DNA of 34,002 nucleotides, from positions 1-34,002 of the forward strand of contig JALRFY010000272.1 in assembly GCA_023253625.1 (NCBI GenBank). Reading direction: 5' to 3'. Below the pieces are notes generated by a model. The model did not search any database, was not told where the DNA came from, and was given only the letters and a program-made list of their open reading frames with translations. This stretch comes from Akkermansiaceae bacterium. GTDB lineage: Bacteria; Verrucomicrobiota; Verrucomicrobiia; Verrucomicrobiales; Akkermansiaceae. The translations under genes were made by a program, and so were the position numbers. Every line of letters starts with the position of its first letter. Position 1 is the first letter of the stretch. This document shows positions 1 to 34,002 of this stretch, piece by piece.

Positions 1-534
1 AAGGCGTCGAAAATCAAGACGCACCACAACCGGGTGGACCGGATCCTGGAACTGCAAGCGCAAGGCAAGGTGCTCGAACCGCTTGCCGAGTTGTTCAAGG
101 ACGAGGTGCGCGCGCTCGGCGCATCGCTGGGCATCCCGCACGACATCCTGCACCGCCACCCATTTCCCGGCCCCGGATTGGCCGTGCGCTGCCCCGGCGT
201 GGTGACCCAGGACCGGCTCGACATCATCCGCGAGTGCGACGCCATTTTCATCGGCAAACTCAAGGAGCACGGCTGGTATGACCGCGTGTGGCAGGCCTAC
301 GCCGGGCTCGTGCCAGTGAAAACGGTGGGCGTGAAGGGCGACGAACGCTCCTACGAATGGGCGATCTCGCTGCGGGCCGTGGTTTCCGAGGACGCCATGA
401 CCGCCGACTGGGTGGATCTCCCCTACCAGCTCCTGCGCGAGACCAGCCACCGCATCCTCAACGAGGTGAAAGGCATCAACCGCGTGCTCTACGACGTGTC
501 CACCAAACCACCGGCGAGCATCGAATGGGAGTGA
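1..534 (+). CDS. guaA: GMP synthase (glutamine-hydrolysing), C-terminal part
   Basis: GuaA aminates XMP to GMP, the last step of guanine nucleotide synthesis in the cytoplasm. The window opens inside the gene, and the reading frame is open from base 1 ([10 protein letters not shown]). What remains is the end of the ATP-pyrophosphatase domain and the dimerisation domain. Diagnostic pieces are the KIKTHHN stretch, [11 protein letters not shown], the SVGVKGD-like [26 protein letters not shown] and the terminal [20 protein letters not shown], which is the canonical GuaA C-terminus. The gene is therefore complete at its 3' end and truncated only by the window. The following membrane protein starts about 70 bases downstream on the same strand and could be cotranscribed. 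Identification is secure. Confidence 0.97.
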
Positions 535-603
535 CGCCATCCTTCATGGAGCAAAAGAAAGTGCTGATCCTGCGGATGTGGACCCACTACGGCGATTGAG
601 ATC

Positions 604-1368
604 ATGTCCCCCGACTCCATCCCGCAGATCAGCCTGGGCACGGCGGCGCTCGTGATTTTCATGGCGTGCGCGGGCTTCGTGATGCTGCGGGGCTTGGCGC
701 GGATGCTGGTCGGCACCGTGGTGCTCGCCCTCAGCGCGTGGATCGGCTTCGCCGTCTGGCGCGAGGCTCCTGCAATGTCATTGCAATACCTCGGCAAGAC
801 CGATGCATGGCTGGCCTATGGCCTGCCGCTCGCCGCCTTTCTCGTCTCGTTCGCGCTGCTGCGCTGGACCGCCAAAACAATTGCCCGCCCGTTCGGAAGA
901 AAGGAGGACGAAACGGGATCATCCAGCAGCCTGTCCGTCCGCCTGCTGCTTGCCCTTATTCCCACCGCGATCCTCTGGACCATCGGCGTCGTGCTGGTTC
1001 ACCACACCGGCAGCATCGCCGAATTGAGAGCCCACGCCGGGGCAAAGCCCGGCATCGATCAGTCCACGCCCGCCAAGTTCACGCAGCGGCTGAAGCAATC
1101 CATCGATACGGCGCTGCCGGAATCGTGGCTCAGGAAACTCGATCCGCTGGCCGATCCCGCGCGAATGGCACTGGCCAAGGAGATCGCCGCCCGTGCCAGC
1201 GAACCGCGCGAACCCGCGATCGACCCCGCCACCGGCAAGCCGATCCCGCGCGCCATCATCGTGGAAGATCCCGAACTTCAAAACCTTGCCCGTGAGGGAA
1301 AATTCGGCACGCTGCTGCGGCATCCGCTGCTCGGCAAGTGGCTCGAACAACCCAAACCGCAACGCTGA
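604..1368 (+). CDS. Predicted inner-membrane protein of unknown function
   Basis: I do not recognise a named family for this 254-residue protein. The N-terminal half looks like four membrane segments, at about residues 12-32, 36-53, 72-91 and 112-131. The last two are separated by a charged loop rich in K/R/E and a serine run. The C-terminal half (about 135-254) is hydrophilic, contains no cysteine, and has a short proline-rich stretch near 205. The arrangement loosely recalls CvpA-type proteins, but I see no decisive motif. The start ATG follows guaA by 69 bases with no Shine-Dalgarno. gatB begins 42 bases after the stop. Codon use is like its neighbours, so it is a real gene, but no function can be assigned. 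Confidence 0.75.
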   Translation: MSPDSIPQISLGTAALVIFMACAGFVMLRGLARMLVGTVVLALSAWIGFAVWREAPAMSLQYLGKTDAWLAYGLPLAAFLVSFALLRWTAKTIARPFGRKEDETGSSSSLSVRLLLALIPTAILWTIGVVLVHHTGSIAELRAHAGAKPGIDQSTPAKFTQRLKQSIDTALPESWLRKLDPLADPARMALAKEIAARASEPREPAIDPATGKPIPRAIIVEDPELQNLAREGKFGTLLRHPLLGKWLEQPKPQR

Positions 1369-1376
1369 TCCAGTAT

Positions 1377-1405
1377 TTGAAGCCACATTCGATTTCATTT
1401 CGACT
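1377..1405 (+). promoter_or_regulatory. Possible gatB promoter, near-leaderless geometry
   Basis: TTGAAG, a 17-base spacer and TCGACT, with the gatB ATG five bases after the -10-like hexamer. The -10 is weak (C at the second position). It is listed because it repeats the geometry seen at better promoters in this window. The -35 hexamer begins in the last bases before the gatB leader, just after the upstream gene. Confidence 0.35.
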
Positions 1406-1410
1406 CTCCC

Positions 1411-2862
1411 ATGTCCTACCTCGTCACCATCGGCCTCGAAGTCCACTGCCAGGTCAAAACGGCCACCAAGATGTTCTGCGCCTGCCGCACCTCGTTCGGC
1501 GACGAACCGAACACCCACACCTGCCCCGTCTGCCTCGGCCTGCCCGGCGCGCTGCCGGTGCTCAACCGCGAGGCGATCGAGAAGACGCTCGTCGCCGGAC
1601 TGATGATCGATTGCTCGACCCCGGAAATCTCGAAGTGGGACCGCAAGAACTACTTCTATCCGGACATGCCGAAAAACTATCAGACGACGCAGATGGAACT
1701 GCCGCTCTGCCTCGGCGGCGAGGTTCCGCTCTACGAACACTGCTACCCCACCGATCACCGGAAACAGATCGCCAATCCCGGGAAAAAAGTCCGTCTCAAC
1801 CGCATCCACCTCGAGGAGGACGTGGCCAAGTCCACCCACCTCGGCAATTCCTCGCTGATCGATTTCAACCGCGCCGGCACGCCGCTGATGGAGATTGTTT
1901 CCGAGCCGGACCTCGAGTCCGCCGAGGAGGCCTTCGCGTATCTCCGCTCGTTGCAGATGATCCTGCAGCAAGGCGGTGTCTCGGACGCCGATATGGAAAA
2001 AGGCCAGCTCCGCTGCGACGTGAACATCTCACTGCGCAGGCACCCGGAGGATCCGCTCGGCCCCAAGGTGGAATTGAAAAACCTCAACTCGATCTCCGCC
2101 GTGCGCCGGGCCATCCACTTCGAGATCCATCGCCAGGGCGAGGACCTCGACCGCGGCATCCACCAGATCCAATCGACCCGCCGCTGGGACGACGACCGCG
2201 GCGAAACCCAGCTCATGCGCACCAAGGAGGACGCGCACGATTACCGCTATTTCTCCTGCCCCGACCTGCTGCCGATCCAGACCGCGCCGCTGTTGGAAAA
2301 AGTCCGCCCGCTGGTGCCCGAGCTGCCGCACGAACTCGCCGGGCGTTTCGAGCAGGAGCACGGCGTCACCGCCTACGACGCCTCCGTGCTCTCGTCCGAC
2401 CGCCATCTCGCTTCATATTTCGAGGCCGCGCTCGATCCCGGCGTGCCGGCGAAGAAAACCGCGAATTTCATCATCAATAATCTGTTGGGCAAACTGAATG
2501 AGGAAGGTGTTGCCATCGGCGGCTGCCCGGTGCCACCGGAAAAACTCCGCGCGCTGCTGTTGCTCGTCGAGGCCGGCACGCTGGCCCCGAACCAGGCCAA
2601 CGAGGTCTTCGCCGTTCTCTACCGGAATCCGGACAAGGCCCCAGCCGCCATCGCCGACAGCCTCGGATTCAGGAAAGCCGAAGCCGGCGAGCTGGAGGCG
2701 CTGGTGGACCAGGCGATTGCCAACAACCCGCACGAGGTGGCCGCCGTGAGGGCAGGCAACGAAAAGCTGCTCAATTTCCTAACCGGCCAGGTGATGAAGT
2801 CCGCCGCCACCAAACCGAACCCGAAACAGGTGACCGAACTGCTGCGGGAAAAGCTGCTGTGA
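1411..2862 (+). CDS. gatB: Asp-tRNA(Asn)/Glu-tRNA(Gln) amidotransferase subunit B
   Basis: GatB is the kinase/transamidation subunit of GatCAB. It activates misacylated Glu-tRNA(Gln) or Asp-tRNA(Asn) and transfers ammonia supplied by GatA. The 483-residue protein has the usual GatB length. It begins with the classic SYLVTIGLEVHCQVKTATKMF, followed by CPVCLGLPGALPVLN and WDRKNYFYPDMPKNYQ. The catalytic cradle contains SLIDFNRAGTPLMEIVSEPD and CDVNISLR. A C-terminal YqeY/tail domain carries NFIINNLLG and ends in KPNPKQVTELLREKLL. gatA and gatC are not in the window. There is no Shine-Dalgarno before the ATG, and a weak promoter-like sequence ends five bases upstream. The short gap to the upstream membrane gene also allows cotranscription. 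Confidence 0.97.
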   Translation: MSYLVTIGLEVHCQVKTATKMFCACRTSFGDEPNTHTCPVCLGLPGALPVLNREAIEKTLVAGLMIDCSTPEISKWDRKNYFYPDMPKNYQTTQMELPLCLGGEVPLYEHCYPTDHRKQIANPGKKVRLNRIHLEEDVAKSTHLGNSSLIDFNRAGTPLMEIVSEPDLESAEEAFAYLRSLQMILQQGGVSDADMEKGQLRCDVNISLRRHPEDPLGPKVELKNLNSISAVRRAIHFEIHRQGEDLDRGIHQIQSTRRWDDDRGETQLMRTKEDAHDYRYFSCPDLLPIQTAPLLEKVRPLVPELPHELAGRFEQEHGVTAYDASVLSSDRHLASYFEAALDPGVPAKKTANFIINNLLGKLNEEGVAIGGCPVPPEKLRALLLLVEAGTLAPNQANEVFAVLYRNPDKAPAAIADSLGFRKAEAGELEALVDQAIANNPHEVAAVRAGNEKLLNFLTGQVMKSAATKPNPKQVTELLREKLL

Positions 2863-2920
2863 CTGACTTGTTGAAGCACGCAGGCGGCGAACAATCGAAG
2901 ACGCCCAACCGATCACCAAC

Positions 2921-3331
2921 ATGATCCACATCGATATCGAATACGAAGGAGAGCTCCACTGCCGGGCCAGCCACGGCCCGTCCGGAACGGTCATCGCGAC
3001 CGATGCACCGGTGGACAACAACGGCCGCGGAGAGTCGTTTTCCCCCACCGATCTGGTGGCCACGGCCCTGGGGGCCTGCATGGCCACCGTCATGGGAATC
3101 GCCGCGCAGCGGAAAAACGTCCCGCTGGTGGGAATGAAGGTGGCGGTGCGCAAACACATGTCCGCCGACACCCCGCGGCGCATTTCCATGCTGGAACTCG
3201 ACCTGGACGTGCCATTGCCGCCGGACCACCCGGAGCGCACGTTTTTCGAGGCCACCGGGCGCGGTTGTCCGGTGCATCACAGCCTCCATCCGGACATCGC
3301 GGTGGTGATGAACTGGCGGTGGACCGGCTGA
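2921..3331 (+). CDS. OsmC/Ohr-family protein
   Basis: This 136-residue protein belongs to the OsmC/Ohr family, cytoplasmic thiol peroxidases that reduce organic hydroperoxides. Both expected cysteines are present: Cys53 in LGACMATVMGIAA and Cys116 in GRGCPVHHSL. The family lead-in FSPTDLVATALGAC (about 40-53) is clear. It resembles the OsmC/YhfA-like branch more than Ohr proper, so the physiological substrate is uncertain. It starts 58 bases after gatB and ends 49 bases before grpE, on the same strand. Its position next to grpE-dnaJ fits a stress role, but that is contextual inference. No Shine-Dalgarno is visible. Confidence 0.88.
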   Translation: MIHIDIEYEGELHCRASHGPSGTVIATDAPVDNNGRGESFSPTDLVATALGACMATVMGIAAQRKNVPLVGMKVAVRKHMSADTPRRISMLELDLDVPLPPDHPERTFFEATGRGCPVHHSLHPDIAVVMNWRWTG

Positions 3332-3344
3332 CCCGCCCCGGGGG

Positions 3345-3372
3345 TTGACGCGGCGGTCTGGCTGGCTACAGC
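3345..3372 (+). promoter_or_regulatory. grpE promoter, near-leaderless
   Basis: TTGACG (3345-3350), a 16-base spacer and TACAGC (3367-3372). The grpE ATG at 3381 is eight bases after the -10, so the transcript would start at or next to the start codon. No CIRCE or other heat-shock operator is visible around it. Confidence 0.6.
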
Positions 3373-3380
3373 TATCCGCC

Positions 3381-3959
3381 ATGCAAGCCGACAACGCCCC
3401 TCAAGACCCCGCGGAAGCGCCGGGAAACATGGAACATCCGCCCGCAGACCCGCAGCCCGCAGCCGCAGGAAAGCCGGAACTCGATCCATGGGAGGAGCTT
3501 GAGGCCGATGTGGTGAAGTGGAGGGAACTCTCGATCCGCACCGCCGCGGAAATGGACAACCTGCGCAAACGCACCGCCCGCGAACGCGAGGAGGCGATCC
3601 GCTACGCCAACCAACGTTTGCTGGAAGAACTGCTGCCAGTCATCGACAACTTCGACATGGGCATGCAGGCCGCCGCGCAGGACAGTTCATCGATGATTTA
3701 CATCGGCATGGATATGGTGCGCCGCCAGCTCAACGAGTTCCTCAGCGCCCAAGGCGTGGAGGAACTCGACACCGGCGGAATGTTCGACCCCAACCAGCAC
3801 GAAGCCGTGTCGCAGGAAGATTGCGCCAAGGGCGACGAGGGCCGCGTTCTGCGCGTCACACGCAAGGGTTACAAGCTGCGCGACCGCCTGCTGCGCCCGG
3901 CCAGCGTGGTCGTTTCCAAACTGCCAACCGAAGCCCCCGCGGAAGGAGGCGACGCTTAA
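3381..3959 (+). CDS. grpE: Nucleotide exchange factor GrpE
   Basis: GrpE releases ADP from DnaK and resets the Hsp70 cycle. The 192-residue protein has a disordered proline-rich N-terminus (about 1-35). A long helix follows, containing [18 protein letters not shown], then [16 protein letters not shown], and a C-terminal beta domain with the signature [24 protein letters not shown]. The ATG at 3381 was chosen because the upstream in-frame TTG at 3345 is itself the -35 hexamer of a good promoter whose -10 ends eight bases before this ATG. dnaJ follows after five bases, so grpE-dnaJ form an operon. dnaK is not in the window. Confidence 0.96.
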
Positions 3960-3964
3960 GTTCC

Positions 3965-5095
3965 ATGTCCGCCAAACGCGACTATTACGAAGTGCTCGGC
4001 GTTTCGCGCGATGCGGGCGCCGATGAAATCAAGAAGGCCTACCGCAAGCTCGCGGTGAAGTTCCATCCGGACAAAAACCCGGGCGACCACACCGCCGAGG
4101 AGAAATTCAAGGAACTGGGCGAGGCCTACGAGGCGCTCAGCGATGCGGACAAGCGTGCCGCCTACGACCGCTACGGTCACGCCGCATTCAATGGCCCGGG
4201 CGGCGGTGCCCGCGGTGGTTTCCATGATCCGATGGACATCTTCTCGCAGATCTTCGGCGGCGGTTTCGAGGAGTTCTTCAGCGGTGGAGGTGGCACGCGC
4301 CGCCGCGGCTCCGGCCAGCAACGCGGCTCCGATCTCCGCTACGACCTCGAAATCACCCTCGAGGAAGCTGCCCGCGGCGTGGAGAAGGAATTGGAAATCG
4401 AGCGCTACGTCCCTTGCGATACCTGCAATGCGCGCGGCACCAAGGGCTCGGGTAGCGTGAAAGCCTGCTCGACCTGCGGCGGACGCGGAGTGGTCGCGCG
4501 CCAGGCGGGCATCTTCATCCAGCAAACGACCTGCCCGGAATGCCGCGGTGCGGGCGAGACGATCTCCGATCCCTGCAACAGCTGCCACGGCGAAGGCCGC
4601 GTGCAGCGCGACAGCCGCATCAAGCTGCGCATCCCCGCCGGGGTGGACACCGGCACACGCCTGCGCTCCACCGGCAATGGCGACGCGGGTGTGCGCGGTG
4701 GCTCGGCGGGCGATCTGTATGTCTTCCTCCACGTCCGCGATCACGACGTCTTCACGCGCGACGATTCAGATCTGTTCTGCGAGGTTCCCCTGCCCTTCGC
4801 CACCGCCGCGCTCGGTGGCGAGTTGAAGGTGCCCACGCTCGATGGGCAGTCATCAATCAAGATTCCCGCCGGCACCCAGGGCGGCACGGTGTTCCGGGTC
4901 CGCGAAAAAGGCATGCCCGCCCTCTCCGGCGGACGCCGTGGCGATCTCAACGTGCGCGTGCAGGTCGAGGTGCCCACCAAGCTCAACTCCAGCCAGCAGG
5001 AAAAACTCCGCGAGTTCGCCGAATCCATCGGCCAGCACAACTCGCCGATGCACGAGGGATTCCTCGAGAAGGCGAAGCGGTTTTTCGATCTTTGA
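3965..5095 (+). CDS. dnaJ: Chaperone DnaJ (type I Hsp40)
   Basis: DnaJ delivers unfolded substrates to DnaK and stimulates its ATPase. The 376-residue protein has the full type I layout. The J domain (1-70) has HPD at 34-36. A Gly/Phe-rich linker ([23 protein letters not shown]) follows. The cysteine-rich domain has four CxxCxGxG-type repeats, [24 protein letters not shown] and CNSCHGEG; the first has A in place of the first G of the consensus. The C-terminal substrate domains include [26 protein letters not shown]. The ATG lies five bases after the grpE stop; GGAGG at the end of grpE is about 15 bases upstream, rather far for a Shine-Dalgarno. Secure identification. Confidence 0.97.
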
Positions 5096-5123
5096 TCCGG
5101 GGTGGCTTGCATTGTGTCATGGT

Positions 5124-5339
5124 TTGGGGCTGATTCCTGTCACGCCCCCACCCGACCAAAGCAATTCCATCAAGAAGGCTGCCGCCAAGTTGGTGCGCGA
5201 ATTGCCGGAAACCGCCAGTTGGGACGATCTGATCTACGAAATACTCGTCCGCCAGAAAATCGAAGCCGGCCTGAAGGACTTGAAGGAAGGACGCAGCCAT
5301 GACCATGCGTCGATCCACCGGGAATTCGGAATGGCGTGA
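5124..5339 (+). CDS. Small antitoxin-like protein, apparently orphan
   Basis: The conserved part is KLVRELPETASWDDLIYEI, then LVRQKIEAGLKDLKEGR and SHDHASIHREFGMA. This matches the short antitoxins that pair with RelE/ParE toxins, which typically read 'lpe..twedl.yel.vrqkieeGl.dieeGr....eev'. The start is uncertain: there is no ATG, so TTG 5124 (71 residues) is used, with CTG 5130 or TTG 5112 as alternatives. No toxin follows; rsmE starts 55 bases after the stop. A stand-alone regulator, or the remnant of a toxin-antitoxin pair, are both possible. Family assignment is from remembered sequence pattern. Confidence 0.6.
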   Translation: MGLIPVTPPPDQSNSIKKAAAKLVRELPETASWDDLIYEILVRQKIEAGLKDLKEGRSHDHASIHREFGMA

Positions 5340-5393
5340 TCCTGGTTGGGTCAGAACAGCTGAGAGAAATCCAGACCCCTGAATCACCTAGCC

Positions 5394-6122
5394 ATGCCCC
5401 GCTTCCACCTGCCGCCCGCCGATTGGCAAGCCGCCGTCCTGTCCGGTGACGAGGCGCGTCATCTCACGCAGGTGCTGCGCATCAAACCGGGTGAGACGAT
5501 CACGGTTTTCGACGGTCATGGAACACGGGCCGCGGCCGAGGTTCTAACAGCCTCGCGCCACGAAGTGGCATTGCGGCTCGGTGAGACCATCACGCCACCC
5601 GCACCACGCCCGGAGATCACGCTCGCCCAGGCGATTCCCAAGGGTAAAAACATGGACCTCATCGTCCAGAAGGCCGTGGAACTCGGCGTCGCGGCGATCC
5701 AGCCGCTGGTGACGAAAAACACCATCGTCCACCCCGGCGAAGGGAAGTCGGACAAGTGGCGGCGCACCGCGCTGGAAGCCTGCAAGCAATGCGGCCAGGA
5801 CACGCTGCCACACATCGCCGATCCCCTGCCCTTCGAGCGTTGGATCGCCCGTGGCGCGGGCATCCTGCCCGCCGCCCGTGCTCTCAAACTCATCGCCTCA
5901 CTCGCACCCGGCGCGAATCCGCTGCGCGAAGTGCTCCGTGCGCACCCGGAGACCGCCGCCGCCACACTGCTCATCGGCCCCGAGGGCGATTTCACCGCGG
6001 AGGAAACCACCGCCGCAATGACTGCCGGGTTTCTGCCGGTCTCGCTCGGCAACACCGTCCTGCGGGTGGAAACCGCAACATTGTTCTGCCTCAGCGCGCT
6101 GCGCTACGAGTTTTCGGCATAA
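5394..6122 (+). CDS. rsmE: 16S rRNA (uracil(1498)-N3)-methyltransferase RsmE
   Basis: RsmE methylates U1498 of 16S rRNA in the decoding region, using SAM, and is a SPOUT-fold (knotted) enzyme. The 242-residue protein has the N-terminal PUA-like domain with GDEARHLTQVLRIKPGETITVFDG. The SPOUT domain carries AIPKGKNMDLIVQKAVELGV, KWRRTALEACKQCGQ, the knot sequence LLIGPEGDFTAEE, and the end LGNTVLRVETATLFCLSAL. All family hallmarks are intact. It lies downstream of dnaJ, a common neighbourhood for this gene. The stop TAA sits at the edge of the terminator that serves the convergent rplT gene. No Shine-Dalgarno before the ATG. Confidence 0.96.
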   Translation: MPRFHLPPADWQAAVLSGDEARHLTQVLRIKPGETITVFDGHGTRAAAEVLTASRHEVALRLGETITPPAPRPEITLAQAIPKGKNMDLIVQKAVELGVAAIQPLVTKNTIVHPGEGKSDKWRRTALEACKQCGQDTLPHIADPLPFERWIARGAGILPAARALKLIASLAPGANPLREVLRAHPETAAATLLIGPEGDFTAEETTAAMTAGFLPVSLGNTVLRVETATLFCLSALRYEFSA

Positions 6123-6154
6123 AAAAACCGCCGCCCGGAAGACCGGACGGCGGT
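6121..6154 (-). terminator. Intrinsic terminator of rpmI-rplT
   Basis: On the minus strand a 12-bp GC-rich stem (6154-6143 with 6138-6127, one G-U wobble) with a UCUU loop is followed by seven T. On the plus strand the stem has a C-A mismatch and no T tract, so it ends rplT rather than rsmE. Confidence 0.85.
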
Positions 6155-6180
6155 ATTGAGCAGTGGTTTCCGATGCGCGA

Positions 6181-6561
6181 TCAGGCGCTGGCCTTGGCGG
6201 CTTTGGCTTCAAGAGCCTGTCTCGCCTGGGCGACGATGGCGGAGAAGGCGGCGGCATCGTGGACGGCAAGATCGGCGAGGATCTTACGGTCGGTTTCGAT
6301 CCCGGCGGCCTTGAGGCCTTCGATAAAGCGCGAGTAGGTCATCCCTTCGGCGCGGGTGGCGGCATTGATCCGCTGGGTCCACAGACGGCGGAACTGGCCT
6401 TTGCGGCGCTTGCGGTCGCGGTATTCGTAGGTCAACGCCTTGCGGACGGCGTCCTTGGCGTAACGAAAGAGTTTCGAGCGGAATCCGCGGAAACCCTTGG
6501 CGCGCAGCAGCACGCGCTTGCGACGCTTGCGGCTGGCCGGTGAGTTGGTGGCACGTGGCAT
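6181..6561 (-). CDS. rplT: Large-subunit ribosomal protein L20
   Basis: L20 is needed early in 50S assembly and in several bacteria represses translation of its own operon. The 126-residue protein starts [16 protein letters not shown]. It contains the family core [48 protein letters not shown] and the C-terminal [14 protein letters not shown]. Its N-terminus ([16 protein letters not shown]) is the basic RNA-binding tail. rpmI lies 140 bases upstream on the same strand and an intrinsic terminator 27 bases downstream. The 140-base gap is long for this operon and could hold a leader for L20 autoregulation, but I could not identify a defined structure. infC, often the first gene of this operon, is absent. 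Confidence 0.97.
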
Positions 6562-6701
6562 GTTTCTGTTTCTGTTGTGAACCGGTCGTTGGTTATCTTT
6601 CCTCCCACAGTCTCACCGGTTCGTGTCTCCCTCGCGGGATCAGGCGGTGTGGAGGCCGTCCGATTCGCGGACGGGGGCGTTGCGGCGTGGCCGGCGCGGG
6701 A

Positions 6702-6911
6702 TCAATGGAAGGGCAGGTTCTCCTTGACGTTTTTGATGTCGGCGTCGGAGACGAGGGTGGCTTGACCCAGCCTGCGCTTGCGCTTGCTGTTCTTGCATTG
6801 AAGCAAGTGGCGTGCCCCTTGGCTGCGACGGAGGACCTTGCCCGTTCCGGTGACTTTGAAGCGCTTGGCTACGGCTTTCCGTGTCTTTGCTTTTCCGGAG
6901 ACTCTTGGCAT
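6702..6911 (-). CDS. rpmI: Large-subunit ribosomal protein L35
   Basis: L35 is a small basic 50S protein. The 69-residue product reads MPRVSGKAKTRKAVAKRFKV, then TGTGKVLRRSQGARHLLQCK and a lysine/arginine-rich middle, ending in DIKNVKENLPFH. That matches L35 except that the usual MPKMKTHKGAAKRF opening is more divergent. A good promoter whose -10 ends nine bases before the ATG makes this the first gene of the rpmI-rplT unit, without infC. The AEC permease gene ends 116 bases upstream on the same strand. Confidence 0.95.
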   Translation of the reverse strand: MPRVSGKAKTRKAVAKRFKVTGTGKVLRRSQGARHLLQCKNSKRKRRLGQATLVSDADIKNVKENLPFH

Positions 6912-6920
6912 GGGGCGGGC

Positions 6921-6948
6921 AGGCTAGAGGCGGCCCCACCCATGGCAA
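6921..6948 (-). promoter_or_regulatory. rpmI-rplT promoter, near-leaderless
   Basis: On the minus strand TTGCCA (6948-6943), a 16-base spacer and TAGCCT (6926-6921). The rpmI ATG at 6911 follows the -10 by nine bases, which leaves a 5' leader of only one to three bases if initiation is at the usual distance. Confidence 0.65.
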
Positions 6949-7027
6949 GACAAAAGTGGCGTGTTTTTCGCCAAGCGTTCATCAAGCATGTAGCAGGCCG
7001 AGCCAGGGCACGGCGCTCGCGTGGAAA

Positions 7028-7981
7028 TCATGGCAGCATGGGTTTCAGCCCGATCCATTTACAGCCGAAGGCGATAATCCACGGCAGCGTGAAAAGACTG
7101 AGCGCGGTGGTGAAAACGACCACCTGCGCCGCCACCGCCGAGCGGCCGCCGTAGAGCCGCGCAAGGATGATCGGCGTCACCGCCGCGGGCATCGCCGCCT
7201 GCACCACCAGCACCTGCTTCAGCTCGGTTGCCAATGGCAGGAACTTCGCGGCGGCCAGGATCGCGATCGGTGCCAAAACCAACCGCACCAGCGCGGAGCC
7301 GAAGACGATTTTGGCGGTGGGTTTCTCGGCCGCGAAAAGATCCGAAACACTGCAGCCTATCAGCACAAGTGCCAAGGGCACCGCGCCGACACCGACCATC
7401 GAGAGCGCCGCTCGCGGTGCCCCCGTGGCATGATGGTCCAAGCCCATCGCCACCAGCGCCAATCCACACAACACGGCGATGAGCGGACCATTGACGAGCC
7501 GCTTCCACTGCATTCCGCTGCTCGCGCTCATCACCATCACACCCACCGACCACATCGCGATCTCGCAGCCGATGTTGTGAACAAAGAGCACCGCCAGCGC
7601 ACCGGTGCTCCACAGGATTTCCACCACCGGCACTGCGGTGAAGCCGAAGTTCTGATAGCCTGCCGTCAGCGCGAAGGTCCGCATGCCATTGCCACGCTCC
7701 AGGCCGATCAAGCGCCCGACCACGAAACCGATCAGCATGCCAGTGACCATCATCCCCAGCCCCATCAGCACCGCGCTGAAGATCACCGTGCCGCTGCGCA
7801 ACACGTCGCTGCCCAGGATCTTGTCGAGCATGAAGGCCGGCAGCATCACCACATAGACCGCACGCATGATACCGTCGTCATGCTCGCGCCGCAGCACACC
7901 AGTCCGCCGCAGCAGCACTCCGCCGGCCAGCAGCAGGTAAACCGGCAGCACCGAGGCCAGAACATCGAACACCGAGATCAC
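7028..7981 (-). CDS. AEC-family (auxin efflux carrier-like) permease
   Basis: This 317-residue protein is highly hydrophobic, with about ten predicted membrane segments in two five-helix halves, as in the AEC/bile-acid-type transporters. Recognisable features are the N-terminal LASVLPVYLLLAGGVLLRRTG, the polar break in GYQNFGFTAVPVV (helix 4 of the first half), and the second-half AAMPAAVTPIILARLYGG. The family exports or imports organic anions such as malate; the substrate here is unknown. The frame is open further upstream, but GTG 7981 gives the family's normal N-terminus, and a promoter-like sequence ends six bases before it. The kinase gene is divergent. rpmI lies downstream behind its own promoter. 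Confidence 0.85.
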   Translation of the reverse strand: MISVFDVLASVLPVYLLLAGGVLLRRTGVLRREHDDGIMRAVYVVMLPAFMLDKILGSDVLRSGTVIFSAVLMGLGMMVTGMLIGFVVGRLIGLERGNGMRTFALTAGYQNFGFTAVPVVEILWSTGALAVLFVHNIGCEIAMWSVGVMVMSASSGMQWKRLVNGPLIAVLCGLALVAMGLDHHATGAPRAALSMVGVGAVPLALVLIGCSVSDLFAAEKPTAKIVFGSALVRLVLAPIAILAAAKFLPLATELKQVLVVQAAMPAAVTPIILARLYGGRSAVAAQVVVFTTALSLFTLPWIIAFGCKWIGLKPMLP

Positions 7982-7987
7982 CGGCGC

Positions 7988-8016
7988 AGACTTCCGGCCG
8001 CCCCGTGCCCCTGCAA
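7988..8016 (-). promoter_or_regulatory. Possible promoter of the AEC permease
   Basis: On the minus strand TTGCAG (8016-8011), a 17-base spacer and AAGTCT (7993-7988), followed after six bases by GTG 7981. The -10 hexamer is imperfect. The spacing and the position relative to the biologically sensible start make it worth listing. Confidence 0.4.
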
Positions 8017-8137
8017 GCGCATAATCCGGCTCGCTTCCCGCTCGCCAGCAGACTGCAAATGCGCACCTTGCGTGGGCGCAAGAACGAAAGCACCGGACCG
8101 CCGGCATCTCACCAAAATTCCGCCGCCGGTTTCCGCC

Positions 8138-8166
8138 TTGTATCCGGCCGGGACGATCGATACAAT
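8138..8166 (+). promoter_or_regulatory. Promoter of the Ser/Thr kinase gene
   Basis: TTGTAT (8138-8143), a 17-base spacer and TACAAT (8161-8166). This is the -10 closest to the sigma-70 consensus among the promoters listed in this window. It leaves a leader of about 30 bases before the ATG at 8203. Confidence 0.7.
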
Positions 8167-8183
8167 ATTACGGATAAATACGT

Positions 8184-8189
8184 AGGAGG
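8184..8189 (+). promoter_or_regulatory. Shine-Dalgarno of the kinase gene
   Basis: AGGAGG, 13 bases before the ATG at 8203. It is the only full Shine-Dalgarno I found upstream of a start codon in the window, so it stands out against the SD-free starts of the neighbours. It also fixes the start downstream of the longer open frame that begins near 8005. Confidence 0.6.
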
Positions 8190-8202
8190 TCCCAACCGCA
8201 TC

Positions 8203-9912
<1,710 letters not shown>

Positions 9913-9972
9913 CCATCGCGGGCATGAGCCAGCAGACCTCTGCGGGCCTGCCTCGGCATTGCGGTTTACGGC

Positions 9973-10001
9973 TTGCCGCACTGGCGGCGCATGCCTAACT
10001 T
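9973..10001 (+). promoter_or_regulatory. Promoter of the TPR protein gene, near-leaderless
   Basis: TTGCCG (9973-9978), a 17-base spacer and TAACTT (9996-10001), with ATG 10010 eight bases after the -10. It sits in the short gap after the kinase gene, so the TPR gene need not depend on the kinase promoter. Confidence 0.6.
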
Positions 10002-10009
10002 GCCGGCCC

Positions 10010-12124
10010 ATGCTGAGACGGCCCACGATTCCATCCATGGCGCGCCTGCGCCGCGCGATCGTGCTGGGGTATATGCTTCTGGCAATGCCCGCCATGGCAC
10101 AATCGGCCCCGCCCGCAGCCACGGCACAGTTCGACCCTTCAGACGTTTTTTTCCAAGGCTATCTCGCAGCGCGCGCGGCCGAGCAACTCGAGGAGGCGGG
10201 CGATTTCATCGGAGCGCTCGAAAAACTCGAAAAGGCGGAACAATTGTTCGGCACGATCCGGAGGTTCCACCCGGACTGGAAATCCGCCATGGTGACCGGG
10301 CGCGGCGAGAAGACCGCAGAAACCATCGGCCGCATCCGCCCGCAGGCGCAACAGGAACTCATGAACCGCCGCAGCGCACTCGCCGAACTGGAAGGCGGAC
10401 TGCGCGGCGGCACCACCCTGCCGGACCCGGCGGCGCCACTATCCCCCGGCATCCTTGAGGTGGACCCGCTCGCCGCCCGCCGCCTGCGCGATGCCGAGGC
10501 GGAAGTCGAGCGCCTGCGCAACCAGCCCTCAGGTGGCAACGAACTGAAGGCCCGCCTGAATGCTGCGGAGGCGACTGTGCGATCCTTGCGCGCGTCACTC
10601 TCGGCTGCACCGATGCAGCGGGAAATGTCTGCAATCAACCGCCGCATCGAGTCCCTCGAACAAGAGCGCGATGCCATGGCCATGGCCCTGAACCAAAGCC
10701 GCCGCGCGCATGAGGAGGCCCGGAGCCGCAATGCCGCACTGGAAGCGGAGCTCAATGACTTGCGCCAACAACAGGCCGACCTGAAACGCGATCTCGATGC
10801 CGAGCGCAAGATTGCCAATTCCGTGGTGGCCGGCCAGCGCCGCCAGCTCGATGCGCTGGAAAACCAACTCAAACAGAAAAACGAGGAACTCAACGCCGCC
10901 AACCTGCGCATTTCCGGACTGCTCCAGGAACTGGAGGAAAGCCGCCAGGCTTTTTCCCAACTCCGCGACGAGCGCGACTCACTGCTGCAGGAACGCGATC
11001 AAATGGCCGCGCTGCTCCAGCTCAACGAGGCCAGCCGCATCCAGGACCTCATCGAGCAAAACATGGCACTCGCCAAAAACCTGCGCGAGGCCAACGAGAA
11101 AATCGATCGCCTGCACCGCGAGAGCAACGCGGACAAGGACGCCTACACCGAAGCCCTCCGCGATCTCGCCATCGCCAAGTCCCAGATCAACAGTCTCAAC
11201 CAGGAAAATCGCGAACAAAAGCGCCGCCTTGCCGAACTCGAACAACGACTCCGCGACGAGGAAGGCGCTCTGGCAGGCGGCCGCATCGATGCTGACCCCG
11301 CCGAGGTGGAAATGCTCCGCGACATCATCCGCCGCCAGCTCCGCGTGCAGGAGCGCCGCCGCCAGGCGCGCGAACTCCTCATCGCCGCCGCCAGCGAACT
11401 CGGCACCGGCGACGAACGCCTCGCCGAGGCCATCAAGCTTTTCAACGGCCAGGAAATCGCGCTCACCCCCGAGGAACAGAAACTCATCGCCGACCGCGAG
11501 GTGGACGGCGAGTTCGTCTCCCCGTTTGCCCGTGACCGCGCCAGTGTGGACCGCTCCACCGGCGAGCTGCAGCGCGACATCGCCGTGTTCGAGCGCACTG
11601 CCGAGAAATCGTTCCTCGCCGGCCGCATGCTGCCGACCCGCGAGCTCTATCAGATGATCCTCGAGCAACACCCGGGCCACACCCCTTCCCTGTGTCGTCT
11701 CGGGGTGGTACACCTGCGGTTGGAGGAAACCGAGGAGGCGGCGGATGCCTTCCGCCGCGCCGTCGAACTCGATGCCGGCAATGCCTACGCCCACCGGATG
11801 CTCGCATTCACACTGATGCGGCTCGGAGAAATGCCTGCTGCCGGGCAAGCGGCGCGGCAGGCCGTGGAGCTCGAACCTGCGGAGGTCAAGAGCCAGATCC
11901 TGCTTGCCACCGTGCTCTACCGTCTGGGCCAAGGCGACGAGGCGGAATCCCATTTCAAGGCCGCCATCAACACGGCCCCGCTGCTGAGCGAACCCTATTA
12001 CAACCTCGCCCTCATCTGCTCGCGCGAGGGCCGCATGGAGGAGGCTCGAGGATACTACCGGCAAGCACTTGAGCGCGGCGCGCTGCCCGATCCGGGATTG
12101 GAGGAGAAAATCGCCAAACCATGA
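10010..12124 (+). CDS. Exported coiled-coil and TPR-repeat protein
   Basis: The protein has 704 residues from ATG 10010, or 695 from ATG 10037 (MARLRRAIVLGY). Both give a signal peptide ending near AMPAMAQSA, so it should act in the periplasm. An N-terminal helical repeat-like region (EEAGDFIGALEKLEKAEQLF) is followed by a long coiled coil, roughly residues 150-470, with typical E/R/Q/L heptads. The C-terminal quarter contains about four tetratricopeptide repeats, for example LCRLGVVHLRLEETEEAADA, AHRMLAFTLMRLGEMPAAGQ and PYYNLALICSREGRMEEARG. Such proteins act as scaffolds; the partner is unknown. A near-leaderless promoter favours 10010. The stop overlaps the next gene's ATG (ATGA at 12121), so the two are translationally coupled. 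Confidence 0.85.
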   Translation: MLRRPTIPSMARLRRAIVLGYMLLAMPAMAQSAPPAATAQFDPSDVFFQGYLAARAAEQLEEAGDFIGALEKLEKAEQLFGTIRRFHPDWKSAMVTGRGEKTAETIGRIRPQAQQELMNRRSALAELEGGLRGGTTLPDPAAPLSPGILEVDPLAARRLRDAEAEVERLRNQPSGGNELKARLNAAEATVRSLRASLSAAPMQREMSAINRRIESLEQERDAMAMALNQSRRAHEEARSRNAALEAELNDLRQQQADLKRDLDAERKIANSVVAGQRRQLDALENQLKQKNEELNAANLRISGLLQELEESRQAFSQLRDERDSLLQERDQMAALLQLNEASRIQDLIEQNMALAKNLREANEKIDRLHRESNADKDAYTEALRDLAIAKSQINSLNQENREQKRRLAELEQRLRDEEGALAGGRIDADPAEVEMLRDIIRRQLRVQERRRQARELLIAAASELGTGDERLAEAIKLFNGQEIALTPEEQKLIADREVDGEFVSPFARDRASVDRSTGELQRDIAVFERTAEKSFLAGRMLPTRELYQMILEQHPGHTPSLCRLGVVHLRLEETEEAADAFRRAVELDAGNAYAHRMLAFTLMRLGEMPAAGQAARQAVELEPAEVKSQILLATVLYRLGQGDEAESHFKAAINTAPLLSEPYYNLALICSREGRMEEARGYYRQALERGALPDPGLEEKIAKP

Positions 12125-12705
12125 AATCCATCATGCCGGCAATCGCCTGCTGCCTGGCCGTTTCCTGCGCCAAGGATGGCGGCACCGGCTCGTCCGCGAA
12201 TGGCGGCCCCAGGCCGCTGAGCCAGCGCCTCAACGAAAGCAATGGCTTCGCCGTCGATTCCGAAGGCAACTGGGTGCCCCGCAACGACCGCCGCAGCTCG
12301 TTCGAATCGCAGGGCGAATCGCCGTATTTCAAAGGTGGCAATTCCAACCAAGGCAAGGAATACCGCACCGGCGACTACGCCCGCAAATCCTGGTGGGGCA
12401 GCAAGGACTACGGCCGTAGCAGCTATCTTGGCAACACCGATGCCAACCACTTCCGCGAAGCCTCCCGCCTCCAAGGCCAGGGTGCGCCCGAGACGGGCCG
12501 CGCCGCGCATGGCGGCGACGAATCCTACCGCACGGGTGGCTACCGCACCGGCGGTGCCCGCGAATCCTCGGCCCGCCGGCTCGACAAACCGTCCGATGCC
12601 GAGACCGATGTGCGCCGGCGCGTCTTTCAACCGCCGGAAATCATCGATTGGAGCGAACAGCGCAAGCTCAGCCTTGAGCAGTCGCGTGGGATTCTGGGCC
12701 GTTGA
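12121..12705 (+). CDS. Small predicted lipoprotein, unknown function
   Basis: The 194-residue protein begins MKSIMPAIACCLAVSCAKDG; AVSC is a plausible lipobox, giving Cys16 as the lipidated residue. The mature part is polar, low in hydrophobics and rich in Gly, Ser, Arg and Tyr. It has an internal near-repeat, YRTGGYRTGGARESS around residues 137-151, and related YRTGDYARKS near 80. It ends with a more conserved-looking VFQPPEIIDWSEQRKLSLEQ. I do not recognise the family. Its ATG overlaps the TPR gene's stop, so the two products probably work at the same place, possibly in the envelope. Its 3' end overlaps the convergent amidohydrolase gene by 38 bases. Confidence 0.72.
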   Translation: MKSIMPAIACCLAVSCAKDGGTGSSANGGPRPLSQRLNESNGFAVDSEGNWVPRNDRRSSFESQGESPYFKGGNSNQGKEYRTGDYARKSWWGSKDYGRSSYLGNTDANHFREASRLQGQGAPETGRAAHGGDESYRTGGYRTGGARESSARRLDKPSDAETDVRRRVFQPPEIIDWSEQRKLSLEQSRGILGR

Positions 12706-13390
12706 GCGGAGGGGCTTCGGACAAGGCCCGGTTGAGCGTTTCGATGAACAACTTTTTCATTTCATCCCAGCGGCGCGGTCGGCCTTCCAGGAAAAATGAC
12801 TGGGCCACCGTGAGCCGCACGGGCGTATAGGCACCCTCGCCCGCCTGGCCGATGAGCCATGCTTCGAGCGCGTTGGGGGTGGCATTGTGGAGGTGCATCA
12901 CATCCACACTGGCGGCGCGCAGCAGGCCGCGCCATGCCGAGGCCAGCTCCTCGGCCGGACGCATGCCGGCGAAGGTTTCCAGGACCACCCGCCCGTCCAC
13001 CTCCGGGGAGGTGTGGGCCAGCAGGTGAAATAACGGCTGTTGGCGCCTCAAGCCGTCGCGCACCCGCTGCGATAGCTGTGTGCGGAATGGCCGCTGGTGC
13101 CGATCTGCCAGCTTCAGGCGCGTGGCCTCGGGGAGTTTTGCCGTGTAGCGGCTCCAGCGCGCATCGCCGTCTTGTTCCAGATCAATCAACAGGCGCGTGA
13201 CATCGCCATGCACCAGCGGCGTGTGGTAGCGCATCGAGAAAGCCTGGCAGAGATTGAGCACGCCGGGTTCCCAGCCTTCGCCGGATGCCACCACGTCTTC
13301 CTCGCCCTTGAAAAGTTCCCGATAGGCCTCCGGCACGGCGCAGGTGGCGTGCTCGCAACTGAAGAGATATTGAATCGCGTGATGGGTCAT
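12668..13390 (-). CDS. N-formylglutamate amidohydrolase-family protein
   Basis: This 240-residue protein fits the N-formylglutamate amidohydrolase (FGase/HutG-like) family, zinc enzymes of the phosphorylase/hydrolase-like fold. Visible landmarks are the opening YLFSCEHATCAVPEAYRELF (family SCEHGG.. motif), GWEPGVLNLCQAFSMRYHTPLV, VTRLLIDLEQ and VRDGLRRQQPLFHLLAHTS. No histidine-degradation genes are nearby, so the real substrate may be another N-acyl amino acid. ATG 13390 was chosen because the frame further upstream has no family similarity and runs into the divergent phosphatase gene's leader. It overlaps the convergent lipoprotein gene by 38 bases at the 3' ends. Confidence 0.82.
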   Translation of the reverse strand: MTHHAIQYLFSCEHATCAVPEAYRELFKGEEDVVASGEGWEPGVLNLCQAFSMRYHTPLVHGDVTRLLIDLEQDGDARWSRYTAKLPEATRLKLADRHQRPFRTQLSQRVRDGLRRQQPLFHLLAHTSPEVDGRVVLETFAGMRPAEELASAWRGLLRAASVDVMHLHNATPNALEAWLIGQAGEGAYTPVRLTVAQSFFLEGRPRRWDEMKKLFIETLNRALSEAPPLNGPESHATAQG

Positions 13391-13511
13391 GTGCTCGCGC
13401 CCAGCCAACCACCTCAACGCAGCATGGCCACTTCTTTTTGTGCGTTTCGGCGATTCTCTCCGCAGGCAGGTTTCGCTTGCCGTCCCGCAGAGACCGGAAA
13501 ACATCCGCCGC

Positions 13512-14003
13512 ATGAACGATACATCCCGCCCCCGAACCCTCCGCGTCCTCTTCGTCTGCATGGGAAACATCTGCCGCTCGCCAGCTGCGGAAGTCGTTTT
13601 CCGCCACATGATCACTGCGGCCGGACTCGATCATCGCATCGAAATCGATTCCGCCGGCACCATCGGCTACCACGCCGGGAATCCACCGGACCGAAGGATG
13701 TCCGCCACGCTCAAGGCTCGCGGATACCAGCCCCACGGCCGTGCCAGGCAGGTGCGGGTGGCGGATTTCGGTGAGTTCGACCTGATCCTGCCGATGGACG
13801 GTGAGAACGAGGCGGAGCTGCGGCGTATGATGCGCGATGCGCACCACGCGGAAATCCGGCCGTTTTCCGCGTTTTGTGCGGACAATCCGCTCGGCCACGT
13901 TCCGGATCCCTACTACGGCGGCGCACAGGGATTCGAGCAAGTGGCGGACATCGTCGAGGACGGCTGCCAGGGATTGCTTGAGCACTTGCGCGAAAGGCTT
14001 TGA
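13512..14003 (+). CDS. Low-molecular-weight protein tyrosine phosphatase family protein
   Basis: The 163-residue protein has the family's P-loop VLFVCMGNICRSP (CX5R: Cys16, Arg22) and the general-acid loop VPDPYYGG (Asp132). It is catalytically complete. Low-molecular-weight phosphatases dephosphorylate phosphotyrosine proteins or, in some lineages, act on arginine phosphate or small sugar phosphates; the target here is unknown. It is divergent from the amidohydrolase gene (121-base gap). TTGCCG at 13477, 17 bases and AACATC precede ATG 13512 by six bases, a weak match to the near-leaderless promoter pattern. The 3' end is overlapped for 91 bases by lipB on the opposite strand. Confidence 0.92.
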   Translation: MNDTSRPRTLRVLFVCMGNICRSPAAEVVFRHMITAAGLDHRIEIDSAGTIGYHAGNPPDRRMSATLKARGYQPHGRARQVRVADFGEFDLILPMDGENEAELRRMMRDAHHAEIRPFSAFCADNPLGHVPDPYYGGAQGFEQVADIVEDGCQGLLEHLRERL

Positions 14004-14605
14004 AACAAGCGTCCGATCACTGCCGCGGCCTCCATCACCGGGATCGCGCGCCCGGCCTCCACTTCGAGGCAGCTCATGGTCACGCCATCGAGGCCACAGG
14101 GGGTGATGGCGAAAAACGGCGGCAGGCAATCGCGGGTGATGTTGAGCGCGAAGCCGTGCATCGCGATCCATTTCCTCACCCCCACGCCGATCGAGGCGAG
14201 CTTGCGGTCCTCCACCCAGACGCCGGTGAGCCCCTCGCGGCGCACGGCGTTCACCCCGAAGTCCGCACAGGCGCGGATCAGGATCTCCTCGATGTTGCGG
14301 AGATGCTCGTGCAGGTCGCGGCCACGCCGGTTCAGATCGAGGATCGGATAGCCGACCAATTGCCCCGGGCCATGGTAAGTCGCCTGGCCACCGCGGTTGG
14401 TCTCGAACACCGGATATGGAAGCTTTGAGTCATCACGCAACGACGACCGATCGCGCAGGCGGCCGATGGTGAATACGGGGTCATGCTCCAACAGGATAAG
14501 AGCATCCTCTCCCTTTCCGGCCAGAATGGCCTCCACATGTTCCTGCTGCAAGCGCAGGCCTTCCTCATAGCTGACGGGCTCGGGAACTTGGAGGATGCGC
14601 AGCAC
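13913..14605 (-). CDS. lipB: Octanoyltransferase (lipoate biosynthesis)
   Basis: LipB transfers octanoyl from acyl-carrier protein to lipoyl domains, the first step of lipoate synthesis. From GTG 14605 the protein has 230 residues. Family blocks present are NRGGQATYHGPGQLVGYPIL (about 70-89), the catalytic Lys135 in KLASIGVGVRKWI, HGFALNI, and the nucleophile Cys170 in FFAITPCGLDGV. The frame is open upstream through a repeat element, but GTG 14605 sits seven bases after a promoter-like -10 and gives the normal N-terminus. The last 30 or so residues (after FQSLSRKC) run antisense to the phosphatase gene and look like a C-terminal extension past the usual end. lipA is not in the window. Confidence 0.93.
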   Translation of the reverse strand: MLRILQVPEPVSYEEGLRLQQEHVEAILAGKGEDALILLEHDPVFTIGRLRDRSSLRDDSKLPYPVFETNRGGQATYHGPGQLVGYPILDLNRRGRDLHEHLRNIEEILIRACADFGVNAVRREGLTGVWVEDRKLASIGVGVRKWIAMHGFALNITRDCLPPFFAITPCGLDGVTMSCLEVEAGRAIPVMEAAAVIGRLFQSLSRKCSSNPWQPSSTMSATCSNPCAPP

Positions 14606-14612
14606 GGTTGAA

Positions 14613-14641
14613 ACGATGACGGCGACCCATTGCACGGTCAA
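14613..14641 (-). promoter_or_regulatory. Possible lipB promoter, near-leaderless
   Basis: On the minus strand TTGACC (14641-14636), a 17-base spacer and CATCGT (14618-14613), with GTG 14605 seven bases later. The -10 is weak. The -35 lies inside an 18-base sequence that recurs exactly at the ruvC promoter. Confidence 0.45.
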
Positions 14642-14652
14642 CGCCGGTTTGC
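14635..14652. repeat. 18-bp exact repeat, copy 1 (upstream of lipB)
   Basis: CGGTCAACGCCGGTTTGC on the plus strand, identical to 15324-15341 upstream of ruvC. Read on the minus strand it contains the TTGACC -35 hexamer of each gene, so the two genes share their upstream promoter element. Confidence 0.9.
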
Positions 14653-14659
14653 TTTTGAA

Positions 14660-14777
14660 CTGTAGCAGCGCTCTGTGACCGTCGCGGGTTCCAATCAGGG
14701 CGAGATGCCGTTGGAGAAGCCAATCAAGATTCTGCGCGCGGTTCTTTCGCATCGACGCTCACAGAGCGCCGCTACAG
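14660..14777. repeat. REP-like palindromic element (inverted arms, 118 bp)
   Basis: Two 25-base inverted arms, 14660-14684 and 14753-14777, match at 23 of 25 positions (core GCGCTCTGTGA). They flank a 68-base interior. The element lies in the only non-coding gap between ruvC and lipB and has no credible reading frame. The layout is typical of REP/BIME or small MITE elements. Whether it is multi-copy cannot be seen from one window; no second copy is present here. Confidence 0.7.
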
Positions 14778-14790
14778 GGCGCGGTGTTGT

Positions 14791-15294
14791 TCAAACCAGC
14801 CGGCGCTCGAGCAATTTCGCCTTGAGTGGATCCGAGGCTTGGAGGTGGGCGATTGCGATGGCAAGTGCGTCGGCGGCGTCCGGCGGCGGGGTTTCCGCAA
14901 GCCCCAACAGCGCACGGACCATGAAGGCGACCTGGGATTTATCCGCATTGCCGTGGCCGACCACTGCGTTTTTCACCTTCTTGGGCGGGTATTCGTAAAC
15001 CTTCAGGCCGGAGTCAGCGGCGGCGATGAGCGCGGCCGCGCGCGCGGCACCCATGGTGATGGCGGTCTGGTGCGACTGAACGTAAATGATGCCCTCGACA
15101 GCGACCTCATCAGGCTGAAACTTGGCGATCAGGTGGGAGAGGTGTTGCCGCACGGCGGCCAGCGCGGCGGATTGTGGAATGCTTTTGGAGATCGAGATCA
15201 CCTCGTAACCGAGCACGGCGGGCCTGCGCGGATCGCCCTCCAAGACGGCATAGCCGGTATTTCTCACAGCGGGATCGATGGCCAGGACGCGCAC
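14791..15294 (-). CDS. ruvC: Holliday junction endonuclease RuvC
   Basis: RuvC resolves Holliday junctions with RuvAB. From GTG 15294 the product is 167 residues, the usual length. The four acidic catalytic residues are present at family positions: Asp7 in VLAIDPAVRNTGYAV, Glu67 in EVAVEGIIYVQSH, and Asp139/Asp142 in PPPDAADALAIAIAH. The open frame extends about 26 codons upstream, but the start at 15294 gives the standard MRVLAIDPA opening and lies seven bases after a promoter-like -10. ruvA and ruvB are not in the window. The amidase gene ends 52 bases upstream on the same strand. lipB follows after the palindromic element. Confidence 0.94.
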   Translation of the reverse strand: MRVLAIDPAVRNTGYAVLEGDPRRPAVLGYEVISISKSIPQSAALAAVRQHLSHLIAKFQPDEVAVEGIIYVQSHQTAITMGAARAAALIAAADSGLKVYEYPPKKVKNAVVGHGNADKSQVAFMVRALLGLAETPPPDAADALAIAIAHLQASDPLKAKLLERRLV

Positions 15295-15301
15295 GGGGCA
15301 G

Positions 15302-15330
15302 AGGATGCGGGCGGCGGATTTCCCGGTCAA
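15302..15330 (-). promoter_or_regulatory. Possible ruvC promoter, near-leaderless
   Basis: On the minus strand TTGACC (15330-15325), a 17-base spacer and CATCCT (15307-15302), with GTG 15294 seven bases further on. Spacing and gap are the same as at lipB, and the -35 lies in the shared 18-base repeat. Confidence 0.5.
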
Positions 15331-15341
15331 CGCCGGTTTGC
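15324..15341. repeat. 18-bp exact repeat, copy 2 (upstream of ruvC)
   Basis: Identical to 14635-14652 and in the same orientation, 689 bases away. It covers the ruvC -35 element. The identity stops abruptly on both sides, so it looks like a shared promoter block or a recombination footprint rather than gene duplication. Confidence 0.9.
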
Positions 15342-15346
15342 CGCGG

Positions 15347-16057
15347 TCACTCGATGCGCTGGTAATGGTCATTCACGCGGCTGAGGAACCAGCGCCATTT
15401 TTTCCCGGGCTTGCCATTATCGAGCAGGAAATGTGGACAGTTCTTATTGGCCGGGCTGCGCCCCTTGCGCGGCCAGTGGTAGTGCGGCACCACGTTGCGG
15501 AGAGGGATGTTGTTTTTCTTCATCAGCACCGCGGTGAGCTTGGCGGTGCGCTCGATGGTCTCACGCTTGTTGCTGCCACGGTGTTCGCACATCTCGATAC
15601 CGATGGAGAGGCGGTTGCCGGGACCGTGGAAATCGGCGTGCTCACCCTGCTCGCTGGTGGGCATGTGCTGGATGGCCACCTTGTCGTCGGTGGTGAAGTG
15701 CCAGATGAGGTATCCGATACGGTTGCCGTAGCGCGTTTTGGGAGAACGGAGCGCGCCGTTTTTCAGAGCCAGCGAGTGCTGCCAGGCATCGGCGGTGTAA
15801 TTTTGGGTCGAGTGAATGGTGATGTAGCGCGGCCGCATCGGACGGACCACCTTGCGGCCATGCCTGCCGCGCGGCACCATGTCGTCTTTCAGGTTCACCT
15901 CGCGCAGCATCCGTGACAGCGGGATCGTGCCGGTCTGCCCGGAGAAACCCGACGAAGTGGGCATCCGCGACACCCCGATGGACGGCCCGACAGGCCGACA
16001 CTGGAGGCAGACGACCAGCAAAACGGACATGGGAATGAACCAACTCAAAAAACGCAC
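15347..16057 (-). CDS. N-acetylmuramoyl-L-alanine amidase (Amidase_2 type), exported
   Basis: The 236-residue protein has a hydrophobic N-terminus (MRFLSWFIPMSVLLVVCLQC) that should export it; the cysteines there do not form a good lipobox, so cleavage or anchoring is uncertain. The catalytic domain matches zinc amidases that cut the MurNAc-L-Ala bond in peptidoglycan: YITIHSTQNY (zinc His), YLIWHFTTDDKVAIQHMP, RLSIGIEMCEH, and VPHYHWPRKGRSPANKNCPH (second zinc His and the K..CPH signature). The start is GTG 16057. The psd gene is divergent. Role could be cell-wall turnover or daughter-cell separation; the sequence does not decide. Confidence 0.88.
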   Translation of the reverse strand: MRFLSWFIPMSVLLVVCLQCRPVGPSIGVSRMPTSSGFSGQTGTIPLSRMLREVNLKDDMVPRGRHGRKVVRPMRPRYITIHSTQNYTADAWQHSLALKNGALRSPKTRYGNRIGYLIWHFTTDDKVAIQHMPTSEQGEHADFHGPGNRLSIGIEMCEHRGSNKRETIERTAKLTAVLMKKNNIPLRNVVPHYHWPRKGRSPANKNCPHFLLDNGKPGKKWRWFLSRVNDHYQRIE

Positions 16058-16088
16058 AAGCGGGCATTAACATGTTCCTGCGCAAAAA

Positions 16089-16121
16089 GGAAATCCATTT
16101 TACCTGATAATTCGGATTTCC
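16089..16121. promoter_or_regulatory. Inverted repeat in the amidase/psd divergent region
   Basis: GGAAATCC (16089-16096) and its exact complement GGATTTCC (16114-16121) are separated by 17 bases. The spacer read on the minus strand contains TAAAAT, a possible -10 for the amidase gene. It could be an operator or a hairpin; this is inference from symmetry only. Confidence 0.35.
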
Positions 16122-16144
16122 CGGATACTTCCCTCCCGTCACCC

Positions 16145-16173
16145 TTGCCGGGCGCGGCATTCGCGGCTAAAGG
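16145..16173 (+). promoter_or_regulatory. psd promoter, near-leaderless
   Basis: TTGCCG (16145-16150), a 17-base spacer and TAAAGG (16168-16173). The psd ATG at 16180 begins six bases after the -10, that is, at the expected transcription start. Confidence 0.6.
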
Positions 16174-16179
16174 ACGGAT

Positions 16180-17073
16180 ATGGAGCCGATCCGCTATTTC
16201 AACCGCCACACCGGGCAAATGGAGACCGAGGAAATCTATGGCGAGGGATTCCTGCGCTGGGCTTACGGCCATCCGCTTGGCGCGCTCGCGCTGGCGGCGC
16301 TGGTGAAGCGGCGTTTTTTTTCCACATGGTATGGCCGCCGCATGGACAAGCCGGCATCAGCGCAGAAAGTCCGGCCGTTCATCGAGCGTTACGGGCTGGA
16401 TACCGCGGAATTTTTGGATAGCCCGGAATCGTTCCGCAGCTTCAACGAATTTTTTTATCGCAAGTTGAGCCCGGAAGCCCGTCCCATCGATCCCTCCGGG
16501 GAGGCGGTGGTGTTTCCTGCGGACGGCCGGCATTTGGGATTCGCCAAGGCATCGGAGATCTCCGGGGTATTCGTCAAAGGACAGCAATTCGATCTGGGAA
16601 AACTGCTGGGCGATGACCGCCTGGCTGGCCGTCTGGAAGACGGATCGTTGGTGCTCTCGCGCCTGTGCCCGGTGGATTACCACCGCTTCCATTTCCCGGT
16701 GGCCGGCACGCCGGAAGAGCCTCGCTTGATCGGCGGGCCGCTCTATTCGGTCTCGCCTCTGGCGTTGCGCAAACGCCTCGGCTATCTCTGGGAGAACAAA
16801 CGCGCCATTACCAGGCTCGAAAGCGACCGCTGCGGCAGCGTGTGGATCGTGGAAATCGGTGCCACTTGTGTCGGCTCGATCCGTCAGACTTATGCCCCCG
16901 GATCCAAAGTCGAGAAAGGTGGCGAGAAAGGATATTTCGAATTCGGCGGATCATCCGTGATGACCCTCTTCGAACCCGGCGCCGTAGTCCTGGCTGCGGA
17001 TCTGCAGGAACACTCGTCGCAACAAACCGAACTCTACGCCCGTGTCGGCACGCGGATGGCTTGCACCGCTTGA
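16180..17073 (+). CDS. psd: Phosphatidylserine decarboxylase
   Basis: Psd converts phosphatidylserine to phosphatidylethanolamine at the inner membrane, using a pyruvoyl group made by self-cleavage. The 297-residue proenzyme resembles the longer (type II-like) bacterial form. It contains FNEFFYRKLSPEARPI (about 88-103), FPADGR with Asp115, VDYHRFHFPVAG with His168, and the processing site FGGSS around 255-259. There the usual LGST is replaced by GGSS, and Ser258 would become the pyruvoyl group. Three substrate- or membrane-facing hydrophobic stretches are seen near residues 30-45. glnD follows after 44 bases. The gene for phosphatidylserine synthase is not in the window. Confidence 0.94.
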   Translation: MEPIRYFNRHTGQMETEEIYGEGFLRWAYGHPLGALALAALVKRRFFSTWYGRRMDKPASAQKVRPFIERYGLDTAEFLDSPESFRSFNEFFYRKLSPEARPIDPSGEAVVFPADGRHLGFAKASEISGVFVKGQQFDLGKLLGDDRLAGRLEDGSLVLSRLCPVDYHRFHFPVAGTPEEPRLIGGPLYSVSPLALRKRLGYLWENKRAITRLESDRCGSVWIVEIGATCVGSIRQTYAPGSKVEKGGEKGYFEFGGSSVMTLFEPGAVVLAADLQEHSSQQTELYARVGTRMACTA

Positions 17074-17117
17074 CCTCGCCCCGCCACGGTCCAAGCTCCA
17101 CGCGTTCCGAGAACTTC

Positions 17118-19880
17118 ATGACCGATCACACCATAACGCTGGAAAAACACGCGCGGGAGTTCCTCAAGCCCGCGATCCAGGGAGAACTCTCGCCAGACGA
17201 GCGCATCGCCTTGTTCAAGCGCTTCCTCAAAATCGAGGAAAAACGCATCCTCGCCTTCCACCGCGCCGGAGCCGGCGGGCTCGACATCGCCCGCACCCGT
17301 GCCCGGCTCATCGACATCATTCTCACCGCCACACTGGACGCAGCGCTGGCGAAACGCAGCGCCGGCTCGCAAGCTCCGCGCATTGCCCTGGTCGCCTCCG
17401 GCGGCTACGGCCGCGGCCTGCTCAATCCACGCTCGGACATCGATCTCCTGTTTCTCCTTCCCCGCGCCTCCACCAAGCTGCCCAAGCCCATGCAGGAACT
17501 GGTGCAGGATGTGCTATACTTCCTCTGGGATGTGGGATTCAAGGTGGGCCATGCCTGCCGCTCAATCTCCGAGTGCATCGATCAGGCACGTGCCGACCAG
17601 GAAAACAAGACCGCGCTGATGGACGCAAGGCTGGTTACCGGCGACGCGGATTTGTTCGCCCAATTCACCACGCGCTTCGACCGCGAATGCATCGCGAAGG
17701 GCCAGCAGGCGTTCTTCGAACTGCGCAGCCAGGACCTGCGCGACCGCCATGCCAAGTATTCGCACACCGTTTTCCTGCAGGAGCCCAACGTCAAGGAAGG
17801 CTGCGGTGCCATGCGCGACTACCAGAGCGTGCAATGGGTGGCACGAGTGAAAAATGGCAGCGGCCGCCTCGAGGATCTGGTGAAAAGCAAACTGCTCACA
17901 CCCGCCGCGTTCGGTGAAATGGAGCAGGCCTATGATTTCCTCCACCGCGTCCGCAACGAACTGCACTATCACACCGGCAAGTCCACCGACCAACTCACCC
18001 TCCAACTCCAGGGCGTGGTGGCCACCGCCTTCAAATACCCGCAGCGCGACATCCTGCGCAGCACCGAGGCGTTCATGCGCGATTACTACCGCCACACCCG
18101 CCACATTTACCGCCACACCACCTCGCTGATGGAGGCCTTCGAGATCGAGCAGGCGACGCGCGCCGATTCCGGCATCCGCTCGTTCCTGACCTTCCGCAGG
18201 AAAAGCCGCGAGGAGTTCGACGGCTTCATCGCCCGCGAGGGGCGCTTGTTTCCCGCCCACCAGGACATCTTCAAGGACGATCCCAACCGCCTCATGCGGC
18301 TGTTCCAGCATTGCCAGCTACGCAACCTCGGTCTCAGCCCGCAACTCCGCCGCCTCATCGCCCAGCACTGGGGCGACATCGACCGCCAGTTCCGCTACTC
18401 CAAGGAAAACCGCAAGATCTTCCAGGCCATCCTAGAACGGAAGGGAGATGTCGCCCGCACCCTGCGGCTGATGCACCGCATCGGCTTCCTCGGCCGCTAT
18501 CTCCCCGAGTTCGGCGCGCTCGATTGCCTGGTCCAGCACGAGTTCTTCCACCGCTACACCGCGGATGAACACACGCTGCGCTGCATCGACGAGCTCGACG
18601 CCCTCGTCGGCCACGGCAAGTCCCGCCCGGAAATTTTCCGCCGTCTGTTTCACGAAGTGGCCGATCCCTACGCCTTCCATCTCGCCGTGATCCTCCACGA
18701 CACCGGCCGTGCCGAAAACATCCGCGAGCACACCGACGGCTCCGCCATTCTCGCCGCAAAACTTTGCAACCGCCTCCAGATCGAAGGCGCGCGCCGCCGC
18801 CTCATCATGTTCCTGGTGGACAACCACCTCATCTTCTGGCGCACCGCGACCACCCGCAATCTCGACGACCCCGAGGTCATCGCCGAGTTCTGCGCCATCA
18901 TGAAGACCACCACCAACCTCGACGCCCTGCTGCTCTTCACCTACATCGATTCGAACGCCACATCACATGATTCCTGGAACGGCTGGAAACAAAGCCTGAT
19001 GCTCCAGCTTCACAACGCCGCGCGCAATTTCCTTGAGAACGGCCGTGAAAAATACTCGCGCAAACTCGACGAAGACCGCCTAGCCCTGCGCCGCGCCGTC
19101 ATCGATCTGATGCGCGTCGACTACCACCCCGACGTCAAGCGCCACTTCGAGAGCATGCCAGACGCAGCCTTCCACTTCCGCCAGCCCGAACAAATCGTCA
19201 CCCAGGTGCGCACCGTGCGCCATTTCCTCCAGCGCGAGGCAGAGCACCAAGATCCCCTCGCCTTCTGCATCAAGTGGATCGAACACAGCGCCCAAGGCTA
19301 CTCCGAACTCGTCCTCGCCACACGCGACAAGCCCTTGCTGCTGGAAAAAATCTGCTGCGCCCTCGCCGCCGAGCAGATCAACATTCTATCAGCCGACCTC
19401 TTCACGCGCAGCGACGGCATCGTTGTTAACATTTTCCGAGTCTGCACCACCAACTTCGAAGCCGTCTCGTCCGATGCCACCCGCAAGCGGGTGCTCGAAA
19501 CCTTCGGTGCCATTCTCGCCGCGGAAACATACACCCCCGAGCGTTTCCTCAAGCGCCGCGCCAATTTCCTCAAGCCCCGCACCGACAACGGCATCCCCGT
19601 TCCCGTCCGCGCCTATGTCAGCAACGAACTGCATCCATCCTGCACCACCGTCGAGCTGCAGGCGCTCGACCGCATCGGCCTGCTCCACGACCTCTTCCAC
19701 ACCATCAACCTCTACGGCCTCAACACCGCCCACGCCCGCATCTGCACCGAAAAGGGCGTGGCCATGGACACCCTCTACATCACCACCCCCGAAGGCGGCA
19801 AGGTCCTCGACCCCACCGTCCTCGAACAACTCGAAGACCGCTTCACCGCCCTTGTCGCCCGCCCCGAGGCCACTGACTGA
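17118..19880 (+). CDS. glnD: PII uridylyltransferase / uridylyl-removing enzyme
   Basis: GlnD senses glutamine and adds or removes UMP on PII proteins, controlling nitrogen assimilation. The 920-residue protein has all expected parts. The nucleotidyltransferase domain has GGYGRGLLNPRSDIDL (about 95-110; Asp107 and Asp109 bind metal). A helical linker follows, with KEGCGAMRDYQSVQW. The HD hydrolase domain has the pair His527-Asp528 in LAVILHDTGR. Two C-terminal ACT domains begin near residues 729 (YSELVLATRDKPLLLEKICC) and 843 (TTVELQALDRIGLLHDLFHT). It starts 44 bases after psd; TTGACC-N17-AAGCTC about 20 bases before the ATG is a weak internal promoter candidate. PII and glnE are not in the window. 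Confidence 0.95.
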   Translation: MTDHTITLEKHAREFLKPAIQGELSPDERIALFKRFLKIEEKRILAFHRAGAGGLDIARTRARLIDIILTATLDAALAKRSAGSQAPRIALVASGGYGRGLLNPRSDIDLLFLLPRASTKLPKPMQELVQDVLYFLWDVGFKVGHACRSISECIDQARADQENKTALMDARLVTGDADLFAQFTTRFDRECIAKGQQAFFELRSQDLRDRHAKYSHTVFLQEPNVKEGCGAMRDYQSVQWVARVKNGSGRLEDLVKSKLLTPAAFGEMEQAYDFLHRVRNELHYHTGKSTDQLTLQLQGVVATAFKYPQRDILRSTEAFMRDYYRHTRHIYRHTTSLMEAFEIEQATRADSGIRSFLTFRRKSREEFDGFIAREGRLFPAHQDIFKDDPNRLMRLFQHCQLRNLGLSPQLRRLIAQHWGDIDRQFRYSKENRKIFQAILERKGDVARTLRLMHRIGFLGRYLPEFGALDCLVQHEFFHRYTADEHTLRCIDELDALVGHGKSRPEIFRRLFHEVADPYAFHLAVILHDTGRAENIREHTDGSAILAAKLCNRLQIEGARRRLIMFLVDNHLIFWRTATTRNLDDPEVIAEFCAIMKTTTNLDALLLFTYIDSNATSHDSWNGWKQSLMLQLHNAARNFLENGREKYSRKLDEDRLALRRAVIDLMRVDYHPDVKRHFESMPDAAFHFRQPEQIVTQVRTVRHFLQREAEHQDPLAFCIKWIEHSAQGYSELVLATRDKPLLLEKICCALAAEQINILSADLFTRSDGIVVNIFRVCTTNFEAVSSDATRKRVLETFGAILAAETYTPERFLKRRANFLKPRTDNGIPVPVRAYVSNELHPSCTTVELQALDRIGLLHDLFHTINLYGLNTAHARICTEKGVAMDTLYITTPEGGKVLDPTVLEQLEDRFTALVARPEATD

Positions 19881-20265
19881 ATCACGTCCCCCGGGAGCGC
19901 CAAGCCCTCATGGCCTTCGTAGCCTGGAAGGCGAAGCAGGGCAACTCGGCGCGAAACCCACGGAGCCCGCCACACTCCTGTGGTGGGACGCAAATGGGAA
20001 GCTGGTGAGAAAGCACAATAGGCACCACAGGCCTGTGGTGCATCGCGATTGCAAAGCGAATGATCCTGGTATCCGCATCAGCATATTGTGGCGGTGGCGG
20101 ATGGCTTCGAGGTGCGCTGGGACAGCGCCCGTGCACTGACCGATTTCCGCGTCGATGTGGAGGAAACCAATCAGCCCGTCCACTGGATCAATTCCCCCAT
20201 CATGGCTTGCGAGAAATTGCTTCAGCTTCCGAATGGCAGAATCAGGCATGCTTGCCGCTTCTCCG
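19881..20265. other. Gene-poor gap of 385 bases after glnD
   Basis: No gene can be supported here. Both strands have short open stretches with partly protein-like composition (plus strand about 20088-20260; minus strand about 20265-20060), but neither has a convincing start, Shine-Dalgarno or family motif. It contains one perfect 18-base palindrome at 20023-20040. It may hold decayed genes or an interspersed repeat. Confidence 0.6.
20023..20040. repeat. Perfect 18-bp palindrome
   Basis: CACCACAGGCCTGTGGTG is its own reverse complement over 18 bases with no loop. It is not followed by a T tract, so it is not an intrinsic terminator. A binding site for a dimeric protein, or part of a repeat, is possible. 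Confidence 0.6.
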
Positions 20266-20868
20266 TCATCGGGCTTTGCCGGGCTCCGGAAGCAGGGCCT
20301 GCAGTTCCCATGTCTTCTTGGCACGGGGGGTGGAGGGGCCGTTGTAACCCAGCAACCGGAAGCCGCCGGCCTTGATGCCCCGGCGTTGCAACTCGGCGTC
20401 CAGCGCCTCCTTGGCATTGCGCAGGTTCTCGCGGTTATCCGGGCCCTGCCAGGCATAGGTCAGGGCCTGAGCGGCGGGAACATCCCGAACCTCCACGGTC
20501 TCGCCGTCCGGCCCGGTGGTGCCGACGTCAGTGTCCTGATAGAGGAATGCCATCGAGGCCTGGCGCAGCAAATCATCAGCCGGCTCCATCGCCATCTCGA
20601 CCGGCGCGGTCATCGGGATGTTATGGCGCTGAATGTGGCGGAACAGGGTCCAGAAGGCCCCGTTCTGCCCCGCTCGCGTGGTGAAGGCAGCTCGATACGC
20701 GGGCAGTTTCTTTTCCACCACCGCATCATAGGGTCCGGGCGTCGGCCAACCTTTCGGCAGCGGTGCCTCATCCACATACTTCGGCGGCGCGGCCGGCTCC
20801 CCAAGGGCAGAATGAACGCAGGACGCGGCAAGGAAACAACAGGGCAGGAGTGCGAATTTCCATTTCAC
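20266..20868 (-). CDS. SOUL/HEBP-family heme-binding lipoprotein
   Basis: From GTG 20868 the product has 200 residues. It begins MKWKFALLPCCFLAASCVHS, a lipoprotein signal with lipobox LAASC (Cys17). The mature protein has the SOUL (heme-binding protein 2-like) pattern: YDAVVEKKLPAYRAAF, FWTLFRHIQRHNIPMTAPVE and a C-terminal GGFRLLGYNGPSTPRAKKTWEL. Bacterial members bind heme or other hydrophobic ligands in the envelope; the role is mostly unknown. An in-frame TTG lies four codons further upstream. The chosen GTG gives a compact signal peptide and sits five bases after a weak promoter-like sequence. It is isolated between two gene-poor gaps. Confidence 0.87.
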   Translation of the reverse strand: MKWKFALLPCCFLAASCVHSALGEPAAPPKYVDEAPLPKGWPTPGPYDAVVEKKLPAYRAAFTTRAGQNGAFWTLFRHIQRHNIPMTAPVEMAMEPADDLLRQASMAFLYQDTDVGTTGPDGETVEVRDVPAAQALTYAWQGPDNRENLRNAKEALDAELQRRGIKAGGFRLLGYNGPSTPRAKKTWELQALLPEPGKAR

Positions 20869-21375
20869 ACCCGCAATCAAGCACCCGCCCGGCCTTCAGC
20901 AACGGAATTTGCGGATTTTCAGTAAAAAACCGGCGCCTCCACCTTCAGCAGCGGCCAAAGCTTCCCTGGGGGTCAGAAAAGAGCCCGGAGCAAGCGGCAT
21001 AGGATAGAGACTGACAGAGTCTTACAAAGAAAGCCCAGCCATTGGCTCTGGCCGCTAGCCCAATGCTGGCAGTGGTGTCGCCCCGGGTGTTGCTTGGTTG
21101 AGTGGAGGCGCAGGCCAGCCACTGAGTTCCGAAATCGAAAATCCCGGTTGCCACCCATGTCCATGCATGAGAATGGCGGATTCATCATGAATTTTGCCGG
21201 ATTGGTCAAATTGATGTGAGCGCGTGGCTGATTCGTAGCCTCAAATATCTGTGTCAAGAGGTCAACTGGCTGTCATTCCCTCCCAGATAGCCAATCGGCA
21301 TCGCGTCAATCCGCATCGCTGTGAGTCTGACATTTTCGACACCTGTCTGTTCACCTTAATCCCGATAAAAATCTG
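20869..21375. other. Gene-poor gap of about 500 bases before the PEP-CTERM gene
   Basis: Apart from the putative SOUL promoter at its left end I see no gene, tRNA or clear terminator. The minus strand has overlapping short open stretches (about 20945-21257) without recognisable domains. TTTCGA-N17-TAATCC, ending 13 bases before ATG 21376, is a weak candidate promoter for the next gene. Base composition looks more AT-rich than in the flanking genes. Confidence 0.5.
20874..20902 (-). promoter_or_regulatory. Possible promoter of the SOUL gene
   Basis: On the minus strand TTGCTG (20902-20897), a 17-base spacer and TGATTG (20879-20874), five bases before GTG 20868. The -10 is poor. It is listed for its consistent geometry. 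Confidence 0.35.
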
Positions 21376-22059
21376 ATGACCCCAAAATATCTGGCAGTTT
21401 TGCTCTTCGCCCATCCATCCGTCCACGCCTCCACGCCTTTCACGATTCTCGATCATTACACCGCTCGTGTGCCGACAGGCACCAGCTATCAGCAGCTCAC
21501 CTACTACACCCAATATGTGGACGCCGGGTCGGTGGATGCATCGCCCTTCGTAATCGACCTTCTCACCAGCCCTCGCCAAAATAACACAGGGATTCTGTTT
21601 TATGGCTCGACGGAGTTGATCTCCAAATCCCAGGCCAACACATTCCGGCTGAGTTCGACAACGGGGCTTTTCGATTTCACTTCGTTTTACCTGCAGGATT
21701 TGGAGCCGTATCACGATGAAGCTACGGCGACCACGATCCCGGAGATCACCATCAGCTCGAGCACCGGATTCTCCCAGACGTTTTCCGCGACGGTAGAGAG
21801 CGAAGAGATGTTTCCTGGTTTTTTTGATTATTCCTATACCTTCTTCGATACCGGGGTGAAGGAAATGAACTGGTCGGGAGTCGAGTGGGTGGATTTCACG
21901 ACCCATCACACCAAGGCGAAAACATCGGATTTTGTTTTGGCGACCAACATTTCCATGGTTCCCGAGCCGTCATCATTGGTCATCGGTGGATTGCTCGCGC
22001 TCCGGCTAATGACGCGGTGTCGTAGAGTGCAAATGCCGGCGTGCGCTGTGGCCCGTTAA
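21376..22059 (+). CDS. PEP-CTERM-type secreted/surface protein
   Basis: The 227-residue protein has a short N-terminal signal (MTPKYLAVLLFAHPSVHAST) and a Ser/Thr/Tyr-rich middle without a recognised domain. Its C-terminal sorting signal is VPEPSSLVIGGLLALRL followed by basic residues (MTRCRRVQ). PEP-CTERM proteins are processed by an exosortase, absent from this window, and exported to the surface or matrix. Two oddities: the hydrophobic stretch is short, and the basic tail continues for about 15 residues to the stop (MPACAVAR), longer than usual. Codon use is less GC-rich at third positions than in the housekeeping genes. A LytS/LytTR pair follows at 98 bases. Confidence 0.8.
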   Translation: MTPKYLAVLLFAHPSVHASTPFTILDHYTARVPTGTSYQQLTYYTQYVDAGSVDASPFVIDLLTSPRQNNTGILFYGSTELISKSQANTFRLSSTTGLFDFTSFYLQDLEPYHDEATATTIPEITISSSTGFSQTFSATVESEEMFPGFFDYSYTFFDTGVKEMNWSGVEWVDFTTHHTKAKTSDFVLATNISMVPEPSSLVIGGLLALRLMTRCRRVQMPACAVAR

Positions 22060-22157
22060 ATATCGCGAAGGTGTTCCGCAGCTTTTGCAAAAACAGGAAA
22101 GAATTTACTGCTGGAACCGGAAAGGACGTGATAGGCAGGTTTTTGATCTTAGCCGTC

Positions 22158-23330
22158 ATGCCTACAGCAGAAACAACGGGCACTCCTGTCCAAAGACCAT
22201 ACACTGCGTTGCCGCACGAGGCTTTGGGCAGCGAGGATGAGCGAGGTGCAGGCAGCTGGCGATGGGTGAGAGCGCTTACCGGAGCGACATCCCGGAATCA
22301 ACTTGGACTGCGGGGGTTTTTAGTCTTCCAGTCGATTTACTGGTTCGTGAGTGCGGTCACGCTGGTGGGGGTGTTGCAGAATTCCTCACCGGCCGGGGTC
22401 GATGGAGTTGTTGTTGCGGGGCGGGTGTTCACGGGAGTGCTGCTTACGAGTGCGCTCTTCCTCGCCTACCGCCACGCCTTCTCACATGGGTTTTCGCGCG
22501 TCATAAAATGGCTCTGGATCGTAGCTCTGAACTTGGCTGTCATTGGCATCGGCCCCTACCTGTGGAGGTTTTTAATTGATCTGGCCTATGGACCATCCCC
22601 GGGCTCGCCGCAACCCAGTTTCACCAACCTGCGGATCTACTCTTTGTTCACCTGGAACATTGCCTATTTCAGTCTCGTATTGATTTCCCACCAAAGGACG
22701 GCCCGGTTGCAACTCATCGAGGCGCGCGAAGTAGCGCATGCCGCCGAGCTCAAACAGTTGCAAATGCAACTCAACCCGCATTTCCTGTTCAATGCCTTGA
22801 ATGCGGTGATGGGGAGCTTGGAAACAAAGCACCAAGCCCGTGAAATCGTCCAAAACCTCGCTGATTTCCTGCGTTTTTCGCTGACGGAATCCCGACCACT
22901 GGAACCCCTGAGCCGGGAGCTCAATGCCCTGGAGTCATATCTCGGTCTCCAACAGGCTCGTTTTCAGGACGGCCTGCAATGCAGCATCAAGGCAAGCCCC
23001 GCCGCATCGCGCGTGATGGTGCCTCCGATGTTGATCCAGCCTTTGCTGGAGAACGCCTTCAAATACGCACCGCTGAGCAGCCCGCTGCCGCTGCGTGTGA
23101 GAGTGAAAGCGGGCATTGTGGACGGCTTGCTGGAAGTGAACGTGTTCAATTCCGGCCGGTGGCAGGAGCCGGTGAAGGGCGCGGCGCGGGGAACGGGCTT
23201 GGATAGCCTGCGCCGCCGGCTCGCATTGCTGAAGGGTGCGCAGGCCGGTCTGTCGATCTCCTCAGATTCGGACAGTGTGTCCATTACGATCCGCATGCCC
23301 ATAGCTGGAAAAAACACGATCCTTCCATAG
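22158..23330 (+). CDS. LytS-type sensor histidine kinase (His_kinase family)
   Basis: The 390-residue protein has about four membrane segments (52-73, 84-104, 116-138, 160-177) and a cytoplasmic kinase of the LytS/YehU family. The phosphoacceptor is His208 in LQMQLNPHFLFNALNAV. The ATP-binding part has PPMLIQPLLENAFKYA (N box) and GTGLDSLRRRLALL (G box). No extracytoplasmic sensor domain is visible, so the ligand would be sensed in or near the membrane. ATG 22158 is preferred over earlier in-frame starts because it gives a normal polar leader before the first helix. The response regulator starts 10 bases after the stop, so the two form an operon. Confidence 0.9.
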   Translation: MPTAETTGTPVQRPYTALPHEALGSEDERGAGSWRWVRALTGATSRNQLGLRGFLVFQSIYWFVSAVTLVGVLQNSSPAGVDGVVVAGRVFTGVLLTSALFLAYRHAFSHGFSRVIKWLWIVALNLAVIGIGPYLWRFLIDLAYGPSPGSPQPSFTNLRIYSLFTWNIAYFSLVLISHQRTARLQLIEAREVAHAAELKQLQMQLNPHFLFNALNAVMGSLETKHQAREIVQNLADFLRFSLTESRPLEPLSRELNALESYLGLQQARFQDGLQCSIKASPAASRVMVPPMLIQPLLENAFKYAPLSSPLPLRVRVKAGIVDGLLEVNVFNSGRWQEPVKGAARGTGLDSLRRRLALLKGAQAGLSISSDSDSVSITIRMPIAGKNTILP

Positions 23331-23340
23331 TAAGCTTCCA

Positions 23341-24072
23341 ATGAATTCTCAAATCAAGGCTCTGATTGTGGACGATGAGCCCTTGGCACGGGCTGCCCTG
23401 GCCACTTTGCTCTCGGAGCATGGGCAAGTTGAAATCACCGGCATGGCTGGCTGCGTGAAGGAAGCGCGGGCATTGTTGGCGCTGCAAGTGCCGGACGTTG
23501 TCTTTCTGGATATCGAAATGCCGGGAGGCTCCGGACTGGAGCTTGAGTCGTTTATCCCGGCAACGACCCGCACCATTTTCGTCACTGCCTACGCCGAATA
23601 CGCTCTCAAGGCTTTCGATTACGGCGCGAGTGATTATCTGGTCAAACCGGTGGATTCGCAGCGGTTGGAAATCGCGCTTGCGCGTTTGGATCGTCATATT
23701 CCCCTGCACAAATCCATTGCCACCGAAAAATGCCTGACCCTCGAGATGGATGGCAAAATCTTTCGACTGATCACCGCAGAAATCTTATGGATTAAAGCGC
23801 AGCAAAATTACAGCATGGTCCACACCACCGGCAAAGAAAACCCTTTGATGGTGCCGAAGTCGATGGCGGACTGGGAGGGCATCCTGGAGCCCGGAATTTT
23901 CCAACGTCTGGATCGCTCGATGATCATAAATATCAGCCACATCCATACCGTGAGCTGGCTTTCCCGTGACGAGACACTGGTGGCATTTTCGGGCGAAGCA
24001 AAAGCAGTCACGCTGGGCCGCACAGCTGCCCAACGGCTTAAGGCCAGGCTCACCAGGGAGGAAACTCTCTGA
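23341..24072 (+). CDS. LytTR-family response regulator
   Basis: The 243-residue protein has a receiver domain (about 5-120) with the acidic pair Asp11-Asp12, phosphoacceptor Asp57 in VVFLDIEMPGGSG, Thr in IFVTAYAEYALKAFDYGA and the conserved Lys in YLVKPVD. A C-terminal LytTR DNA-binding domain (about 140-240) contains ILWIKAQQNYSMVHTT, FQRLDRSMIINISHI and VTLGRTAAQRLKARL. LytTR regulators bind pairs of direct repeats and often control surface or extracellular products. The adjacent PEP-CTERM gene is a natural candidate target, but I found no clear LytTR repeats upstream of it. It follows the LytS kinase by 10 bases. Confidence 0.93.
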   Translation: MNSQIKALIVDDEPLARAALATLLSEHGQVEITGMAGCVKEARALLALQVPDVVFLDIEMPGGSGLELESFIPATTRTIFVTAYAEYALKAFDYGASDYLVKPVDSQRLEIALARLDRHIPLHKSIATEKCLTLEMDGKIFRLITAEILWIKAQQNYSMVHTTGKENPLMVPKSMADWEGILEPGIFQRLDRSMIINISHIHTVSWLSRDETLVAFSGEAKAVTLGRTAAQRLKARLTREETL

Positions 24073-24394
24073 AGTATTCATGATTTACCAAAGATCATTC
24101 CGCCAGCACAGGAGTCGCCACGCCAAACCCCTGATCCTGATCAAGGAGCGCGGCTTGAGCCACCTGAGCAACATCACGCGCAGCATCCGGGCGGGATACG
24201 CCGGGGAATTTGCCGCGGGGGAATTCGAGCCGGAGCCCGGACGCGAAAGCTGACGATTTTGCAGTGTCTTCCGGAGAGGAGCCAAGGCGCGACAATTGCC
24301 TCCCGCCTTTCAAAGAAACTTGGGCTAGCGTCCGCAGTGTTTGCAAGGATACGGATTGTCCGGCGGGGGTGGTTTGATTAGTGATTCGGACATC
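24073..24394. other. Intergenic gap of 322 bases
   Basis: A 57-codon plus-strand open stretch (24080-24253) has no recognisable domain or start signal. The opposite strand has a stretch reading DVAQVAQAALLDQDQGFGV, which faintly recalls part of a nucleotide-sugar epimerase/SDR, so the region may hold gene debris. The right end carries the promoter of the nucleotidyltransferase gene. Nothing else is seen. Confidence 0.45.
24356..24384 (+). promoter_or_regulatory. Promoter of the nucleotidyltransferase gene, near-leaderless
   Basis: TTGTCC (24356-24361), a 17-base spacer and TAGTGA (24379-24384), with ATG 24395 ten bases after the -10. The alternative ATG 24410 would leave a leader of about 20 bases. 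Confidence 0.5.
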
Positions 24395-25312
24395 ATGTGC
24401 GGAGCGCAAATGGAGCAGGCATTTATCCTGGGCGCGGGTCTTGGCACGCGCTTGCGTCCGCTCACCGGCCGGCTGCCCAAGCCGCTCGTTCCGCTCTATC
24501 ACCGGCCGCTTGCCGCATGGGCGATGGATGCCTGTGTGCGTGCCGGAATCCGCCGCTTCGCGATCAACACGCATCACCTGCCGGAGCCTTGGCGCGGATT
24601 TCCAGAGGCAGCCGGACATGGCGGGGCGGATGTGACTTTTTTTCATGAGCCTGAGCTGCTGGATACGGGAGGAGGCCTGAAGAACATCGAGTCATGGGCC
24701 GGAGACGGTCCGCTGCTGGTTCACAACGGCGATATCTTCACTACTTTGCCGCTGGAGAAACTCGTCGCAGCTCACCTTTCCAGTGGCTGTCCGGTGACCT
24801 TGGCCTTGCGTTCGCGGGGAGCGGAGAGACGGGTCGGGGTGGATGCCAGTGGCACCCGTGTGACGGACATGCGGCATCTGCTCGGGGTGGATCCCGGAAG
24901 TCATGTCTTCAGCGGTGTGTATTGCATCGAGCCGGAGTTTTTCGATCGCCTGCCGGCGGGTGGGGCATTTTCCGTGATTCCCCCAATGGTGGAACTCGCC
25001 CGGGAGGGCCGGCTCGGGGCGGTCGTCATCGACGAAGGTGAATGGCTGGATCTGGGTGACCGCGCTGCCTATCTGGAGGCGAATTTGCGGCTGAATCTCG
25101 CGCCACCAGTCCATCCCGATGCCAGTGTGAGGTGTGGCGCGGTGGTCGAGCGCTCGGTGATTGGGCCGGGTTGTGAAATTGCTGCGGGTGCCCGGGTGGT
25201 CGAGTCCGTATTGTGGCCCGGATCCCGTGTGCTGAAGGGCGCCCGGCTGGAAAAATGCGTGGTTTTCAGCGGGCGGCCGGTATCGGGATCGCATCGGAAT
25301 GCCGACTTGTGA
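24395..25312 (+). CDS. Sugar-phosphate nucleotidyltransferase (MurU/GMP-type)
   Basis: The 305-residue protein starts MCGAQMEQAFILGAGLGTRL and continues RPLTGRLPKPLVPL, the nucleotide-binding signature of the sugar-1-phosphate nucleotidylyltransferases. HEPELLDTGGGLKNIESW and LLVHNGDIFTTLP (metal-binding Asp) are also typical. The C-terminal 70 residues form hexapeptide-like left-handed helix repeats (VHPDASVRCGAVVERSVIGP). The shape fits MurNAc-1-phosphate uridylyltransferase (MurU, cell-wall recycling) or mannose-1-phosphate guanylyltransferase. No AmgK-type kinase lies next to it, so the substrate is open. manA elsewhere in the window would feed a GDP-mannose route. Start 24395 or 24410. 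Confidence 0.85.
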   Translation: MCGAQMEQAFILGAGLGTRLRPLTGRLPKPLVPLYHRPLAAWAMDACVRAGIRRFAINTHHLPEPWRGFPEAAGHGGADVTFFHEPELLDTGGGLKNIESWAGDGPLLVHNGDIFTTLPLEKLVAAHLSSGCPVTLALRSRGAERRVGVDASGTRVTDMRHLLGVDPGSHVFSGVYCIEPEFFDRLPAGGAFSVIPPMVELAREGRLGAVVIDEGEWLDLGDRAAYLEANLRLNLAPPVHPDASVRCGAVVERSVIGPGCEIAAGARVVESVLWPGSRVLKGARLEKCVVFSGRPVSGSHRNADL

Positions 25313-25518
25313 TTGCTTCGTGGTGGCAGGGGCAGGTATTGAGTCTTCATCCTGACCGTCTGCGACGGGCGCGAGAAGGGGGTTGATGCGATTTGTAACG
25401 GCGCGTTCGGATGCCTGCTCAAGACTTGCGTTCTGATCGCGCAGATTGAGCACCTCGCCTCGCGCGGGAAAATAGTGCCATGCCATCCGGTTCAGGCAGC
25501 TCATGAGCAAGAAAATCG

Positions 25519-25554
25519 AAAACCCCCGGTCCGGCAAGCGGAGCGGGGGTTTTT
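25519..25554 (-). terminator. Bidirectional intrinsic terminator (rplI end)
   Basis: A stem of about 15 bp (AAAACCCCCG.TCCG with its complement, one mismatch) and a five-base loop, with a T tract on both strands. It ends rplI (minus) 29 bases after its stop and could also stop plus-strand transcripts from the nucleotidyltransferase gene. Confidence 0.85.
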
Positions 25555-25582
25555 CAGTGCCGATTTGGCGGCATTCGGAGCG

Positions 25583-26065
25583 TCAGGCCTCGACGGCTTC
25601 TTCCGTGGCATTTTCTCCGGCCTCGACCTTGATGGTGAGCAGTGCGCTCACCTGCGGATGCAGGCGGATGACAACCTCGGACTTGCCGGATTTCTTGATC
25701 GGTTTTTCGAGTTCGATGGCGTGGCGGTCGATTTGGATGCCGGCGGCTTCGAGTTCCTTGTGGATATCGATGCTGGTCACGGAGCCGAAGGCCTTGCCGC
25801 CCTGGCCGGTGGAAAGGGTGAACTTCGGAGTGATTTTGGAAATGCGGGTGGCGATTTCCTGGAAGGCGAGCAGTTCCTCACCCTCGCGGCGCGCGCGGGT
25901 CGCCTTAAGGGCTTCCACATGGCGGAGGTTGGCACGGGTGGCCTCGTAGGCCTTGCCTTGGGGAATGAGGAAATTGCGGGCATAGCCGGCGCGGACTTTG
26001 ATGACATCGGCTTCGGCACCGAGGCCTTGGATTTTTTCTTTGAGGATGACTTGTGCGTTGGCCAT
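25583..26065 (-). CDS. rplI: Large-subunit ribosomal protein L9
   Basis: L9 binds the base of the L1 stalk region of 23S rRNA. From ATG 26065 the product has 160 residues. The N-terminal RNA-binding domain has MANAQVILKEKIQGLGAEAD and the near-invariant VRAGYARNFLIPQGKAYEAT. A long connecting helix (RHVEALKATRARREGEELLA) leads to the C-terminal domain with KAFGSVTSIDI. The frame is open further upstream, but 26065 gives the standard start and lies 34 bases from a good promoter. rpsF, rpsR and ssb, its usual neighbours, are absent; it is transcribed alone between its promoter and terminator. Confidence 0.96.
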   Translation of the reverse strand: MANAQVILKEKIQGLGAEADVIKVRAGYARNFLIPQGKAYEATRANLRHVEALKATRARREGEELLAFQEIATRISKITPKFTLSTGQGGKAFGSVTSIDIHKELEAAGIQIDRHAIELEKPIKKSGKSEVVIRLHPQVSALLTIKVEAGENATEEAVEA

Positions 26066-26099
26066 GGCAGGTGGTGGAAAATCTACTTTCGGGGCGCGT

Positions 26100-26128
26100 G
26101 GTTTAGGACCCGGCCCAGGCTGAGTCAA
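26100..26128 (-). promoter_or_regulatory. rplI promoter
   Basis: On the minus strand TTGACT (26128-26123), a 17-base spacer and TAAACC (26105-26100). A leader of about 28 bases precedes ATG 26065, so unlike many neighbours this gene is not leaderless. Confidence 0.65.
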
Positions 26129-26168
26129 GAAGAATGAACGGCAAAAAAAGCCACATGCCGGCTGGTTT

Positions 26169-26525
26169 TCAGCGGAAACGCTCGATCCGCACCGCTACGC
26201 AATCGGTGTCCGGCAGGATGCGTTTTTCCACACACACCCGGACGCCTGCGAGCGGGTATTGGCGCAGCAGCAGATCGGCGGTTTCAACTGCCAGCGTTTC
26301 GATAAGCCGCCGCGGGCGGGTGGCGGCGAGCGAGGTGATCTGCATGGCGACGGCGTGGTAATCCACGGTGCGCGAAATCTCGTCCGCAAGTCTGTCGAAG
26401 CCCTGGGACGGGATCATTTCCACGCTGATCCAAAGTTTCTGAGGGTTGGCACGTTCTTCGTCCGGCACGCCGATGTGAGCCCGCACTTGTAGGCGGCGGA
26501 TTTCGATACTGTCAGGCAGGGGCAT
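26169..26525 (-). CDS. folB: Dihydroneopterin aldolase
   Basis: FolB splits dihydroneopterin to hydroxymethyl-dihydropterin and glycolaldehyde in folate synthesis. From ATG 26525 the product has 118 residues. Family pieces are IEIRRLQVRAHIGVPDEER (the catalytic Glu is in GVPDEER), PQKLWISVEM, DEISRTVDYHAVAMQI, RLIETLAVETADLLL and VRVCVEKRILPDTDCVAVRI. The start overlaps the 3' end of the HAD-Nudix gene by 14 bases, so the two are translationally coupled. Other folate genes are not in the window. FolB homologues of the FolX (epimerase) type cannot be fully excluded. Confidence 0.9.
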   Translation of the reverse strand: MPLPDSIEIRRLQVRAHIGVPDEERANPQKLWISVEMIPSQGFDRLADEISRTVDYHAVAMQITSLAATRPRRLIETLAVETADLLLRQYPLAGVRVCVEKRILPDTDCVAVRIERFR

Positions 26526-27564
26526 GTTCGAGGAGGTTGCGGCCGAGGCATTCATCCAGCAGCAGTCGCGTGGGCCGGTTCAATTCGAGCGTGCGCGCTT
26601 GCTGGGGTGTGAGCCAGCGGAATTCCTCTGCTTCGCCATTGAGCATGACATCGGTGCCGTTGGCGCGCGCGAGGTAATTGAGCAGCAGGAAATGCTCCGG
26701 ACGCATGAACTCCGGCGAGTCGATGCAATCCTGCGCCATCAGGAAGCGGATGTCCTCGATTTCGAGAGAGGTTTCCTCGCGGATTTCGCGGCGCAGGGCG
26801 TCGATGGATGCCTCACCGCGACGGATTTTCCCGCCGGGAATTCCCCAGAGATTGTTCCACTTGTGGGTGCGGACCATCAGCACGCGGCCATGGCAGTCCT
26901 CGATGAGGGCACCGACGGTGGCCACCGGGGCGGCGGCGCGATGGCGGCGTTCCATGAGGGCGCGCAGCGCGCCGAGGTCCGCCACTGTGAGGTCTGGTTT
27001 GACGCTGGCGAGGATTTCCGGGTGATTGTAGCCCGTGAGCACGGCGACGGAGGCCAGCCCGCCGTGGCGCGCGGTTTCCACGTCGTGGGTCATATCGCCC
27101 ACGAAGGCGGTCTCAATGGGAGCCAGGCGGTGGGTTTCGAGAATGCGGTGGATCACTTCACGTTTGTCGAGCACGCCGGCGTAGGTGGCTTCGAAAAGGT
27201 GGCGGAAGCCGAAATCGTCGAGTTGGTGGGCGAAGGCGGCTTCATCCATCGAGGTGAGCACGAAGCAGCGGATTCCAAGCGTTGCGCACCACTCGAGTTT
27301 TTCCCGGGCGTGCGGCAGCACTGTGACGGGTGCGGCGGCAGCGGCGAAAGCCGGGCGAAAATGTGCCTCAAGCTCCTCCAGCGGCACGTCCGGCAGGATT
27401 TCCGCGTAAAACTCGCTGTAAGGCAGGCGGAAGCTCCGGCGGAACCTCTCACGGTCGTAGGGTGGAAGGTCGTATCTGCCCAGCACCGCATTGGTTGCCT
27501 CGATCACCGGGCCGAGATCGTCCACCAAGGTGCCGGACCAATCGAAAATGAGATTGCGGAACAT
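26512..27564 (-). CDS. HAD hydrolase fused to a Nudix hydrolase
   Basis: The 350-residue protein joins two phosphate-cleaving domains. Residues 1-205 are a HAD phosphatase: motif I FDWSGTLVDD (nucleophile Asp8), motif II VLTS (102-105), motif III Lys134, motif IV VGDMTHD (Asp157, Asp161). Position 10, normally the second Asp of DxD, is Ser, as in the D-W-A of phosphonoacetaldehyde hydrolase. Residues 212-345 are a Nudix domain with box G245x5E251x7R259-E260-x2-E263-E264; Ser266 replaces the usual Gly. The pairing suggests a house-cleaning enzyme that cleaves a nucleoside diphosphate linkage and then dephosphorylates the product, but the substrate is unknown. It lies 15 bases after the DciA-like gene and overlaps folB. 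Confidence 0.88.
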   Translation of the reverse strand: MFRNLIFDWSGTLVDDLGPVIEATNAVLGRYDLPPYDRERFRRSFRLPYSEFYAEILPDVPLEELEAHFRPAFAAAAAPVTVLPHAREKLEWCATLGIRCFVLTSMDEAAFAHQLDDFGFRHLFEATYAGVLDKREVIHRILETHRLAPIETAFVGDMTHDVETARHGGLASVAVLTGYNHPEILASVKPDLTVADLGALRALMERRHRAAAPVATVGALIEDCHGRVLMVRTHKWNNLWGIPGGKIRRGEASIDALRREIREETSLEIEDIRFLMAQDCIDSPEFMRPEHFLLLNYLARANGTDVMLNGEAEEFRWLTPQQARTLELNRPTRLLLDECLGRNLLEHAPA

Positions 27565-27579
27565 GATCGGGCGGTTCGT

Positions 27580-27984
27580 TCAACCGATGGTGAATTTGAT
27601 GGATTTGATGCGTGCGGTGGCCTGATTGTCGCGGATGCGGTTGAGCAGCATCGGTTTCATCTGCTCGAGTTGGAAACGCATTGCGGGCTGGGTGACTCGC
27701 AGCACGAGCAGGCCGTTTTTGACAGATGCCGGCTCGGTGTTGCGGGCGATGAACTCACCGGCAATTTCACGCCAGGCGGTTTTGAGTTCCTGTTCCTGGA
27801 TGCCCTCGGCGAGGCCTGCGGATTTGAGGATGGCATCAACGAAGGTCCCGGCGCGCTGGACATGGGACTGAAGGTCGAGCGCCTCATCGCAGCCGCGCCA
27901 CTCAGTGAGGATCCGTGACCGGATCCGTGCGGCACGCGCTGGATTGCGGCGGGGAGCGCCGGAGCGGCGATCATTCGTCGCCAT
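27580..27984 (-). CDS. DUF721/DciA-like protein
   Basis: The 134-residue protein has a basic N-terminus (MATNDRRSGAPRRNPARAAR) and a C-terminal DUF721 domain: FVDAILKSAGLAEGI, LKTAWREIAGEFIARNTEPA, NGLLVLRVTQPAMRFQLEQM, then LLNRIRDN. The pattern W..iaG..ia.ht.p..v..g.L.v.v..p.w..eL is that of the family that includes DciA, a helicase-loading partner of DnaB in many bacteria. Whether this copy has that role is not shown by the sequence. Its ATG overlaps the end of the ferredoxin gene by 14 bases. The HAD-Nudix gene starts 15 bases after its stop, giving a compact four-gene operon. Confidence 0.8.
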   Translation of the reverse strand: MATNDRRSGAPRRNPARAARIRSRILTEWRGCDEALDLQSHVQRAGTFVDAILKSAGLAEGIQEQELKTAWREIAGEFIARNTEPASVKNGLLVLRVTQPAMRFQLEQMKPMLLNRIRDNQATARIKSIKFTIG

Positions 27985-28207
27985 CGTCGCCAATGGCTTC
28001 CACTGGGCAACCTTCCATTGCTTCGCGGCATTGGGCTTCCTCTTCGTCGTTTTCGGGTTGTTTGAAAACGTAGGAATAACCTTCATCGTCCGAGCGACGG
28101 AAATTGTTGGGAGCGGTTTCGCGGCAAAGGTCGCAGTCGATGCATTGGCTATCGACATAGAATTTGCCGGTGACGTTTTCAGCGTTTTTATCTTCTCGAT
28201 CGGCCAT
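27971..28207 (-). CDS. Small single-cluster [4Fe-4S] ferredoxin
   Basis: The 78-residue, very acidic protein has the ligands Cys22, Cys25, Cys28 (CIDCDLCRETAP) and Cys67 (EGCPVEAIGDDGDE), with one extra Cys60. That is the single-[4Fe-4S] ferredoxin pattern (Fer4_13/Fer4_15-like). It would carry electrons for an unidentified cytoplasmic redox enzyme. It is the first gene of the minus-strand operon with the DciA-like gene, HAD-Nudix and folB. The divergent gene at 28345 shares its upstream region. I found no clear promoter for it. Confidence 0.9.
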   Translation of the reverse strand: MADREDKNAENVTGKFYVDSQCIDCDLCRETAPNNFRRSDDEGYSYVFKQPENDEEEAQCREAMEGCPVEAIGDDGDE

Positions 28208-28300
28208 GGGTAATGGGGTGGAATGTGTGGCTCATGGATGGCCGTGCAGACAGCGTGATGCAATCCGATTTTTCGTGAACTTGTCATGCGGGATTCGCAC

Positions 28301-28329
28301 TGGTCAAATCGCCCGGATGCCGTTAGCTA
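28301..28329 (+). promoter_or_regulatory. Promoter of the membrane protein-hemQ unit
   Basis: TGGTCA (28301-28306), a 17-base spacer and TAGCTA (28324-28329). ATG 28345 is 15 bases after the -10, so the leader is short (about eight bases). Confidence 0.5.
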
Positions 28330-28344
28330 AAAACGCGCAGCAAC

Positions 28345-29424
28345 ATGAGCTCCCAGCAAGACCCCAACCAGCCTGAGGGCGTGAATCCTCTTCCGCCACG
28401 CCACCGGCCCAGCCTCGTTGAACTCGGGCAAAGGACCACCGAGACCGACCTGTGGTCGCTGGATGACAATCTGGATTCAGACGGTCCCGCACCCGACGAA
28501 CCCGTGCGCGCCCTGGGGGCCATCATGCCCGAACCGCGCCAACGCGCGATATCCGCCAAAGCGGTCGAGACTTCCGGACAGAGCGGCGAAGTGACGCCAG
28601 CGCAGCGCGAACAAGCGCGCATGAACGAGGACAAGCCCCGGACCACGCCTGCTGGCGAACAAAAACCCCCTGCGATATTTTCCCCATACGGTGAATTGGA
28701 CGACTTGGAAGCCTGGGACAATGAGCCCGACGTATCTGGCATGGGCGGAATTTCGCAGGCTGCCGGTGCGGCTTCCATGCCTCAACAACCGGCCGTGCCG
28801 CAGCCATCAGAAGCAGCAGACGAGCCGCAGCCGGTGGCGAAAAAACCAACCATCGCCACTGGACCGGAAGCGATTCCCGCCGCGCCCCGCCTGCGCCTCG
28901 GCCTGTCCGGATTCGAGCGGATCGGCTTGGGCGTGCTCGGGGTATTGTTGTGCGCAGTCGCCATTTCTTTCTATCTGTTTTCCGTCAAGCGCCTGCCGTC
29001 TGAGAGGCAACGGGCGGAGACCACCGATTTTCCGATCAAAGGAGCACGCATGTCCGTCGAGGTGGCGGACACCTATTGGCGGGTCCCGGTGACCGGCGGG
29101 GCGAATGCCGATACCGTCCGCCGCGGCACACAGTTGATGCCGGAGATCCGGATGAAGGTTAAGGGGCACGGTGCGCTGCGAGTGCTTTTCCGCGATGACG
29201 CGCGGCAATTCGTGGGCGATGCCGTGACGCGCGAGGTGGACGGCCAGGAGAACCTGCGCATTTCCGCCACGGCCGGCTTCGAGGATACCGGCATGCACGC
29301 GGCCTACCGCACCGGCGGCACCAAGCCGTGGACCGTTTCGGTTTACGAAGGGGAATCCGTCAACTCGCCGGGCAGCGGGTTCAAGCTGCTTTTTGAAATG
29401 AACATATCCACCGACCGCCGTTGA
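28345..29424 (+). CDS. Membrane-anchored protein of unknown function
   Basis: The 359-residue protein has a low-complexity, Pro/Glu/Gln-rich cytoplasmic N-terminal half (1-190), including short motifs such as SLVELGQRTTETDLWSLDDN and GELDDLEAWDNEPDVSGMGG. One membrane segment follows (about 193-213, IGLGVLGVLLCAVAISFYLF), then an exported C-terminal domain of about 140 residues rich in beta strands. I do not recognise a family. Its stop overlaps an in-frame TTG that could start hemQ, and the hemQ ATG is 11 bases further on, so the two are cotranscribed. A link to heme synthesis is only positional. Confidence 0.7.
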   Translation: MSSQQDPNQPEGVNPLPPRHRPSLVELGQRTTETDLWSLDDNLDSDGPAPDEPVRALGAIMPEPRQRAISAKAVETSGQSGEVTPAQREQARMNEDKPRTTPAGEQKPPAIFSPYGELDDLEAWDNEPDVSGMGGISQAAGAASMPQQPAVPQPSEAADEPQPVAKKPTIATGPEAIPAAPRLRLGLSGFERIGLGVLGVLLCAVAISFYLFSVKRLPSERQRAETTDFPIKGARMSVEVADTYWRVPVTGGANADTVRRGTQLMPEIRMKVKGHGALRVLFRDDARQFVGDAVTREVDGQENLRISATAGFEDTGMHAAYRTGGTKPWTVSVYEGESVNSPGSGFKLLFEMNISTDRR

Positions 29425-29435
29425 ATCGACCCGCC

Positions 29436-30263
29436 ATGAACCATGATACTGTGACTCCCGTTGTGCCGCGCGAGGGCTGGCATGTGCTGCACCTTTTTTA
29501 TCATGTCGATCACGCCCAGTGGTCGCTGCTCAGCGACGAGGAGCAGCGACAGGCCAAGACCCGGCTCACCGGCCTGGTGCAGGAGATCCGCGCCACGCCG
29601 GAGACGCATTTGCTGGGATTCGCGGTGGCGAGCCCGAAGGCGGATCTCGGCTTCATGCTTCTCACGCCGGACCTCCAAGTGGCAAATGCCTACGAGAAGC
29701 AACTCACCCTCTCGCTCGGTCCGGACATCTTGAACCCCGCGTATTCCTATCTCTCGCAGACCGAAAGCTCGGAATACACCACCACCCGTGAACAATACGC
29801 CGCGGAGACGCTCGTCGCCGAAAAAGGGCTCGCCGTAGGCACCCCGGATTACGATGCGGCGCTCAAGGAGTTCGATGATCGCATGGCCCATTATCTCAAG
29901 CACCGGCTCTATCCGGTATTGCCGGACTGGCCGGTGATTTGCTTTTACCCGATGTCCAAGCGCCGCCATGGCAACGACAACTGGTATTCGCTTTCCTTCG
30001 AGGACCGCCGCCGCCTGATGGCCGGCCACGCGCGGGTCGGACGCACCTATTCCGGGCGCATCCTCCAGCTCATCACCGGCTCGACCGGGCTCGATGAATA
30101 CGAATGGGGCGTCACCCTGCTCGCCAAGGACACGCTGGACATCAAGGCGATCGTTTACGAAATGCGCTTCGATGAAGTCTCGGCACGCTACGGTGAATTT
30201 GGAGACTTTTACATCGGCCTGCAGCTTCCACTCGACGAGTTGTTCCGTCGCGTCTGCCTGTGA
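29436..30263 (+). CDS. hemQ: Coproheme decarboxylase (HemQ/ChdC)
   Basis: HemQ (ChdC) converts coproheme to heme b in the coproporphyrin-dependent pathway and belongs to the chlorite dismutase superfamily. From ATG 29436 the product has 275 residues; TTG 29421 is an alternative five codons upstream. Hallmarks are GWHVLHLFYHVDHAQW, CFYPMSKRRHGNDNWYSLSF (catalytic Tyr and Lys of YPMxK), MAGHARVGRTYSGRILQLIT (proximal His) and EWGVTLLAKDTLDIKAIVYE followed by MRFDEVSARYGEFGDFYIG. This is the decarboxylase, not a true chlorite dismutase. Other heme genes are absent from the window. ptsH converges, with its stop 20 bases away. Confidence 0.93.
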   Translation: MNHDTVTPVVPREGWHVLHLFYHVDHAQWSLLSDEEQRQAKTRLTGLVQEIRATPETHLLGFAVASPKADLGFMLLTPDLQVANAYEKQLTLSLGPDILNPAYSYLSQTESSEYTTTREQYAAETLVAEKGLAVGTPDYDAALKEFDDRMAHYLKHRLYPVLPDWPVICFYPMSKRRHGNDNWYSLSFEDRRRLMAGHARVGRTYSGRILQLITGSTGLDEYEWGVTLLAKDTLDIKAIVYEMRFDEVSARYGEFGDFYIGLQLPLDELFRRVCL

Positions 30264-30283
30264 CGGCACAGCATGCGCGAACC

Positions 30284-30550
30284 TCAATCCTCCTCAAACT
30301 TGCGGGAAATGAGTTCCTCGATGGCGCTCAATGCGTCTTCCGCGTCCGGCCCATCGGCGCTGACCGAGATCACCGATCCGTGGCCAGCGGCCAGCATCAT
30401 CAGCCCCATGATGCTCTTGCCGTCCACCTCCTCGCCGTCTTTCTCGACGAAGACGTCGGCCTTGAAGCGATTGGCGGTTTTCACGAACTGTGCGGCGGGC
30501 CGCGCATGAATGCCGAGCTTGTTGAGGATCGTGAATTCTTTTTTGGCCAT
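30284..30550 (-). CDS. ptsH: Phosphocarrier protein HPr
   Basis: HPr relays phosphate from enzyme I to sugar EII components, or acts as a regulator. The 88-residue protein has the active-site His15 in LGIHARPAAQFVKTA and the regulatory Ser46 in GKSIMGLMMLAAG, both in canonical contexts, so HPr kinase control is possible. It may serve either sugar uptake or a regulatory PTS; ptsI, hprK and EII genes are not in the window. ATG 30550 was chosen because the frame upstream enters a strong promoter whose -10 ends 25 bases before it. Confidence 0.95.
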   Translation of the reverse strand: MAKKEFTILNKLGIHARPAAQFVKTANRFKADVFVEKDGEEVDGKSIMGLMMLAAGHGSVISVSADGPDAEDALSAIEELISRKFEED

Positions 30551-30575
30551 GGACGTTCCGGCTTGCGCCGCGGAG

Positions 30576-30604
30576 AGGCTAGGAAGTCCCCGCGAGCCGT
30601 CCAA
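30576..30604 (-). promoter_or_regulatory. ptsH promoter
   Basis: On the minus strand TTGGAC (30604-30599), a 17-base spacer and TAGCCT (30581-30576). A leader of about 20 bases remains before ATG 30550. The -10 hexamer is identical to that of rpmI. Confidence 0.65.
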
Positions 30605-30652
30605 GGTAAAAATGCGTGTGGCGCAAGGACCGCGCGGGGAGGGCGGCCGCCA

Positions 30653-30955
30653 TCAGGCGAGCGGGTATTCGCCTTCGTCGTCCAGGCCATGCCAGCCAAG
30701 TTTGCCAAAGGCGCGCAAGATCGCGTTGATTGGCTCCCCTTCTTCCTCGTCTTCACCGTGTTCGATGGTGGCGCTGCCGCTCAGGCCGTGGTTCACCTCG
30801 ATGCTGATCACGGTGCTGTAGCACTCGAGAATGATCCAATCGCCCCATGATTTTGCCTGATGGCGGGGATCGAGATCTTCCTTGCGGAGCGCGGCGAGGA
30901 TTTCAGCAAGCGTGCTGGGCGGAGAAAAATCGGGGACTTTGAGAACGGTTTCCAT
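30653..30955 (-). CDS. Small acidic protein of unknown function
   Basis: The 100-residue protein begins METVLKVPDFSPPSTLAEIL. It has a soluble, mixed alpha/beta-looking sequence with a conserved-looking core SWGDWIILECYSTVISIEVN and a run of acidic residues (EHGEDEEEGEP) before a C-terminal GKLGWHGLDDEGEYPLA. No cysteine-based metal site, signal peptide or membrane segment is visible, and I do not recognise the family. It lies between the divergent manA gene and ptsH, which has its own promoter. Codon use is normal for the region, and the reading frame is uninterrupted, so it is probably real. Confidence 0.7.
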   Translation of the reverse strand: METVLKVPDFSPPSTLAEILAALRKEDLDPRHQAKSWGDWIILECYSTVISIEVNHGLSGSATIEHGEDEEEGEPINAILRAFGKLGWHGLDDEGEYPLA

Positions 30956-31091
30956 GAATGACAGAGGGGAGGATGAAGGGCACAGCTACGTTGAAACAAT
31001 TCCCCCGACGGGTCGAGAAAGGAATGCCTCTTTTGCGACAAATTCACAGGATGATTGCGTTCCGCTCCGCCCTGATGATGATCCGCCCGCC

Positions 31092-32024
31092 ATGGAACCC
31101 ATTACCTTCCAACCACTGTATATGACCCGCGTCTGGGGCGGGCGCGAGTTCGAGCGCGCTTACGGCCGCCGCCTCCCCGAGGCACACACGCCATACGGCG
31201 AGTCATGGGAAATCGTCGATCGCGAAAACGAGCAGTCGCTCGTCGATGAAGGGCCAATGGCGGGGGCTGCGCTGCATGAATTGTGGATGCGGCACCGCCA
31301 GGACCTCTTTGGGGCCGGATACGAAGCGCACGCGCGTTTTCCGGTTCTCATCAAGATTCTTGACGCCCGCGATGACCTCTCCATCCAGGTGCATCCGCGC
31401 GCGGACCATGCGGTGCCGAATGCGGAGCCGAAGACCGAGATGTGGTTCATCGCCGATTGCGATCCGGGAGCGAAGTTATATGCCGGTCTCAAGCGCGGTG
31501 TGACCCGCACGGACTTCGAGCGGGCGCTCGCGGATGGCAGCGTGGCCGCTTGTGTGCACGCCATCTCACCACGGCCCGGCGATTCGATTTTCATCCCTTC
31601 CGGGCGCTTGCATGCCATCGGCGCGGGATTCCTCATCCACGAAATCCAGCAGAACTCGGACACCACTTATCGCGTCTTCGATTGGAACCGCGCGGGTCTC
31701 GACGGAAATCCGCGCCAACTCCATATCGAGGAATCGCTGGCCAATATCGACTTCAATGACATCGAGCCCGCCATCGATGCGCCGCGCGTGGGATGTCTTG
31801 CGGATTGCCCCTGGTTCAAGACGGAGCGGATCCGTCTCCAGGCCGGCGGCACGCTCGCCAATCCGGAACCGGAAAAATTCTCGATCGTCATGGTGATCGA
31901 TGGAATCTTGAACAGCGCGGATGGCAGGCGATTCGAAAAAGGCCGGACGCTGCTGCTGCCGCGCGGGGTAACGCCGCTAAAGGCCATGGCAGGCACCGAT
32001 CTTCTGCAAATCACGGTGCCGTGA
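31092..32024 (+). CDS. manA: Mannose-6-phosphate isomerase (type I, short form)
   Basis: ManA interconverts fructose-6-phosphate and mannose-6-phosphate, a zinc-dependent entry to GDP-mannose and mannose use. The 310-residue protein is of the short, Bacillus-like form. It starts MEPITFQPLYMTRVWGGREF and has the metal motif IQVHPRAD, PKTEMWFIADC, and SIFIPSGRLHAIGAGFLIHE followed by IQQNSDTTYRVFDWNR. All expected zinc ligands appear present. ATG 31092 is the first in-frame start with the family N-terminus. It has no Shine-Dalgarno. A weak TTGCGT-N18-TGATCC ends seven bases before it. The clpX gene converges with it across 256 bases. Confidence 0.94.
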   Translation: MEPITFQPLYMTRVWGGREFERAYGRRLPEAHTPYGESWEIVDRENEQSLVDEGPMAGAALHELWMRHRQDLFGAGYEAHARFPVLIKILDARDDLSIQVHPRADHAVPNAEPKTEMWFIADCDPGAKLYAGLKRGVTRTDFERALADGSVAACVHAISPRPGDSIFIPSGRLHAIGAGFLIHEIQQNSDTTYRVFDWNRAGLDGNPRQLHIEESLANIDFNDIEPAIDAPRVGCLADCPWFKTERIRLQAGGTLANPEPEKFSIVMVIDGILNSADGRRFEKGRTLLLPRGVTPLKAMAGTDLLQITVP

Positions 32025-32280
32025 TGGCCACTGGACTTGACGCGCCTTATTCGCATTAGCCCTGCCGACCAGCCGCCGTGCACTGCGGCAAACTTTCCCA
32101 ACCTGCTGCGCGGTGTGAGTCCGCTGGCACAAGGTTTCCGCCATGGCCTATGGCCTGAAGCATGCCAGCCCGGGGCATCGACCTGGGAATTGAGCGTGGA
32201 CGCGGCGATCAGCATGCCGGTTTCCGTCGCTTGTGGAAAAGGGCCCGCCGTTGATTCGCGGCGGGGCGCATGCCAGCGGA
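32025..32280. other. Gap between convergent manA and clpX
   Basis: No gene is supported. Around 32150-32195 lies a GC-rich stretch with partial symmetry (CCCGGGGCATCGACCTGGG) that resembles, from memory, interspersed palindromic repeats of Verrucomicrobiota and Planctomycetota. It is unverified. The right end holds the clpX terminator. Confidence 0.4.
32235..32266 (-). terminator. Weak intrinsic terminator of clpX
   Basis: On the minus strand a seven-base stem (32265-32259 with 32250-32244), an eight-base loop and a short pyrimidine tail with TTTT. The T tract is brief, so efficiency is uncertain. Confidence 0.4.
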
Positions 32281-33564
32281 TCAGGCGGCGTTGCGGTCCG
32301 CGCCCTTCTTGCGGCGCAGCGAGGGCGCGCGCTCGCCGAGCACGACCTGGCGGTTGATGGTGACCATCTCGACGTCGTCGCGCGACGGGACGTCGAACAT
32401 GACCTCGAGCATGACGCGCTCGAAGATCGAGCGCAGGGCACGCGCGCCGGTGCCGCGGCGGAACGCCTCCTCGGCGAAGGCACGCAGGGCATCGCGGGTG
32501 ATGCGGAGTTTCACACCGTTCATCGCGAGTTGCTTGCCGTATTGCTTGACCAGCGCGTTCCTCGGCTCGGTGAGAATGGTGATGAGTTCGTCCTCGGTCA
32601 GCTTGCGCAGCGAGGAAATGACCGGCAGGCGGCCGATGAACTCGGGGATCAGCCCGAAGTGCAGCAGATCCTCGGGCTGGACGCGGTCAAGGATGTTGAC
32701 GGACGAGTCGTCGAGATTCTCGCTGTCGTTGCCGGCGTGGAAACCGAGCAGGTTGCGGCCGAGGCGGCGGCGGATGATGTCCTCGAGCCCGACGAATGCA
32801 CCGCCGACGACGAACAGGATCTTCTCCGTGTTCACCTGGATGTATTCCTGCTGGGGATGCTTGCGCCCACCCTGCGGCGGCACGTTGCAGATGGTGCCTT
32901 CGAGGATTTTCAACAATGCCTGCTGCACGCCCTCGCCCGACACGTCGCGAGTGATCGAGACATTCTCGGTCTTGCGGCCGATCTTGTCGATTTCATCCAC
33001 ATAGATGATGCCGCGCTCGGCGCGGGCGACATCGAAATCGGACGCCTGGAGCAGCCGCAGGATGATGTTTTCCACATCCTCGCCGACGTATCCCGCCTCG
33101 GTGAGCGTGGTGGCATCGACGATGCAGAAAGGGACGTCGAGAATGCGCGCGAGCGTGCGGGCCAGCAAAGTCTTGCCGGAGCCGGTGGGGCCCAGCAACA
33201 GCACGTTGGACTTCTCGATCTCGACATCACGGAACTCATCGCCCACCCGTGTCTGGTCCTGGCGCAGCCGCTGGTAATGGTTGTAAACGGCCACCGAGAG
33301 AACCTTCTTGGCGTTTTCCTGGCCGATCACGAAATTATCGAGATGCTTCACGATCTCGGCCGGCGGCGGAATGCGGAAGTTGGATTTATCGGCGGCGGTC
33401 TTGCCCTTGGCGGGTGCGCCGCCCATTTCCTTCTCCAGAATGCTCGAACAGACGTCGATGCACTCGTTGCAGATGTAAACGCCCGGACCGGCGATCAATT
33501 TGCGGACCTCGGAGTGGCTCTTTCCGCAGAATGAGCACATGGTAAGATTGGATGCACGGGCCAT
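32281..33564 (-). CDS. clpX: ClpXP protease ATP-binding subunit ClpX
   Basis: ClpX unfolds tagged proteins and feeds them to ClpP. The 427-residue protein has the N-terminal zinc-binding domain with Cys10, Cys13, Cys32 and Cys35 ([19 protein letters not shown]). Walker A is GPTGSGKT (125-132). The pore loop is [10 protein letters not shown], Walker [14 protein letters not shown], followed by [17 protein letters not shown] and [11 protein letters not shown]. The IGF-type ClpP-binding loop is represented by [12 protein letters not shown] and its surroundings, and sensor-2 sits in [14 protein letters not shown]. It lies 21 bases after clpP, the usual clpP-clpX operon. The start ATG 33564 has no Shine-Dalgarno. 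Confidence 0.97.
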
Positions 33565-33585
33565 TTCAGGCGGGTTTGGGTGGTA

Positions 33586-34002
33586 TCAGTCCTTGGAGGA
33601 AGCCTTGCCATCGAGCGCGGCGGCCACGTCGGGAAGCTGCTTGCGGTTTTCGAGCACCTTGTCCACGAGACCATAAGCCACGGATTCCTCGGCGGTCATG
33701 TAGTTGTCGCGATCCGAATCCTTCTCCACCTCCTCGACGGTCTTGCCGGTGTGTTTGGCGAGAATGCCGTTGAGGCGCTTCTTGAGGTTGAACATGAAGC
33801 CGATGGTGCGCTCGACATCGGAGGCGGTGCCCTGCGCGCCACCGGAGACCTGGTGGATCATGACGTGCGAGTTCGGCAGGCAGAAGCGCTTGCCCTTGGT
33901 GCCGGCGGTGAGCAGCACCGAGCCCATCGAGGCGGCGATGCCGATGCAATAGGTGTTCACATCGCAAGTGAGGAACTGCATGGTGTCGTAAATCGCAAGC
34001 CC
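33586..34002 (-). CDS. clpP: ATP-dependent Clp protease proteolytic subunit, N-terminus outside window
   Basis: ClpP is the serine protease chamber partnered by ClpX. The window ends inside the gene; the visible part is the C-terminal 138 codons or so, open to the edge ([10 protein letters not shown]). The catalytic Ser is in [11 protein letters not shown] and the His in [20 protein letters not shown], and the Asp is expected in [20 protein letters not shown]. Family blocks are all in order, so it is an active-type ClpP, not a degenerate paralogue. clpX follows after 21 bases. The trigger factor gene often upstream cannot be seen. Confidence 0.95.

Follow-up and report, generated by a model that had tools for sequence, protein, structure and literature searches.

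A HAD-Nudix fusion gene linked to folB in Verrucomicrobiota and its candidate role in folate synthesis

FolB enzymes convert dihydroneopterin into hydroxymethyl-dihydropterin, and the well-studied members of this family use the unphosphorylated pterin as substrate. The pathway is presented in this way, with FolB acting on an unphosphorylated pterin, in the pathway description of a comparative genomics study from 2007 (PMC1971073), where the last dephosphorylation before FolB is credited to a "non-specific" phosphatase. The same wording appears in the corresponding passages of two accounts of plant folate synthesis, from 2017 (PMC5372827) and 2019 (PMC6451014), and the description of this step in a paper from 2023 (PMC10339729) refers to "a specific phosphatase", naming no gene at that point. 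A stretch of 34,002 nucleotides from an Akkermansiaceae bacterium (assembly GCA_023253625.1, contig JALRFY010000272.1), hereafter the window, raises the question of whether this phosphatase can be given a gene. In the window, a protein joining a HAD phosphatase to a Nudix hydrolase is encoded by a gene that overlaps folB, and an initial annotation proposed that it strips the phosphates from dihydroneopterin triphosphate. Among the matches listed by a search of titles and abstract beginnings in the openly licensed literature, none describes such a fusion. If the proposal holds, the family would be a concrete candidate for a phosphatase step of folate synthesis that has no assigned gene, and would represent a HAD phosphatase working without the usual acid/base residue.

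The fusion gene and its linkage to folB

The fusion gene (26512-27564, minus strand) starts with ATG and encodes 350 residues; it is defined by the list of open reading frames (ORFs), by Pfam matches to HAD_2 and NUDIX, and by near-full-length homologues. Its HAD domain (residues 5-175; 27040-27552, minus strand; 73.6 bits against a Pfam cut-off of 23.8) holds the nucleophile D8, a serine (S10) two positions further on (D+2), K134, D157, H160, and D161, and its Nudix domain (residues 215-328; 26581-26922, minus strand; 79.4 bits against 21.1) has R259, E260, E263, and E264 of the Nudix box intact. The presence of two complete domains in one chain is therefore real, both being well over their cut-offs, and so is the overlap with folB, which covers 14 nt (26512-26525) including the stop codon of the fusion. 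The folB gene itself (dihydroneopterin aldolase; 26169-26525, minus strand), read from the ATG at 26525, encodes a product matching PF02152 with 78.8 bits (cut-off 31.8). An ORF with a C-terminal DciA (DUF721) domain (27580-28287, minus strand) lies 15 nt upstream of the fusion, and the first gene downstream of folB encodes ribosomal protein L9 (25583-26128, minus strand; Pfam), all four genes following each other on the minus strand in the order DciA ORF, fusion, folB, L9 gene. A tblastn search for L9 against the loci L007-L115 matched solely the window's own stretch, and the flanks of the loci vary.

Elsewhere in the window, a chlorite dismutase-family protein (PF06778, 161 bits) is encoded at 29421-30263 (plus strand), adjoining an ORF of 359 residues that has no Pfam match; members of this family are often heme-synthesis enzymes. 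At 22041-24072 (plus strand), a His_kinase-family (PF06580) sensor and a LytTR response regulator are encoded with 10 nt between them.

The distribution of the protein was followed at three levels. A whole-protein search of 59 genomes (the window's own and 58 relatives, E 0.001) gave some match in every genome, many of these being paralogues. Near-whole-protein matches were found in 30: 26 are of the same genus, counting the window's own genome, and the other four (G038, G039, G040, and G053) belong to different families of the same order; further genomes among the 59 have HAD-only matches of high identity. A scan of public genomes, limited to the best 80 of 93 confirmed stretches, yielded 79 loci, the record titles of which include Akkermansiaceae, Luteolibacter, Haloferula, Rubritalea, Akkermansia, Prosthecobacter, and uncultured Verrucomicrobia. 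Finally, among 387 sampled genomes of the phylum, 56 match the HAD half at E 1e-20 (one of which, G126, was left out of locus retrieval); all but two weak ones belong to the class of the window, and those two carry DWNGT in motif I, not DWSGT. With the profiles built in this work, 179 loci gave 142 distinct HAD sequences, of which 141 were aligned, one short row being dropped. Three rows fall outside the family (L158, L159, and L185), leaving 139 HAD sequences, which are distinct yet not independent, many of them sharing one genus; one of them (L085) is partial, lies at a contig end, and does not extend to motif I.

A linkage to folB confined to this genome, which the initial annotation had named as fatal to its proposal when calling for a survey of the domain pair across Verrucomicrobiota, is not what was found. 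The link extends across many families of this class. For 122 of the 139 HAD sequences, folB lies on the same stretch and strand, either overlapping (60), in a single HAD-FolB chain (39), within 60 nt (19), or farther away (4). The 72 HAD-Nudix genes overlap folB in 49 cases, lie within 60 nt of it in 13, and farther from it in 4, the other 6 having no folB on the stretch; for the 28 HADs that stand alone, the corresponding figures are 11 overlapping, 6 within 60 nt, and 11 without folB. The 17 HADs without folB on the stretch come chiefly from the families f3 and f8, and include one locus cut by a contig end (L096). The commonest overlaps are of 4 nt (32 cases), 14 nt (14), and 8 nt (10), lengths that are estimates because start codons were picked by rule.

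Adjacency alone is, however, a poor guide to function here, because dciA and folB also adjoin without the HAD. Upstream of the HAD, dciA is found at most loci of the window's own genus, as well as in some other genera and families, but dciA and folB are neighbours in three of the six HAD-less f2 genomes examined (L189, L197, and L206), so that part of this gene order is simply old. The DciA ORF belongs to this inherited order and lies outside the proposed enzyme. These three genomes, together with the retention of the HAD without a linked folB in f3 and f8, favour an explanation in which a house-cleaning HAD of the phosphoglycolate phosphatase type is joined to a nucleotide-cleaning Nudix, the link to folB being inherited as part of a dciA-HAD-folB order in which adjacent, overlapping genes fuse easily. 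This explanation is unlikely, though it deserves some weight, and it is opposed by several families with HAD-folB adjacency in which dciA was not detected in the available flanks, namely the Akkermansia-like genus, f4, f5, f12, f15, f20, f22, and two of the three f6 genomes.

At the scanned loci where folB is not linked to the HAD (L146, L147, L154, L169, L171, L172, and L174), no folate gene was found among 10 ORFs neighbouring the HAD, two of which matched no family. In HAD-less or unlinked genomes, no other phosphatase or Nudix gene was found among 10 ORFs neighbouring folB, two of which again matched no family. In two f8 genomes, the unlinked DWSGT HAD has a co-directional PF03641 ("possible lysine decarboxylase") gene upstream of it (L147, 3761-4801, minus strand; L154, 1494-2534, plus strand), and in one f3 genome it is followed directly, on its downstream side, by the gene of another, different HAD (PF00702, 93.8 bits; L171, 249-1064, minus strand).

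Active site and kinship of the HAD half

Motif I of the window HAD reads D8-W-S10-G-T. In HAD phosphatases, the aspartate at D+2 acts as the general acid/base, and a serine at this position should weaken the ordinary phosphatase chemistry of the family. Across the 141 aligned rows, D8, G11, T12, K134, G156, D157, and D161 are invariant, H160 is present in 140, and S10 in 138; the exceptions are L158 and L159, with DWNGT and the histidine present, and L185, a DFDGT paralogue with arginine. The DWSGT motif without the usual second aspartate, as pointed out by the initial annotation, is therefore borne out, Ser10 replacing the aspartate. By its nucleophile D8, its motif III lysine K134, its motif IV acidic residues D157 and D161, its Pfam score over the cut-off, and its Foldseek matches to capped HADs, the domain belongs to the HAD superfamily (HAD_2), and it departs from the HAD phosphatases at D+2. 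The two DWNGT HADs, which come from other classes (L158, 2910-3668, minus strand; L159, 1290-1997, plus strand), have the motif IV histidine (GDTxHD) in common with the DWSGT proteins and likewise carry no second aspartate.

Paralogous HADs from the relatives behave differently. In this set (40 stretches, 39 of which were read, the 207-base L343 being left out), all 39 have aspartate at D+2, and only one (L334) has a histidine before the last aspartate of motif IV. Loss of the second aspartate thus coincides with H160, a possible replacement acid/base. Compensation by His160 is nevertheless suggested rather than proven, because the 39 paralogues amount to a small number of closely related groups, and the swap could reflect just one or two evolutionary events. 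The same contrast between S10 and the aspartate of the paralogues would also agree with a crippled or regulatory HAD, slow in turnover without its second aspartate and serving FolB as a module for binding or assembly; this is highly improbable in view of the seven residues invariant in all rows, which would be needless in a dead domain, and of the conserved His160, which may stand in for the aspartate.

Phosphonoacetaldehyde hydrolase has an alanine at D+2 and a Schiff-base lysine in the cap, and shares with the window HAD a D+2 residue other than aspartate. The resemblance to this enzyme drawn by the initial annotation does not extend further, and a phosphonatase identity was discarded: the score against TIGR01422 is 19.7 bits, with a cut-off of 220, the D+2 residue is serine and not alanine, the HAD-Nudix alignment has no conserved cap lysine, and the best matches lie among phosphoglycolate phosphatase-like HADs. 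Between columns 16 and 82 of the HAD-Nudix alignment, no column has lysine in half or more of the rows, and the window protein has no lysine before residue 89, which disfavours a Schiff base of the phosphonatase kind. In the HAD-FolB alignment, lysine occupies half or more of the rows at a single cap column, 56.

The phosphoglycolate phosphatase-like HADs (PF13419; Gph and PpaX; PDB 2ah5, 2hsz, and 3d6j) rank among the top matches in NCBIfam, PDB sequences, and Foldseek for the window HAD, with which they have the capped fold and motifs I-IV in common, except for D+2. The window HAD differs from them by its serine at that position, its histidine before the last aspartate of motif IV, and its linkage or fusion to folB, and it stays below the phosphoglycolate phosphatase equivalog of NCBIfam (at best 54.8 bits against a cut-off of 225). 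That its best NCBIfam matches are phosphoglycolate phosphatase models, although all far under their cut-offs, agrees with the house-cleaning explanation.

This kinship also bears on the order of events around FolB. Since the substrate of phosphoglycolate phosphatases is a two-carbon phosphate, their resemblance to the HAD in sequence and fold would fit a reversed order, in which FolB cleaves dihydroneopterin monophosphate and the HAD dephosphorylates the resulting glycolaldehyde phosphate, a compound that would resemble phosphonoacetaldehyde. Gene linkage and fusion cannot distinguish a step before FolB from one after it. The reversed order is nonetheless improbable, in that the well-studied FolB enzymes use the unphosphorylated pterin, as in the pathway outlined above, and the HAD-Nudix fusion of many relatives suggests a step before FolB.

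The structure modelling called for by the initial annotation was carried out with AlphaFold2, and both arrangements model as well-folded domains, with a mean pLDDT of 89.6 and a pTM of 0.61 for the window protein, and of 90.4 and 0.64, respectively, for the Akkermansia-labelled HAD-FolB chain L101; these pTM values are moderate, so the models leave the relative placement of the domains open. Foldseek matched the HAD to phosphoglycolate phosphatase-like enzymes, and the Nudix domain to proteins that include NudI, Ap6A hydrolase, and NUDX1. All 50 Foldseek matches listed for the HAD-FolB model are HAD proteins, so that a match to the FolB fold does not appear among them.

The Nudix half

The second half of the window protein is a Nudix hydrolase by its GX5EX7REUXEEXGU box with the catalytic residues, the late glycine being variable. 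G245, E251, R259, E260, E263, and E264 are found in 31 of 31 aligned relatives. Ser266, which replaces the late glycine in the window protein, was correctly read by the initial annotation, but its interpretation as a meaningful change had to be abandoned: glycine (16), alanine (9), serine (5), and asparagine (1) all occur at this position among the 31 aligned sequences, window included, so that it represents ordinary variation and no family trait.

The fused Nudix domains are closer to each other than to free-standing ones, with a mean mutual identity of 56% (minimum 44%) among 19 chosen domains, versus 38% at most with 15 free-standing Nudix domains from these genomes. In the Nudix tree, whose inner support is weak, they cluster together, except that one very long free-standing row (L248) falls within their group. 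From these sequence comparisons, the fused Nudix looks like the product of a single origin. It is absent, on the other hand, from many loci that retain the HAD and FolB, and 30 genomes lacking the fused domain yielded no clear free-standing orthologue of it, although 24 of them have some Nudix match; the best free match in those genomes reaches E 3.1e-10 with 41% identity over query residues 8-119, and short stretches reach up to 48%.

Regarding its substrate, a profile search of PDB sequences ranks NudI and MutT-type proteins highest for the Nudix part, the NudI chain 3oga (E 7.9e-13) coming ahead of the NudB chain 2o1c (E 1.2e-6). This proximity to NudI is a further point for a nucleotide-cleaning Nudix, as the house-cleaning explanation would have it. 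The FolQ/NudB dihydroneopterin triphosphate pyrophosphatases (FolQ from L. lactis, NudB from E. coli, and NUDX1 from Arabidopsis) have, like the window protein, a Nudix domain with a complete catalytic box; the window Nudix differs from them in being fused to a HAD, and the sequence similarity is distant. A folate-gene neighbourhood, through which FolQ was found according to the account of it in PMC1971073, is common to FolQ and the window protein.

HAD-FolB chains and the proposed role in folate synthesis

The Nudix-less HAD ORFs of Akkermansia, of most loci labelled Rubritalea, and of some further loci measure 323-338 residues because FolB runs on in the same chain; at the remaining Nudix-less loci, the HAD has 207-226 residues and adjoins folB. 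The five HAD-FolB chains scanned (L089, L100, L101, L111, and L115) exceed the Pfam cut-offs for both HAD_2 and FolB, and E233, Y265, E285, and K310 (L101 numbering), which we take to be the catalytic residues of FolB, are retained in 18 of 18 fused chains. FolB, present here either as a partner gene or as a C-terminal domain, is thus identified by PF02152 over its cut-off and by its retained catalytic residues, and also exceeds the cut-off of TIGR00526, but the stricter equivalog TIGR00525 (72.15 bits) is not reached by the window protein (66.7 bits) or by three fused chains (50.4-61.9 bits). An assembly error is ruled out as the source of these fusions because the fused ORFs occur in single-contig genomes (for example G079, G082, G091, and G284). 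None of the 179 loci has HAD, Nudix, and FolB in one chain.

The fusion of HAD to FolB has recurred in several lineages. Mapped on a 91-row HAD tree, the HAD-FolB label requires six changes, of which well-supported branches force at least three, and the placement of all HAD-FolB rows in one clade is rejected (p-AU 0.000196; 22 versus 46 rows, quick tree). A likely history starts from one ancestral HAD-Nudix gene before folB, followed by repeated loss of the Nudix domain and repeated welding of HAD to FolB. Such recurrence is harder to ascribe to the inertia of an inherited gene order, even though overlapping neighbours fuse more easily, and thereby counts against the house-cleaning explanation. 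So does the presence of FolB in all 56 HAD-bearing genomes of the phylum sample, compared with 345 of 387 overall, a contrast inflated by relatedness. Most FolB-bearing members of the phylum are without the HAD (345 versus 56 of the 387 genomes, the latter at E 1e-20), which counts against the proposed role in folate synthesis.

The remaining genes of the pathway are compatible with a supply of the proposed substrate. FolE2 was found in 22 of 22 genomes (as three incomplete matches in the genome of the window, of which two lie at contig ends), and FolE1 in none of 18, the same search being positive in 11 of 14 control genomes; dihydroneopterin triphosphate can therefore be made via FolE2. HPPK (FolK) was found in 17 of 18 genomes, the exception being a genome that is 79% complete. 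All 22 genomes also have PTPS-family proteins, and a crude pattern search detected the motif CxxxHGH with its cysteine, presumably of the QueD type, in 15 of them, and in none of G004, G039, G056, G129, G135, G364, and G373. Two near-complete genomes of the Akkermansia-like genus, which clusters with the Akkermansia-labelled loci, have neither the HAD nor FolB and retain FolE2 and HPPK (G170 and G251). The joint absence of the HAD and FolB favours the proposed connection between them, and the retained FolE2 and HPPK speak against it. A PTPS-III bypass as the reason for this double loss was considered and found unsupported, the PTPS motif of both genomes being CxxxHGH with cysteine.

In the proposed pathway, FolE2 would provide 7,8-dihydroneopterin triphosphate, from which the Nudix domain would remove pyrophosphate to give the monophosphate. 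The HAD would then take off the remaining phosphate by way of an aspartyl-phosphate at D8, as its intact D8, K134, D157, and D161 would allow, and FolB, whether as the product of the overlapping gene or, in relatives, as part of the HAD chain, would convert dihydroneopterin into hydroxymethyl-dihydropterin. The HAD step looks like the conserved core of this role, and the Nudix step like an older addition that many lineages do without. The HAD part of this explanation is better supported than the Nudix part. On the basis of linkage and fusion, the HAD half is a candidate for a dedicated dihydroneopterin monophosphate phosphatase, an assignment slightly favoured by the genomic evidence, whereas for the Nudix half, taken on its own, a role as dihydroneopterin triphosphatase is evenly balanced; that both halves act as proposed falls a little short of an even chance. 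The substrate put forward by the initial annotation, dihydroneopterin triphosphate, accordingly fares unequally: the folB link and the HAD-FolB chains speak for the HAD half, while the case for a Nudix that is often absent, and nearer to NudI than to NudB, is weaker. The most specific reading, of a dedicated dihydroneopterin monophosphate phosphatase that has replaced its acid/base aspartate by serine, uses the motif IV histidine instead, and has been welded alternately to Nudix and to FolB, must be considered tentative and rather doubtful as a whole.

A different partner of FolB is seen in f8 genomes, where the domain that precedes FolB in the fused chain is a cpYpsA SLOG domain (PF12694, 175-180 bits) and not the HAD (L187, 1420-2385, minus strand; L188, 1462-2424, minus strand). 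In the f8 genome G066 (L191), FolB stands alone, without the SLOG partner. The N-terminal sequence of the SLOG-FolB proteins of L187 and L188 recurs in L192 and L194, and L193 has an ORF of similar length.
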